Shown: in pieces, positions 1 to 64,000 of the stretch
Layout of the letters: every line of letters begins with the position of its first letter
Numbering within the stretch: the first letter of the stretch is position 1
Assembly (NCBI GenBank): GCA_009930305.1
Contig: RZYM01000011.1
Coordinates: forward strand, 1-64,000
Source: Bacteroidia bacterium
GTDB lineage: Bacteria; Bacteroidota; Bacteroidia; Bacteroidales; Paludibacteraceae
Direction of reading: 5' to 3'
Length of the DNA stretch: 64,000 bases
Notes under the pieces: model-generated
Seen by the model: only the letters and a program-made list of their open reading frames with translations
What the model was told of the DNA's origin: nothing
Databases searched by the model: none
Program-made: the position numbers and the translations under genes

Positions 1-99
1 GGCGCAGCCTATTTTGAACTAAATGTTAGTGATAGTGCAAGCCGAGAGTAAATGAAAATTTATTTTCATTTGCCGAGGCGCAGCCTATTTTGAACTAAA
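1..99. repeat. Partial intergenic repeat: 23-bp direct repeat ggcgcagcctattttgaactaaa (1-23 and 77-99) flanking a 10-bp-stem hairpin aaatgaaaat-tt-attttcattt (50-71)
   Basis: Exact 23-bp repetition and hairpin read directly from the sequence; the unit is cut by the window start. Confidence 0.8.
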
Positions 100-120
100 A
101 GTTATACAGGTTTTAATAGC

Positions 121-158
121 ATGTGAAATTTTTGCGTATTTACGCAAAAATTTCACAT
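121..158. repeat. Perfect palindrome (18-bp arms, 2-nt centre) left of the ATPase gene; core gtgaaatttttgcgta-tt-tacgcaaaaatttcac at 123-156
   Basis: Read directly; arms are exact reverse complements. Confidence 0.95.
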
Positions 159-160
159 AA

Positions 161-193
161 CTTGTAGTAATTAAAATAAAAACCGTATATTTG
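161..193 (+). promoter_or_regulatory. Bacteroidetes-type promoter: -33 CTTG (161-164), N21, -7 TATATTTG (186-193)
   Basis: Matches the TTTG-N19-21-TAnnTTTG consensus. Confidence 0.55.
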
Positions 194-203
194 CGATAAA
201 TAA

Positions 204-219
204 TTGCGTAAATACGCAA
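204..219. promoter_or_regulatory. Short palindrome ttgcgta-aa-tacgcaa, identical to the core of the flanking 34-bp palindromes; candidate operator
   Basis: Read directly; lies just downstream of the predicted -7 box. Confidence 0.6.
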
Positions 220-232
220 AAAAATATATACA

Positions 233-1495
233 ATGGGAATAAAAAGAGATGATTATCTGCAAAAGCTTATAAACAGACGACACAACAAAATGATAAAAGT
301 TATTACCGGTATGCGTCGCTGTGGAAAATCTTACTTACTATTCAACATTTTCGCCGAATTTCTTAAAGGCCAAGGTGTTATAGAAGATCATATTATAAAA
401 ATAAACTTAGAAGATAGACGAAACAAAGATCTGAGAGCACCGGACAAACTGCTTGAATACATTGATAATAAATTAAAAGATGACAAAATGTATTACATTC
501 TGTTAGACGAAGTGCAATTAGTTGATGAATTTGAGGATGTTCTTAATAGTTTCTTACACGTTGATAACGCCGATGTATACGTAACTGGCAGCAATGCTAA
601 GTTTCTGTCAAAAGATGTGATAACTGAATTTCGTGGGCGAGGCGACGAAGTCCGCATATACCCATTAAGTTTCATTGAGTTTATTTCTGCCTTTCCTCAA
701 GATATAGACAGATATAAAATGCTAGCTGATTATATGACCTACGGGGGTTTACCCCAAATTGTTAGCATGGCTACAGCAGAACAGAAAAAAGAATATCTGC
801 AAAGTTTGTTCAATCACACATATATAAAGGACATAAAAGAGCGATACAAATTACTTGACGATGATGATTTGGATGAACTCGTCAATGTTCTTGCATCGGG
901 TATTGGGGGACTCACAAACCCGACTAAAATTCAACATACATTTCATACTGTCAAAAACAGCCGTATTTCTGTTGGTTCTATTAAAAATTACATAGATTAT
1001 TTGCAAGATGCATTTTTAATTGAAAAATCTATGCGCTACGATATTAAAGGTCGCAAATACATCTCGACTCCTTATAAATATTATTTTGAGGACCTAGGTT
1101 TACGCAATGCCAGATTAAATTTTAGACAAAGCGAACAAACGCACTTAATGGAAAATCTTATATACACAGAACTTCGCAGGCGCGGATATTCTGTTGATGT
1201 AGGACAAGTAACAGAAAACATAAAGAATTCTGCAGGCATTAGCCAACGACGACTACTTGAGGTCGATTTTGTATGTAATTACGGATATAAACGCTGCTAC
1301 ATACAATCAGCATACGCACTTCCTACAGAGCAGAAGCAACAACAAGAATTTGCTTCGCTCTTACGTATAGGCGATGCTTTCCGCAAAGTTGTAATTACCG
1401 GCAACACAATGCAAAACACCTACCAAAATGATGATGGAATTATCATTCTAAACTTATTTGATTTCTTATTAAACAAAGACAGTTTAGGATTGTGA
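233..1495 (+). CDS. AAA-family ATP-binding protein with C-terminal DUF4143-like domain
   Basis: Walker A GMRRCGKS, Walker B YYILLDEVQ, C-terminal LLEVDFV...YIQSAY motif typical of DUF4143 ATPases. Confidence 0.85.
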   Translation: MGIKRDDYLQKLINRRHNKMIKVITGMRRCGKSYLLFNIFAEFLKGQGVIEDHIIKINLEDRRNKDLRAPDKLLEYIDNKLKDDKMYYILLDEVQLVDEFEDVLNSFLHVDNADVYVTGSNAKFLSKDVITEFRGRGDEVRIYPLSFIEFISAFPQDIDRYKMLADYMTYGGLPQIVSMATAEQKKEYLQSLFNHTYIKDIKERYKLLDDDDLDELVNVLASGIGGLTNPTKIQHTFHTVKNSRISVGSIKNYIDYLQDAFLIEKSMRYDIKGRKYISTPYKYYFEDLGLRNARLNFRQSEQTHLMENLIYTELRRRGYSVDVGQVTENIKNSAGISQRRLLEVDFVCNYGYKRCYIQSAYALPTEQKQQQEFASLLRIGDAFRKVVITGNTMQNTYQNDDGIIILNLFDFLLNKDSLGL

Positions 1496-1525
1496 AATTT
1501 TTGCGTAAATACGCAAAAATTTCAC
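1492..1525. repeat. 34-bp palindrome gtgaaatttttgcgta-aa-tacgcaaaaatttcac, exact reverse complement of 123-156; contains the ATPase stop codon
   Basis: Read directly. Confidence 0.95.
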
Positions 1526-1688
1526 GCAGTTTGTAATGAGCAGTTCTCCATATTAAAAAAATCTCTATTGAAAGTGCCTTTTGAGTATTCTCGCAGGACT
1601 CAAATAAAGCAGCAAGTACAATGATGTACAGCACAATAAATTATTTCGTTACTTACAGTTAATTTTATAACGCGACAAAATACAACAA

Positions 1689-1722
1689 AAAAGTTCACCC
1701 CGCAAAAGCGAGATGAACTTTT
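1689..1722 (-). terminator. Hairpin terminator aaaagttca...tgaactttt after the susE-like gene
   Basis: 9-bp stem with A/T tracts on both sides. Confidence 0.6.
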
Positions 1723-1746
1723 AAATATTTTATAATCTTAATAAGA

Positions 1747-2865
1747 TTATTCTACAGGAGCTTCGCATGAAGTCCATTTGTATTGTTCAGCATTTGAAGC
1801 ATCAAAAAAGATTTCTGTATTGTCGCCCAAAGATTTGTTAGCGCAATCCTTCCATTCACCAACCTCAGTTTCAACATTTACTACATATTCCTGTAGTTGA
1901 TCATCCCAACTTGATTCTGTCAAACGGAATTTGTATTCTGATGTAGCTTGACCTGTTACGGTTGCAGTCCAATTCCCTTCTTCATTTAATACCATAGGAA
2001 TAGCTGTATTCCAAGCTGATTCTACGAAAGAACCAATGATATAAACTTGAGCACCTTCTGGTGTACAAGTGGGAGCTTTAAAGGAAATGTTGTACTCTTC
2101 GTCAGGTACACAAGGCACTGATTGCCACTGTGCAACATTTATGTAAACGACCGACTCAGAAATAATACCTAATTTATTATTTTCACCGCCGCAACCAATA
2201 ACTGCATTTTCATTGTCTTGCAATAAAGAAATTTGTCCGTCTTTCCATTGTGTTGTCCAGTTACCGTCAACTACACCACCTTCTTCAGGAAGCAAGCAAG
2301 CTTTACCATAATACTTGTAAGTAGTACCAGCATCATCCATTCCTTCGCCTAAAGTCAAATCAACAGAATACCAATTTTCATAGCCTTCAATTGCCTCAAA
2401 ACTAACTTCAGGAACTGTTGACCAACCATCATTTGTTCCTTTAAATACAATGCCGAAGCAAGATGTACCTGCAGGGATATGAATAGCTACTGTTGCATGA
2501 CCTGCAGCCGGAGCAGGTAGTTCAGGTAGTTCAATTTCAGGAGCAACCACTGTAATCATACAAGACAATGTTTTGCCTTTATATGTAGCAGTAATTGTAC
2601 CACCACCTACAGCTTCACCAATAACAGTTAATTCTGTTTGACCGGCATTAGGAGTAATTTCAAAACCCGTGCCTTCTTTAGCCCAAACTACAGCACCTGC
2701 TTCTGTAACACCTTGTGCCGTAATTGTAATTTGCTCACCAACTTCAATCACTGCTTGAGTTGTATTCAACTTGAACTCAGGCTCGGTAGAAGAACAAGAC
2801 ACAAAAGACATAAGAGCTGCAACAGCTGCACCTACGCCCCAAAATAACATTTTTTTTGTTTTCAT
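1747..2865 (-). CDS. SusE/SusF-like outer-membrane glycan-binding lipoprotein with N-terminal Ig-like domain
   Basis: Lipobox FVSCSS; follows susCD; C-terminal repeats resemble SusE/F starch-binding modules; start moved to MKTKKMLFWG. Confidence 0.7.
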   Translation of the reverse strand: MKTKKMLFWGVGAAVAALMSFVSCSSTEPEFKLNTTQAVIEVGEQITITAQGVTEAGAVVWAKEGTGFEITPNAGQTELTVIGEAVGGGTITATYKGKTLSCMITVVAPEIELPELPAPAAGHATVAIHIPAGTSCFGIVFKGTNDGWSTVPEVSFEAIEGYENWYSVDLTLGEGMDDAGTTYKYYGKACLLPEEGGVVDGNWTTQWKDGQISLLQDNENAVIGCGGENNKLGIISESVVYINVAQWQSVPCVPDEEYNISFKAPTCTPEGAQVYIIGSFVESAWNTAIPMVLNEEGNWTATVTGQATSEYKFRLTESSWDDQLQEYVVNVETEVGEWKDCANKSLGDNTEIFFDASNAEQYKWTSCEAPVE

Positions 2866-3067
2866 TTTTAAACGATTTATAGTTAATAAAAAGGTTCCTA
2901 AAACTTTATGCAAATAAAGCAATATTTTTTATTTTTTTCTAGAATTTAATTTACTACTAAACGAATTCTAAAATTTTATAACAAATAAATTACTTTTTTT
3001 TCTATTATCCAAATAAAACATGATTAATATTTATAAAAACCATAATTTTTAGATAGTCTTCACAATA

Positions 3068-4912
3068 TTAATTGCTATATCCGGTATTTTGTTCCCATCT
3101 TGGTTCTGTTGTTAGCACCTCGTAATAGATAGGGAACCATTTTAAATATGCGCCATGGTTTGATACAAAGCCCCAATTTGCTGTTGTAAATGTACCAAAA
3201 CGAATCATATCACGTCTACGAACCATTTCTTGAACAAATTCGCGACCACGTTCATCGTATATTTCATCTAAAGTTAATGTACCTGTAGTATATGCATCCA
3301 AACCTACACGCGTACGCATCAATTGGAAATCAGATGTTGCTAACAATTCTCCTAAATTACCATCAGCACCACGAAGTATAGCTTCAGCTTTCATATAAAG
3401 CACATCAGCATAACGTAAGATGACGAAGTCATTCTCACAATACATGTATGTACCGGTTTTATCCACTTCGTATTTAACACAGCGTGCGCCACTATTCCAA
3501 GACACATTATCAACTGTCGGTGCTTTCGTATACAAACGTTCGGTTTCGTATTTTAAGTTCAAAAACTCATTGTAAGTTTTCGCTTGTTCTGCGGTTAATT
3601 TGTCTCCTACATTCAATGCGGGACTAGGAATGATTTCCGAATTTAAAAAATCAACATCAGTTTGTGTCAAAGCTTTGGTAGATGAATACGAATATTTATA
3701 TGTGTCATCATAACCATAAATATTTGGCGAAATAATTACCCTATCATTATTCTCATCAAGAGCAATAGCTGTATTATCCTTGTTAAATACAGGACCTACA
3801 AACCAACCGCGACGATTTTCATCACGCGTACCACCGGTTACAAGATCTTGACTTCCTATACCACGTACATCATCCAGATCGTATTTAGAAAGGAATTCTG
3901 TTGTTCCCAAGAAACCGTTCCAAGGCTTAATTTGCATTTTCCATATTTGCTCATGATTATAATGCAAGGTAAGCAATGTGATACGTAATTTGTTCATCGG
4001 ATTAGAATCAGTACCGCTACTTGCGTTGTTTTTAGATCCGTCCTCATCAATAACGAAGATATTTTCTTCGCTGTTACCATTTTGGATTGCGAAATTAGAG
4101 AAGTAATCGGGTGATATATGATATACATCCGAATCGATTACTTTGTCGCAAGCATCAACACATTTATTATATACATCGTATTGAGCTAACTTATCAGCCG
4201 GCACATCATAAGATTCTGCATTTAAATACAAGCGAGCAAGCAAAGTATATGCCATACCCTGAGTGACACGTGCATAGTTATAAGCTTTTGATGGTTCTGT
4301 AGCCAAAGGCATCTTTGGAGCATTCTCTTCGAGTGCAATAACTAATTTTTCCCATACTTCCGCAGGTGAGCTTTGAGGAACAAAGTCCGAAGAATAGCTT
4401 TCCGAATAAGGAATCTTTCCAAAGCAATCAAATAATGTATAATAATAAAAACTGCGAACAACTACCAATTCAGCATAATACTTGTCATAAGTCTCTTGAT
4501 CAAATAAATCTTTATACTCGTTTAATTGACTCAATGTCTTATTACACAGAACGGCACCTGAGTTACAATATTCCCAAACATACTTAAAGGCTTTACCCTC
4601 TGAGGTCCAATTATGAGTGTTAAGTTCACGCCAGAAGTTACCATCAGCCCAGTGACCGGAAGGTTGACGAACAGGACATACTGCTTCATCTGTAGTAAGA
4701 GTATTCAAGCCCCAATATGTCCAATGGTCATGTAACCATTTTACATTTGCGTAAACCTGACCTACAATTAAATCAAAATTATTTGGATCATCCTGCAAAA
4801 ATTGTTCTGTAGTCAATTGACCATAAGGAACTTCCTCAAGCATATCGTTACATGATGGAAACGCTCCGATCAACAATACGCCGGCCAAAATTTTTATCCA
4901 TTTGTTTTTCAT
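3068..4912 (-). CDS. susD: RagB/SusD family nutrient-uptake outer-membrane lipoprotein
   Basis: Lipobox AFPSCND, SusD-type sequence, adjacent to susC. Confidence 0.93.
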   Translation of the reverse strand: MKNKWIKILAGVLLIGAFPSCNDMLEEVPYGQLTTEQFLQDDPNNFDLIVGQVYANVKWLHDHWTYWGLNTLTTDEAVCPVRQPSGHWADGNFWRELNTHNWTSEGKAFKYVWEYCNSGAVLCNKTLSQLNEYKDLFDQETYDKYYAELVVVRSFYYYTLFDCFGKIPYSESYSSDFVPQSSPAEVWEKLVIALEENAPKMPLATEPSKAYNYARVTQGMAYTLLARLYLNAESYDVPADKLAQYDVYNKCVDACDKVIDSDVYHISPDYFSNFAIQNGNSEENIFVIDEDGSKNNASSGTDSNPMNKLRITLLTLHYNHEQIWKMQIKPWNGFLGTTEFLSKYDLDDVRGIGSQDLVTGGTRDENRRGWFVGPVFNKDNTAIALDENNDRVIISPNIYGYDDTYKYSYSSTKALTQTDVDFLNSEIIPSPALNVGDKLTAEQAKTYNEFLNLKYETERLYTKAPTVDNVSWNSGARCVKYEVDKTGTYMYCENDFVILRYADVLYMKAEAILRGADGNLGELLATSDFQLMRTRVGLDAYTTGTLTLDEIYDERGREFVQEMVRRRDMIRFGTFTTANWGFVSNHGAYLKWFPIYYEVLTTEPRWEQNTGYSN

Positions 4913-4942
4913 ATTATTATTCTTTTATTGTTTATACTAAAT

Positions 4943-7924
4943 CTAGAACGTTACATTCACACCAATCAAGAACGAACGGACTGTAGGATAAAAACCTACG
5001 TAATCAATGCCTGGATCCCAAACACTTGTTGTATTGACCTCAGGATCTATTCCTGAATAATTGGTTAGAGTAAATACGTTTTGAGCTGTAAAATAGAAAC
5101 GCAAATACTGACAATATTTATTTGGTTTCAAAGGTACTTTGTATCCTAATGTTATATTATCCAACTTCAAATATGAACCATCTTCCAAGTAATAATCAGA
5201 GAAATCAGACTGGAAGAATGTGCGTGTTCCATTTGCAATTCCTTCAACTTCAGCATAGAAAACATTTAAACCATTACTACCTTTTGAAGGAGCATAAGCC
5301 CAACGTGTTACGTTAAGTACATCATTTCCAACTACACCACGAAAGAACAATGATAAATCCCAATTCTTATAACGTAATGTATTGTTCCAACCGTATGTAA
5401 ACTTTGGTTGCGCATGACCCACAATTTGCTTGTCTAAATCATCAATAACACCATCTTCATTGAGGTCTTCATAAACTAAACTTCCATTTGGATTTATTTC
5501 ACCGGTCCATTTATAACCATAAAATGTTCCTACAGACTGACCTTCAGTAAGCAATTGTGTTTTTGAACCATTCAATTTATTACCATTAACTTGACCAGCC
5601 CATGTTGTTTCATAATTGAAACCCAATTCCGGATCAGACAATTTAACAATAGTATTGCGATTTAATGCGATAGTCGCTGATGTTGTCCAATTCCAATTTT
5701 TTGTTTTTACAGGAACACCTGTTACTGCAATCTCTATACCTTTGGATATCATTTCACCGGCATTTGCAAGTAATGTAGAGTATTGATAAGGAGGAGTTGG
5801 TACGTTGTATTCCCACAACAAATCTTTCGTATCACGGAAATATAAATCTATAGATCCATATAAGCGATTATCTAAGAATGCATAGTCAATACCAAGATTA
5901 TACTCAAACTTGCGTTCCCAAGCCAAATTAGAATTTGCATTTTGGTTTACTGTATATGAATATGCTTCGGTTCCATGATTATTAAAAGTACCACCTTGAG
6001 TTAACAACTCAACAGATTTCAGATCATCTTTCAAGTTATTACCAGTAATACCAAATCCGAAACGTAGTTTCAAGTCATTAACTTCCTTAACGTCTTTCAA
6101 AAAATCCTCACCACTGATACGCCAACCGGCGCTCGCAGCTGGGAACCAACCCCATTTAAAATTTGCGCCCATACGCGAAGAACCTTCACGACGTACAGAA
6201 GCAGACGCCAAATATTTTTCTTTGTAATTATAGTTCGCGCGAGCAAAGAAAGAAACCAAAGTATTTGAGTTGCGATAAGAACTCATTGTCATGTTAGTTT
6301 TTTCTACATCACCATCGCCAATCTTATAATATTTTATTCCGTCAACAGCAAAACCGCCGTTTGCGATTTCAGAACCATCATACCAGAAATTTTGATAAGA
6401 CGTACCCAAAACAGCAGCTAAAGCATGACCATTCCATTCATTAACATAATCAATTGTTCCTTCATATAATTGATTCATACTTCTACTGGTTTTACGTCCC
6501 GCCAAATTGGCATCAGATGCTTGATAATATTTTTTACTGTTTGACCAATAATCATAATTATCGCCTTCTTCAAATGCACCAAATCCGTTAATTTTCAAAC
6601 CAGGAACCGGCTTAATGTTTACAGTGGCCTTGACAGAACCTCTAAAATAATTTCCATCTTGATAAGATTCTTTAAGATTGTTATCAGCTATTGGATTCGA
6701 AGTAACGGTTCCGGTTGGAATATAATATGAACCATCTTCATTGTATATTGGCATTGTCGGATTCAGAATAGCGCCATTATCAAAACTACCACAGAAATAA
6801 TCATTCTTATAGTGCATATAAGAAAAGTCATATTGCAAATCCAACCAACCTTGCAATGCTTTTTGATTTGCAGCCAATTTAGCCATTATTTCTTGACGAT
6901 TTGAAGTATTCGCTATACCTTCAGCATTTTTGAAATTCACAGAACCACGATAGCTAAAATTTTTGGTAGCTCCCGATATAGCAAGATTATGATTGTGCGT
7001 TAATGCAAAATCGCGCATTTGTGTACTAACCCAATCTGTTTTATATCCTTTATCTGAGGCTTTACATTTACCATTAGTCATGGATTGCATTTCTAAAAAT
7101 TGATCAGCGGTTGCCATTTGCTGTTTGCTGGCATCCATTGCAAAAGAAGCATAACCCGAATATTCTACGCTAGTTGTACCACATTCAGCCACATTGCCTG
7201 AACCTGTACCTCTTTTGGTCGTTATCATGATTACACCGTTAGTACCACGTGTACCATAAATTGCGGCAGAAGATCCGTCTTTCAAAACATCCATTGATGC
7301 GATTTCTTCCGGAGCTATATTATCAATGCTTGTAACAGGAATACCATCAACTATATACAGTGGAGTTGTACCCGAACCTTTATCCAAAGTTGATGTACCA
7401 CGAATTTGAACATTAAATCCCGTGTTTGTAGGGTCACCACCACCTGTACGAGTTATTGTAAGACCAGCGACTTTACCTTGTAAAAGTCCCATCGGACTTT
7501 CTTTAACACCGGGATTAAAATTCTCTGCTTTTACGCTTGCTACAGAAGAAGTGATCTCTTTGGCTTTCTGTGAACCGTAACCAACAGCCACAACCTCATC
7601 CAAACGAGTTGTCATCTCACGTAAAACAACATCTATTTTGCTTTTGCCTGCCACAGCTACTGTTTGAGATTCGTAACCTGTGTAAGATACAATGAGTTTC
7701 GACTTTGCATCTACAGATATTTCAAAGTTACCATCATAGTCTGTGATGGTTCCTACGCTTTCACTACCTTGCAAAGTAATAAATGCGCCGATAATTGGCT
7801 CTCCAGCCTCATCTAACACACTACCCTTAACTGCAAGTTGTTGCGCATAGGCACATAGCCCTAACACCAACAAAGCTGCTGTAAGAATAGCTTTTCGTGA
7901 TTTTTTTAAGTTAGAAGTAATCAT
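4943..7924 (-). CDS. susC: SusC/RagA family TonB-linked outer-membrane protein
   Basis: CarboxypepD_reg-like N-terminus (KGSVLDEAGEPIIGAFI), plug DEVVAVGYGSQ, YIVDGIPV, barrel C-terminus. Confidence 0.95.
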   Translation of the reverse strand: MITSNLKKSRKAILTAALLVLGLCAYAQQLAVKGSVLDEAGEPIIGAFITLQGSESVGTITDYDGNFEISVDAKSKLIVSYTGYESQTVAVAGKSKIDVVLREMTTRLDEVVAVGYGSQKAKEITSSVASVKAENFNPGVKESPMGLLQGKVAGLTITRTGGGDPTNTGFNVQIRGTSTLDKGSGTTPLYIVDGIPVTSIDNIAPEEIASMDVLKDGSSAAIYGTRGTNGVIMITTKRGTGSGNVAECGTTSVEYSGYASFAMDASKQQMATADQFLEMQSMTNGKCKASDKGYKTDWVSTQMRDFALTHNHNLAISGATKNFSYRGSVNFKNAEGIANTSNRQEIMAKLAANQKALQGWLDLQYDFSYMHYKNDYFCGSFDNGAILNPTMPIYNEDGSYYIPTGTVTSNPIADNNLKESYQDGNYFRGSVKATVNIKPVPGLKINGFGAFEEGDNYDYWSNSKKYYQASDANLAGRKTSRSMNQLYEGTIDYVNEWNGHALAAVLGTSYQNFWYDGSEIANGGFAVDGIKYYKIGDGDVEKTNMTMSSYRNSNTLVSFFARANYNYKEKYLASASVRREGSSRMGANFKWGWFPAASAGWRISGEDFLKDVKEVNDLKLRFGFGITGNNLKDDLKSVELLTQGGTFNNHGTEAYSYTVNQNANSNLAWERKFEYNLGIDYAFLDNRLYGSIDLYFRDTKDLLWEYNVPTPPYQYSTLLANAGEMISKGIEIAVTGVPVKTKNWNWTTSATIALNRNTIVKLSDPELGFNYETTWAGQVNGNKLNGSKTQLLTEGQSVGTFYGYKWTGEINPNGSLVYEDLNEDGVIDDLDKQIVGHAQPKFTYGWNNTLRYKNWDLSLFFRGVVGNDVLNVTRWAYAPSKGSNGLNVFYAEVEGIANGTRTFFQSDFSDYYLEDGSYLKLDNITLGYKVPLKPNKYCQYLRFYFTAQNVFTLTNYSGIDPEVNTTSVWDPGIDYVGFYPTVRSFLIGVNVTF

Positions 7925-8005
7925 GCATTGAATTTTTTAAGAGTTAATAAATAGGTTTTGTTAAATTTCTGTTTCTCAAAAATACAACATGTTTTACAAC
8001 ATATT

Positions 8006-8019
8006 TGCATTCGTTTGCG
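8006..8019. promoter_or_regulatory. Candidate LacI-family operator tgcattcgtttgcg
   Basis: CG-centred pseudo-palindrome just downstream of the predicted susC start site; related copy at 8208-8221. Confidence 0.45.
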
Positions 8020-8044
8020 CGCCAAATGGCACTTTTACAATTGA

Positions 8045-8076
8045 CAAACGTACACTATTTTTTATATTACAACAAA
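8045..8076 (-). promoter_or_regulatory. susC promoter: -33 TTTG (8076-8073), N20, -7 TACGTTTG (8052-8045)
   Basis: Exact match to the Bacteroidetes promoter consensus and spacing on the minus strand. Confidence 0.7.
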
Positions 8077-8207
8077 TTTTATGATGTTTTTTTTGCAAAA
8101 TCTCATATTTACGAGTCAAAATGTTAAAAAACAACTGATGTAGTATTGATGTAATTGCAAAAATTCTGAAAATATCAATTACAGCGCATTATAATAGATT
8201 TTTTAAT

Positions 8208-8221
8208 GCAAACGAGTACAA
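8208..8221. promoter_or_regulatory. Candidate second LacI-family operator tgcaaacgagtaca
   Basis: Shares GCAAACGArTrCA with the reverse complement of 8006-8019. Confidence 0.35.
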
Positions 8222-8384
8222 TAGATTCTGCAAACATAACGGAGATTTAGAAATAAAAGAGCAATTTAATATTAACAAATTCGAGATATCATGTTTTTAA
8301 CAAATAAAACACATCACCAACTCAACAAATATTCACCTACATAAATGATTTTTTCTTTTGAACTATCACATTTGTTTATAACAC

Positions 8385-8416
8385 TTTGCTTTTTCACAAA
8401 AATATATATAGCTTTG
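8385..8416 (+). promoter_or_regulatory. lacI-type regulator promoter: -33 TTTG (8385-8388), N20, -7 TAGCTTTG (8409-8416)
   Basis: Exact consensus match and spacing. Confidence 0.65.
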
Positions 8417-8508
8417 TACCTTAATCAATTTAAAATAATTTATAGATACAAAAGGGAAACGCTATTTTCTATTAAATCTATTACAAAATCACAATAATCA
8501 AATTACGC

Positions 8509-9519
8509 ATGAAAAGCCAAATCACAATCAAAGACATTGCAAGAGAATTGAATATTTCTGCATCAACAGTGTCTCGCGCTTTACAAGATCATCCGGACAT
8601 TAGCAAGGCAACCAAAGAAGCCGTTAACGAATACGCTAAAAAATATCATTACAAACCTAATGCAATTGCTTTAAGTTTAAAAATGAAACACACAAATGTA
8701 ATTGGTGTTCTTGTACCGGAAATGGTTCATCACTTCTTTTCATCAGTTTTTGCCGGTATTGAAGATGTGGCTAACGAAAAAGGCTACAACGTAATAGTTT
8801 GTCAAACTTCAGAGAAATACGAGAAAGAAGTAAAAAACGTTGAAACTCTAATATCAGCTCGCGTATCGGGTGTATTAGCCTCAATATCAAAAGAGACAGA
8901 AAAATATGACCACTTTCAAGAACTAATTGATGACGGTACACCTCTTGTGTTCTTTGATAGAATATGCACAGGTTTGAAAACAGACCGCGTAATAGCAGAC
9001 GACTATACCGGTGCATATAATGCCGTAGAACATCTTATCAAAACAGGTTGCAAACGCATTGCATTTTATGGAGCTCCAGCAAACTTGGAAATTTCAAAAA
9101 ACAGAAAGAATGGATATATTGATGCTTTAAGAGCTAATAGCATCGGTATCGATAATGGCCTTATTTTTGAATGCGATTCGCGCGACTCTGCTATAGAACT
9201 AACTCCCGCTATACTTAAGGAGGCTAACAGACCTGATGCATTCTTTGCAATCAACGACGATACTGCATCCGGAATACTTTATGCCACAAAACGTGCAGGA
9301 CTTTCTGTACCTGAGGATATTTCAATATGCGGATTTGGAGATGGTGTAATTGCAAGAACATCGGACCCGGAACTTACAACAGTTCAACAAAATGGATATG
9401 AAATGGGCGTTGAATCATGCAAGATGCTACTAAGTCGTATTCAAGAAGACAACGATCCTACACAAGTAATACATCGCGTAATTCGCACAAACTTGATTAA
9501 ACGAGGAACGACTAGATAA
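8509..9519 (+). CDS. LacI family transcriptional regulator
   Basis: HTH ITIKDIARELNISASTVSRALQDHPDISKATKEAV, periplasmic-binding-like effector domain. Confidence 0.95.
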   Translation: MKSQITIKDIARELNISASTVSRALQDHPDISKATKEAVNEYAKKYHYKPNAIALSLKMKHTNVIGVLVPEMVHHFFSSVFAGIEDVANEKGYNVIVCQTSEKYEKEVKNVETLISARVSGVLASISKETEKYDHFQELIDDGTPLVFFDRICTGLKTDRVIADDYTGAYNAVEHLIKTGCKRIAFYGAPANLEISKNRKNGYIDALRANSIGIDNGLIFECDSRDSAIELTPAILKEANRPDAFFAINDDTASGILYATKRAGLSVPEDISICGFGDGVIARTSDPELTTVQQNGYEMGVESCKMLLSRIQEDNDPTQVIHRVIRTNLIKRGTTR

Positions 9520-9544
9520 ACCTCAGCAAATACGAAGATTATAG

Positions 9545-9572
9545 AATAGGCGAAAATTTATTTTCGCCTATT
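9545..9572 (+). terminator. Hairpin aataggcgaaaat-tt-attttcgcctatt after the regulator gene
   Basis: Perfect 13-bp stem read directly. Confidence 0.6.
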
Positions 9573-9604
9573 TCAGAGATAAAAACAAAACCTTATAAAC
9601 TATT

Positions 9605-11458
9605 ATGAAAAAATTTCTTTTTACGTTAGTATTGTCTATTTGTGTAGCCTCATCAGTTTTTTCAACAAATAAATGCAACCTTACAAAACTTGAACCTGCA
9701 TCATGGTGGGTAGGAATGTCTAACCCACAATTACAACTATTATGCTACGGTCCAAGTATATCAAGTGCAGATGTTCAAATTGACTACCCCGGAATTACAA
9801 TAAACGAGAAAATCAAAACAGATAATCCTGACTATCTATTTGTATATTTGACTATAAGCAAAGATGCAAAAGCAGGAACATTCCCTATTGTATTCAAAAA
9901 TAACGGCAAGAAAATTGCAAAATGCTCCTTTGAACTCAAAGAACGTATAAAAGGATCTGCAGATCGCAAAAGTTTTGGAGTTGAAGATGCTGTTTACCTT
10001 GTAATGCCTGACAGATTTGCAAATGGCAACGATAAAAACGACCAACAAAAAGATTATATACAATCCGTTGATAGAACAGACAAGGGTGCCAGGCACGGAG
10101 GTGATATTGCCGGTTTAATATCAAAAATCACTTATATCTCTGATTTAGGATGCACTGCACTATGGATGACTCCTTTCTTTGACAATAACGATTCCCAATA
10201 TTCATATCACCATTACGCAACAAGCGATTACTACAAAGTAGATCCTCGACTTGGAACTAATGCAGACTATAAAAGTTTATCCGACTCATGCCATGCTCAT
10301 GGTATGAAATTAATTATTGACGTAGTTCCTAATCATTGCGGAGGATCTCATTGGTGGATGCAAAATTTACCATCATCAGATTGGATTCACAAATGGCCGA
10401 AATACACTTCATCAAATTATCGTATGACAGCATGGACAGATCCACATGGAGCAGAAATTGATAGACAAATTTTGGAGAAAGGCTGGTTTTCGCACAATAT
10501 GCCTGATTTAAATTTAGAGAATCCATTATTGTTCAAATATTTAAGTCAAGTATATATTTGGTGGATTGAATATGGAAATGTTGATGGAATAAGAGTTGAT
10601 ACCTATCCTTATAACAACATCAATATTGCATCTGCATTCATGAAAACTTTTAGAGATGAATATCCTGCGATTAACATAGTAGGAGAATGTTGGGTTAAAT
10701 CACCACTTGAAATTTCTTATTACCAATCGGGAAACAACAATAAAGATAGATTTGATTCAAATCTTCCTTCTGTTATGGATTTTGTGCTAAAAGATGTAAT
10801 ACACAATGCATTTAATGAAAATGATGGCTGGGATACCGGAATGGCTCGTTTTTACTCACATTATGCACAAGACTTTGCATACGCAAATATTAACAACCTA
10901 ATGAATTTCCTTGACAATCACGATATTGACCGCTATAGTGGAGCTGTTGATTATGACTTGAACAAATATAAAATGGGAGTTGCAATGTTGCTAACAACAC
11001 GCGGATTTCCACAAATATATGCCGGAGATGAAATTATGTTAGAGGGGATTCCCGGAAATTACGAAGGATACCGCTTCGATTTCCCTGGTGGATGGAAAAA
11101 AGATTCACGCAATGCATTTACGCAAGAAGGACGCACTCCTAAAGAGAACGAAGTTTTCAACTACATGCGAAAGTTACTTAATTATAGGAAACAAAATACT
11201 GCCCTACAGACAGGAAAAATGAAACAATTTATTCCTTATGATGGTATCTATTTGTTTTCAAGATACGATGAAAGCAAAACTATAGTAATGATATTTAATA
11301 ACAATCAGCAAACTAAAAGTATTTCTCCTGAACGCTATAAAGAAGTTTTTGCTGACTACACAAAAGGGACAGAAATTACCACACAAAAACAAATTGACGT
11401 AACACATGACATGACAATACCAGCAAAAACTGCATGGGTTATTGAACTAAACAAGTAA
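9605..11458 (+). CDS. GH13 alpha-amylase family protein, SusA-like neopullulanase/cyclomaltodextrinase
   Basis: Signal peptide; N-terminal cyclomaltodextrinase-like domain; GH13 motifs DVVPNH, GIRVDTYPY, GECW, NFLDNHD. Confidence 0.9.
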   Translation: MKKFLFTLVLSICVASSVFSTNKCNLTKLEPASWWVGMSNPQLQLLCYGPSISSADVQIDYPGITINEKIKTDNPDYLFVYLTISKDAKAGTFPIVFKNNGKKIAKCSFELKERIKGSADRKSFGVEDAVYLVMPDRFANGNDKNDQQKDYIQSVDRTDKGARHGGDIAGLISKITYISDLGCTALWMTPFFDNNDSQYSYHHYATSDYYKVDPRLGTNADYKSLSDSCHAHGMKLIIDVVPNHCGGSHWWMQNLPSSDWIHKWPKYTSSNYRMTAWTDPHGAEIDRQILEKGWFSHNMPDLNLENPLLFKYLSQVYIWWIEYGNVDGIRVDTYPYNNINIASAFMKTFRDEYPAINIVGECWVKSPLEISYYQSGNNNKDRFDSNLPSVMDFVLKDVIHNAFNENDGWDTGMARFYSHYAQDFAYANINNLMNFLDNHDIDRYSGAVDYDLNKYKMGVAMLLTTRGFPQIYAGDEIMLEGIPGNYEGYRFDFPGGWKKDSRNAFTQEGRTPKENEVFNYMRKLLNYRKQNTALQTGKMKQFIPYDGIYLFSRYDESKTIVMIFNNNQQTKSISPERYKEVFADYTKGTEITTQKQIDVTHDMTIPAKTAWVIELNK

Positions 11459-11499
11459 AACATAAAACATCATAAAATCTAACTTAACTATTAAACAAT

Positions 11500-12807
11500 A
11501 TGAACAAACCGGATTTGTCTTTTGCGAAACTATTTAATATTAGTTTCGGCTTTTTCGGAGTGCAAATTGCTTATGCTTTACAAAGTGCCAACATAAGCAG
11601 AATTTTCTCCACACTTGGAGCTGACCCACATAACTTAAGCTATTTTTGGATATTACCTCCATTAATGGGTATTATAGTTCAACCTATTGTTGGTTGGGCT
11701 AGCGACAAAACATGGATTAAAAGCATTGGTAGACGTAAACCATACTTACTTATAGGTTCATTTGTTGCTATTTTAGTAATGTGCCTTCTTCCAAATGCCG
11801 GCAGTTACCAAAAATATATTGATGCAATGACATTTGGCTTAATTATGCTTATGCTTCTTGATACATCAATTAATATGGCAATGCAACCATTTAAAATGAT
11901 GGTTGGAGATATGGTAAACGAGAAGCAAAAAGGATTAGCCTACTCTATTCAGAGTTTTTTATGTAATGCAGGTAGTTTGATAGGATATTTATTCCCATTC
12001 ATATTTACATGGATTGGCATAAGCAATACCGCTCCTGAAGGTATAATACCAGACTCTGTAATATACTCGTTTTATATAGGCGCTGCAATATTAATATTAT
12101 GCGTTTTATACACAAGTTTTTCTGTTAAAGAAATGACTCCTGAAGAGTTTAATACATACCATGGTATCACCGAATCTGAAAACAAAAAGTCTGAGAACGT
12201 AATCTCTTTATTAATACATGCACCAAAGCAATTTTGGACAATTGGACTTGTTCAGTTATTCTCGTGGTTAGCATTTATGTATATGTGGACATACACTCAC
12301 GGAGCAATTGCCGAGAACGTATGGGGTACAACAGAAACTACCAGCGAAGGCTTTCAAGCCGCAGGTAATTGGGTTGGGGTTTTATTTGCAGTACAAGCAA
12401 TCGGTTCTGTTTGCTGGGCCATGGTACTTCCCTTATTCAAATCGAGAAAACTAGGATACTCATTGAGTTTGTTACTTGGTGGAATTGGATTTATAAGTAC
12501 TCTATTTATTCACAACCAATACGCACTTTTTGCATCATATTTTGTAATCGGTTTTGCATGGGCTGCAATGCTTGCAATGCCTTTTGCAATTTTTACAAAC
12601 TCTGTATCCGGCAAAAATATGGGAATTTACTTAGGTCTATTTAATGGAACTATTTGTTTACCACAAATCATAGCTGCAATTCTTGGTGGCGGCATATTAA
12701 AAATGATAGGAGGAGCCCAAGTAAGTATGCTTGCAGTTGCAGGCATTTCATTGATTCTTGGAGCTTGTTCGGTATTTATAATCAGCGAGAAGAAAACTAA
12801 CAGCTAA
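11500..12807 (+). CDS. MFS transporter, SLC45-like (maltose/glucoside:H+ symporter type)
   Basis: 12-TM pattern; QPIVGWASDKTW...GRRKPYLLIG motif typical of SLC45/sucrose transporters. Confidence 0.85.
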   Translation: MNKPDLSFAKLFNISFGFFGVQIAYALQSANISRIFSTLGADPHNLSYFWILPPLMGIIVQPIVGWASDKTWIKSIGRRKPYLLIGSFVAILVMCLLPNAGSYQKYIDAMTFGLIMLMLLDTSINMAMQPFKMMVGDMVNEKQKGLAYSIQSFLCNAGSLIGYLFPFIFTWIGISNTAPEGIIPDSVIYSFYIGAAILILCVLYTSFSVKEMTPEEFNTYHGITESENKKSENVISLLIHAPKQFWTIGLVQLFSWLAFMYMWTYTHGAIAENVWGTTETTSEGFQAAGNWVGVLFAVQAIGSVCWAMVLPLFKSRKLGYSLSLLLGGIGFISTLFIHNQYALFASYFVIGFAWAAMLAMPFAIFTNSVSGKNMGIYLGLFNGTICLPQIIAAILGGGILKMIGGAQVSMLAVAGISLILGACSVFIISEKKTNS

Positions 12808-12845
12808 ATAAAAAACAAGTTTATAAAACAGTAATTTATAACACT

Positions 12846-15245
12846 ATGAAAAACATGAAGAAATTGATTTTATGCCTTTGCATTGGCATTTCTTTGATTA
12901 GTTGTCAAAGCCGTAAACCTTTAGACTTGCCGGCAAATACAAATGTCGATTTTGGTCTAAACTCTACAATAACTATATACTCAGGTATAAATAGTTTTTT
13001 GACAAAAGATTACGTGCTCGATCCAACAGCAATTGACTCTGTTACTTGCGACTACAAATATGTATATGCTCAATTATCTAAAGATAAGTTGAGTGTTAAG
13101 TTAAGTTCCAAAAAAACACCTCAACTAACTAATATTGCTCTTTGGGTTAATGGCGTTCCATATAGCATACTAGCTAAACGCACAGACGAAAAAGAGTATG
13201 TTTTTAAATATAATCCTCATGGGAAAAAATATGGTAGAGTTCAACTTGCCGGGCAAATGAACGACTGGGTACCTAATTTTCATCCTGATTTAACTCTAAA
13301 CAGCGATAGTATATATGAAGTTGCTTTCCGCATAAGTCCGGGAACTTATCTTTATCAATTGGTTAGAGATGGAGAATGGAATCACGACGAAACGAATCCG
13401 GAGAAAGTTGACAACAACTCAGGAAAATTCAATTCAGTACTACATATACCAAGTAATCAAGATAAGGCACCCATACTACTTAGTAAAGATTTTAATAATA
13501 GTACCATTACACTTGATTTAATTAACAAAGCAGAACAGGTATATGTGTATTGGCAAAATTATTTATTACCGCAACGATTTACTAAAAATAAAGAAAATAG
13601 CATCGTGATAACACTGCCAACAGAATCTGAGCAACTAAAAAGGTCATACATAAGAGTTATTGCTGCAAATAGATATGGCATTTCAAATGATATTTTAGTA
13701 CCACTTGAAAATGGGAAAGTATTAGACGATGTAAAAGAAATGACCCGTTTCGACAAACATGGACAAATTCTATATTCTTTGATGGTTGATAGATTTAAAG
13801 ACGGAAAACCGGAGAACAATCATCCAATGAACAGACCGGATGTAAATCCTAAAGTTGATTATTTTGGAGGTGACTTAGTAGGAATTACACAGAAAATAAA
13901 AGACGGATATTTTAACAAGCTCGGTTTTACCACGCTTTGGATATCACCTATTGTTCAAAATCCTTTAGAACCATATTCACAAATGGAATATCCTGTTAAA
14001 ACGAAGTTTGCCGGATACCACGGATATTGGCCTATTTCATCTTCAAAAATTGATTTCAGATTTGGTACAGATGAAGAGATGCAAGCATTGATGGAAGCAG
14101 CACATAGTAACGGAATAAATGTTATTTTAGACTATGTAGCTAACCACGTCCATGAAAATCATAGTATGTTTAAAAATGATCCTACAATTTGTACGCCTCT
14201 AATACTTCCTGATGGAACAAAGAACCTTCAAAGATGGAATGACCAAAGACTTACAACATGGTTCGATGAATTTTTACCCACATTAGATTACTCACGTCCA
14301 GAAATTGTTGAGGCTATGACAGACTCAGCACTATATTGGGTTAAGAAATTTGACTTAGATGGTTTCCGTCATGATGCATGCAAACATGTACAAGAGGAGT
14401 TTTGGAGAAAACTTACGTATAAATTGAAAACTGAAGTTGAAATACCCGAGAATAAAACAATTTACCAGATCGGTGAATCATACGGAAGCCCTCAATTAAT
14501 TAGAAGTTATGTTAATTCCGGTATGCTTGATGGTCAATTTGATTTCAATGTATCAGATGATGCATCCTCTGTTTTCTCTTTAAATTCAGAAGATTTCCAT
14601 CGTATCAGCAACACTCTTAATATGAGTATGAAGGTTTATGGAAGTCATAGTTTGATGGGATACATTACTGGTAATCATGACAGAGCAAGATTTATTTCAT
14701 ACGCTTCAGGAGATGTGAAATATGGTGAAGATTCGAAAGCTGCAGGATGGTTACGTAACATAACTGTCAGTGATACTACTGCCTACGACAAATTAATTCA
14801 GCTCAATGCATTTAATATGACGATTCCAGGTATACCTGTTGTATATTATGGAGATGAAATTGGAGATCCTGGTGCAAATGATCCGGACTGCAGACGTATG
14901 ATGCGTTTTAATGAACAACTAAATAAACATGAGCAGCGAGTTCTTGAAACAGTTTCATGCTTAGGACAATTGCGTAAAAACAATTTAGCACTTATTTATG
15001 GAGACTTTATTGAGTTGAAAATTGAACGCGATATTTGGGTTTATGCACGTAATTATTTTGGAGAAATAGTAATTGTTGCATTTAATAGGAATACACAAGC
15101 CAAAGAAATTAATGTAGCATTACCAACAATGATGGATGGAATAGATTTTAAGTCAACATTTGGTAATGAAATTGATATTAAAGATAATACCTTAAACATT
15201 AAGCTACCTGCTAATGGTATTGAGATATTAACGATGGATAAATAA
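12846..15245 (+). CDS. GH13 alpha-amylase family lipoprotein with N-terminal CBM48/E-set-like domain
   Basis: Lipobox SLISCQS; VQLAGQMNDWVPNF; GH13 motifs DYVANH, GFRHDACKH, GESYG, TGNHDR. Confidence 0.9.
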   Translation: MKNMKKLILCLCIGISLISCQSRKPLDLPANTNVDFGLNSTITIYSGINSFLTKDYVLDPTAIDSVTCDYKYVYAQLSKDKLSVKLSSKKTPQLTNIALWVNGVPYSILAKRTDEKEYVFKYNPHGKKYGRVQLAGQMNDWVPNFHPDLTLNSDSIYEVAFRISPGTYLYQLVRDGEWNHDETNPEKVDNNSGKFNSVLHIPSNQDKAPILLSKDFNNSTITLDLINKAEQVYVYWQNYLLPQRFTKNKENSIVITLPTESEQLKRSYIRVIAANRYGISNDILVPLENGKVLDDVKEMTRFDKHGQILYSLMVDRFKDGKPENNHPMNRPDVNPKVDYFGGDLVGITQKIKDGYFNKLGFTTLWISPIVQNPLEPYSQMEYPVKTKFAGYHGYWPISSSKIDFRFGTDEEMQALMEAAHSNGINVILDYVANHVHENHSMFKNDPTICTPLILPDGTKNLQRWNDQRLTTWFDEFLPTLDYSRPEIVEAMTDSALYWVKKFDLDGFRHDACKHVQEEFWRKLTYKLKTEVEIPENKTIYQIGESYGSPQLIRSYVNSGMLDGQFDFNVSDDASSVFSLNSEDFHRISNTLNMSMKVYGSHSLMGYITGNHDRARFISYASGDVKYGEDSKAAGWLRNITVSDTTAYDKLIQLNAFNMTIPGIPVVYYGDEIGDPGANDPDCRRMMRFNEQLNKHEQRVLETVSCLGQLRKNNLALIYGDFIELKIERDIWVYARNYFGEIVIVAFNRNTQAKEINVALPTMMDGIDFKSTFGNEIDIKDNTLNIKLPANGIEILTMDK

Positions 15246-15264
15246 TTTATTTATTATAGTTTTA

Positions 15265-16410
15265 TTAAGCCGATATTTCATTTGAAGTGTCGGCTTGATT
15301 TTTTATAGATATACCAAGTATTAAAAATACTAATGCCATATTAAAATAGCATATATCATAAATTTGATCAAAAAGTCCATATTCCATTCCATGTTTAAAT
15401 GAAGTATGAACAAAAGCGACTGCTACCGACATAAATAGCACAAAGGCAATCTGAAACGCGTAAGAAGCATTATTTGATCTATAACGCAAAGAAGTCCATA
15501 TACCAATTGGTACGACTAATAATAAATCCCATATACTACCCTGACGAGTCTGCAATATAAACGGATTGTAGTCAAAAAACAGCAACTCATCATAATCCCA
15601 CAAAATGAAAGGTATAAATGTAAGTGCAAAAACCAAACACGATAATAAGATTAAACTAAATTGTTGTTTGAATTTCCATTTGTAAAAAGATGGGAATAGA
15701 TATACAGCAAAAGGAATTGCTGTAGCCCAACGCGTTGATAAGAACAGCCCTATTATTAAAGCAGATAACATTATATGACGTTTTGCGTCAAACTTGATGG
15801 AATGCATGTAATTAATAACAGTTGCACACAAGAGGAAATTAGCCATAAAATCACTCCGCACTATAATCTCATACCATATTGCAGGAGACATGCATAATAG
15901 CAACATAGCCTTAAAACCAACTAAAAAAGACCTCGTTTTACATAATGATAAAACGAAAAGTAATATTACAAAGACAGACGAATAACCTACGTTACCCAAA
16001 GCATAAAATGGTAAATGAAAGATTTGCCAAAAAGGAAATGGAGAACCATATCCGCCTAAATGCGTTTGAGCTGAATATGGATAAATCCCATTCAACATGT
16101 TGAATAAAAAATTGTGTATCGCAGACCATCTATCTACATTAAGTTCGTATGGATCAATCTTAAAAGATAAAAACAAAGATGCCGCCACAAATAGAACGAC
16201 AGAAACGCAAACACAAAGCTTAAAAAACTTTTCTGATTTTTTGGGGAAATAATAAACACTGAATGCGAAAACTGCAAATATTGCTATAACATAAGCAATC
16301 ACAGACCAACCATACCAAATAGTAAGTCGAGATAAATATTTTACAAGGAATAAAGCATTAATCCATATATATATAACCAGTGGAAGATAAATGCGCGTTA
16401 ACTTACTCAT
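15265..16410 (-). CDS. Polytopic membrane protein, GT-C-fold glycosyltransferase-like
   Basis: Multiple TM helices, acidic motif in an early loop (KIDPYELNVDRW), NGIYPY; ATGA overlap with the upstream porZ-like gene. Confidence 0.5.
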   Translation of the reverse strand: MSKLTRIYLPLVIYIWINALFLVKYLSRLTIWYGWSVIAYVIAIFAVFAFSVYYFPKKSEKFFKLCVCVSVVLFVAASLFLSFKIDPYELNVDRWSAIHNFLFNMLNGIYPYSAQTHLGGYGSPFPFWQIFHLPFYALGNVGYSSVFVILLFVLSLCKTRSFLVGFKAMLLLCMSPAIWYEIIVRSDFMANFLLCATVINYMHSIKFDAKRHIMLSALIIGLFLSTRWATAIPFAVYLFPSFYKWKFKQQFSLILLSCLVFALTFIPFILWDYDELLFFDYNPFILQTRQGSIWDLLLVVPIGIWTSLRYRSNNASYAFQIAFVLFMSVAVAFVHTSFKHGMEYGLFDQIYDICYFNMALVFLILGISIKNQADTSNEISA

Positions 16411-18734
16411 CTAACAATTAATATTTTAGCTGCAACGCTTCTATTCTCATCCTGACTCGAATTAAAGCAGTGAACAAAATACACTCCACCTGAAACATAA
16501 GCATCACTATGATTTTTACCTGTCCATGATAGTGATCCTCCTGTCGAAGTTCCCTCATATACAAGGTTTCCTGATGCATCAGTTATTTTTACTAAAGAAT
16601 TCTCTTCTAAACCTGTAATTGTAATCACGCCTGCATAATTCGGTCGCACAGGATTGGGGAATACATGAACTTTAGATGTCTCAGCAATATCAACAGGTTC
16701 TGTAGCATCAGATCTATATGATAGAAGTCCATCGCCTGTAGAAATAAACACTTCTCCTGTCTGTTCATTAACTTTAATTGAATTAATACTGTTACTGGAC
16801 AATGGGCTATTTTCTGTAGTAAAATGATGTATCGTTTTCATACCATCAGATGATATTAAGTACAAGCCGGAATTATCTGTTCCCAACCATTTTCTATCCG
16901 CTCCATCTACAGCAATGGCTTTTATATTAACACCATCCAATAGATAATCAGCCAAATTTGTGCCATCATTTCTTGGAATCTTTATACGAGAACATGTGTA
17001 ATTTGAATCAAAAACCTTATTAACGCTATTCATTAATATCGGTCCATTACTTGTTCCTATCCACATTGTTCCACTCCTATCCTCTTCCATCGAATAAATG
17101 TACTGAGGCTTTAAAATATTTCCGTCTTTATCTGTAAACGAGGTAAAAAATATTGATTTGTCGTCAGAAACATCATCAATCGTGCCTCCATCATCTAATA
17201 CAAAAACACCACTTGCCGAACGGGAAGACCGTACCCATTTCTGTTTTTTTGAATTAATAACAATCTGTTGTAATGTACTCTGCCCTGATATTGACGAATA
17301 CTTAGGTGCAGAATGCCATATACCATCGGTAGTCATATATTTTAAAGCATACTCTGCACCCGAATTGACAAGCCACAGATTCTTTTTTGAATCATATTTC
17401 AATCCATCAACACGAACATAGTGAACACCGAAACCTCCAATATCTTCTAGCACACTGTTCTCGTTATTAAAGAGTTTAACAGCTTTTCCATCCATAAACT
17501 CATACACACCCTCGCCATATGTTGTAGCAAAAATATGCTTATCATTATCTGGGTCGACTGCAACAGAAACAACATCTTTAAAAATGCCGTTCGGAGATAT
17601 AGAAACAGCATCTGTTGAACTTCCTGTATATGATGTCCAAACATTATTTTCGAAAATAAGGACAGCTCCTTCTACATTACCTCTATCCATCCATGAATAT
17701 CCCGGAGCAAATAACATACGCCCTTGACTATATGTCATACTTTGTGCAGAACTTATATATGGTCCGACAGGTTTATAAAAACTATAATCTTTATTTAGCT
17801 CCATACGAATAATCCCGCGATAACTACCGGCAATCCAATAAACACTGCCATCACTAACTACATCTTCAGCATTAATATTCTCAATGCTCTCCATCATCCA
17901 CGAATTTGAATATCTATGAAGTGATGTTTCGTTACATACAAACAAATAATCATCAGAAATTGATATATTAATTCTTTTTTGTTCAGGGTTCTCATAAAAC
18001 ACTTGCCACGATTCACCATCATATTTATATGCAGATGCGTTTGTTTTACTTACAACTATGCAATTACTATAATAATATAGGTTTCTGTAAGTCGTAGATG
18101 CATCAGGCAATAATATTTGTCCATCTTCCCAGTTATTATAATCCAATAGGTTAACACCACTGACCTTAGCCTTTTTAATTTTATCATCCATCAAGGCATA
18201 AAAATAAGTGTCGTCTGATGTAAAACCATACACGGGCTTCATTGCAGCATCATCGCCTATTATGTACGTATCCGATATTTCCATCGTCTTGATATTTAAT
18301 ACTACAACACCAAATCCACACGATAAATAAGCATAATTACCTTTAAAGTATATTTGATATACTGTTTTATCTACAGCTAAACTCTTTTTATACAAATCCG
18401 GAATATTATATATATTTCCGTCTGCATCCAAGATATCAATATCAGAAGTTGTATAAACTATAACCAACAATGATTTTTCTTTGTTATATGCGATTCTTTC
18501 AACTCCATTTCCACTAAATCCATCAATCTTGGTATATGTATCAATAGTTTCGTCCATTTTAGATACAGAAAACAATCGTTTATCTGCAACAGCAAAAACT
18601 TTATTCGGAGTTTGCACAACCTGCATTGTTGAATTGTATGAGAAATGAGTTCTCCACGATCCTACAGCAATTTGCGCACTAGCTACTGTACTGGCAGCTA
18701 TCGACAATATTAGTAAAGAAATAAATCGTTTCAT
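16407..18734 (-). CDS. porZ: PorZ-like protein: beta-propeller plus T9SS C-terminal sorting domain
   Basis: N-terminus IAVGSWRTHFSYNSTMQVVQTPNKVFAVADKRLFSV, repeated propeller blades, C-terminal VFPNPVRPNY...GGVYFVHCF...AKILIVR. Confidence 0.78.
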   Translation of the reverse strand: MKRFISLLILSIAASTVASAQIAVGSWRTHFSYNSTMQVVQTPNKVFAVADKRLFSVSKMDETIDTYTKIDGFSGNGVERIAYNKEKSLLVIVYTTSDIDILDADGNIYNIPDLYKKSLAVDKTVYQIYFKGNYAYLSCGFGVVVLNIKTMEISDTYIIGDDAAMKPVYGFTSDDTYFYALMDDKIKKAKVSGVNLLDYNNWEDGQILLPDASTTYRNLYYYSNCIVVSKTNASAYKYDGESWQVFYENPEQKRINISISDDYLFVCNETSLHRYSNSWMMESIENINAEDVVSDGSVYWIAGSYRGIIRMELNKDYSFYKPVGPYISSAQSMTYSQGRMLFAPGYSWMDRGNVEGAVLIFENNVWTSYTGSSTDAVSISPNGIFKDVVSVAVDPDNDKHIFATTYGEGVYEFMDGKAVKLFNNENSVLEDIGGFGVHYVRVDGLKYDSKKNLWLVNSGAEYALKYMTTDGIWHSAPKYSSISGQSTLQQIVINSKKQKWVRSSRSASGVFVLDDGGTIDDVSDDKSIFFTSFTDKDGNILKPQYIYSMEEDRSGTMWIGTSNGPILMNSVNKVFDSNYTCSRIKIPRNDGTNLADYLLDGVNIKAIAVDGADRKWLGTDNSGLYLISSDGMKTIHHFTTENSPLSSNSINSIKVNEQTGEVFISTGDGLLSYRSDATEPVDIAETSKVHVFPNPVRPNYAGVITITGLEENSLVKITDASGNLVYEGTSTGGSLSWTGKNHSDAYVSGGVYFVHCFNSSQDENRSVAAKILIVR

Positions 18735-19315
18735 GATGGTTTCAAAAATAATAAAAATTTTTGCAATGCACGTGCTCTATGGCTGATTTTATTTTTTTCA
18801 TGCAAAGACAATTCCGCAAAAGTACAATCGTATCCATCAGGCATAAAGACCGGATCATATCCAAAGCCTTCTGTTCCATGGCACGATTCAATAATAGTTC
18901 CACGCACTTCGCCCTCAAAGAATCTACTCTCCCCACTTTTATCAATATAAGCTATAACTGTTCTAAAACGAGCTCTGCGATTTTCTTTACCTTGCAACAA
19001 ATCCAAAACTTTTTTTACATTGTCTTGGTCATTCTTCTGGATCCCTGCATAACGTGCAGAATGAACACCCGGTTCACCATTAAGAGCTTCTATTTCTAAG
19101 CCGGTATCATCTGAGAAACATGCACAGCCACACTTCTGATATACATAAAGTGCCTTTTGCAGTGCATTTCCTTCTAAAGTATCAGCAGTTTCGGGAATAT
19201 CTTCTGTAATTCCTACATCTTTTAGACAAGAAAGTGCAAAGCTGTCACCAAGAAAGCTTTGCACCTCATCTAATTTATGTCTGTTTCCCGTTGCAAAAAT
19301 AAGGGAATTTGTCAT
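18731..19315 (-). CDS. rdgB: RdgB/HAM1 family non-canonical purine NTP pyrophosphatase
   Basis: IFATGNRHKLDEV, FSDDTGLEIEALNGEPGVHSARYAG; start moved to the internal Met at 19315. Confidence 0.93.
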   Translation of the reverse strand: MTNSLIFATGNRHKLDEVQSFLGDSFALSCLKDVGITEDIPETADTLEGNALQKALYVYQKCGCACFSDDTGLEIEALNGEPGVHSARYAGIQKNDQDNVKKVLDLLQGKENRRARFRTVIAYIDKSGESRFFEGEVRGTIIESCHGTEGFGYDPVFMPDGYDCTFAELSLHEKNKISHRARALQKFLLFLKPS

Positions 19316-19316
19316 A

Positions 19317-20075
19317 TCAATTGAAAGCGTCAATGATTGCTTTAAAATCAGGAGCTTTTAAAGATGCACCACCGATTAATCCGCCATCAACGTCAGGTTT
19401 TGCGAATAATTCAGCTGCATTTTTTGCATTGCAACTGCCACCATAAAGAATAGTTGTATTTTCTGCAATTTCTTTACCATATTTTGCAGCAACCAATCCA
19501 CGGATATATGCATGAATTTCTTCTGCTTGATCTGATGTAGCAGTCAAACCTGTACCAATTGCCCAAACCGGCTCATAAGCCAACACTATTTTCGAAAAGT
19601 CTGCTGCACTTAAATTAAATACAGATCCTTCCAATTGAGCTTTTACAACATCATTTTGTTTTCCTGCTTCACGTTCTTCTTTAATCTCACCAATACAGAA
19701 GATAGGTTTTAGTTCATTTGCCAATGCTAATTGAACTTTTTCTTTTAAAATTGCGAAATCCTCATGATAATAAGCTCTGCGTTCTGAGTGTCCTAAGATA
19801 CAATATTCAGCACCTGTAGATTTAACCATAGCTGCAGAAACTTCACCTGTATATGCACCGGATTCTTTATCTGCGCAGTTTTCAGCAGATACTTTGATTA
19901 CGCTTCCTTTAAGCAATTCTGCAACAGTAGCTAAATGAATAAATGGAGTTCCAATAATAACTTCGCATTTAGGTGTTTGGCCAGCTAATACGTTTTTCAA
20001 TTCGGTAGCTAAGGCTACACCTTCTTGCAGGTTTTTGTTCATTTTCCAATTACCTGCTACAATGTTTTTTCTCAT
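19317..20075 (-). CDS. tpiA: Triose-phosphate isomerase
   Basis: [31 protein letters not shown]. Confidence 0.98.
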
Positions 20076-20082
20076 GTTCTTA

Positions 20083-21210
20083 CTATTTTTTAATAATACG
20101 TTTCAATTCTTTTTTTGTTGGCAAATCATTGTAATGCCATTTTGCAACTACATTCCCGGCCTTTAACAAAACCAATCCGGGATTTGATCTTATTATGGTT
20201 TTTAATGTAATCTCGTCAGTTGCGCCAATAGGATACTTTACGTTATTTGCAGTTTTAAACGCTTCAACATCTTCATGAAATGAAGACGTCAAACAATAAA
20301 ATGCAATACCATTACTATTAGCATAATCGTATAATGCATTAATATCTTTTTGTCTTGATACATCTGCTTTTTCTAACTTCGAGCTAACCAATAAAAATGT
20401 GTATCCTTGGTTTTCTAAAATCAAATCAGTTATATCACCATCTTCAAGTTGTACTGAAAAATCATGAATAGGTGGTACATATCCACGTTTTATTAGAACT
20501 GAATTTTGTAAAACGAAAGTCCATGTAGAATCTTCTACTGGATAATTTTCCAAATTAAACTCCTTTTTAACTCCGTCCTTTTCATATATGAACGATATAG
20601 AATATTCATCAGAAGGAGCATCATCAGGAATAACCATCAAAGAAGGCAAGTTATTACCAACTTTGTATGGACGGAAATCTATAATAGGTAAATGATTATA
20701 GCAATATAGTTCTAACCCTAAACAAGACAGTACAGGAATCAACATAATTATATATGATGCCCAATTACTTAGTATATGTCTATCTTCGGATGCAAATACA
20801 AAAATCAGAACCAAAAGTGCATCCAACACCAAATTTTTATAAAAAGTTTCCCAATTTGAAATTACTAAAGCATCTCCGAAACAGCCACAATCAGAAACAG
20901 GATCTGCTATTGCCAAATATAAAGTCAATGGGGTCATTACCAACATAAAAGCAGCTGCTATCCAAGCTGTTTTTTTAACTTGAATTCCAAATACCAGATT
21001 AAAACCAATGGTAAATTCAAGTATTATAAGCAAAAAGGCTGCTAATAACGAAAGATCTGAAAAGAATCCCATGCTAAATGCATCAAGATAATCCGAGATT
21101 TTATAAGTTGTACCAAGAGGGTCTACAGCTTTTACAAAACCTGAAAACAGAAATGTTAAGCCAAAAATAAACCTACAAATAAGTAATATCCATCGTTTTG
21201 CCTGTCTCAT
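20083..21210 (-). CDS. DoxX/MauE-like redox-associated membrane protein
   Basis: Four-TM DoxX-like N-terminus with CGCFGD motif, C-terminal thioredoxin-like region. Confidence 0.7.
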
Positions 21211-21755
21211 CAGTCTTTATCCTCCGACAATTTGATTAACGCAAACACTGCATAATTGATCATATCGAAATAATTTGCATCTATACCTTCCGATATTTCT
21301 GTTTTTCCGCAATGATCTTCAATCTGCTTTGTACGATTAAGTTTCATCAAGATTAAATCAGTGTAAGAGGTAATACGCATTGATCGCCATGCTTCATCAT
21401 AATCATGATTTTTATCCATCATCAACTTCTTAGCTGCTGCTGCATACTTATCGTATTGAGTTATAGCTTGCTCACAAGACATATCTACTTTTTCTGCAGT
21501 TCCTAATTCTAACTGAATTAGTCCCATTATTGCATAATTCACAACCCCTATAAACTCAGGAAGAACACCTTCGTTTACGCGAGACTCCCCTTTTGTTTCT
21601 AAACTTCTAATGCGATTTGCTTTTATGAATATTTGATCAGTTACTGATTCCGGGCGCAAAATGCGCCAAGCAGGACCATAATCATCCATCTTTTTTACGT
21701 AAACAGCCTTACATTGCGCAACGGCAGCATCAAATTGTTTCCCTGTATCAGACAT
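21210..21755 (-). CDS. DUF1599 domain-containing protein
   Basis: Two repeated halves (KKMDDYGPAWRILRPESVTDQIFIKANRIRSLE / KNHDYDEAWRSMRITSYTDLILMKLNRTKQIE). Confidence 0.75.
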   Translation of the reverse strand: MSDTGKQFDAAVAQCKAVYVKKMDDYGPAWRILRPESVTDQIFIKANRIRSLETKGESRVNEGVLPEFIGVVNYAIMGLIQLELGTAEKVDMSCEQAITQYDKYAAAAKKLMMDKNHDYDEAWRSMRITSYTDLILMKLNRTKQIEDHCGKTEISEGIDANYFDMINYAVFALIKLSEDKD

Positions 21756-21791
21756 ATTTTGTATTTTTAATGAACCGCAAAGTTAATGATT

Positions 21792-22304
21792 TTATTTATA
21801 CCAACTTGCATACATAGCATAGTTATGTGCAATCTTTTGATTGATTTCTTTTGACTGTTCAGGATCAACTTTTTTTACAAATTTAGCAGGAACTCCCGCC
21901 CAAATGGTATTAGGTTCAATAATGGTATTGGATAGAACTAATGCTCCGGCCGCTACAATAGCACCTTCACCAACAATTGCATGATCTAAAACTGTTGCAC
22001 CCATTCCGATTAATGCGTAGTCTTTAACTTTCGCACCATGAATAGTAACATTATGTCCTATCGAAACATAATCACCTATTTCTATTGTTGATTTTTGATA
22101 CAAAGTATGTAATACTGAACCATCTTGTATATTAACATGATTTCCTATACGAATACTGTTTACATCACCTCGCAACACAACATTAAACCAAATGCTGCAT
22201 CCTTCGCCCATTTTTACATCACCTACTATTGTTGCGTTTTCGGCTAAAAAACAATCCTCGCCTATTTTGGGTTCAAATCCCCTAACAGATTTAATAAGTG
22301 CCAT
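21792..22304 (-). CDS. Gamma-carbonic anhydrase-like hexapeptide transferase family protein
   Basis: Left-handed beta-helix repeats; GDVKMGEGCSIWFNVVLRGDVNSIRIG, IGHNVTIHG. Confidence 0.92.
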   Translation of the reverse strand: MALIKSVRGFEPKIGEDCFLAENATIVGDVKMGEGCSIWFNVVLRGDVNSIRIGNHVNIQDGSVLHTLYQKSTIEIGDYVSIGHNVTIHGAKVKDYALIGMGATVLDHAIVGEGAIVAAGALVLSNTIIEPNTIWAGVPAKFVKKVDPEQSKEINQKIAHNYAMYASWYK

Positions 22305-22332
22305 CTTTTGTTATTTAGTATTATATAAATAT

Positions 22333-23745
22333 TTATTTGAGCTCGTATTTAGCAATCATCTCTAAAGTCTCTACATCAATTTTTTTTGCAAAAATCTTAT
22401 AATCTTTATCTAAAACATAAATCATAGGAGTTGAAGAGGTGTCGTACCATTGCCAATAATAAGATGTTCTATATGGATCCCAAACATTTGTCATGTTTTC
22501 CATTTTAATTTCTTTCACAAACTTCATCCATTCTTCTTGATCTGTTAGCATATATACGGCAATCACTTTAATACGAGGATCGTTCTTATATTTATCGTAA
22601 AAATCTCTAATCAAGGGACTTGTCTTTTTGCAATGGCCACATGATGGTTCGTAAAAAAATAAAATTGTAAGTTGAGATCCACCCATATCATATATAGGAT
22701 GATATTGCCCCAATGTATCGCACAATGCTATGTTCTTTGCCTTCATGCCAACCAATGATTTGTCTATCTTTTTTATTTCTTTTGCAAGATTTGATAGTAA
22801 AGTAGAATCAGCCCATTTTGCATCGCCCGACAAATAATACTTCCTTCCTATTGTGACCATTAAGCTGTCCATACCCATAATTTTGCTTTTCAATGAGTAA
22901 TCCAACATAAAACTACACATTGACTGAAATGCTTTCTCAGAGCCTTTACTACGTTCTATTAGATTGATTGCCGATGGTATTATAGAATCGTACGATTGCA
23001 CTAACACCTTATCCAAATACATTTGTACAGTATTTCCTATATATGGTGTTCTATATGTTCTATCATCAGAGAAATTTACATTATCAAAATAATGTTGTTT
23101 ATAAAACATATAGCGATTCATGGCCTTTATCGAATCAGGATTTTTACTACCTACAGGCAATTCTGTTTCTTTAAATTCCGGAACGATTAATTCTTTGAGG
23201 AAAAGTTCTAACATTCCTCCCTTAAATTGAGACATTAAATCGTTTTGTCGCGTCTTTACTTCAATATTAAGTAAATCTAATTCTGCTTCAATTGACTTAA
23301 TTTCGGATGAATCTGTCGATTTTTTTTTGCGTTCGTTCAATGCTTTTCCGTTTAGTTGCTTTTGTAGCAAAAATTGAGAATAATCATGAAAAGCTTTTGT
23401 TTCTTCAGCACCTTCAAACACTATGTTCTTTGGTATATCTGTTGTATCAATCTTAACAGAAAATTGCTGTTTATCAGACAAAAGAACATCGAAATACCTA
23501 GAATTTGAGAAATACATTACATATAAACCTTCCGGATATTTTTCTTTGCTTACAAAAGTTCCTTTGCCATTTTTATCTAGCATTATTGAATCTTTGGTGT
23601 ACAACTTGCTCATGTAGTATTGACCCAAAAAGATTTGCTTCCCAGCCAAATCAGGTGATTTTACTTGAATATTAAGATTTTCTTTGGCATTAACAGTAAG
23701 CATAATGCCTGACAACATAGCCGCAAACAAAAATTTAAATTTCAT
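22333..23745 (-). CDS. Thioredoxin/TlpA-like protein with DUF4369/DUF5106-type N-terminal region
   Basis: Signal peptide; FFYEPSCGHCKKTSPLIRDFYDKY. Confidence 0.8.
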   Translation of the reverse strand: MKFKFLFAAMLSGIMLTVNAKENLNIQVKSPDLAGKQIFLGQYYMSKLYTKDSIMLDKNGKGTFVSKEKYPEGLYVMYFSNSRYFDVLLSDKQQFSVKIDTTDIPKNIVFEGAEETKAFHDYSQFLLQKQLNGKALNERKKKSTDSSEIKSIEAELDLLNIEVKTRQNDLMSQFKGGMLELFLKELIVPEFKETELPVGSKNPDSIKAMNRYMFYKQHYFDNVNFSDDRTYRTPYIGNTVQMYLDKVLVQSYDSIIPSAINLIERSKGSEKAFQSMCSFMLDYSLKSKIMGMDSLMVTIGRKYYLSGDAKWADSTLLSNLAKEIKKIDKSLVGMKAKNIALCDTLGQYHPIYDMGGSQLTILFFYEPSCGHCKKTSPLIRDFYDKYKNDPRIKVIAVYMLTDQEEWMKFVKEIKMENMTNVWDPYRTSYYWQWYDTSSTPMIYVLDKDYKIFAKKIDVETLEMIAKYELK

Positions 23746-25498
23746 ATAAAGTATTTTTTAACCAATTATTTTCTTCTGCATTCAACAATGGTGATAATAA
23801 TTCAATCACCCTTTTATGATAATTATTCAGGTACTTTCTTTCGCATTCATTAAGCAAACTCAAATCAATTGCCTTCATATCAATTGGAGCCAAAGTTAAG
23901 GTTTCAAAACGTAAAAACTTACCGTTTTCACTTTTCTTATCATCTACAACTAAAATCATATTTTCAATACGAATGCCATGACATCCTTCACGATACAAAC
24001 CCGGCTCATTAGTAAAAGTGAATCCTGCTTCAATAATCGGACCATTTTCACGAGGGCTGATTCGAGCATATCCTTCATGTACATTTAAGAAATGTCCTAC
24101 CCCATGACCCGTTCCGTGTCCATAATCAAGTCCTTCTTGCCATAAATATTGACGAGCCAAAATATCTATCTGCGAACCTTTAGTTCCTAATGGAAACTTA
24201 GCCTGCGCCAATGCTATATGACCCTTTAAAACTAATGTATAATCGATTTGTTCTTGCTGAGTCAAAGAACCGCAAGTCAAAGTTCTAGTCATATCTGTTG
24301 TACCATCAAAATATTGAGTACCCGTATCAATCAACAATAGGCCTGAATTACTAATCACAACATCGCTTTTTTCTGTAGCACTATAATGCACAATTGCAGC
24401 ATGCTTACCATATCCGGCTATAGTTTCAAAACTTTCTTCAACAAAACCACTTTGCCCCGATTTCAGCCTCTTGAGTTCGTCTATTACCGAACACTCTGTC
24501 ATTTTTGTGCCATTTTGCTGATTTTGTTCAAACCAACGTAAAAACTTCACCCAAACTACTCCGTCCTTCTTCATAGCATTCCTGAAACCACATATCTCAG
24601 TATCGTTTTTAACTGCTTTCATTGCAGACACGAAAGAACTCTTACAAATAGCGGATATTTTAGATGAAAATTTAGAATACAATCTAAATGACATTTTATC
24701 TGCATCATACAAAACTTTAACATTTTGCATATTACTTATAAACACACCCACTTCGTCGTATTCACGTACCGAAATATTATTTATAGCAAAATATTTGACT
24801 AGTTCGGGGCTAAGTTTGTTTAAATTCACAAATAAAATGCATTCATCCTTGCTTACAACAAGATATGATCTTACAACCGGATTATATTGAACATCCAATG
24901 CTCTGATATTTAACAACCACGCTATTTCGTCCAAAATAGTCAGAATGCAACAATCTGCTTTCGCATCAGAAATTACTTTCCTAAATTCGGTAAGTTTATT
25001 ATCTACGCACTTGCCCGAGTATTTGGAATCATGTATAAAAATTTTACTATCGTTAAGTGGAGGTCGATTAAGCCATAAACTTTCAAAAATGTCGTCATCC
25101 TCTAGTTTTACTATTTTGCTTAGTCTAATCCATTCATTTACAGATATATTGTTTGCATTTACAACTACAATACCACAATCTCCTACTTGATTGTATAACC
25201 ATTTATCATACGAAATTGTATCTGCCAGACCTTGTTTATATAATTTAATTCCTGACGACTGCAGTTGTTCTGATGCCTGCAAATAATATCGAGAATCCGT
25301 CCACAACCCTGCATCAGTCAAAGAAACAGCTAATAAACCTGCCGAACCGGTAAAACCACTGAAATATTCACGAACCTTGTAATGATCTTCTATATACTCA
25401 CTTTGATGAGGGTCTGCTTGAGGAATCAGACATGCCGATAACCCGTATTCTTTCATCATGCAACGTAATTCATACAGATGTCCGATTGTTTCACTCAT
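23735..25498 (-). CDS. Xaa-Pro aminopeptidase (M24B)
   Basis: DTGTQYFDGTTDMTRT, GHGTGHGVGHFLNVHEG; start moved to MSETIGHLYELR. Confidence 0.93.
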   Translation of the reverse strand: MSETIGHLYELRCMMKEYGLSACLIPQADPHQSEYIEDHYKVREYFSGFTGSAGLLAVSLTDAGLWTDSRYYLQASEQLQSSGIKLYKQGLADTISYDKWLYNQVGDCGIVVVNANNISVNEWIRLSKIVKLEDDDIFESLWLNRPPLNDSKIFIHDSKYSGKCVDNKLTEFRKVISDAKADCCILTILDEIAWLLNIRALDVQYNPVVRSYLVVSKDECILFVNLNKLSPELVKYFAINNISVREYDEVGVFISNMQNVKVLYDADKMSFRLYSKFSSKISAICKSSFVSAMKAVKNDTEICGFRNAMKKDGVVWVKFLRWFEQNQQNGTKMTECSVIDELKRLKSGQSGFVEESFETIAGYGKHAAIVHYSATEKSDVVISNSGLLLIDTGTQYFDGTTDMTRTLTCGSLTQQEQIDYTLVLKGHIALAQAKFPLGTKGSQIDILARQYLWQEGLDYGHGTGHGVGHFLNVHEGYARISPRENGPIIEAGFTFTNEPGLYREGCHGIRIENMILVVDDKKSENGKFLRFETLTLAPIDMKAIDLSLLNECERKYLNNYHKRVIELLSPLLNAEENNWLKNTLYEI

Positions 25499-25575
25499 TT
25501 TAAACGCATATAGAATTATATAATGTGCAAAGTTATAGTTTTCTGCATCTTTTTTCAAAAAAAATGGAAGAAAAG

Positions 25576-25606
25576 TTTGTTAATAAAAAAGCTTTACGTA
25601 ACTTTG
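25576..25606 (+). promoter_or_regulatory. rpsU promoter: -33 TTTG (25576-25579), N19, -7 TAACTTTG (25599-25606)
   Basis: Exact consensus. Confidence 0.65.
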
Positions 25607-25646
25607 CCCCCTCAAAAAACCGACTATAAATTTAATTTATTAATAT

Positions 25647-25838
25647 ATGATCGTAGTACCTGTAAAAGAAGGCGAAAACATTGAAAGAGCCTTGAAGAAA
25701 TTTAAACGCAAATTCGAAAAAACCGGTGTTGTTAAAGAATTACGTAAACGTCAGGCATATAGCAAACCATCTGAAGTATCACGCGAGCGCATGATTCATG
25801 CAGTCTATGTACAACAACTACAACAAAGCGAAGAATAA
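25647..25838 (+). CDS. rpsU: 30S ribosomal protein S21
   Basis: VPVKEGENIERALKKFKRKFEKTGVVKELRKRQAY. Confidence 0.95.
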   Translation: MIVVPVKEGENIERALKKFKRKFEKTGVVKELRKRQAYSKPSEVSRERMIHAVYVQQLQQSEE

Positions 25839-25896
25839 TTTTTTATTCTGTTTCTGATTCGCTATATTTGCAATGGAATAGCAAATTGCAGCGAAC

Positions 25897-26787
25897 ATGA
25901 TTAGTGCTTTTTTACAATATTTGCAGTATGAGAAGAATTTTTCTTCCCATACTGTTTTTGCATATAGAAAAGACCTCGAACAATTCTCATCGTTCGTTAG
26001 TGAAAAATACAACTTACAAAGCCTTGTCGACGTTAAATCCGATTATGTTAGAGATTGGATTATTTCACTAAAAGAGGCAAAGTTAACATCAACATCCATT
26101 AATAGAAAGATTTCTACACTCCGTTCATTCTATAAATTTTGCAGAAAGCATAATTCAAATATTGGTGATCCACTAGCAAAAGTTAGCGCACAAAAGACAG
26201 GCAAAAAACTTCCGATTTTTTTTAAGGACTCCGAAATAGAAAGCGTACTATCTGATAATCCGATTGTTGACAATTTTTCCGATTCAAGAGACGATATTAT
26301 TTTGGAAACTTTGTATGATACCGGCATTCGTAGAGCCGAATTAATAACAATAAAAGATGAAGATTTTAATTTTTTCTCGCTAACTTTGCGTGTAATGGGT
26401 AAAGGAAATAAAGAGCGAATAATACCTATTAGTAATATATTAAAAGTAAAAGCAAAAAACTACATTAATATAAAGAAGGGTTTATTTGGGAATACAGATT
26501 CATTTATTGTAACAGATAAAGGATGCCCAACTTATCCAAACTTTATATACAGAGTAGTTAAAGACAAAATGGGAACTGTAAGTATGTTGGACAAGCGAAG
26601 TCCCCACGTAATAAGACACACGTTTGCCAGCGGGATGTTAAACAACGGAGCTGAACTAAATGCAGTGAAAGATCTATTAGGACATGCAAATTTATCTGCA
26701 ACACAAATTTACACACACACATCATTTGAACAATTGAGATCAATATACAAACAAGCACACCCTAGAAACAATAAAAATAACCATTAA
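25897..26787 (+). CDS. xerC: Tyrosine recombinase XerC-like
   Basis: Catalytic motifs YDTGIRRAEL, SPHVIRHTFASGML, LLGHANLSATQIYTH. Confidence 0.9.
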   Translation: MISAFLQYLQYEKNFSSHTVFAYRKDLEQFSSFVSEKYNLQSLVDVKSDYVRDWIISLKEAKLTSTSINRKISTLRSFYKFCRKHNSNIGDPLAKVSAQKTGKKLPIFFKDSEIESVLSDNPIVDNFSDSRDDIILETLYDTGIRRAELITIKDEDFNFFSLTLRVMGKGNKERIIPISNILKVKAKNYINIKKGLFGNTDSFIVTDKGCPTYPNFIYRVVKDKMGTVSMLDKRSPHVIRHTFASGMLNNGAELNAVKDLLGHANLSATQIYTHTSFEQLRSIYKQAHPRNNKNNH

Positions 26788-26806
26788 TTAAAGAAAGGAA
26801 AAAACC

Positions 26807-27100
26807 ATGGAATTAAACATTCAAGCAATTAAATTTGATGCCACAGCAAAACTTCAATCATTCATTCTGAAACGCATGGAAAAACTAGATCGTTTCTACG
26901 AAGGAATAAGCACAATAGATGTCACTCTTAAAGTAATCAAACCAGAAACATCAGCAAATAAGGCAGCCACAATAAAATTATCTGCACCACATTTAGATCT
27001 ATTTGCAGAAAAAATAGCAGACTCTTTCGAACAGGCTATAGATGAATGCGCCGAAGCACTGCAAAAACAACTAATCAAAGCAAAAGAAAAGAAACAATAA
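26807..27100 (+). CDS. hpf: Ribosome hibernation-promoting factor, HPF/YfiA family
   Basis: Short HPF-type sequence; conserved position between xerC and the tRNA/tuf cluster. Confidence 0.9.
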   Translation: MELNIQAIKFDATAKLQSFILKRMEKLDRFYEGISTIDVTLKVIKPETSANKAATIKLSAPHLDLFAEKIADSFEQAIDECAEALQKQLIKAKEKKQ

Positions 27101-27199
27101 AGAAGCAAAGTCTTAAAACTGCAAATACCTAATAATAACGCATATAAGTATAGTTTGAGACTTTTGACGATAAAAAAGTGTTTTTTTTTATTCAATTAT

Positions 27200-27230
27200 T
27201 TTGTAGATATAAAAAAAACGCCTACATTTG
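27200..27230 (+). promoter_or_regulatory. tRNA-tuf operon promoter: -33 TTTG (27200-27203), N19, -7 TACATTTG (27223-27230)
   Basis: Exact consensus. Confidence 0.7.
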
Positions 27231-27278
27231 CAAGCCGTTTTAACAAACCTATGTTAGAACGGCTTTTTAGCCAAGAAT

Positions 27279-27352
27279 GCCTCTTTAGCTCAGCTGGCCA
27301 GAGCACGTGATTTGTAATCTCGGGGTCGTTGGTTCGAATCCGACAAGAGGCT
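27279..27352 (+). tRNA. tRNA-Thr (anticodon TGT)
   Basis: Cloverleaf: GCCTCTT/AAGAGGC acceptor, TGT anticodon, GGTTCGAATCC T-arm. Confidence 0.96.
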
Positions 27353-27379
27353 CAAAAAATAGGTTTTGTTCTATTTAAT

Positions 27380-27461
27380 GGGCAGTTACCAGAGTGGCCA
27401 AATGGGGCTGACTGTAACTCAGCTGTTTTAAACTTCGGTGGTTCGAATCCATCACTGCCCA
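27380..27461 (+). tRNA. tRNA-Tyr (anticodon GTA)
   Basis: GGGCAGT/ACTGCCC acceptor, GTA anticodon, long variable arm. Confidence 0.96.
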
Positions 27462-27500
27462 CAGAATTGCAGGATAATTTGCAAGATTGACAAAAAAAAT

Positions 27501-27573
27501 GCGGGAATAGCTCAGTTGATAGAGCATTAGCCTTCCAAGCTGAGGGTCGCGGGTTTGAGTCCCGTTTCCCGCT
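27501..27573 (+). tRNA. tRNA-Gly (anticodon TCC)
   Basis: GCGGGAA/TTCCCGC acceptor, TCC anticodon. Confidence 0.96.
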
Positions 27574-27581
27574 CTTTTTTT

Positions 27582-27654
<73 letters not shown>

Positions 27655-27710
27655 CTCTCAATAGCGCGTATTAACAATCAAGATAATCCTAACTAATAAA
27701 AAGTACAATT

Positions 27711-28898
27711 ATGGCAAAAGACAAATTTGACAGGTCGAAACCGCACGTAAACATCGGAACTATCGGTCACGTAGATCATGGTAAAACAACCTTAACAGCT
27801 GCTATTACTACAGTTTTGGCAAAGAAAGGACTTTCCGAAGTTAAATCATTCGATCAAATCGATAACGCACCGGAAGAAAAAGAACGTGGTATAACAATTA
27901 ACACATCACACGTAGAATACAAAACAAATAACCGTCACTACGCACACGTAGACTGTCCGGGACACGCTGACTATGTTAAAAACATGGTAACTGGTGCTGC
28001 TCAAATGGATGGTGCAATCATCGTTGTTGCTGCAACTGATGGTCCAATGCCTCAAACACGTGAGCATATCTTGTTAGCTCGTCAGGTAAACGTTCCTCGT
28101 CTTGTTGTATTCATGAACAAGTGCGATATGGTTGACGATCCTGAAATGTTGGATTTAGTAGAAATGGAAATGCGTGAGCTTTTAAGTTTCTATGAATTCG
28201 ATGGTGACAACACTCCTGTTATCCGTGGTTCTGCTCTAGGCGCATTAAACGGCGTCCCAGAATGGGAAGACAAAGTAATGGAATTAATGGATGCTGTTGA
28301 TACTTGGATTGAGTTACCAAAACGTGACATTGAAAAACCTTTCTTGATGCCTGTTGAAGACGTATTCTCAATTACAGGTCGTGGAACAGTTGCTACTGGA
28401 CGTATCGAAACCGGTATCGTTAAAGTTGGTGATGAAGTTCAAATCATCGGTTTAGGTGCTGATGGTAAGAAATCAGTTATTACAGGTGTTGAAATGTTCC
28501 GCAAATTGTTGGATCAAGGCGAAGCTGGTGATAATGTAGGTTTATTACTTCGTGGTATCGATAAAGATGATATCAAGCGTGGTATGGTTATTACTCACCC
28601 GGGAGCAGTTACTCCTCACGCTGAGTTCAAGGCTTCTGTCTATATATTGAAAAAAGAAGAAGGTGGTCGTCATACTCCATTCCATAATAAATATCGTCCT
28701 CAATTCTATATCCGTACATTGGATGTAACTGGTGAAATCAGTTTACCTGATGGCGTAGAAATGGTAATGCCAGGCGATAACTTGGAAATCACTGTTAAAC
28801 TAATTTTCCCAGTAGCTTGCAGCGTAGGTTTACGTTTCGCTATCCGCGAAGGTGGACGTACAGTAGGTTCTGGTCAAATTACCGAAATAGTAGGTTAA
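27711..28898 (+). CDS. tuf: Elongation factor Tu
   Basis: [22 protein letters not shown], full-length EF-Tu. Confidence 0.99.
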
Positions 28899-28911
28899 TT
28901 CATTTGAAACA

Positions 28912-28951
28912 CATTTACGAAGGTTCGCCTTGCGGAGAACCTTCGTAAATG
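28912..28951. terminator. 15-bp perfect stem-loop catttacgaaggttc...gaaccttcgtaaatg after tuf (no T-tract)
   Basis: Read directly. Confidence 0.5.
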
Positions 28952-28956
28952 AATAA

Positions 28957-29287
28957 ATGAGTTGGAGAAATTTGACTTAAAAATAACGTGAGTTGAAGAA
29001 ATTTAACTCACATACGGGTCTAGCTCAGTTGCCAAAAGTATATTAAGGTATGCTCTACTAACTGAACAGTATTCGAAAAAAAAATAACGTGAGTTGAAGA
29101 AATTTGACTCGCATACGGGTCTAGCTCAGTTGCCAAAAGTATATTAAGGTATGCTCTACTAACTGAACAGTATTCGAAAAAAAATAACGTGAGTTGAAGA
29201 AATTTAACTCACATACGGGTCTAGCTCAGTTGGTAGAGCATCGGTCTCCAAAACCGAGTGTCGGGAGTTCGAGCCTCTCGACCCGTG
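28957..29287 (+). repeat. Tandem tRNA-Trp-derived repeat: units 28985-29085, 29086-29185, and the final unit with the intact tRNA; degenerate leader copy at 28957-28979
   Basis: Near-identical 100-101-bp units; each truncated unit carries acgggtctagctcagttg (29014-29031, 29115-29132). Confidence 0.92.
29215..29287 (+). tRNA. tRNA-Trp (anticodon CCA)
   Basis: ACGGGTC/GACCCGT acceptor, CCA anticodon. Confidence 0.96.
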
Positions 29288-29305
29288 CAAACAAAATAAC
29301 TAACC

Positions 29306-29497
29306 ATGAAGGTAGTAAATTATATCAAAGAATCTTACAACGAACTCGTTCATAAAGTTTCTTGGCCAACTGCAAAGGAATTAACCAATAGTTCAATCAT
29401 CGTACTAGTAGCTTCCCTAATACTGGCGTTGATAATTTGGGTAATTGACCTTGGTTTTGAAGAAATAATGAAGTTGATTTACAGTTTGATAAGCTAA
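29306..29497 (+). CDS. secE: Preprotein translocase subunit SecE
   Basis: Short single-TM protein, ESYNELVHKVSWPT motif, position before nusG. Confidence 0.95.
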   Translation: MKVVNYIKESYNELVHKVSWPTAKELTNSSIIVLVASLILALIIWVIDLGFEEIMKLIYSLIS

Positions 29498-29512
29498 TAC
29501 GGAGGATTAAGG

Positions 29513-30067
29513 ATGTCTGAGGCAACGGAAAAAAGATGGTACGTTCTACGTGCTATCAGTGGTAAGGAGAACAAAGTACGTGAGTACCTTGATGCAGAGA
29601 TTAAAAATAATACTGCACTCTACAACTACGTATTTCAGGTTCTGATTCCTACGGAAAAAGTATATCAAATCCGTAACGGTAAAAAGACAATCAAAGAACG
29701 GAGCTATTTGCCAGGTTATGTACTTGTAGAAGCTACACTGACAGGAGAAATTGTTCACTATTTAAGGAACATTCCTAATGTTATCGGCTTCTTAGGAGGT
29801 AATTCAGCAAATGCAACTCCTCTTCGTCAATCGGAAGTTAATCGTATTTTAGGTACGGTTGATCAACTCCAAGAAAACGAAGAAGAATTAACAGTGCCTT
29901 TCTTTGTGGGTGAAACCGTAAAAGTAATTTCAGGACCTTTCAACGACTTCTCCGGTATAATCGAAGAAGTAAATAACGAGAAAAAGAAACTGAAGGTTAT
30001 GGTCATGATTTTTGGGCGGAAAACTCCGCTTGAATTGAGCTTTATGCAAGTAGAAAAAGAACAATAA
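29513..30067 (+). CDS. nusG: Transcription termination/antitermination factor NusG
   Basis: KRWYVLRAISGKENKV, LPGYVLVEA, KOW domain. Confidence 0.97.
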   Translation: MSEATEKRWYVLRAISGKENKVREYLDAEIKNNTALYNYVFQVLIPTEKVYQIRNGKKTIKERSYLPGYVLVEATLTGEIVHYLRNIPNVIGFLGGNSANATPLRQSEVNRILGTVDQLQENEEELTVPFFVGETVKVISGPFNDFSGIIEEVNNEKKKLKVMVMIFGRKTPLELSFMQVEKEQ

Positions 30068-30133
30068 AAGGTTACGCTTTAATTGTTCCGATTCGCATAT
30101 CATTTTTTTTATTAACAATTAGTATTTGATAAT

Positions 30134-30577
30134 ATGGCAAAAGAAGTTGCTGGACAAATCAAATTGCAAATTAAAGGCGGTGCCGCAAACCCGTCTCCTC
30201 CTATTGGTCCTGCCTTAGGTTCTAAGGGTATCAATATAATGGAGTTTTGCAAACAGTTTAATGCCAGAACACAAGACAAGGCAGGTAAAATATTACCTGT
30301 AGTTATTACGTATTACTCAGATAAGTCGTTCGATTTTATCATCAAAACGCCTCCGGTAGCAATCCAATTGTTGGAGTTATCCAAACAAAAAAGCGGATCT
30401 GCAGAACCGAATCGTAAAAAAGTCGCTGAAATTACTTGGGATCAAGTAAAAGTAATCGCTCAAGATAAAATGCCCGATTTAAACTGTTTTACAGTTGAAT
30501 CTGCAATGCGTATGGTAGCCGGAACAGCAAGAAGCATGGGTATTACTGTAAAAGGAGAATTCCCTGCAAGTAACTAA
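30134..30577 (+). CDS. rplK: 50S ribosomal protein L11
   Basis: Full-length L11; operon position. Confidence 0.99.
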
Positions 30578-30595
30578 CACTTCAATTTTAAAAAA

Positions 30596-31288
30596 ATGAG
30601 TAAACAGACAAAAAATCAAAAATTGGCTGCTGCAAAGATTGAAGTAGGTAAAAACTATTCACTTGCAGAAGCATCTGCTTTGGTAAAAGAAATAACTACC
30701 ACAAAATTCGACGCGTCTGTAGATATAGACGTGCGTTTGGGTATTGACCCTCGTAAATCTAACCAAATGGTAAGAGGCGTTGTCTCTTTGCCTAATGGAA
30801 CAGGTAAATCAGTTAGGGTTCTTGCTTTATGTACACCCGACGCGGAAGCAGATGCGAAAGCAGCTGGTGCCGATTATGTCGGACTTGACGAGTACATCGA
30901 AAAGATAAAAGGTGGATGGACAGATGTTGATGTTATCATCACAATGCCTTCTATCATGGGTAAGATTGGTGCTCTAGGTCGCGTTTTAGGCCCTCGTGGC
31001 TTAATGCCAAACCCAAAGAGTGGCACCGTTACAAATGAAGTTGGCAAGGCTGTAAAAGAAGTAAAACAAGGTAAAATAGATTTCAAAGTTGATAAATCTG
31101 GTATTGTACATACCTCTGTCGGCAAAGTATCCTTCACTCCGAAACAGATTGAAGAGAATGCAAAGGAATTTATTTCAATGTTGAACAAACTGAAACCATC
31201 TTCTTCTAAAGGTGTTTATATCAAGAGCATTTATCTTTCCAGCACAATGAGCAAAGGTCTGAAAATTGACCCTAAATCTGCTGAATAA
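30596..31288 (+). CDS. rplA: 50S ribosomal protein L1
   Basis: Full-length L1; operon position. Confidence 0.99.
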
Positions 31289-31307
31289 CTTTAAAAAAAA
31301 CAACGTT

Positions 31308-31835
31308 ATGAAAAAGGAAGATAAAAGCAAAGTAATTAGTCAATTGAAAGATGCGCTAGGTCAATATAGCCATTTCTATGTTACAGACACATCAGGCTTA
31401 AACGCTGAACGTACTTATGTACTTAGAAAAAACTGCTTTCAACAAGACGTAAAATTGGTAGTTGTAAAAAACACCTTGTTCCAAAAAGCTCTTGAAGCTA
31501 CGGGTACGGACTATACTCCGTTATTCGACATTTTAAAGGGTTCCACATCGATCATGTTTTCAAATAACAGCAATGCTCCTGCTAGTCTTATCAAACAAAT
31601 GAAGAAAGATAAGGCTAACAATGACAAACCTGTATTGAAAGCTGCTTATGTACAAGAATGTTTCTATTTTGGCGAGGATCAATTAGATGCATTAGTTTCT
31701 TTGAAATCAAAGGAACAACTTCTCGGCGAGATTATTGGTATGTTACAGTCTCCTATGCAAAACGTAATATCGGCTTTGCAATCAGGCGGCAATACAATAC
31801 AGGGCGTGCTAAAAACATTAGGCGAGAAAGAATAA
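31308..31835 (+). CDS. rplJ: 50S ribosomal protein L10
   Basis: L10 family; start moved from 31266 to MKKEDKS at 31308. Confidence 0.96.
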   Translation: MKKEDKSKVISQLKDALGQYSHFYVTDTSGLNAERTYVLRKNCFQQDVKLVVVKNTLFQKALEATGTDYTPLFDILKGSTSIMFSNNSNAPASLIKQMKKDKANNDKPVLKAAYVQECFYFGEDQLDALVSLKSKEQLLGEIIGMLQSPMQNVISALQSGGNTIQGVLKTLGEKE

Positions 31836-31881
31836 CAAATTATAATTAATTTATTAGTAACTTATTTTAAATCATAAAACA

Positions 31882-32262
31882 ATGGCAGATTTGAAAAAAA
31901 TTGCAGAAGAGTTAGTAAACTTGACAGTAAAAGATGTAAATGAACTAGCTAAAATTTTAAAAGACGAATATGGTATCGAACCTGCAGCTGCTGCTGTAGC
32001 CGTAGCAGCTCCTGCTGCCGGTGGTGCTGCTGCTCCTGCTGCTGAAGAAAAAACATCTTTTGATGTTTCTTTGAAAGCCGCTGGTGCAAATAAATTGGCA
32101 ATCGTAAAACTAGTAAAAGAATTGACAGGTCTTGGCTTGAAAGAAGCTAAAGATTTAGTTGATGCTGCTCCTTCAGTAATCAAAGAAGGATTGTCAAAAG
32201 ACGATGCTGAGAATATGAAAAAACAATTGACAGAAGCTGGTGCTGAAGTTGAATTGAAGTAA
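31882..32262 (+). CDS. rplL: 50S ribosomal protein L7/L12
   Basis: Ala-rich hinge plus [16 protein letters not shown]-terminal domain. Confidence 0.98.
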
Positions 32263-32289
32263 ACTAACATCCTGTTAATCAGGAAATCC

Positions 32290-32326
32290 GGTTTAGAACC
32301 TTAGAAATAAGGCTCTAAACCTTTTT
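32290..32326 (+). terminator. Intrinsic terminator/attenuator between rplL and rpoB
   Basis: GGTTTAGAaCCTTA-gaaa-TAAGGcTCTAAACC followed by TTTTT; one internal mismatch. Confidence 0.8.
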
Positions 32327-32408
32327 ATGTTTATTAATAAAGTGGTGTTCTATTCCACCGAGAATACGGCAATCACGAGTTCATTAACCATGTTGATAGA
32401 CCTCTCGT

Positions 32409-35400
32409 ATGAGTAACCAAAGAATAAATTTTTCTTCCATTAAAAATCCGTTGGAATACCCAGATTTCCTGGAGGTACAATTGAAGTCATTCCAGGACTT
32501 TTTCCAACTTGATACCCCACCCGAAAAACGCAAGAACGAAGGTTTGTATAAAGTATTTGCGGAAAATTTTCCAATAGCAGATACTCGTAACAATTTCATC
32601 CTTGAATTTTTAGACTACTATGTAGATCCACCAAGATATAGCATTCAAGAATGCATAGAACGTGGACTAACTTACAGTGTTCCTTTAAAGGCAAAGCTGA
32701 AATTGTACTGCACCGATCCCGATCATGAAGATTTCGATACGGTAATACAAGACGTATATTTGGGCCCAATCCCGTATATGACAGAAAAGGGAACTTTTGT
32801 CATCAACGGAGCCGAACGCGTAATCGTTTCACAGTTGCACCGTTCACCTGGTGTTTTCTTTGGAAAAAGTATGCATGCAAACGGCACAAAATTATATTCG
32901 GCAAGAATTATACCTTTCCGCGGTTCCTGGATAGAATTCACAACAGACATTAACAATGTCATGTACGCATACATCGACAGAAAGAAAAAATTGCCTGTAA
33001 CAACACTTTTAAGAGCAATCGGATTTGAAAGCGACAAAGACATTTTGGAAATTTTCAGCCTTGCAGAAGAAGTTAAAGTATCAAAGGCAAGTTTGAAGAA
33101 ATCTGTAGGTCGCACATTAGCAGCACGCGTGCTGAAAACATGGGTTGAAGATTTTGTTGATGAAGATACCGGCGAAGTTGTTTCAATTGATCGTAACGAA
33201 GTTATTATCGATCGTGAAACAGTTTTAGCAGCAGAACATATTGACACTATACTAGAAGCAAATGTTCCAACAATTTTGTTGCACAGAGAGGATATAAACC
33301 AATCTGATTACACGGTTATATATAATACATTGCAGAAAGACCCAAGTAATTCGGGAAAAGAAGCAACATATTATATATATCGTCAATTACGTAATGCAGA
33401 ACCTACTGACGATGCTAGCGCACGTGAGGTTATTAACAACCTTTTCTTCTCCGAAAAGAGATACGATTTAGGTGATGTAGGTCGCTATCGCATCAACAAA
33501 AAATTGAATCTGGATATATCTCCTGAAATTAAAGTTTTAACTAAAGAAGATATTATTGCTATTATTCAATACTTAATACAACTTTTAAATTCAAAGGCAG
33601 ACGTAGATGATATAGATCATTTAAGTAATCGTCGTGTACGTACTGTTGGAGAGCAATTATACAACCAATTCGGAGTTGGACTTGCACGTATGGCACGTAC
33701 AATTCGCGAACGTATGAACGTACGCGATAACGAAGTATTTACTCCTATTGATTTGATTAATGCAAAAACCATATCGTCAGTAATCAACACGTTCTTTGGA
33801 ACAAATGCACTTTCTCAATTCATGGATCAAACCAATCCATTGGCAGAGATTACACACAAACGCCGTCTATCAGCATTAGGACCTGGTGGTTTGTCTCGTG
33901 AACGTGCAGGATTTGAGGTTCGTGACGTACACTATACACACTATGGACGTCTTTGCCCGATTGAAACCCCTGAAGGTCCAAACATCGGTTTAATTTCATC
34001 TTTATGCGTATATGCAAAAATCAACAACCTTGGATTTATCGAAACTCCATATCGCAAGGTTACCGATAAAACAGTTGATTTAAAGAAAGAAGACATCATA
34101 TATATGACCGCCGAAGAAGAAGAAGGCAAAATTATCGCTCAAGGTAATGCACCTCTTGACGACGAAGGTCATTTTACACGTGCCAAAGTTAAATCTCGCC
34201 AAGATAGCGATTTCCCTGTTGTTATACCTGAAGAAGTAGAACTTATGGACGTAGCTCCACAACAAATTGCTTCTATTGCAGCTGCATTAATCCCATTCTT
34301 GGAACACGATGATGCTAACCGTGCTTTAATGGGTTCAAACATGATGAGACAGGCAGTACCTTTGTTACATGCCGAAGCTCCTATTGTTGGTACAGGATTG
34401 GAAGGTCAACTAATACGTGATTCACGTACACAAATTACAGCTGAACGTGATGGCGTTGTTGAATTTGTTGATTCAACCTGCATTAAAGTAAAATATAATT
34501 ACTCTGACGAAGAATTGTTCGTTATGTTCGATAGTCCAATAAAAGAATATCGTATTTCTAAATTCCAAAAGACCAATCAAAGCACAACCTTCGACCTACG
34601 TCCTATTGTTAAGAAAGGGGAACGCGTTACAAAAGGTCAGATTTTGACAGAAGGTTATTCTACAGAGAATGGTGAGTTGGCAATCGGACGCAACTTAAAA
34701 GTAGCATTCATGCCTTGGAAAGGATACAACTACGAGGATGCCATCGTTATTAACGAGCGCATTGTACGTGAAGATATTTTTACTTCTGTGCATGTTGACG
34801 AATACACATTGGAGGTTCGCGAAACAAAACGCGGTATGGAGGAATTAACCTCTGATATTCCAAACGTAAGCGAAGATGCAACAAAAGATTTAGATGAAAC
34901 AGGTATTGTTCGCATTGGGGCATTAATCGAACCCGGTGATATCCTAATTGGTAAAATTACTCCTAAAGGAGAGTCAGATCCTTCTCCGGAAGAAAAATTG
35001 TTACGTGCTATATTCGGTGATAAGGCTGGTGACGTTAAAGACGCATCTTTAAAAGCATCCCCTTCATTACATGGTGTAGTTATTGGCAAACGCTTGTTCG
35101 CAAAAGTTCAAAAGGACAAGAAATCAAAGAATGCCGAGAAAGTAACAATGGCCAAATTAGAAGAAAACTTCGAAGAAGAAACTTTACAATTGAAAACTAT
35201 TTTAGTCAGTAAATTGATGGAGCTTACAAACGGAAAAACTTCGCAAGGAGTTAAAGACTTTTTAGATGCAGATGTTATTGCAAAAGGCAATAAGTTCTCA
35301 CAAAAGCAATTAATGGATGTTGATTACACAAGCGTACAAACAGGCAAGTGGACAACTGATGCACACAAAAACGATTTGATTCGCGATGTAATTCTAAATT

Positions 35401-36209
35401 ATTTGCGCCGTTACAAGGAACTAGACGCACAGCTTAAACGCGAAAAATACAATATGACTATTGGAGATGAATTACCTTCAGGTATTATCAAATTAGCTAA
35501 AGTTTATATTGCTAAGAAACGTAAAATACGCGTTGGTGATAAGATGGCAGGACGACATGGTAACAAGGGTATCGTATCAAGAATTGTACGTCAAGAAGAT
35601 ATGCCATTCTTAGAAAATGGTACGCCTGTTGATATTGTCCTAAACCCTCTGGGTGTGCCTTCTCGTATGAACCTTGGACAGATCTTTGAAACTGTTTTAG
35701 GCTGGGCAGGTAAAGAATTAGGCGTTAAATTTGCTACACCGATTTTTGATGGCGCAACTATAGACGACCTTAATATATGGACAGATAAAGCCGGTGTTCC
35801 TCGTTATGGTAAAACTTACTTGTTTGATGGTGGCACAGGCGAACGCTTCGACCAAGCTGCAACTGTAGGTGTTATTTATATGCTAAAATTAGGCCACATG
35901 GTTGATGATAAGATGCACGCACGTTCAATCGGACCGTACTCTTTAATTACTCAACAACCACTTGGAGGTAAAGCTCAATTTGGTGGTCAACGTTTTGGTG
36001 AAATGGAAGTTTGGGCATTGGAAGCATTTGGTGCTGCTCACGTATTACAAGAAATCTTGACTATTAAGTCAGATGATGTTATGGGGCGTGCAAAAGCTTA
36101 CGAAGCTATTGTTAAAGGTGATCCACTACCGCAACCTGGTATTCCGGAATCACTCAATGTATTATTACATGAGTTACGTGGTTTAGGTCTTAGCATCAAC
36201 TTAGAGTAA
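32409..36209 (+). CDS. rpoB: DNA-directed RNA polymerase subunit beta
   Basis: Full-length RpoB. Confidence 0.99.
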
Positions 36210-36221
36210 AAAGAAAGCACT

Positions 36222-39200
36222 ATGGCATTTAGAACAGATAATAAAGTAAAAACAAACTTCAAACAAATAGCTATTGGATTGGCTTCCCCTGAAGAAATCC
36301 TAGAGCAGTCGAGTGGCGAGGTCCTAAAACCGGAAACCATAAACTACCGCACATACAAACCTGAACGTGATGGTTTGTTTTGCGAACGCATCTTTGGTCC
36401 TACAAAGGACTATGAATGCCATTGCGGAAAATACAAACGCATCCGCTATAAGGGTATTGTTTGCGACCGCTGTGGCGTTGAAGTAACAGAGAAGAAAGTA
36501 CGTCGTGAAAGAATGGGACACATACAATTAGTTGTTCCTGTTGCACACATTTGGTATTTTCGCTCATTACCAAACAAAATTGGTTATCTTTTAGGATTGC
36601 CAACTAAAAAATTGGATGCAATCATATATTATGAAAAATATGTGATTATACAAGCTGGCATACGTACCGATTTAGCAGAAGGAGATTTACTAACAGAAGA
36701 GGAATACCTCGACATAGTTGATTCTCTTCCTCGCGAAAATTATTTGTTGGAAGATACAGATCCTAATAAGTTTATCGCCAAAATGGGTGCAGATGCTGTT
36801 TACGATATGCTTACACGTTTGGATTTGGATAGCTTATCATATGAATTACGTGATAAAGCAAGCAACGACTCATCTCAACAGCGTAAAACAGAAGCATTAA
36901 AACGCTTACAAGTAATCGAATCATTCAGGGCTTCAAAAAATGTTAACAAGCCTGAATGGATGATTATGAAAGTAATCCCTGTTATCCCACCTGAATTAAG
37001 ACCTTTGGTTCCTCTTGATGGTGGACGTTTTGCAACTTCAGACTTAAATGACTTATACAGACGTGTTATTATTCGTAACAATCGTCTTAAGAAACTTATA
37101 GAGATAAAAGCTCCTGAAGTTATTTTGAGAAACGAGAAACGTATGTTGCAGGAAGCTGTAGATTCATTATTCGACAACACACGTAAGTCAACTGCTGTTA
37201 AAGCAGATGCTAATCGTCCTCTTAAATCTTTATCTGATAGTTTGAAAGGCAAACAAGGTCGTTTCCGTCAAAACTTATTAGGTAAACGTGTTGACTATTC
37301 TGCACGTTCAGTAATTGTCGTTGGACCTGAATTGAAGATGCACGAATGCGGACTTCCCAAAGACATGGCTGCTGAATTATACAAACCATTTATCATTCGT
37401 AAATTAATTGAACGTGGTATTGTAAAAACTGTAAAATCAGCTAAGAAAATTGTTGATCGTAAAGATCCTGTCGTTTGGGATATCTTGGAATATGTAATGA
37501 AAGGACATCCTGTATTACTTAACCGTGCTCCGACTTTGCACCGTTTAGGTATTCAAGCATTTCAACCTAAAATGATAGAAGGAAAAGCTATTCAGTTGCA
37601 CCCATTAGCATGTACGGCATTCAATGCTGACTTCGATGGCGACCAGATGGCTGTTCACTTACCTCTCGGTAATGATGCTGTTTTGGAAGCACAAATATTG
37701 ATGTTAGCATCACACAATATTTTAAATCCTGCAAATGGAGCTCCTATCACAGTGCCTTCACAAGATATGGTTCTTGGTCTTTACTATATGACAAAACCAA
37801 GACCTGGTGCACAAGGTGAAGGATTGAAATTTTATTCTCCAAAAGAGGTTACTATTGCATACAACGAACGTAAAGTATCATTAAACGCAAAAATAACAGT
37901 AAAAACTAAGGACGTTCAAAACGGACTTATAATTACTAGATTAATTGATACAACAGTTGGTCGTGTATTGGTTAACGAATGCGTACCTGATGAAGTAGGA
38001 TTTATCAATGAAGTGCTATCTAAAAAATCACTTCGTGATATCATTAGCAAAGTAATCAGCGTATGTGGAGTTGCTCGTACAGCCGATTTCTTAGATGAAA
38101 TCAAGAACATGGGTTATTATATGGCTTTCAAAGGATGTTTGTCTTTTAACTTACAAAACGTTATCATTCCTAAAGAAAAAGATGAATTGGTGAAAGAGGG
38201 ATATGATAAAGTTGAGGCCATATTGAATGACTATAATATGGGGTTCATTACTTACAACGAACGTTACAACCAAATCATTGATACTTGGACACACGTAAAC
38301 TCAAAATTGTCAAATATTTTGATGAAGCAATTGTCTGAAGATGATCAAGGTTTCAACTCTGTATTCATGATGTTGGATTCAGGTGCTCGTGGTTCTAAAG
38401 AGCAAATTCGTCAGTTGTCCGGTATGCGTGGTTTGATGGCAAAACCTCAGAAGGCTGGTGCCGAAGGTGGTCAAATCATTGAAAACCCTATTTTGGCTAA
38501 CTTTAAAGAGGGTCTATCTGTGTTGGAATACTTTATTTCAACCCATGGTGCTCGTAAAGGTCTGGCTGATACCGCATTAAAGACTGCAGATGCAGGTTAC
38601 TTAACACGTCGTTTGGTAGATGTATCACATGATGTTATAATAACAGAAGAAGACTGCGGCACATTACGTGGATTAGTAGCTACAGAATTAAAGAATAATG
38701 AAGATATTATTTCTTCACTTTATGAACGTATCCTAGGTAGAGTTTCTGTACACGACATTCAACATCCTTTAACAGGAAAAATAATTGTTGGAGCCGGAGA
38801 AGAAATCACAGAAGAAGCTGCAAAAACAATACAAAATTCTCCAATCGAACACGTAGAAATACGTTCGGTATTGACATGCGAATCTAAAAAAGGTGTTTGC
38901 GCAAAATGCTACGGCAGAAACTTGGCAACAGGACGCATGGTTCAAAAAGGAGAATCTGTTGGTGTTATCGCTGCACAATCTATCGGTGAACCTGGAACAC
39001 AGTTGACATTGCGTACATTCCACGTCGGTGGTGTTGCTGCGAACGTAGCTGCAGAAAATAAAATTGTATCTAGATACGATGGTATCTTAGAAATTGACGA
39101 GTTACGTACAGTTACTTCAGATGACAATGTAACATTAGTAGTAAGCCGTTTGGCTGAATTACGTATCATAGAGCCAACAACTAGAGTTGTTTTGACACAA

Positions 39201-40496
39201 CAAAATATTCCTTATGCATCTACATTGTTCTTCAAATCAGGATCTACTGTTAAAAAAGGAGAAGTAATTTGCGAATGGGATCCTTTCAATGCTGTTATCA
39301 TAGCTGAAGGAAGTGGTAAAATGGCTTTCGAAAGCATGATTGAAAATGTAACCTTTAAAACAGAGTCTGACGAACAGACAGGTTTGAAAGAAAGGGTTAT
39401 TATTGAATCTAAGGATAAGAATAAGACTCCTTCTGCTCAAGTCTTAGACGAAAAGGGAGAAGTTATTCGTACTTACGCATTGCCGGTTGGTGCTCACATT
39501 TCTATCGAAGAGAAGGCAAAAATCAAGACCGGACAAATCTTGTTCAAGATTCCACGTGCTGTAAGCAAAGCAGGTGATATCACTGGTGGTCTTCCTCGTG
39601 TAACAGAATTATTTGAAGCTCGTAACCCTTCAAATCCTGCAATAGTATCTGAAATTGATGGAGAGGTAACATTCGGTAAGATTAAAAGAGGTCAACGCGA
39701 AATTATTATTACATCAAAAACAGGAGAAGAAAGAAAGTATCTTGTACCGCTATCAAAACAGATTCTAGTTCAAGAAAACGACTTTGTTCGCGCAGGTGGA
39801 GCTCTTTCAGATGGAGCAACCACGCCTTCTGATATTTTAGCAATCAAGGGACCTACTGCAGTACAAGAGTACATAGTAAATGAGGTCCAAGACGTATATC
39901 GTCTACAGGGTGTTAAAATCAATGATAAGCACTTTGAAGTAATTGTTCGTCAAATGATGCGTAAAGTTGAAATTGATGATCCGGGTGATACACGTTTCCT
40001 TGAAAAACAAATTGTTGACAAACAAGAATTTATGGCTGAAAATGATCTGATATGGGGCAAAAAGGTTATCACTGATGTGGGTGATTCTACTGCATTCCAA
40101 CGTGGTCAAATTGTAACAGCACGTAAATTACGTGACGAGAATAGTGCTTTAAAACGTAAAGACTTACGTACAATAGAAACTCGCGATGCAATACCTGCAA
40201 CATCAAGTCAGATTCTGCAAGGTATTACAAGAGCAGCTCTGCAAACAACAAGCTTTATGTCTGCTGCATCATTCCAAGAAACAACAAAAGTTTTGAACGA
40301 TGCTGCAATTAATGGCAAGGTTGATAAACTTGAAGGAATGAAGGAAAATGTAATCTGTGGCCATTTAATTCCAGCAGGTGCTGGTCAAGCTGAATTTGAA
40401 AAAATTATCGTAGCATCACGCGAAGAGTACGAAAAAATCATGGAAGCTAAACGTAACGTCATTGACGTTTCAGAACCGGCTAATATAAATGAATAA
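36222..40496 (+). CDS. rpoC: DNA-directed RNA polymerase subunit beta'
   Basis: Full-length RpoC including NADFDGDQM. Confidence 0.99.
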
Positions 40497-40522
40497 ACCT
40501 AATTAAGGTATTCATTAATACG

Positions 40523-40560
40523 AATAAAGGCTGCCAAATAGGCAGCCTTTATTGTTTTAA
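40523..40560 (+). terminator. rpoC terminator aataaaggctgcc-aaata-ggcagcctttatt-gtttt
   Basis: Perfect 13-bp stem followed by T-rich tract. Confidence 0.85.
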
Positions 40561-40634
40561 TACAAAAATGAATTCATACTTTTCACTTATATTGTTTTTT
40601 ACTATCTTTGGGCAATAACCTAAATCATTTAAAC

Positions 40635-42743
40635 ATGAAACGAATAAAGGCTTTATTTATCTTCTTTTGCCTATTTATTGGCATTAATGCACAATCTATT
40701 TTATCACCAGACGGCAACGTAAAACTAATATTTCAATTAGACGAAATTGGTTGCCCAACATACGCGCTTCAATATAAGAATATTGACGTAATTAAAGCCA
40801 GTAAGATGGGTTTTGCGATTAAAAATGAGGCAGGACTACAAAACGGCTTTACTCTATTGTCATCACAAACCTCAACTTTTGATGAAACATGGAAACCTGT
40901 TTGGGGTGAAGTCAGCGAAATCAGAGATCAACACAATGAATTACTAGTTAATTTAGTTCAGACTGGGACAAACCGTTATATGCAAATCAGATTTAGAATC
41001 TTTAATGACGGAATAGGATTTAGATATGAATTTGAAAAACAAGATAAACTAGGATATTTTAAGATACAAGAAGAATTAACCAACTTCAACTTAACAGGAG
41101 ACCATAAAACCTTCTGGATTCCCGGAAATTTTGATTCAAACGAGTATTACTACACGACTTCAAATTTTAGCGAAATCAATGCTAACAAGGCTGATGGATC
41201 CGGAATAGGTACACATAAATTATTTTCATCCACAGGTGTACAAAGTCCAATACTCATGAAAACAGATAAAGGATTGTATATCTTGATATTTGAAGCAGGC
41301 GCATTAGATTATCCGGCCATGCATTTAGATGCTAATCTAAAGAATTATACTCTTACATCTGCTCTTGCCCCTGATGCATACGGCACAAAAGCATACATGC
41401 AAACACCATGCAAAACACCATGGAGAACCGTTTTAGTTACTGATAAAGCCACAGAGCTATTAGACTCTAAAACAATATTAAACCTAAATGAGCCATGCAA
41501 AATTAAAAATACTGATTTTATACATCCACAAAAATATATTGGTATATGGTGGGAAATGCATGTCCCTAATAAATCATCATGGAATTACGCAGATGGATAC
41601 AATATAAAACTAAAGGATACAGATTGGAATGCACTTAAGCCTAATGGCAGACATGGTGCTAACACAGAAAACACAAAAAGATATATTGACTTCGCCGCAC
41701 AACATGGTTTTAACGGTGTCCTTGTTGAAGGATGGAATATTGGATGGGAAGATTGGGCCGGTAATTGGAAAGAAGAAGTATTTGATTTTGTTACACCCTA
41801 TCCCGATTTTAATATAGAAGAATTATCACAATATGCAAAAAGTAAAGGCGTTAAGCTAATAATGCACCATGAAACATCCGGAGCCGTAACAAATTATGAA
41901 CGCAGGATAGATGATGCAATAGACTTTATGAAAAAGTACGGATACGATGCTGTGAAAACGGGTTATGTAGGTTGGATTATACCACGTGGAGAAGAGCACG
42001 ATGGTCAATGGATGGCACAACACTATACTCGGACAATTGAAAAATTCGCAAAAAATAGAATAATGATAGATCAACACGAACCTACTCGTCCTACCGGCCA
42101 GCATCGTACATATCCGAATTTAATGGCATGTGAGGCAGCTCGTGGAAATGAGTTCAATGCATGGAGTATCGGCAACCCACCCGAACATGAAACGATTCTG
42201 CCATTTACAAGACTTATGGGAGGACCAATGGACTATACTCCGGGAATATTTGAAATTAAAATGGATTATTATCAAAAAGGTAATTTATGCCAAGTTCATA
42301 CTACTTTAGCAAAGCAATTAGCTCTTTACGTAACATTATATAGCCCATTGCAAATGGCTGCTGACCTACCTGAGAACTATGAAAAGCACATGGATGCATT
42401 TCAGTTTATAAAAGACGTTGCTATTGATTGGGACGATACAAAAATATTGGAGGCAGAACCTGGCGATTATATTTGCATCGCTAGAAAAGCAAAGGGTTCA
42501 AATAATTGGTTTGTCGGATCTATAACCGATGAAAATGCTCGCACATCTATAATTGATCTTTCATTCTTGGATAAAAATAAAACTTACGACGCAATAATAT
42601 ACAAAGATGCAAAAGATGCAGATTGGCAATCGAATCCTATGGCATACAACATTGAGAACAAAAAGGTGAATAGCAAAACCACACTTAAGATTAATTTAGC
42701 AAAAGGAGGAGGATGCGCCATTAGTCTAAGGCCTCGCCCATAA
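40635..42743 (+). CDS. Glycoside hydrolase family 97 protein (SusB-like alpha-glucosidase family)
   Basis: GH97 N-terminal domain and TIM barrel (IGIWWEMHVP, GVLVEGWNIGWEDW, MIDQHEPTRPTG, NEFN); start moved to MKRIKALF because 40608 overlaps a TATCTTTG box. Confidence 0.92.
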   Translation: MKRIKALFIFFCLFIGINAQSILSPDGNVKLIFQLDEIGCPTYALQYKNIDVIKASKMGFAIKNEAGLQNGFTLLSSQTSTFDETWKPVWGEVSEIRDQHNELLVNLVQTGTNRYMQIRFRIFNDGIGFRYEFEKQDKLGYFKIQEELTNFNLTGDHKTFWIPGNFDSNEYYYTTSNFSEINANKADGSGIGTHKLFSSTGVQSPILMKTDKGLYILIFEAGALDYPAMHLDANLKNYTLTSALAPDAYGTKAYMQTPCKTPWRTVLVTDKATELLDSKTILNLNEPCKIKNTDFIHPQKYIGIWWEMHVPNKSSWNYADGYNIKLKDTDWNALKPNGRHGANTENTKRYIDFAAQHGFNGVLVEGWNIGWEDWAGNWKEEVFDFVTPYPDFNIEELSQYAKSKGVKLIMHHETSGAVTNYERRIDDAIDFMKKYGYDAVKTGYVGWIIPRGEEHDGQWMAQHYTRTIEKFAKNRIMIDQHEPTRPTGQHRTYPNLMACEAARGNEFNAWSIGNPPEHETILPFTRLMGGPMDYTPGIFEIKMDYYQKGNLCQVHTTLAKQLALYVTLYSPLQMAADLPENYEKHMDAFQFIKDVAIDWDDTKILEAEPGDYICIARKAKGSNNWFVGSITDENARTSIIDLSFLDKNKTYDAIIYKDAKDADWQSNPMAYNIENKKVNSKTTLKINLAKGGGCAISLRPRP

Positions 42744-44117
42744 TTTGTATTCCTCATATTTAGAGAGTACAACATCTACATAGTTTGCGATGTCATCTCC
42801 ACGACAATATCCGAATCTACATACATTATCAGTATAATATGTAGATTCGGATTTTAATCTTATATATGTTTCGACATTATCGTACCAAATATTAGGATCC
42901 TTACCATACTTTTCTGCTAAAGCTCGAGCATCAAAAATATGACCCGGACCTGAATTATATGATGCAAGTACAAACTTTACACGTTCTGCCGGATCTTGTA
43001 CGGACAAAAACATATTGTTCAATTGTTTTATATATTTAGCACCTGCTTTAATACTTAATTCAGGAACATGAAAATCGTCTTCTGTCATTCCTAAAGATAT
43101 TGCAGTATTAGGCATTAACTGCATTAACCCACACGCACCGGCCCATGATACAATTTGAGGATCAAATTTCGATTCTTTATATGCTACAGCCGCCAGCAAA
43201 CGCCAATCCCATGATGGAATGGATGCATATTTACGAAAATAATCATCAAAAGATGATATTTGATTTCTACCGGGAATTCTTGTTAGTCCGGCCGCTTCAA
43301 AATATTTACTTTTTTCAAAATACTTGCGATATATTTCTGAGAAATACAATTTCTTTTTTGTGTTCTTTGACCAATTATTAATGTACTCAAGCAATTCGGG
43401 AGAATTTTTAGATACGGCCCAAGCAGCTCTTTGGGGAAAACTTACATCTAAATCATAATTCAAATTGCCAAAATAAGTTTTGTTTAAACGAGCAATATCG
43501 TTATCTGCAATTGTCATAGATATTTGATGCATAGCTGTTTGGGCTATTAAGTCATCAATTGAAACTGAGTCCGGCGCAGATACTATTTCTATTCCACCAC
43601 CTATTTCATTATCCAAATCAGATAACCTATCCGCATATATTGTATTTGGCTTTACATGAACTACTTTCCCGGATAAATCAAGTACGTCGCGAGCCATTGA
43701 ATCTGATTTACATTGCACAACAACCTGATTGGTAATATATTCTCGGTTTGTAAAACTAACTTTATCCTTATACTCAATTGTACATGGTAAACGATATGCA
43801 ATCAAATCACCTTCTCCATTTACCAGCATTTCTACCATTGTTTCCTCATCTGGTGCAATGATTAACTCCATTTCTACTCCTATTTCCTTGCACAAATGAC
43901 TTGCAAATTCATATTCATAACCCATATCATTGTCTTTATAACTAAAATACGACATGGGTCCGAATAATGTAATCACACGTAATTTACCTGTTTCTTTAAT
44001 TTGCTTAAAGTCTACAACACCTTCGTTGTTACCAAATTTATCACATGCACTTATCGAAACTAACAAAGTCAATGATACTATGTATAAAAATAATTTTGCT
44101 ACACGATACATAACCAT
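42726..44117 (-). CDS. MltF-like lytic transglycosylase (periplasmic binding domain plus SLT domain)
   Basis: SBP_bac_3-like N-terminus; SLT motif AVAYKESKFDPQIVSWAGACGLMQLMPNTA. Confidence 0.9.
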   Translation of the reverse strand: MVMYRVAKLFLYIVSLTLLVSISACDKFGNNEGVVDFKQIKETGKLRVITLFGPMSYFSYKDNDMGYEYEFASHLCKEIGVEMELIIAPDEETMVEMLVNGEGDLIAYRLPCTIEYKDKVSFTNREYITNQVVVQCKSDSMARDVLDLSGKVVHVKPNTIYADRLSDLDNEIGGGIEIVSAPDSVSIDDLIAQTAMHQISMTIADNDIARLNKTYFGNLNYDLDVSFPQRAAWAVSKNSPELLEYINNWSKNTKKKLYFSEIYRKYFEKSKYFEAAGLTRIPGRNQISSFDDYFRKYASIPSWDWRLLAAVAYKESKFDPQIVSWAGACGLMQLMPNTAISLGMTEDDFHVPELSIKAGAKYIKQLNNMFLSVQDPAERVKFVLASYNSGPGHIFDARALAEKYGKDPNIWYDNVETYIRLKSESTYYTDNVCRFGYCRGDDIANYVDVVLSKYEEYKLWARP

Positions 44118-44225
44118 AATGTTTAATGTTTCTATTTTTATTCCGTAAATGTATACATTATTATTTTTTTATGCTATTTTTGCATTATGTTTTTTAGTAC
44201 AAGTCTAATATAAATTTATTGAATC

Positions 44226-44678
44226 ATGAGAAAAACAGTTACTTCGTTATGTATGTGCCTTTTATTAGCACTTGCAGCATGTTCTAATCCGGAACCTAAT
44301 AGTAGGGTTATCGGAACTTATGAATTAAGTTCAGTAAATATGAACGGAAAAGAATTGACAATAGACCAGATAATACTAGTTATGGAAACATATTATCCGA
44401 ACATGAATTTTGATTGTTTAAAAGACAATACCTTAGAGCTAAAAACCGATTACACATTCGAATCTGTACAAACTTGCGAATCTCCATTTGATATGCCTTT
44501 AACATTTGGCAATGGCACATATCAAATAGTTGATAAAAACATCACTCTTACTGAAACTGAAACTGAAACTGTAGTTGAAGGAATTGTCGCTGATGATTAC
44601 AATAGTTTCACAGTAGAAATGACTGTAGAAATTGGGGATATTCCAATGCTTGTTAAGATTACTCTCACAAAAAAATAA
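44226..44678 (+). CDS. Small lipocalin-like lipoprotein
   Basis: Lipobox ALAACSN; GTYELSSVNMNGKELT. Confidence 0.6.
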   Translation: MRKTVTSLCMCLLLALAACSNPEPNSRVIGTYELSSVNMNGKELTIDQIILVMETYYPNMNFDCLKDNTLELKTDYTFESVQTCESPFDMPLTFGNGTYQIVDKNITLTETETETVVEGIVADDYNSFTVEMTVEIGDIPMLVKITLTKK

Positions 44679-44724
44679 TCTTATTTTTATTCATATATTT
44701 CTTAATCTTAAAAAACTAATTTTT

Positions 44725-45192
44725 ATGTCAGTAAACAAAGTAATCCTTTTAGGAAATGTGGGCAAAGACCCTGAAGTTCGTTACGTTGATAACAATGTAG
44801 CAGTAGCAAACTTTACATTAGCTACAACAGAACGCGGTTATACAACTAGAGATGGAAAAACTATTCCTGACCGCACAGAATGGCACAATATTGTTGTTTG
44901 GCGCGGACTAGCAGAAACTGCTGAAAAGTATGTCAAAAAAGGCATGCAACTCTACGTGGAAGGGAAAATTCAGACTCGTTCATGGACCGATAAGGATGGT
45001 AACAAACGCTCAACCGTAGACATTTTAGGAGATGTTATGCAAATGCTTGGACGCAAAATTGATAACGGCAATTCTGATTCTAATCAAATAGAAGTACCTG
45101 CACCTGAGAAGAAAGTAGTCTCTTCTAAAAAGTCTGAAGAAGAACCATTTGCAAGTGTTCCACAACAAGATGGAGATGATCTACCATTTTAA
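44725..45192 (+). CDS. ssb: Single-stranded DNA-binding protein
   Basis: MSVNKVILLGNVGKDPEVRY, acidic tip DGDDLPF; start moved to 44725. Confidence 0.97.
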   Translation: MSVNKVILLGNVGKDPEVRYVDNNVAVANFTLATTERGYTTRDGKTIPDRTEWHNIVVWRGLAETAEKYVKKGMQLYVEGKIQTRSWTDKDGNKRSTVDILGDVMQMLGRKIDNGNSDSNQIEVPAPEKKVVSSKKSEEEPFASVPQQDGDDLPF

Positions 45193-45210
45193 TGGAGTAA
45201 AATAATCATA

Positions 45211-45240
45211 AAAAGTGCATCTTTACGGATGCACTTTTTT
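45211..45240 (+). terminator. ssb terminator aaaagtgcatc...gatgcactttttt
   Basis: 11-bp stem and T-tract. Confidence 0.85.
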
Positions 45241-45265
45241 ATTGTAATTGTAATTGTAATTTACT

Positions 45266-46075
45266 TTATAGTAAACAAGCAGGATTTAAATTTTCCTTCT
45301 CGATATCTTTAAAGTATTTATATGTACCAACTTTAATTTCATCTGTAGCAGCATCATCACATACGATAATACCCTTTGGATGCATTTGCAAAGCACTTAA
45401 TGTACACATTTGGCTAACACCGCCTTCAACAGCTGCTGCTAATGCACGCGCTTTATTATGTCCACTAACTAAAATCATAACCTCTCTCGCATCCATCACA
45501 GTTCCGACACCAACTGTCAATGCTGTTTTAGGCACCTCGTTAACATCATTCTCAAAGAAACGAGCATTTGCTATTACTGTGTCTGTATTCAAATTCTTTA
45601 TACGCGTGCGCGATGTTAATGATGATCCAGGTTCATTAAATGCAATATGACCATCAGGTCCTATTCCACCTAAAAATAAATCAATGCCACCTGCTTTCTT
45701 AATACGAACTTCATAATCAGCACACTCAGCAGCTAAATCATTTGCATTTCCGTTTAAAATATTGACATTCTCAGACTTAATATCTATATGATGAAAGAAA
45801 TTATTCCACATAAAAGAATAGTAACTTTCAGGATGACTCTTTGGTAAATTTACGTATTCATCCATGTTAAACGTAATAACATTTTTGAATGAGACTTTAC
45901 CGCTTTTATTTAAAGCGATTAACTCTTTATACATACCAAGGGGTGAAGATCCTGTTGGCAAACCTAATACAAAAGGTTTTGAATCTGTGGGTTTAAATGC
46001 TCCGATTTTTGCTACAACATAATTTGCAGCCCATTTAGAAACATTTGCGTAATCCGGTTCAATAATTAATCTCAT
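45266..46075 (-). CDS. nagB: Glucosamine-6-phosphate deaminase
   Basis: [42 protein letters not shown]. Confidence 0.97.
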
Positions 46076-46305
46076 AATTTTATAAATAAATTTATCAATT
46101 AGCGCCGTAGCAAAGGTAATAATATTTCAAGAAAATATACTTTTGTACAAAAAGAATATAGCTACGAGAAAAAAAATACGACTTATAAATAACTACACAA
46201 TCTATTAGTTAACGACTCAAAAGCGATGATTAAATGTATTACAAAACACAAATTTAATCTGTTTTTTGTTTATCTTTGTAGCTTAGACGAAATGTGAAAT
46301 TTTAG

Positions 46306-47394
46306 ATGCAATTCAAAGATATAATCGGCCAAAACGAAATAAAAGCATACCTTATAAAATGTGTGCAGAATAATCGAATCCCACACGCACAAATGTTTTG
46401 GGGAGCATCAGGAATTGGAAAATTATCTCTTGCACTAGCTTATGCGCAATATCTTAATTGTACAAACAGAACTGCTAATGATTCTTGTGGGAAGTGTCCG
46501 TCTTGTATACAATATCAGAAAGCCGTGCACCCGGATCTTCACTTCGTATTTCCTTATACTAAAATAAAAGGTAAAGAATATTGTGATGACTTCCTACCTG
46601 AATGGAGAGAAATGCTTAAGAACCATTACTTTAGTCTACAACAATGGCTTGAATCAATTGGAGCCGACAATAAGCAGGGAATTATTTATAGCAATGAAAG
46701 TGAAGAGATTCTGAGAAAACTCAGTTTAAAGAGCTATGAATCTGATTTTAAAACCATGATAATATGGTTACCCGAAAAGATGCACGAGTCATGCGCCAAT
46801 AAATTACTTAAAATATTAGAGGAGCCTCCCTCAAACACAGTATTTTTGCTGGTTAGTGAGCAGCCCGAGTTATTACTATCTACCATTATTTCTAGGGCAC
46901 AAATGATACATATTCCTAATATTCAAGCTGATGATATGAAGAATTCATTTTCTCCGGGAATAGTACACACAGCAAACGGAAGCTATTTACAGGCTAAAAT
47001 GCTGTTAGACCAAAAAGAAGAATCACAAGCTAACTTTATTATATATAGAACACTTATGGCTTATGTATTTAAACAAGATTTGGCTAACTTGAAAAAGTTT
47101 TCTGAAGACATGGCCGGTAAAGGTAGAGAACTTGCAAAAAGTTTCTTAGAATATGCACAACACGTAACAAGAGAATGCTTTATTGCAAATTTACAAGAGA
47201 ATACACTAAATTATACATACCCATACGAAGCCGAGTTTACAAGCAAATTTAGACGTTTTGTTAGCATTTACAACATTGATTCACTAACGGAACAATTTTC
47301 AAGAGCAGCATACGATATTGAGCACAATGTAAATGCAAGAATCGTATTCTTCGATTTGGGATTACAATTAATGACACAAATAAAATCATCATAA
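46306..47394 (+). CDS. holB: DNA polymerase III delta' subunit-like clamp-loader protein
   Basis: IGQNEIKAYL...HAQMFWGASGIGKLSLALAYAQYL; zinc motif CGKCPSC. Confidence 0.9.
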   Translation: MQFKDIIGQNEIKAYLIKCVQNNRIPHAQMFWGASGIGKLSLALAYAQYLNCTNRTANDSCGKCPSCIQYQKAVHPDLHFVFPYTKIKGKEYCDDFLPEWREMLKNHYFSLQQWLESIGADNKQGIIYSNESEEILRKLSLKSYESDFKTMIIWLPEKMHESCANKLLKILEEPPSNTVFLLVSEQPELLLSTIISRAQMIHIPNIQADDMKNSFSPGIVHTANGSYLQAKMLLDQKEESQANFIIYRTLMAYVFKQDLANLKKFSEDMAGKGRELAKSFLEYAQHVTRECFIANLQENTLNYTYPYEAEFTSKFRRFVSIYNIDSLTEQFSRAAYDIEHNVNARIVFFDLGLQLMTQIKSS

Positions 47395-47398
47395 TATT

Positions 47399-48553
47399 AT
47401 GGATTATACACTAGAAAAAGGTAATTGTCGAATTACTGTTAATGGATGCCGCAAGAATTCCAATCAGATGCTGAGCGTTCATGATTGGTTAGCTGACATT
47501 ACAGTAGATAGAGAATCATGCCAATATATAGAAGTTCAGTTTAAAAATACTAGAAAAGGTTTTTATTTAAACTCTAACAACCTGCAACTAGAAAAAGGTG
47601 ATTTGGTAGCAGTTGAATCTAATCCGGGTCATGACATCGGTACTGTAACATTACAGGGATACCTAGTTGCATTACAGATGAAAAAGAATGGATTTGATCC
47701 ACAAAAAAACGAAGTAAAAAGAGTTTACCGCAAAGCAAAGCAAGCTGACCTTGATAAATGGGAAGAATCAAAAGCAAAAGAACATGATGCAATGCTTCGT
47801 TCGCGTAAGATTGCACAAGACTTACATTTAGACATGAAGATTGGTGATGTAGAATATCAAGGAGATGGTAATCGAGCTATCTTTTACTATATTGCTGATC
47901 AGCGTGTAGATTTTAGAGAGTTGATAAAAGTTTTGGCTGATACATTCCATGTACGGATCGAAATGAAGCAAATTGGAGCCAGACAAGAGGCAGGACGTAT
48001 TGGAGGTACAGGACCTTGTGGTCGCGAATTGTGCTGCTCTACTTTTTTAAGTAGTTTTTCATCAGTAGGAACAAATGCTGCTCGTATTCAAGATCTATCA
48101 ATGAATCCGCAAAAACTAGCCGGACAATGCGCAAAACTTAAATGTTGTCTAAATTTTGAAGTAGATAATTATGTTGAAGCCCTTAAAGAATTTCCAAGCA
48201 AAGATATTCATTTAGAAACAGGTGCAGGCACCTATTATTTCTTTAAGCTAGATACATTTGCCCGCAAAATGACATACTCGTCTGCTCCTAATTTTCCCAA
48301 AGACTTAGTAGAACTAAGTTTGGACAGAGTAAAAGAAATTATTGCAATGAATAAAGATGGTAAAAAACCTGATAGTCTAAATGCGCAAATACAAACTAAT
48401 GTTCAATCTGTAGGATTTGCAACAGCTGTTGGAGAAGGTAGCTTAACGCGTTTCGACAAAAAGAAGAAAAAGAACAAGAAATTCCCTCGTCAAGGAACTA
48501 CAAAAGGAAACGAAAAATCAACAAGCAACCAAGGCGATAATGATGAAGCATAA
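47399..48553 (+). CDS. ricT: PSP1-domain protein, RicT/YaaT-like
   Basis: FYYIADQRVDFRELIKVLA, GGTGPCGRELCCSTFL, CAKLKCCLNFE. Confidence 0.9.
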   Translation: MDYTLEKGNCRITVNGCRKNSNQMLSVHDWLADITVDRESCQYIEVQFKNTRKGFYLNSNNLQLEKGDLVAVESNPGHDIGTVTLQGYLVALQMKKNGFDPQKNEVKRVYRKAKQADLDKWEESKAKEHDAMLRSRKIAQDLHLDMKIGDVEYQGDGNRAIFYYIADQRVDFRELIKVLADTFHVRIEMKQIGARQEAGRIGGTGPCGRELCCSTFLSSFSSVGTNAARIQDLSMNPQKLAGQCAKLKCCLNFEVDNYVEALKEFPSKDIHLETGAGTYYFFKLDTFARKMTYSSAPNFPKDLVELSLDRVKEIIAMNKDGKKPDSLNAQIQTNVQSVGFATAVGEGSLTRFDKKKKKNKKFPRQGTTKGNEKSTSNQGDNDEA

Positions 48554-49028
48554 AATTATATACATCGCTGCAGTATCTGCATTAGTACTATTCGGATGCG
48601 TCAAAAACACAGCGTATAATTCTTATAAAGGTACTGACGTAACCGGATGGAATCAAGATACTTCTGTTGTATTTGATGTTGATATTACAGACACTGTATC
48701 TGCATACAATATAATTTTAAATGTACGACACACAAGCGAATATCCATATCAAAATTTCTGGATGTTTGTACGTTCTTGTTCTCCTGACGGAATTGTACGT
48801 GATGACACAACGGCTTGTTTTTTAGCCGACAACACAGGTAAATGGCTCGGACAATCATATTTCTCTGTATATGAAATGCCTGTTATGTATATGGATAAAA
48901 TACGATTCCCTAAAAAAGGAGTTTATCACTTCGAAATATATCAGGGAATGCGAGATAGTATGCTCAGGGGCATAAGAGATATAGGTATTACTATTGAAAA
49001 ATCCGACTCGGAAGATGGGAAAGAATAA
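48540..49028 (+). CDS. gldH: GldH-like lipoprotein
   Basis: Lipobox LFGCVK; GldH-type sequence; position between ricT and trmB. Confidence 0.85.
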
Positions 49029-49779
49029 ATTACAGAAATTTGCAGACATAGAAACATTTTCACATGTGTTTCAATATCCCTTTGGTAAACTGCAATCCGG
49101 AGCTGTTTTCCCATACAAAGGAACATGGAATAGCTTTTTCGGAAACGACAATCCAATTGTTTTGGAATTAGGTTGTGGTAAAGGAGAATATACCGTAGGA
49201 TTAGCACGGAAATACCCAAATAAAAATTTCATAGGTATCGACATAAAAGGAGCTCGTATATGGACAGGAGCAAAAGAATCAAACGAAACAGGCATGAAAA
49301 ACGTCGCATTTCTGCGTACAGACATAGAATTGCTCAATTATTTTTTCGGATCAAATGAAGTTTCTGAGATATGGATTACCTTTCCTGATCCACAAATGAA
49401 AAAAGTGAGAAAGAGATTAACCTCAACACGTTTCATGGAAGAATACGGACGTATAATGCGTGAAAACGGATTGTTACATCTCAAAACCGATAGTCCTTTT
49501 TTGTATCAGTATACGCTACTTATGGCACAAAACAACAATTTGGATATTGAACAAAACACAGACGATTTGTACCATACACCAAACATTGATGAAAATTTAT
49601 TATCAATTCAAACATACTACGAACAGCAATGGTTAGAACGTGGCATGAATATCAAATATATAAAACTCAAATTATCATCGCCTGCAGAATGGCTTGAACC
49701 TGACGATATAATTGAAGAAGATGATTACCGCAGTTTTAATAGAAGCAGGCGCAGTGCTAATAATCAAAGAACAGAATAG
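49015..49779 (+). CDS. trmB: tRNA (guanine-N7-)-methyltransferase
   Basis: [38 protein letters not shown]; start moved to 49015. Confidence 0.95.
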
Positions 49780-49811
49780 ACTAATTAATATTTACGATTA
49801 AAACCAAACAA

Positions 49812-50867
49812 ATGACATTGTATCCAAAACTAATACTTGATGCTCTTCAACATGTACGCTATCCGGGAACAGGTGAAGATATTGTTACTACCGGAATGGT
49901 AGCAGATAACATTCGCATTGAAGGCAATTCTGTATGGTTCTCACTAATGATAAAGCCTAACGATCCACTACAAAAATCACTCGTAAAAGCCTCAGAGCAA
50001 GCAATAATAACATACATTGGCGATTTTGTAGATATAAAAGGACATGTATCTGTAATGCAAGTTGAAAAAGAAATAAAAACAGCAGAAGTTCCTTTGTCAG
50101 GAGTAAAATGTAAAATCGCAGTATCTTCAGGAAAGGGAGGAGTCGGCAAATCAACTGTATCTGCAAATCTTGCAATAGCATTGCAAAAACAAGGATATAA
50201 AGTAGGACTTCTTGATGCAGATATTTATGGTCCTTCTATACCAAAAATGTTTGGCATAGAAAATGAACGACCGGTTGCAAATGAATCAGGCATGATAGTG
50301 CCTATCGAAAAATATGGCATTAAAATATTATCAATAGGATTTTTCGTAAACAAAGAGAGTGCAGTAGTATGGCGTGGAGCAATGGCAAGCAATGCAATCA
50401 AACAATTACTTACTGAAGCGACATGGGGAGATCTTGACTTTTTTATTATAGACCTTCCTCCTGGCACAAGCGATATACATCTTACTATAGTTCAAACGAT
50501 TAAACTTGATGGTGCTATTGTTGTAAGTACACCACAGGAAGTTGCTTTAGCGGATGCCATAAAGGGCATTGATATGTTTCAGAACGACAAAGTGGCAGTT
50601 CCTATTTTGGGACTTATTGAAAATATGGCATGGTTTACACCAGCCGAACTTCCAGAAAATGAATACTATATATTCGGTAAAGATGGTGTAAAGAAATTAG
50701 CTGAAGAACGCGGAATTGAGTTATTAGGACAAATACCAATTGTACAAAGTATATGTGAATCTGGCGATAGCGGCAAACCAATATGCTTAAACAACGATGG
50801 TATTGTATCCTCAGCATTTGACAATGTGGCAAAAAATAGTATCTTTGCACAAATATTACAAAAATAA
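49812..50867 (+). CDS. Mrp/NBP35 family Fe-S carrier ATPase
   Basis: SSGKGGVGKSTVSANLAIAL, DADIYGPSIPKMFG, DUF59-like N-terminus. Confidence 0.95.
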   Translation: MTLYPKLILDALQHVRYPGTGEDIVTTGMVADNIRIEGNSVWFSLMIKPNDPLQKSLVKASEQAIITYIGDFVDIKGHVSVMQVEKEIKTAEVPLSGVKCKIAVSSGKGGVGKSTVSANLAIALQKQGYKVGLLDADIYGPSIPKMFGIENERPVANESGMIVPIEKYGIKILSIGFFVNKESAVVWRGAMASNAIKQLLTEATWGDLDFFIIDLPPGTSDIHLTIVQTIKLDGAIVVSTPQEVALADAIKGIDMFQNDKVAVPILGLIENMAWFTPAELPENEYYIFGKDGVKKLAEERGIELLGQIPIVQSICESGDSGKPICLNNDGIVSSAFDNVAKNSIFAQILQK

Positions 50868-51220
50868 TGACAACAAAAAATCTAGTAAATATTATTGTTG
50901 GCGGCATACAAGAGCAAAAAGGATTACGTATTGTAACTGCTGACTTAACAAAAATACCAAATACCATTTGCAAATATTTAATTATATGCGAAGGTAATTC
51001 GAACACGCACGTAAACTCTATTGCACTAAAAACTAAAGATTACGTTCGCGAACACGCCAAAGAAAAACCAATGGCAATAGAGGGATTTGAAAATTGCGAA
51101 TGGATAATTGCCGATTACGGAGACGTAATGTTGCATATCATGCAACGTGGGCCCCGTGCATTCTACGACTTAGAGCACTTGTGGGCAGATGCAAAATTAA
51201 CAGAAATCGCTGATCTATAA
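50867..51220 (+). CDS. rsfS: Ribosome silencing factor RsfS
   Basis: EGNSNTHVNSIA, ENCEWIIADYGDVMLHIMQ. Confidence 0.95.
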   Translation: MTTKNLVNIIVGGIQEQKGLRIVTADLTKIPNTICKYLIICEGNSNTHVNSIALKTKDYVREHAKEKPMAIEGFENCEWIIADYGDVMLHIMQRGPRAFYDLEHLWADAKLTEIADL

Positions 51221-51221
51221 T

Positions 51222-53195
51222 ATGGAAAACAAACAACAGCCTCAAAAAAACCCAAACAACCAATCACCAAAGTTTCGCTTTAACATGTATTGGCTGTACG
51301 GAGCTATTGCAGTCTTTTTAATTGCAATAACTCTCATAAATGAGGAATCTCCTAAAAAGGATGTTCCATATTCTAATTTTCAAGAATATGTTGAAAAAGG
51401 ATATGTTGAAAAAATAGTAGTTATTACGAATAAAAATGAGGCCGATGTTAGTTTAAAAGACGATCCAGAGGCAATTAAAATTGTACTTGGTGAGGGAGGA
51501 GAAAAACTATATCCAAAGAAGCCCCAATTAACAGTTCGTATACCATCTCCTGAAAAACTAGACGATTTTATTTCGGCTAATTCTACAAAAACTGGAGAAA
51601 AAATTGATGTTAGATATGAGGAAAGAAAAGACTATTGGGACTCCCTAATATGGTCGTTTGGCCCAATTCTACTTATCTTTTTTATATGGGTTATTGCAAT
51701 GCGCCGCATGGGCGGTGGAGGTGCAGGTGGCGGTATATTTAATGTGGGTAAATCAAAAGCTCAATTATTTGACAAAGGCACAGCTGCAATAAAAGTAACA
51801 TTCAAAGATATTGCCGGTTTGGCGGAAGCTAAACAAGAGGTTCAGGAAATAGTTGATTTTCTAAAAAACCCAGCTAAATACACCTCATTGGGAGGAAAAA
51901 TTCCCAAGGGTGCCCTACTTGTTGGTCCTCCTGGAACAGGCAAAACATTATTAGCCAAAGCCGTAGCCGGAGAAGCAAACGTTCCTTTCTTCTCTATGTC
52001 TGGATCAGATTTCGTTGAAATGTTCGTAGGCGTTGGTGCATCACGCGTAAGAGATTTATTTCGCCAAGCTAAAGAGAAAGCTCCATGTATTATATTCATA
52101 GATGAAATTGATGCCGTTGGTCGCGCAAGAGGTAAAAACCCATCCTTCAACTCTAATGATGAGAGAGAAAATACACTGAATCAGTTGCTCACAGAAATGG
52201 ACGGATTCGGTTCTAATAGTGGAGTTATAATACTTGCAGCAACTAACAGAGCAGATGTACTGGATAAAGCCCTACTCCGTGCCGGACGCTTTGACAGACA
52301 AATAAGCGTAGACCTACCCGATATTCACGAACGCAATGAAATATTCCAAGTTCATTTACGTCCATTAAAATTATCAAAGAACCTTAACGTAGACTTTCTT
52401 GCAAAACAAACTCCCGGCTTTTCAGGAGCTGATATTGCTAATGTCTGCAACGAAGCTGCCTTAATTGCTGCCAGACACAATAAAACAGAAGTTGAAAAAC
52501 AAGATTTTTTAGATGCTGTTGACAGAATTATTGGAGGACTTGAGAAAAAAAACAAGATTACAACTGCATCAGAGAAAGCATCTATTGCCACACACGAAGC
52601 TGGACATGCATCCGTTAGTTGGTTGCTTGAATTCGCTAATCCTTTAGTTAAAGTTACCATTGTACCACGTGGTAAAGCATTAGGAGCAGCATGGTATTTA
52701 CCAGAAGAAAGACAATTGACTACTAAAGACCAAATGCTTGATGAAATGTGCGCACTTTTGGGAGGTAGAGCTGCAGAGCAAGTTGTATTTGATAAACTAT
52801 CAACAGGAGCCCTAAATGACTTGGAACGAGCTACAAAAATGGCATACTCAATGGTGGTTTACTATGGTATGAGCGACAAGTTATCGAATATAAGTTATTT
52901 TGACTCGACACAATCAGACTACTCATTCACAAAGCCATACAGCGAAAAAACGTCTGAAATTATTGATAACGAAATTAAGGATATCGTCAACACACAATAT
53001 CAAAGAGCTTTAACTATAATCACAGAAAATCGCAGTAAGCACAAAGCATTAGCAGATTTATTAGTTGAAAAAGAAGTTATTTTTGCTGAAGACGTTGAAC
53101 ATATTTTTGGGAAACGCCCTTGGGCTAGCCGCATGGAAGAAATTATTAAGGAAAGCGCAAAGAATGATAATAGTAAGCCTATAATAGAAGATTAA
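51222..53195 (+). CDS. ftsH: ATP-dependent zinc metalloprotease FtsH
   Basis: [16 protein letters not shown] region, HEAGH zinc motif. Confidence 0.98.
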
Positions 53196-53220
53196 CCTCA
53201 AAATACGGAGGACACAAGCA

Positions 53221-54033
53221 ATGAATAATTTTTGGCAACGCACATTAACCGGGATTGCATTTGTGGCAGTCATACTGACAAGCATTTATTTTCAACAGAG
53301 ATATTTCATTTTCTCTGCGATATTTGGCATAGTAAACATATTAGCATTGTATGAATTTTACAAAATAACAAATATTAGCGACAGAGTAAATGTGCCTACC
53401 ATATATTTAATTATCTGCGGTACAATTTTATACTTCGGGTGCTTTTGGTTTTCAAAATTTGGTGGAGAAATTGTTATAGTGTGCTACGCAATGTGTATGG
53501 TAGCCCTACTTATTGCAGAATTATACAGAAAGAAAGCAGCTCCTACTCACAATATTGCATTTTCGCTTATGGGACAAGCAATTGTAGCTGTTCCATTCGG
53601 CTTACTAAACTTTATTGCCGTTCAACAAAACGTATATTGGTTGTATGCCTTATTTATTCTAATCTGGACATTCGACACAGGAGCTTATGTATTTGGTGTA
53701 AGTTTTGGAAAACATAAGATATTTCCGCGAATCTCACCTAAAAAATCATGGGAAGGCGAAATAGGAGGAGCGATCCTAACTATTATCGGATCATTGTTAT
53801 TTGCATACTTCATACCAGAAGTTGCTATTTGGAAATGGATTGTTTTTGGCTTTTTAATTATTATTTTTGGGACATACGGAGATTTGTCAGAATCTATGCT
53901 TAAACGCACAGCATCACTTAAAGACTCCGGCAGTATTTTACCTGGGCATGGTGGAATGTTAGATCGTTTTGATAGTTTAATGCTGATAATTCCGGTTATT
54001 TACATTTACCTTCAATTTTTAGAAGAAATATGA
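53221..54033 (+). CDS. cdsA: Phosphatidate cytidylyltransferase
   Basis: Polytopic; SPKKSWEGEIGG, GDLSESMLKR...SGSILPGHGGMLDRFDS. Confidence 0.95.
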   Translation: MNNFWQRTLTGIAFVAVILTSIYFQQRYFIFSAIFGIVNILALYEFYKITNISDRVNVPTIYLIICGTILYFGCFWFSKFGGEIVIVCYAMCMVALLIAELYRKKAAPTHNIAFSLMGQAIVAVPFGLLNFIAVQQNVYWLYALFILIWTFDTGAYVFGVSFGKHKIFPRISPKKSWEGEIGGAILTIIGSLLFAYFIPEVAIWKWIVFGFLIIIFGTYGDLSESMLKRTASLKDSGSILPGHGGMLDRFDSLMLIIPVIYIYLQFLEEI

Positions 54034-54704
54034 TACGCATTCATAAAGAAGGGAAAAATATGTTGCTTGTACTACTATTTACGCTTATCATCGTAAATGG
54101 TTTGTTATTTTACATATTTTTAACACCCACTGTTCCAATAATAGTGGCTGTCCTTTCGGTTGGCTTATTTATATTTTTCACATACTTTTTCCGTATAGCC
54201 AACAGAATCTTAGTAGCAGATGATACTTATGTAGTTGCACCTGCCGATGGAAAAATTGTTGTTATAGAACCTGTTATGGAAAATGACTTACTAAAAGAGA
54301 AACGAATTCAAGTATCTATTTTTATGTCTATTTTTGATGTTCACGCAAACTGGTACCCTATAACAGGAACTGTTAAACACGTATCACACCAGAATGGCCG
54401 AAAATTAGCAGCTTACCTCCCAAAATCAAGTTCAGAAAATGAGCGTTCATCAATTATAATTGAATCAACAAATAAACAAACAATATTAGTTAGACAAATT
54501 GCAGGCGCATTAGCACGTCGTATTGTAACATACGCCAAAGTTGGTGACAAATGCACACTCAACAGTCAACTTGGATTTATTAAATTCGGTTCAAGAGTAG
54601 ATATGTTTTTGCCTATGGATGCAGAAATTCTTGTTGATTTGCATGAAGAAACTGTTGGCAATGAAACATTGATCGCAAAATTGAAGCATACAAATGCAGA
54701 ATAA
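54030..54704 (+). CDS. psd: Phosphatidylserine decarboxylase family protein
   Basis: APADGKIVVIEP, FMSIFDVHANWYPI, FGSRVDMFLP. Confidence 0.93.
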   Translation: MIRIHKEGKNMLLVLLFTLIIVNGLLFYIFLTPTVPIIVAVLSVGLFIFFTYFFRIANRILVADDTYVVAPADGKIVVIEPVMENDLLKEKRIQVSIFMSIFDVHANWYPITGTVKHVSHQNGRKLAAYLPKSSSENERSSIIIESTNKQTILVRQIAGALARRIVTYAKVGDKCTLNSQLGFIKFGSRVDMFLPMDAEILVDLHEETVGNETLIAKLKHTNAE

Positions 54705-54765
54705 CGTATAAACCTCTAAGGGTTTATAATACACATCTTAATTTTTTAATTTTTATTACTACCCA

Positions 54766-56304
54766 ATGTTGGTAAAATCATTCGGGGCAGCGGTGCAAGG
54801 CATCGATGCCACAATTATTACTGTTGAAGTAAACGTTTCTTCAGGTATTAAATTCTTTTTGGTTGGCTTGCCTGATAATGCAATCAAGGAAAGTCACGAA
54901 CGTATCATGTCTGCCTTTGGACATAAAGGATACAAGTTTCCGAGACAACAAGTAATTATAAACATGTCACCTGCAGATATACGCAAAGCTGGTTCTTCAT
55001 ACGATTTGCCAATTGCAATGGGAATTCTGGCAGCTTCTGGAGAGTTGTCGGAGAAATTACTCAGCGAATACGTTATAATGGGTGAACTATCACTAGATGG
55101 AAAAGTTTTGCCTATAAAGGGAGCCTTGCCAATTGCAGTGAAAGCTCGAGAAGCCGGATTCAAAGGGCTAATTTTACCAAAAGGAAACGCACGCGAAGCT
55201 GCAGTCGTGAACAAACTGGATATTTTGGGCGTAGACGACATTAGTGAAGTAGTCGATTTTTTAAACGAAAAGGCAAAAATAGAAACTACAACAGTAAATA
55301 CTAAGGAGGATTTTTTTAATCATGTAAATAAGGATGAGCCTGACTTTGCTGATGTAAAAGGTCAAGAATCAGTTAAACGCGCAATGGAGGTGGCTGCAGC
55401 AGGTGGACATAATATCATTCTAATTGGACCTCCCGGAGCAGGAAAATCAATGATGGCTAAAAGGATACCATCAATTCTTCCACCATTATCACTAAGCGAA
55501 GCATTAGAAACCACAAAAATACACTCGGTTGCCGGGAAATTAGATAAAACTACTTCTCTACTCCATCATAGACCTTTTAGAAGTCCGCATCACACAATAT
55601 CAGACACAGCTCTAGTAGGTGGTGGCACTTATCCTCAACCGGGTGAAATATCCTTGTCTCACAATGGGGTATTATTTCTAGACGAATTACCTGAATTCAA
55701 AAGATCTGTACTGGAGGTTATGCGACAGCCCTTAGAAGACAGAAAAATTACAATTTCGCGCACAAGTTGCAGTATCGAATATCCTGCAAGTTTTATGCTT
55801 GTTGCATCTATGAATCCTTGTCCCTGCGGTTATTATAATCATCCTGAACGTCCTTGTGTTTGTGCACCCGGAGCTGTTCAAAAGTATTTGAGTAAAATTT
55901 CAGGACCACTATTAGATCGTATAGATCTTCAAATTGAGATTACTCCTATAACATTTGGACAATTGACAAATAAAAATCAAGCAGAATCAAGTGACACTAT
56001 CCGTCAAAGGGTAATAAATGCTCGCAATATACAAGAAAAACGATATAAAAATTATAATGAAGTGCACTGCAACGCACAAATGACTGTTAAGTTATTGCAC
56101 AAATATGTTCAACCAGACGAAGCCGGCCTCAAGATGTTACAATATGCAATGTCCAAACTTCATTTATCAGCAAGGGCATACGACAGAATTCTTAAAGTTG
56201 CTCGCACTATAGCCGACTTAAATAATTCAGAAAGAGTTACCGCAGAACATTTATCCGAAGCTATAGGATATAGAAACTTAGACCGTGAAGGTTGGGGAGG
56301 TTGA
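54766..56304 (+). CDS. YifB/ComM family Mg chelatase-like AAA ATPase
   Basis: GPPGAGKSMMAKRIPSILPPL, FLDELPEFKRSVLEVMRQPLED. Confidence 0.96.
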   Translation: MLVKSFGAAVQGIDATIITVEVNVSSGIKFFLVGLPDNAIKESHERIMSAFGHKGYKFPRQQVIINMSPADIRKAGSSYDLPIAMGILAASGELSEKLLSEYVIMGELSLDGKVLPIKGALPIAVKAREAGFKGLILPKGNAREAAVVNKLDILGVDDISEVVDFLNEKAKIETTTVNTKEDFFNHVNKDEPDFADVKGQESVKRAMEVAAAGGHNIILIGPPGAGKSMMAKRIPSILPPLSLSEALETTKIHSVAGKLDKTTSLLHHRPFRSPHHTISDTALVGGGTYPQPGEISLSHNGVLFLDELPEFKRSVLEVMRQPLEDRKITISRTSCSIEYPASFMLVASMNPCPCGYYNHPERPCVCAPGAVQKYLSKISGPLLDRIDLQIEITPITFGQLTNKNQAESSDTIRQRVINARNIQEKRYKNYNEVHCNAQMTVKLLHKYVQPDEAGLKMLQYAMSKLHLSARAYDRILKVARTIADLNNSERVTAEHLSEAIGYRNLDREGWGG

Positions 56305-57117
56305 TTACAATTCGGCAATCAAGCCTTTCATAATTGCAGTCATTTTAGGTTGAACAATATCGGCAATGCGTTGCACTTCTTCGTGCGATACCTTGTCGAC
56401 AATACCTTCTATACCTAAATCTGTTATTATAGAAATGGCAAATACACGCATACCAGAGTGAACTGCAACTATCACTTCAGGTACTGTTGACATTCCAACT
56501 GCATCACCACCTATACGCCTAAAATATCTGTATTCAGCAGGAGTTTCGAATGTAGGGCCGGATGTACCAACATAAATTCCTTCCTTTACCTGAATGTCAA
56601 GTTGTTGTGCTATTTTCTTAGCTTTTGCTCGCAATTCCTTATCGTATGCAGCACTCATATCAGGGAAACGAACTCCTAATTTATTAAAATTTTTGCCTCG
56701 CAATGGATTTTCCGGAAACAAATTAATATGATCTGATATAATCATCAAATCACCTATTTTGAAATCAGGATTCATACCTCCTGCAGCATTCGAAACCAAT
56801 AGTATCTCTACACCTAAAGACTTCATTACCCTTACAGGAAATGTAACCTCTTTCATATCGTACCCTTCGTAATAATGGAAACGACCTTGCATTGCCAGCA
56901 CACGCACTGCTCCTAAACTTCCTATAATTAATTTACCACTGTGCCCCTCGACTGTAGATAATGGGAAGTTAGGAATATCGGCGTAATTTATTTCTTGGCG
57001 GTTAGTAATTTGTGTAGCAAGATTACCCAAACCTGTACCCAATATTATACCGACTTTTGGTATGTTGTTTATTTTAGTTTTTAGGTATGACGATGTTTCG
57101 TTTATTTTTTTCAACAT
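56305..57117 (-). CDS. punA: Purine nucleoside phosphorylase
   Basis: VGIILGTGLGNLA, QGRFHYYEGY, VSNAAGGMNPDF; start set to MLKKINE. Confidence 0.95.
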   Translation of the reverse strand: MLKKINETSSYLKTKINNIPKVGIILGTGLGNLATQITNRQEINYADIPNFPLSTVEGHSGKLIIGSLGAVRVLAMQGRFHYYEGYDMKEVTFPVRVMKSLGVEILLVSNAAGGMNPDFKIGDLMIISDHINLFPENPLRGKNFNKLGVRFPDMSAAYDKELRAKAKKIAQQLDIQVKEGIYVGTSGPTFETPAEYRYFRRIGGDAVGMSTVPEVIVAVHSGMRVFAISIITDLGIEGIVDKVSHEEVQRIADIVQPKMTAIMKGLIAEL

Positions 57118-58165
57118 AATCAATAAATTTATTATTAAAATTATCTTGTTTGCCTTGCAAAATTTTTACCTGTAATGGTATGGCATATATATACGATTTT
57201 AGGTCATTTGGAATGTATTTGCATCCTACTAATTTAGCAGCATCCTTTTCTGTAACAAATATATATTTAGTGCCTGTCATTAAACGGAATCTGTCAGAAA
57301 TATCGCACCAATCCTTCTCACTTAACAAATAATGATCTGAATAAGATAAAGATTGTACATTTTGATATTGTTCCTCCAAATAATCTTTCAATGGTTTTGG
57401 TTGGGCTATTGCCGTTACCAATAAAATTGAATCAACATGAGTTAATTCATTATTCATGTCTTTAAATACAGGTACCGGTTTTTGATATGTATATGCCGAA
57501 AAAAACAAAGACTGATATGGTTTGGGATATAATTTTTTTCGTAGTATTCTTGTTTCAAGCGGACCAATATCTATAGGACATTTTGTTATTACTATAATAT
57601 CCGCGCGATCTTTACCGCTGGACGGTTCCCGTAAATCTCCGTATGGCAGCAACTTATCTTCAGTTATCATTCTATTATAATCTATAAGTAATACAGATAA
57701 ACCAGCCGTAACATATCTATGTTGAAAGGCATCATCCATAACTACTACATCTATGTTTGAATAAATGGACTCGATTTCTTTTAATGCCTCTCTCCTATTT
57801 TTATCAACGACAACTTTAACTTGTGAAAATTTTGAATATACTTGGTATGCTTCATCTCCCAAAACTGATGCATTTGCATTAATCGTATTTGCAAAAACTA
57901 AACCTTTAGATTTACGTTTATAGCCACGACTCAGCATAGCCGTATTAAATTTATCAGATAAAAGATGCAGTATATATTCAGCATGTGGAGTCTTTCCGGT
58001 TCCTCCCACTGTCAAGTTTCCAACAGAAATGACAGCAGTTTTATACTTATTACTTTTGATTATTTTTGCATCAAACAAATAATTGCGTATAATAACTACC
58101 AAACCATATATCCAACCAATAGGATAACAGACAATTCGTAAGTATTTGAAGAATTGTGATTTCAT
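57074..58165 (-). CDS. lpxK: Tetraacyldisaccharide 4'-kinase
   Basis: SVGNLTVGGTGKTPHAEYIL, MLSRGYKRKSKG, DDAFQHRYV. Confidence 0.95.
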   Translation of the reverse strand: MKSQFFKYLRIVCYPIGWIYGLVVIIRNYLFDAKIIKSNKYKTAVISVGNLTVGGTGKTPHAEYILHLLSDKFNTAMLSRGYKRKSKGLVFANTINANASVLGDEAYQVYSKFSQVKVVVDKNRREALKEIESIYSNIDVVVMDDAFQHRYVTAGLSVLLIDYNRMITEDKLLPYGDLREPSSGKDRADIIVITKCPIDIGPLETRILRKKLYPKPYQSLFFSAYTYQKPVPVFKDMNNELTHVDSILLVTAIAQPKPLKDYLEEQYQNVQSLSYSDHYLLSEKDWCDISDRFRLMTGTKYIFVTEKDAAKLVGCKYIPNDLKSYIYAIPLQVKILQGKQDNFNNKFIDYVEKNKRNIVIPKN

Positions 58166-58190
58166 AGTGGTACAAAGTTAGTTTTTTTGA

Positions 58191-58221
58191 TTGGAAGTTC
58201 ATTAAAAAATAAGTACTTTTG
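58191..58221 (+). promoter_or_regulatory. ilvE promoter: -33 TTG (58191-58193), N20, -7 TACTTTTG (58214-58221)
   Basis: Consensus and spacing; implies the ORF-track start at 58187 is too early. Confidence 0.5.
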
Positions 58222-58246
58222 TAGTGAATTAGAAAATTTTACGTTT

Positions 58247-59266
58247 ATGGAATCTATTAATTGGTCGGAACTTTCGTTCGGTTACATCAAAACAGACTGC
58301 AATATTCGCTGTGAATATCACAATGGCGCATGGGGACAATTAGAAACCCATACAGACGAGTATATAAATATGCACATGGCTGCAACTTGCTTGCACTATG
58401 CACAAGAAGCTTTTGAAGGACTGAAAGCTTTCCGTGGTAAAGACGGGAAAATTAGAATATTCCGTATTGATGAAAACGAAAAACGATTAGGATCCTCTTG
58501 CGATGGAATCAAGATGCCACGCTTGCCTAAAGGATATTTCCGTGAAGCAGTATTATCTGTTGTTAAAAAGAATGCACGTTTTGTTCCACCTTACGAAAGT
58601 GGCGCATCACTATACATTAGACCTGTATTGTTCGGTTACACACCACAAATTGGTGTAAATCCCGCTAAGGATTACTTGTTTATTATTTTTGTATCACCGG
58701 TAGGTCCATATTTTAAAGGAGGATTTTCAACTAATCCTTATGTAATTACGCGTAAACATGATCGTTCTGCTCCTCTAGGTACAGGTATCTATAAAGTAGG
58801 TGGCAATTATGCTGCAAGTTTAGCTGCACACGAAGAAGCACACGAAAAAGGATACTCCTCTGAATTTTATTTGGATGCAAAAGAAAAGAAATATATTGAC
58901 GAATGTGGTGCTGCAAATTTCTTTGGAATTAAAAACAATACATATATAACTCCAAAATCAACATCTATACTACCTTCAATAACTAATAAAAGTTTGATGG
59001 TATTAGCTGAAGATTTAGGATTAAAGGTTGAGCGCCGCCCTATTCCGGAAGAGGAACTTGACAGTTTTGAAGAAGCCGGAGCTTGTGGAACAGCAGCTGT
59101 AATCAGTCCTATTGAACGTTTGGATGACATCGACAATAATAAATCATACGTTTTCTCCAAAGAAGGAAAACCAGGTCCTATTTGCACCAAATTGTATAAC
59201 AAATTACGTGCTATACAATATGGAGACGAGGCTGATATACATAATTGGATAACAGTATTAGATTAA
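58247..59266 (+). CDS. ilvE: Branched-chain amino acid aminotransferase
   Basis: QEAFEGLKAFRGKDGKIRIFR, YIRPVLFGY, ECGAANFF; start set to MESINWSELSFGY. Confidence 0.95.
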   Translation: MESINWSELSFGYIKTDCNIRCEYHNGAWGQLETHTDEYINMHMAATCLHYAQEAFEGLKAFRGKDGKIRIFRIDENEKRLGSSCDGIKMPRLPKGYFREAVLSVVKKNARFVPPYESGASLYIRPVLFGYTPQIGVNPAKDYLFIIFVSPVGPYFKGGFSTNPYVITRKHDRSAPLGTGIYKVGGNYAASLAAHEEAHEKGYSSEFYLDAKEKKYIDECGAANFFGIKNNTYITPKSTSILPSITNKSLMVLAEDLGLKVERRPIPEEELDSFEEAGACGTAAVISPIERLDDIDNNKSYVFSKEGKPGPICTKLYNKLRAIQYGDEADIHNWITVLD

Positions 59267-59283
59267 TTTAAAACAATAATAGT

Positions 59284-59703
59284 ATGAAACTTCTAATTTT
59301 AAATGGTCCAAATTTAAATTTGCTAGGCACACGCGAACCTGGTATATATGGTCAAGAGGGGTTTGATACTTATTTGACAAAACTAAATAAGCGATTCCCA
59401 AATGTGGAAATCGCTTATTTTCAATCAAACATAGAGGGTGAAATCATTAACGAGTTGCAAAAGTTAGGATTTACTTATGATGGCATTATCCTCAATGCCG
59501 GAGCATATACACACACATCTATAGCAATACGCGATTGCATCAAATCAATCACGACTCCTGTTATTGAAGTTCATTTATCAAACGTTACTGCAAGAGAGAT
59601 TTTTAGACATGAGTCATTAATTACACCTGTATGTAAAGGCTGCATTCTTGGTTTTGGTCTACACTCATACGATTTAGCAATACAAAGTTTCCTTATCGAC
59701 TAG
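59284..59703 (+). CDS. aroQ: Type II 3-dehydroquinate dehydratase
   Basis: LILNGPNLNLLGTREPGIYG, NAGAYTHTSIAIRD, EVHLSN. Confidence 0.97.
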   Translation: MKLLILNGPNLNLLGTREPGIYGQEGFDTYLTKLNKRFPNVEIAYFQSNIEGEIINELQKLGFTYDGIILNAGAYTHTSIAIRDCIKSITTPVIEVHLSNVTAREIFRHESLITPVCKGCILGFGLHSYDLAIQSFLID

Positions 59704-59774
59704 TAAGACTATTTATATAAGCCTTATTTTTCGCAATATTTTAAACTTATTTGATTTTACGGTGTCTAAGCGGC

Positions 59775-62210
59775 ATGAAAAAATTATTTATTTGCGCCAT
59801 CTTATGTATGTGCGCCCTGTCAACGTTCGCCCAAAGTGGTAAAATATATGGTACAATTATCGACAATAGTACTAAAAAGGCAATGGATTATGTAAATATC
59901 GCATTGTACAAAGGCAGTTCAAACACACCTGAAATAGGAGGATTTTCTGACGAATCGGGACAATTTAATCTTCAGGTCCCATATGGTACTTATACGCTAA
60001 AAGCATCTTTCCTTGGATACAATAGTTTTGAAAAAAAAGTAATTGTAACGAAAGACAAACCAAATATTAGAATTGGCAATGTTATCCTTTACGAAGATGC
60101 AAAAATGATGAAAGAGATAGAAGTCATTGGTCAAAAATCAGGCATGAGCCTCGAAATCGACAAAAAAGTTTTCAACGTTGACCAAAGTATTGTATCCGAA
60201 GGCGCATCTGCATCCGAAATTCTACAAAATATACCTTCTGTAGACATAGACACAGATGGTAATGTTTCATTACGCAATAGTTCATCTGTAGAAATATGGA
60301 TTAATGGGAAACCATCAGGATTGTCGGATACTGACAAAGGCCAGGTTCTAGAAATGCTACCGGCTGAAACTGTTCAAAAAGTTGAATTACTTACTAATCC
60401 ATCAGCTAAATTTAACCCGGAAGGCAGTGCGGGTATTATTAATATTGTATTAAAAGAAAATCGTAAAGGTGGTTATTTTGGAAATGTTTCAACAGGCTTA
60501 AATTATCAAGAAGGCTCCGCATACCCTGGAGGAAATCTAGGACTTAATTTTACATATAGCGATACTAAATGGGACGTAAATTTAAATGCAAATGCACGTT
60601 CAAGAAAAAGAGATAGAGGTAGTTATAATTATCGAATGAGTTTTGAAGACGCTGATACAACATATTTAAATCAGACAAACACATCTACACAAGACCGAGT
60701 TAATGGCTTCTTAAAGGCAGGAGCAACATACCACATTGACAAAAAAAATGAAATTGGAATATCTGCTTATGGCATGTATAGTCAAAATTGGAATAAAGGC
60801 AACATCGAATACACTACACTCAACAAAGACAAAGATACGACACACGTGCGCGAACGCAACAATGAGAACACAGGTGATATGGGATTCTACAATGTAGCTC
60901 TAGACTATCTGCATCAATTTGAGAAAGACAAACACGAAATATCTGCTAACTTAAACTATTTTGGACGTCTACGCAATAGTAATAGTTCTTACTTGACAAA
61001 AGAATCGGGAGATCTTAATCCATTACATACTTACGAACTTCAGACTCTTAAAGAAAGTAATAACTCAGCATCCGCACAAGTTGACTACTTCAATAAATTT
61101 ACCAAAAACTCTAAATTTGAAGCTGGGATGAAAGCAAGTTTAACTCTTACCGAAAGTATTGACAAAACATTTGATTCAATATATATAGATAATACGCTAA
61201 TTGAGGATATTACAAAATACAATCCATTCAATTATTCAGAACAGATTTATGCTGCATACGCTACATACGGCAATAAATTTGATTGGTTCTCATTTCAGTT
61301 GGGAATACGTGCAGAAGAGACTATTACTCAGGCAAATGACGTAAAACGCAGTTATTTTCAAGCCTTCCCTTCAGTATACCTGAGTTTTGAGTTACCGAAG
61401 GATAATGAAATACAAGTAAACTACACAAGACGCATTAACAGACCACGTGGCAGACGCATAAATAACTATATTGATAGATCTGATCCTACCAATATTAGCT
61501 TTGGTAATCCATTATTAATGCCTGAATTTGCTAATGCAATCGAAATCAATTATTTAAAAAATTGGGATAGTCATACATTATCGGTCGGTTTATTCTATCG
61601 CTATACAGAAAACGTAATACAATCTGTGAAACGATTGACAGATCTCGGTATTATGGAAAATACTTACGAAAATATTACGTATTCACAAAACGCAGGAGCC
61701 GAAATAGTTGCAAAAAATCGTCTATTCAATAACTATCTCGATTTAACAACTTCAGTTAGTGCTTATTACTATCAGTTAGGAGCTAATGAAGAATGGGATG
61801 TAGCAGAAACAAATAGTTTTTCATGGAATGCCCGCATCAATGCCGGCATTAAAATAATAAGCAATTTGTCTGCACAAATAACGGCATATTATAACTCACC
61901 GCGCATTGTAGCTCAAGGTACAGTAGGCGACAACTATGCGATGGATTTAGGATTAAAGGCAAATTTCTTGAATAAAGCCTTAAGTCTAAGTTTATCAGTT
62001 AGAGACGTTTTAGACTCTCGTACACACACGCAAAACATTACTTGGGGAGAGAATTTCTATCAAGAAAGTGCAAACACAACATGCGGACGTAGCTATAGAT
62101 TAACATTAACATATAATTTTGGCAACATGAAAGCTAAAAAACAAAAGAAGAGCGAAAATACAAATGACGATTCTGGTGAAGATGTAGATAACGGCATAGA
62201 CAATTTCTAA
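59775..62210 (+). CDS. TonB-dependent receptor-like outer-membrane beta-barrel protein
   Basis: Signal peptide; CarboxypepD_reg-like domain; plug; C-terminal barrel ending YRLTLTYNFGN. Confidence 0.85.
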   Translation: MKKLFICAILCMCALSTFAQSGKIYGTIIDNSTKKAMDYVNIALYKGSSNTPEIGGFSDESGQFNLQVPYGTYTLKASFLGYNSFEKKVIVTKDKPNIRIGNVILYEDAKMMKEIEVIGQKSGMSLEIDKKVFNVDQSIVSEGASASEILQNIPSVDIDTDGNVSLRNSSSVEIWINGKPSGLSDTDKGQVLEMLPAETVQKVELLTNPSAKFNPEGSAGIINIVLKENRKGGYFGNVSTGLNYQEGSAYPGGNLGLNFTYSDTKWDVNLNANARSRKRDRGSYNYRMSFEDADTTYLNQTNTSTQDRVNGFLKAGATYHIDKKNEIGISAYGMYSQNWNKGNIEYTTLNKDKDTTHVRERNNENTGDMGFYNVALDYLHQFEKDKHEISANLNYFGRLRNSNSSYLTKESGDLNPLHTYELQTLKESNNSASAQVDYFNKFTKNSKFEAGMKASLTLTESIDKTFDSIYIDNTLIEDITKYNPFNYSEQIYAAYATYGNKFDWFSFQLGIRAEETITQANDVKRSYFQAFPSVYLSFELPKDNEIQVNYTRRINRPRGRRINNYIDRSDPTNISFGNPLLMPEFANAIEINYLKNWDSHTLSVGLFYRYTENVIQSVKRLTDLGIMENTYENITYSQNAGAEIVAKNRLFNNYLDLTTSVSAYYYQLGANEEWDVAETNSFSWNARINAGIKIISNLSAQITAYYNSPRIVAQGTVGDNYAMDLGLKANFLNKALSLSLSVRDVLDSRTHTQNITWGENFYQESANTTCGRSYRLTLTYNFGNMKAKKQKKSENTNDDSGEDVDNGIDNF

Positions 62211-62276
62211 AAAAACTGTATATTTGTAAATCTTTTATGAGACAAATGTTATTAGTAATAATAAAATTTATAAACC

Positions 62277-63104
62277 ATGAGAAAGTTAATATTAACCATT
62301 GCTAGCATTGCTGTAACAAGTATATTGTTTGCTCAAATACAAACAAATACTTCAAATCAGTATTACAACAACAATCAAAATGAGTATTATAATGTGCAAC
62401 TACCTATTAGCATCAAGAGTGTTAGTGGTCCAAACAAAGAAGTAGTAAATGTTTTTTGTATCACATACAACTACCCTTCCAAATCAATAGAAAATGCAAT
62501 TCTAGAACGACTTAAAAAAGAAGGTCTAGACGGTAAGAAAATGAAAAATAACTTCTATGCATTCAAAGGTGTTAAGTACAATTACCTATGGAACAGAACT
62601 TTTGACTTCTACATAAGTGTTATCGGATCTCAAAACGCAGGAACTGTTAATTTACTTATATCTCAAGGATATGATAACTTTATTGACACAAAAGATTATG
62701 AAATCCAGAAAAGGGCATCTGATTGGCTAACTGGTTTAGATATTGATATTCAAAGATATATTCATACACAAACTCTTAATGGAGAAATTAAAGAACTGGA
62801 AGCAGCTCAAAAAGATCTTAAAAAGCTAAACAAAGAAAAATCAAAAATAGAGTCTAAAATTGCAAAAAAAGATACTGAAAAGCGTACTTTTGAAGCCAAA
62901 CGCACAGTTCCTGATCAAAATAACATGAACAACATAGACCCAAATATACTTGAAAAGGAACAAAAGCAGGCAAATGATATTGAAGAAGATAGAACTAAAC
63001 TAGACTATGAATTAAAAGAGATTAAACAAAAAATTGAAGCTGCAGAAACACATGTTGCAGAGCACGAGAAAACAGTGCAACAAATTAAATCTGCCAAACC
63101 ATAA
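62277..63104 (+). CDS. Secreted hypothetical protein with C-terminal coiled coil
   Basis: Signal peptide MRKLILTIASIAVTSILFAQ; Lys/Glu-rich heptad-like region from about residue 175. Confidence 0.7.
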   Translation: MRKLILTIASIAVTSILFAQIQTNTSNQYYNNNQNEYYNVQLPISIKSVSGPNKEVVNVFCITYNYPSKSIENAILERLKKEGLDGKKMKNNFYAFKGVKYNYLWNRTFDFYISVIGSQNAGTVNLLISQGYDNFIDTKDYEIQKRASDWLTGLDIDIQRYIHTQTLNGEIKELEAAQKDLKKLNKEKSKIESKIAKKDTEKRTFEAKRTVPDQNNMNNIDPNILEKEQKQANDIEEDRTKLDYELKEIKQKIEAAETHVAEHEKTVQQIKSAKP

Positions 63105-63116
63105 TTAAGGTTCATC

Positions 63117-64000
63117 ATGCAACGATTGAATGTCTTATTCACAGAAACATTTAAAGAAGACGCTACTTCAATACAAAAAATTGCAGAATCAGGATCAAAC
63201 AGACGCTATCAGCGCATGTATGGTAGTTCATTTAGTGTAATTGGTGTGTATGGCGAATCTATTCGCGAGAATAAGGCATTTATTGCAATGTCGAAACATT
63301 TTAAACAATGCAACATTAATGTTCCTCGGGTACTTGCCGTGTCCGAGGATTTTCATTACTACATAACAGAAGACTTAGGTCAAATATCTTTATTCGATTG
63401 CTTAAATCAAAAAGACATCTTTCCACTATTACAAAAAACTATATCACAACTACCTATTATACAATTTGAAGCAGGTAAAACACTGGATTATTCTGTATGC
63501 TTTCCACAAAGTGAATTCAATAAAAGAACAGTGTTTTGGGATTTGAACTATTTCAAATATGAGTTCTTAAAACCTTCAGGTATTGAATTTGACGAAGAAC
63601 TACTCGAAAATGAATTTGAACTAATGTCTGATATTTTACTGAAAGGAAAAGACAATACATTTATGTATCGCGACTTTCAGTCTAGAAATGTTATGATAAA
63701 AGACGGAGAACCATGGTTTATCGATTTTCAAGGAGGAAGGAAGGGTCCAATATATTATGATCTTGCATCGTTTATATATCAAGCAAAAGCTAAATTTTCA
63801 GAAGGAACCAAGGAAGCCCTAATAAAAACTTATCTTGAAGCACTTAAACCATCTAAAGATATTTCGTACAATACATTTAAAAAAGAATTTTCATACTTTG
63901 TGCTTTTTCGCATATTACAAACATTAGGAGCGTATGGTTTTAGAGGACTTGTAGAGCATAAATCACATTTTATACAAAGCATACCATACGCCATTGCAAA
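63117..64000 (+). CDS. Aminoglycoside phosphotransferase/AmgK-like sugar kinase, truncated by the window end
   Basis: Manual translation MQRLNVLFTETFKEDATSIQKIAESGSNRRYQRMYG...FMYRDFQSRNVMIKDGEPWFIDFQGGRKGPIYYDLASFIYQ; no stop before 64000. Confidence 0.8.
   Translation, partial: MQRLNVLFTETFKEDATSIQKIAESGSNRRYQRMYGSSFSVIGVYGESIRENKAFIAMSKHFKQCNINVPRVLAVSEDFHYYITEDLGQISLFDCLNQKDIFPLLQKTISQLPIIQFEAGKTLDYSVCFPQSEFNKRTVFWDLNYFKYEFLKPSGIEFDEELLENEFELMSDILLKGKDNTFMYRDFQSRNVMIKDGEPWFIDFQGGRKGPIYYDLASFIYQAKAKFSEGTKEALIKTYLEALKPSKDISYNTFKKEFSYFVLFRILQTLGAYGFRGLVEHKSHFIQSIPYAIA

Follow-up and report, generated by a model that had tools for sequence, protein, structure and literature searches.

An ATPase gene near the start of contig C193, together with the palindromes around it, is best read as a self-regulated single-gene cassette that comes in with a long direct repeat and goes when the repeat copies recombine, a reading to which we assign a probability of roughly 0.57. 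The window analysed here, a 64-kb stretch of DNA that runs onward from the first base of the contig, holds the unit in the order O1 - promoter - O2 - ATPase - O3, where O1 to O3 are copies of one palindrome (O). We propose that the ATPase most likely binds its own cognate palindrome; seated at O1 and O2, which lie 72-76 bp apart (~seven helical turns) and flank the promoter, it would repress or otherwise control its own transcription. The cassette would arrive as a unit with a long direct repeat, formed either by a stretch of host flank or by the O1 end itself, and ordinary recombination between the direct repeats would suffice for its loss. Where O lies within the repeat, loss would leave a solitary O, much as a solo LTR is left after retrotransposon loss.

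Palindromes and layout of the unit

The contig end leaves O1 a left flank of only 120 bp. O1 itself (121..158, unstranded) is a perfect 38-bp palindrome with 18-bp arms, ATGTGAAATTTTTGCGTA-TT-TACGCAAAAATTTCACAT, that lies upstream of the promoter and forms the left boundary of the unit. Its right boundary is O3 (1492..1525, unstranded), a perfect 34-bp palindrome with 16-bp arms that overlaps the stop codon of the ATPase ORF. Just 5' of the start codon sits O2 (204..219, unstranded), a 16-bp core palindrome, TTGCGTAAATACGCAA, centred on 211.5 and thus 72 bp from O1, centre to centre. No other perfect palindrome (loop 0-4) in the window is as long as O1 or O3; the longest of the rest, at 9545 with 13-bp arms, resembles a terminator. 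A terminator role for O1 and O3 themselves was considered and rejected, as a terminator scan called neither of them, and called O2 on the minus strand only.

The first-pass annotation of this DNA had described a right repeat at 1492-1525 with 16-bp arms and a left repeat at 123-156, each palindromic and the two exact reverse complements of one another. The right repeat stands as described; the left is a palindrome as claimed and reaches further, to 121-158; and the two 34-mers within O1 and O3 are indeed exact reverse complements, identical in direct reading at 32 of 34 positions. The copy of the core that had been placed at 204-219 is there (O2), and so is the single DUF4143-type ATPase gene at 233-1495 between the repeats. 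The core had not been noticed elsewhere, and at up to three mismatches we likewise recovered little beyond the unit: O1, O3 and two weak matches in the window, and only O1, O2, O3 and one chance-level site in the 2.69-Mb assembly (197 contigs), where a reversed-pattern control gave two matches. O is private to the ATPase gene within this 2.69-Mb genome. The exact palindrome had no match in 2.9 million viral contigs.

Palindromic ends on either side of one gene recall a transposon: O1 and O3 would be the termini of a DDE or HUH element, MITE- or IS200-like and non-autonomous. However, one gene lies between them, with no integrase gene and no transposase domain (a profile search of the unit found only AAA_14 and DUF4143, in agreement with the earlier failure to see a transposase), O is not dispersed through the genome, O2 sits inside the unit at an operator position, and the direct repeats described below are long and variable, making this the least probable of the explanations we considered and an extremely improbable one.

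At the contig end, two copies of GGCGCAGCCTATTTTGAACTAAA(T/A)GTTA (1-28 and 77-104) surround a 22-bp palindrome (50-71). No further copies of this repeat occur within the window; it is probably dispersed in the genome, and the break in the assembly would be due to it.

The ATPase and its predicted operator pair

The ATPase ORF (233..1495, + strand) encodes 420 aa and matches the AAA_14 profile (113.5 bits, E 9e-33, cut-off 27), the DUF4143 profile (50.8 bits, E 2e-13, cut-off 28.1) and the PADLOC model PDC-S01 (E 3e-121). In its AF2 model (pLDDT 89.5) the AAA+ core is followed by a winged helix and then by a PD-(D/E)XK-like domain. The AAA ATPase domain covers residues ~19-204 (287..844, + strand) and carries Walker A (GMRRCGKS) and Walker B (LLDEVQ) motifs, with 2fna and Orc1/Cdc6 as PDB fold matches; the predicted winged helix, residues 211-285 (863..1087, + strand), is the candidate reader of O; and the PD-(D/E)XK-like domain, residues 302-413 (1136..1471, + strand), has McrC as its fold match. 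E343, D345, Q358, K368, Q371 and E372 are invariant in this nuclease-like domain, where the canonical ExK of the nuclease motif is replaced by QSA, with no lysine at the usual place and the invariant K368 and E372 in the next helix. A PDB sequence search with the ATPase gave no match. By fold, the whole protein matched SSO1545 best and also Orc1/Cdc6, and the C-terminal half matched McrC-type nucleases and then, at weak E-values, PadR/LmrR-type regulators. We take the ATPase to be a STAND/AAA+ protein, its winged helix predicted and its C-terminus PD-(D/E)XK-like.

An AAA+ core with a DNA-binding winged helix, the latter predicted here, is shared with Orc1/Cdc6 initiators and with STAND/AAA+ promoter-binding regulators such as MalT and IniR, and the mycobacterial regulator IniR has an SSO1545-like domain and binds a promoter (PMC5760070). 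In contrast to these proteins, the regulator here has the operator at its own gene, and in place of a sensor repeat its C-terminus carries a PD-(D/E)XK-like domain. Archaeal Orc1/Cdc6 fold matches include structures on origin DNA, raising the idea of a replicator, in which an Orc1/Cdc6-like initiator and its palindromic sites would make up a small circle that integrates via captured host sequence. Integration of a circle would give junctions like those of genome G033 (below), and a 2630-bp circular Prevotella nigrescens record carries the ATPase. Yet that circle is an exact segment bounded by R-M shufflon repeats beside an Mpi-type invertase, and TM-scores of the ATPase to Orc1 are just ~0.3, like those of many AAA+ proteins; we consider a replicator very improbable. 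As an excised cassette, the P. nigrescens 'plasmid' was rejected, and it is a shufflon product or an assembly of one. In P. nigrescens loci L145 (NZ_CP082843.1) and L144 (NZ_CP133466.1), the ATPase lies between Eco57I-type methylase genes, beside the Mpi-type invertase.

A promoter of Bacteroidota type (162..193, + strand) lies between O1 and O2 and consists of TTG (162-164), 21 nt and TAtaTTTG (186-193), in keeping with the known Bacteroidota promoter pattern. O1 is placed just 5' of the -33 element and O2 just 3' of the expected transcription start. Homologues drawn from 101 relatives, 393 genomes of the order, GTDB contigs and further regions provided 118 loci with usable upstream DNA, and in 52 of them the 260 bp before the start codon held a repeated pair that beat all 40 shuffles. 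Among relatives at ≥44% identity, the same criterion returned 34 of 73 (about half), a count that includes the window, where the scan chose the unrelated 28-bp contig-end repeat, leaving 33 real pairs. Spacing was 72-78 bp in 20 of these 33 clear pairs (~2 expected), with the window's 72 bp, measured by hand, excluded from the count; in more distant members it clustered at 80-83 bp (8/18). TAnnTTTG was found between the pair copies at 11 of 23 loci, with 0.9 expected. A third copy of the palindrome within 300 bp of the stop codon was clear at 6 of the 33 loci tested (the window, L077, L078, L082, L011 and L012), and calls at L041 and L067 were weak.

The letters of the palindrome vary by gene (GCGTA, GTGTA, TGTCA, GGTCA, GCCAAT) and the layout is constant, with own-lettered pairs in the same place in relatives from several phyla, as well as in members from Firmicutes MAGs and viral contigs. 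Varying letters in a constant layout are what one would expect if the product of each gene recognised the operators in front of it, and O1 and O2 fit an autoregulatory operator pair that the predicted winged helix would read. The first-pass annotation had offered, as one of its two suggestions, a protein that recognises its own boundaries; the privacy of O to the ATPase and the position of O1 and O2 around the promoter support this, with binding itself as the predicted step. It had also proposed a search for the 34-mer around homologous ATPases, naming a lack of repeats there, or a generic intergenic repeat, as the outcomes that would count against it. We found neither: the closest relatives carry three copies in the same layout.

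This operator anatomy is the best supported part of the picture, and it also speaks for an alternative in which only the regulation is special. According to it, O1 and O2 are operators, O3 and the direct repeats come from tandem duplication or passive homologous capture, as for any hotspot accessory gene, and the ATPase is uninvolved in gain or loss; the sections below bear on its remaining claims.

A family of Acinetobacter plasmid ATPases (35% identity) lies among BREX-like genes and is without the 75-bp pair. Going by hit-table annotation only, Acinetobacter plasmids NZ_CP039147.1 and NZ_CP038646.1 carry a Fic gene where the ATPase would stand, flanked by the same HNH and DUF4236 genes.

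Filled, solo-palindrome and empty sites in relatives

Orthologous sites in relatives, compared in a set of one genome per species, occur as filled, solo-palindrome and empty alleles, so that the empty sites for which the first-pass annotation had suggested looking do exist. Aligned to its congener G551, the filled locus of G033 splits into two blocks with an overlap of exactly 168 bp; the insert measures 1481 bp, G551 has one 168-bp copy and no O at the site, and an empty-site query made of the joined flanks and one repeat copy matches G551 contiguously (94% over 768 bp). The cassette is absent in all seven congeners of G033 that have the site (G551 and six others). The left repeat copy of G033 runs on as in the G550 allele, the right copy as in G551/G545, which suggests that the DNA that came in may have brought along a piece of the target-gene end of its own. 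Single-crossover integration of a circle or fragment carrying some flank would best fit the gain step at this locus; at other loci, a long staggered or template-switch insertion would fit equally. Such junctions also resemble the capture of foreign DNA by ordinary recombination, as expected if regulation alone sets the gene apart.

Within genus g113 (Bacteroidales, 26 genomes), O was found in 11 genomes, six of which hold a close ATPase, always arranged O1-O2-ATPase-O3, and a reversed-pattern control gave zero matches across the 26. Filled G570 and solo-O G559 align over 271 bp on the left (95%) and 2.66 kb on the right (96%), with an overlap of 73 bp that includes O. Further filled/solo pairs in the genus are G331/G397, G397/G331, and G553 against G140 and G571, together with G243/G572, which match on the right flank only. 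Outside g113, the cassette present in G020 and G839 corresponds to a solitary O in G833. By themselves, the solo-O comparisons are compatible with gain or loss.

In g113, solo O and cassette are of matching type at every site, and four genomes with a solo O (G559, G571, G140 and G572) have no ATPase above the E ≤ 1e-60 limit. Both observations would be expected if O were a pre-existing attB-like chromosomal target, with each ATPase type inserting beside its cognate O and duplicating it. In contrast, O-less targets are used in G033 (a gene end), G405 (after rplS), G022 (an AraC gene end) and G087 (a short ORF), and no greater conservation of solo O than of its flanks is apparent by eye. Because O-less targets exist, O is no general target, though it may serve as one in g113, and we regard an attB-like O as improbable.

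The preferred reading, gain with a long direct repeat and loss by recombination between its copies, likens these sites to those of solo LTRs: O is on both sides when the site is filled and single elsewhere, between the same flanks. Unlike an LTR, O is a 34-40 bp palindrome that doubles as operator, and neither a reverse transcriptase nor a transposase is present. Another likeness is to homing endonuclease genes, as lone nuclease-like genes at discrete sites that are present or absent among relatives, but here O is intact on both sides after insertion and O-less targets are used. The direction of each gain or loss and the mode of insertion are inferences. The window's own copy presumably behaved like its relatives; its right flank had no match among 358 family genomes. 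For L020, the only other genome found with the same right flank, G753, is also filled. At the rplS site, 95 of the 99 congeners of G405 give matches free of cassette sequence; their right flanks differ, and the site is therefore not counted as a clean empty site.

Toxin-antitoxin-like and defence modules (Fic, AbiE, YafQ/DinJ and PIN, named by eye from the sequence) directly adjoin a solitary O in g113, at L183, L186, L187, L188, L189 and L193. Immediately left of site A, several g113 genomes (L184, L189, L193) share a 132-aa ORF, which is conserved, and an ATPase of 423 aa with 28% identity. The left side of site A in g113 is a local accessory-gene hotspot.

Flanking direct repeats and the PDC-S01 family

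We scored direct repeats (≥30 bp, ≥80% identity) between the 400-bp stretches to the left and right of each gene. ATPase loci had them in 25 of 112 cases, other ORFs of those loci in 3 of 95 (p 3e-5) and Fic genes in 1 of 25 (p 0.045, from a small Fic sample), the control sets being modest in size. These repeats are of two kinds. Host-flank repeats comprise 88 bp of the rplS end and terminator in G405, 51 bp of the AraC gene end and terminator in G022, 168 bp of a gene end in G033, 79 identical bp at L066 and a whole short ORF in G087. In operator repeats, O1 and some neighbouring DNA recur 3' of the gene as O3 (L077, L078, L082, L011 and L012); the window is of this kind, and its repeat is just O. 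The first-pass annotation had seen no obvious target-site duplication, which is partly a matter of definition, O itself being the direct repeat that flanks the unit. Lengths in clear cases are variable (51-168 bp), with no short fixed-length target duplication. The 'mobile unit' of that annotation survives in part: the filled, solo-palindrome and empty alleles support mobility, and the variable repeats argue against a non-autonomous unit mobilised by a transposase.

The alternative that confines the special features to regulation draws on the toxin-antitoxin and Fic modules at the same hotspots, on one Fic gene that is also palindrome-flanked, and on long near-identical stretches common to different genera, flanks included, as in G020 and G839 (98% over 2.46 kb). 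Against it stands the repeat rate at the ATPases, ~seven times that at neighbour genes and, in the small sample, ~five times that at Fic genes, and we hold it somewhat unlikely. A stronger claim goes beyond the self-regulated cassette: that PDC-S01 ATPases are autonomous single-gene mobile elements of a kind not yet described, whose AAA+/winged-helix/nuclease-like protein would act on cognate palindromes, insert the gene with long variable target duplications and leave solo palindromes behind. We find this doubtful and, on balance, unlikely; if it were true, what ranks in some microbiomes as the commonest 'defence candidate' would for the most part be selfish or addiction-like.

PDC-S01, a phage-defence candidate in PADLOC, is reported to rank fourth in abundance among the predicted defence systems of prokaryotes (PMC12988326) and, with 10,358 copies, first among single loci in rumen genomes (PMC13356809). 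The gene studied here resembles it in profile membership and as a widespread single gene with broad horizontal transfer; private palindromes, 75-bp operator spacing, solo remnants and long flanking repeats were not found in descriptions of PDC-S01 in the papers searched. The literature searched, with preprints and most subscription journals outside it, contained no functional study for DUF4143, AAA_14, PF13173 or PF13635. The private operator would offer a first concrete DNA target for PDC-S01, and orthologous filled and solo-palindrome sites could serve directly to work out the mechanism. A bounded unit that is gained and lost would also mean that counts of PDC-S01 as a defence system must be separated from the gene's own spread.

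Two further loci show related arrangements. At L035, a complete ORF of ~73 codons is duplicated (220 bp, 98.6%) on either side of a divergent ATPase. At L223, a Fic gene has its own palindrome, TAGGGGAAATTTGCAGAAAATTTCCCCTA, on both sides, suggesting that the arrangement may extend beyond ATPases.

Follow-up and report, generated by a model that had tools for sequence, protein, structure and literature searches.

Tandem leader units with cognate sense and antisense copies of tRNA 5' arms in two bacterial phyla, a possible switch of tRNA folding

Among the closest described systems are the rtT repeats of the Escherichia coli tyrT operon (Rfam RtT family), tandem repeats that each carry a tRNA fragment, lie downstream of the tRNA and copy its 3' end. 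The units described here are likewise tandem repeats in a tRNA transcript, each with a tRNA fragment, but they lie upstream and combine a lesioned copy of the tRNA 5' part with an antisense of the cognate arm. Duplications at att sites are also partial tRNA copies adjoining an intact tRNA gene; here, however, the 5' part is copied, the units measure about 75-130 nt, the array holds no integrase or cargo and there is an extra antisense arm. T-box riboswitches are similar in that a leader RNA pairs with a specific tRNA, whereas our antisense would find its partner, a D or anticodon arm, in the tRNA of its own transcript, and no T-box family match was obtained. Attenuators and riboswitch expression platforms offer a further likeness, since a sense copy (S1), an antisense (A) and the real tRNA arm (S2) are predicted to form exclusive pairings, the first early and the second thermodynamically preferred, although control would here fall on a tRNA instead of a terminator or ribosome-binding site, and A is not followed by any visible poly-U terminator. 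Lastly, the 3' external transcribed spacer of E. coli leuZ is a sponge of small RNAs derived from a tRNA precursor, a case of a non-tRNA part of a precursor serving as regulatory RNA, as is proposed here; the leuZ spacer targets small RNAs, while the present units are complementary to their cognate tRNA. We know of no leader-encoded switch acting on the folding of a tRNA itself. The literature yielded no description of such units, subscription journals and preprints lying outside the scope of the search, so that an earlier description is possible.

The window, a stretch of 64,000 nt from contig RZYM01000011.1 of a Bacteroidia bacterium, carries such an array in the tuf-secE spacer. The tuf gene for elongation factor Tu, recognised from its ORF and translation, occupies 27711-28898 of the forward strand, on which the array and the genes around it also lie. 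It is followed by an 18-nt inverted repeat at 28912-28951, a terminator- or processing-like hairpin, and by a partial third copy of the unit leader at 28958-28977, the remnant of an older unit. Two units of ~101 nt each then precede the intact tRNA-Trp (CCA) at 29215-29288, the only one found in the genome, and each consists of a leader hairpin, S1, a CC lesion, a short stretch and A. The leader hairpin, GTGAGTTGAA-GAAA-TTTAACTCAC, seen in the sequence and its fold, precedes unit 1 at 28988-29011, recurs between the units at 29089-29112, where substitutions in its 3' arm keep the pairing through G-U, and stands immediately 5' of tRNA-Trp at 29189-29212. S1 is exactly tRNA-Trp nt 1-18 in both units (29014-29031 and 29115-29132) and divergence begins at G19, with CC in place of G19 U20 (29032-29033 and 29133-29134). 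A, which reads ATGCTCTACTAACTGA, is antisense to the tRNA-Trp D-arm (nt 12-27) and lies at 29050-29065 in unit 1 and at 29151-29166 in unit 2; its partner S2 is at 29226-29241.

Tandem Repeats Finder reports this array at 28979-29232 with a period of 101, 2.5 copies and 96% matches, the repeat search of the window places the copies 101 and 100 nt apart, and both A segments are 94% complementary to S2. These searches bear out the first-pass annotation, which had described tRNA-Trp 5' ends cut short and joined to an inverted D-arm. Beyond that description, it is the sense copy that is damaged, whereas A matches the real tRNA perfectly or with wobble pairs; the array mostly lies between promoter and tRNA, and the element is found again at many cognate tRNAs of two phyla.

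Downstream of tRNA-Trp are secE (29306-29497) and nusG (29513-30067), ORFs identified by position and sequence, and four tRNAs at 27279-27655, tuf, tRNA-Trp, secE and nusG all run in one direction. Inspection by eye showed no Bacteroidetes -7 box (TAnnTTTG) from the end of tuf to the units. Because the genes are co-directional and this interval has no such box, the array is probably part of the tuf operon transcript. Upstream of the tRNA-tuf cluster, at 25897-26787, a 296-aa ORF resembles a XerC/D-type tyrosine recombinase and is probably a housekeeping gene. Of the 48 tRNA genes examined in the window's genome, tRNA-Trp alone is preceded by units.

Known families do not account for the array. 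Against Rfam 15 (T-box, RtT and others), only tRNA genes in window 26-32 kb and eight further loci scored above the gathering threshold. The units end after the D-arm or the anticodon arm, without the 3' acceptor strand and T-arm of tRNA genes or full pseudogenes, and ARAGORN calls no tRNA in them. As had been suggested from the window alone, this is no normal att scar of the 3'-end type: the duplicated parts are 5' in every locus, and no genes, integrase and cargo included, fit within the array. Phages and plasmids gave no match to the unit, and viral contigs none with the genuine pattern, the viral pattern matches being coding sequence or a tRNA itself. The 100-nt unit was also sought elsewhere in the window's genome, a check proposed in the first-pass annotation, and there was no second full-length match, as dispersed palindromes of the REP or RPE kind would have given. 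Box C/D guides (CUGA) and integron attC sites show resemblance only, their defining motifs being absent by eye. CCA-addition to a tRNA fragment was considered as a source of the CC lesion and rejected, as CCC or other letters predominate at this position in Gastranaerophilales units; a role in sensing cleaved tRNA halves would suit the D-arm units but not those with an anticodon-spanning antisense.

Similarly built elements stand before tRNA-Trp, Gly, Val, Lys, Arg, Ala, Thr, Phe and Leu genes of Paludibacteraceae, other Bacteroidales and Candidatus Gastranaerophilales, a group of a separate phylum. The window's genome is congeneric with MAGs labelled Paludibacteraceae. A comparison with relatives, likewise proposed at the outset, revealed tRNA-Trp units of differing sequence in three more species of this genus (loci L020, L021 and L024) and none in other species, together with tRNA-Gly units in several members (L039, L040, L046 and L058); in these relatives the copied 18 nt match whichever tRNA lies downstream. 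Within the family a unit pattern gave 29 matches in 14 of 358 genomes and the reversed control pattern gave 0, so that against this null the pattern exceeds chance. When 85,462 species genomes were searched for the exact pattern, 42 stretches came out, which belong to Bacteroidales (Paludibacteraceae, Paludibacter, Symbiothrix and others) and to Candidatus Gastranaerophilales and relatives, one of the MAGs in the latter group being labelled Acinetobacter; one stretch is from Blastocatellia and has no tRNA nearby. The tRNA genes adjoining these matches are Trp, Gly, Lys or Val. In one Gastranaerophilales genome an automatic test found a cognate copy or antisense at ~10 of 40 tRNAs, against 1.3 for mismatched tRNA/leader pairs, and a few further leaders look related by eye. 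This distribution agrees with the "small tRNA-derived repeat family" that was one of the options first listed. The tRNA-Trp units in three more species contradict a one-off neutral duplication absent from close relatives, and an inverted template switch with tandem expansion, taken as a one-off, fails to account for recurrence at many tRNAs in two phyla.

Variant units were noticed in the Gastranaerophilales genome G398, in leaders that belong to tRNA-Ala, Val, Leu, Pro, Thr and Phe (L184, L186, L192, L194, L196, L140 and L152). In several of them a second core (GGCAAGGACTCCG..GGAGGG) recurs, together with an antisense and a tightly turned sense copy of the 3' half of the D-arm.

In general a unit runs from S1 (tRNA nt 1 to a loop, lesioned) through a core and A to an AU-rich spacer, after which comes the next unit or the tRNA with S2. 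The antisense matches its own tRNA's D-arm even where that arm is unusual, as in five variant forms, given here as D-arm/antisense: GATAGAGC/GCTCTATC in L046, GGATAGAGC/GCTCTATCC in L182, CAGCTGG/CCAGCTG in L235, GAGT/ACTC in L098, L109-L111 and L116, and AATGGCT/AGCCATT in L319. Deviations within A are mostly G-U pairs, and a mismatch is frequent at the terminal position. The pattern behind most loci fixes part of S1 and A, and conservation there is therefore partly enforced. For this reason tRNA-Gly loci were taken irrespective of units, namely Gly-TCC loci in Gastranaerophilales and Gly-GCC loci in the genus of genome G306 (n=115). A 5' copy, defined as a direct copy of at least 12 nt, was present in 30 of the 115, and 28 of these 30 had an antisense of at least 9 Watson-Crick pairs; among the 85 copy-less loci, 81 had 5-8 antisense pairs and 4 had at least 9. 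Every unit listed from this sample has a longer contiguous duplex for A:S2 than for A:S1, owing to damage in the S1 loop (CC at G19, CCA in the anticodon loop, or a large core).

The tRNA-Gly sample also contained other forms. The antisense covers nt 7-19 or 7-20 in L306 and L319, the anticodon arm is copied with an altered loop in L308-L310 and L329, and in the anticodon type of Bacteroidales a copy of nt 1-36 and an anticodon-arm antisense are arranged around a core like AAAGAATGGACACGAATCC (L340, L342, L343, L359, L369, L371 and L374). In the D-loop, anticodon-loop and nt 7-20 forms alike, A is centred where the copy departs from the tRNA, and the copy/tRNA junctions fall in hairpin loops. 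Two further forms were observed in passing. In the genus of G306 the D-loop may be swapped for an unrelated hairpin (CCCGATAGCTATCGGG or TCTCGCCAAAGGCGAGA) with the D-stem mostly kept (L352, L372, L337, L346, L347 and L370), and very short truncated copies (GCGAAA..TAGCTCAGTT..CATTAAT) immediately 5' of a unit or tRNA-Gly at L362, L331 and L339 are perhaps remnants or precursors of units.

The insert between S1 and A is, in Gastranaerophilales, common to units of different tRNAs. Its hairpin has four examined pairs that are standard in 122 of 124 cells by hand parsing, which may introduce some bias, and one Y-R pair is C-G in 15 units and T-A in 14. Selection on the structure of this core hairpin would be the simplest explanation of the covariation. 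The cores differ between the two phyla. In 23 of 24 loci tested, Bacteroidetes promoter boxes were found 5' of the first unit, and the stretches between units had none; in the remaining locus the unit had escaped the regex. The units are thus pre-tRNA leader, outside the tuf operon case. Comparison at the sequence level establishes this leader position together with the anatomy, cognate complementarity and recurrence of the units. Gastranaerophilales leaders also have an AU-rich motif (AAAATTTAATA / ACAATTGAATAA) ~10-20 nt 5' of unit-bearing tRNAs, which occurs before some tRNAs without clear units as well and may be a processing site.

Folding predictions, which are secondary-structure energies with tRNA tertiary contacts, modification, RNase P and kinetics outside the model, suggest how S1, A and S2 may interact. 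A:S2 is lower in energy than the native acceptor plus D-stem in all 41 loci, by 4 to 19 kcal/mol (mean 10.8), and in most loci the 3' acceptor strand of the tRNA then pairs with the unit's acceptor copy. When the transcript is grown in silico across these loci, S1:A has a mean probability of 0.84 before the tRNA and A:S2 reaches 0.98 once the D-arm is transcribed; five of the 41 (four tRNA-Val and one tRNA-Ala) have no S1:A just before the tRNA. The prediction is thus of bistable pairing, with two exclusive pairings of A that change in relative stability as transcription of the downstream segment proceeds. The native acceptor stem has a mean probability of 0.06 at unit loci as against 0.69 at unit-less loci. 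Scrambling A raises the former to 0.21 only, a partial rescue that is explained by competition from the S1 acceptor copy as well.

We tentatively propose, as an account that is plausible though somewhat short of probable, that the units are 5' leader elements of the pre-tRNA working as a cognate sense-antisense strand-exchange switch. A would pair with S1 during synthesis of the leader and, as predicted by folding, move to the real arm once S2 emerges; it should prefer S2 because S1 is damaged and S2 intact. In the A:S2 state there would be no cloverleaf, and the 3' acceptor strand would tend to pair with the S1 acceptor copy. Maturation would then be set by the winning pairing, which folding kinetics, RNase P, a chaperone or a core-hairpin ligand might decide, and the array would consequently set or regulate the output of its own tRNA; it is from such predictions that we infer control of tRNA maturation by the units. 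Tandem copies, which would multiply A, may arise by unequal crossing-over. The strongest arguments against the switch are patchiness, since presence in some close relatives and not in others implies that the element is dispensable, and the fact that the cell depends on an essential tRNA-Trp from a single gene whose transcript is predicted mostly to misfold.

Foremost among the rivals is a mutational or selfish origin, in which the units are quasi-palindromes with no regulatory role. Template switching at tRNA hairpin loops would yield a partial sense copy and an inverted copy, arrays would expand by unequal crossing-over, and the lesions would merely stop an extra 5' half from competing as a tRNA. 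Such an origin would suit the patchy presence, the copy number that varies between species, the junctions in hairpin loops and the drift of the first unit's acceptor copy, later units agreeing with the tRNA. It is harder to reconcile with a covarying core hairpin common to units of different tRNAs and with complementarity maintained through G-U changes. Moreover, a lesion that neutralised A would be expected in A itself, whereas it is found in S1, and A begins several nt past the junction, so that a simple snap-back does not produce it. On balance we regard this origin as rather unlikely.

A mobile element, site-specific or RNA-guided, that inserts in tRNA loops would leave similar traces if the gene were restored by 5' duplication and A were a guide spanning the junction. 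The junction-centred A of all three forms, the core common to different tRNAs and the direct repeats flanking the insert would all fit, but units of this size without genes inside are small for such an element, A would need rewriting for each tRNA, and the unit is absent from phage and plasmid collections, viral contigs giving chance matches only. The Bacteroidales anticodon-type core, tried as a dispersed mobile sequence in the 358 genomes with up to 3 mismatches, matched only two tRNA-Gly loci and nothing outside tRNA leaders. We therefore think guided insertion improbable. Similarly placed is the idea of a function in trans, in which units freed from the pre-tRNA leader would serve as small antisense RNAs or decoys for tRNAs, tRNA fragments or enzymes acting on tRNA. 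The leuZ spacer offers a precedent, RNase E might cut in the AU-rich spacers that separate units, and arrays of up to 4 or more units would supply repeated dosage. Against this, the tertiary structure of a mature tRNA hides its D-arm, S1 is predicted to mask A in a released RNA, and A is cognate to the adjacent gene though several tRNAs have an identical D-arm. An assembly artefact is very improbable, for although the records are mostly MAGs and several arrays lie at contig ends, single units occur in non-repetitive contexts, in many independent assemblies and with conserved tuf/secE flanks.

The units thus have the appearance of an RNA element not described before, one that could turn the folding of a tRNA on or off. 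They may even represent a new class of cis-acting RNA controlling the folding of the tRNA that follows, a possibility that we raise with due reserve, in which a leader hairpin particular to each tRNA carries an antisense able to seize the cognate arm, with the D-arm, nt 7-20 or the anticodon arm as target, in at least two phyla. If the strand-exchange switch is real, bacterial tRNA output would be tunable gene by gene via folding, through cognate base-pairing. If the units are instead a mutational or mobile product, they would point to a process, as yet undescribed, that in two phyla repeatedly places antisense copies of tRNA arms next to the cognate genes.
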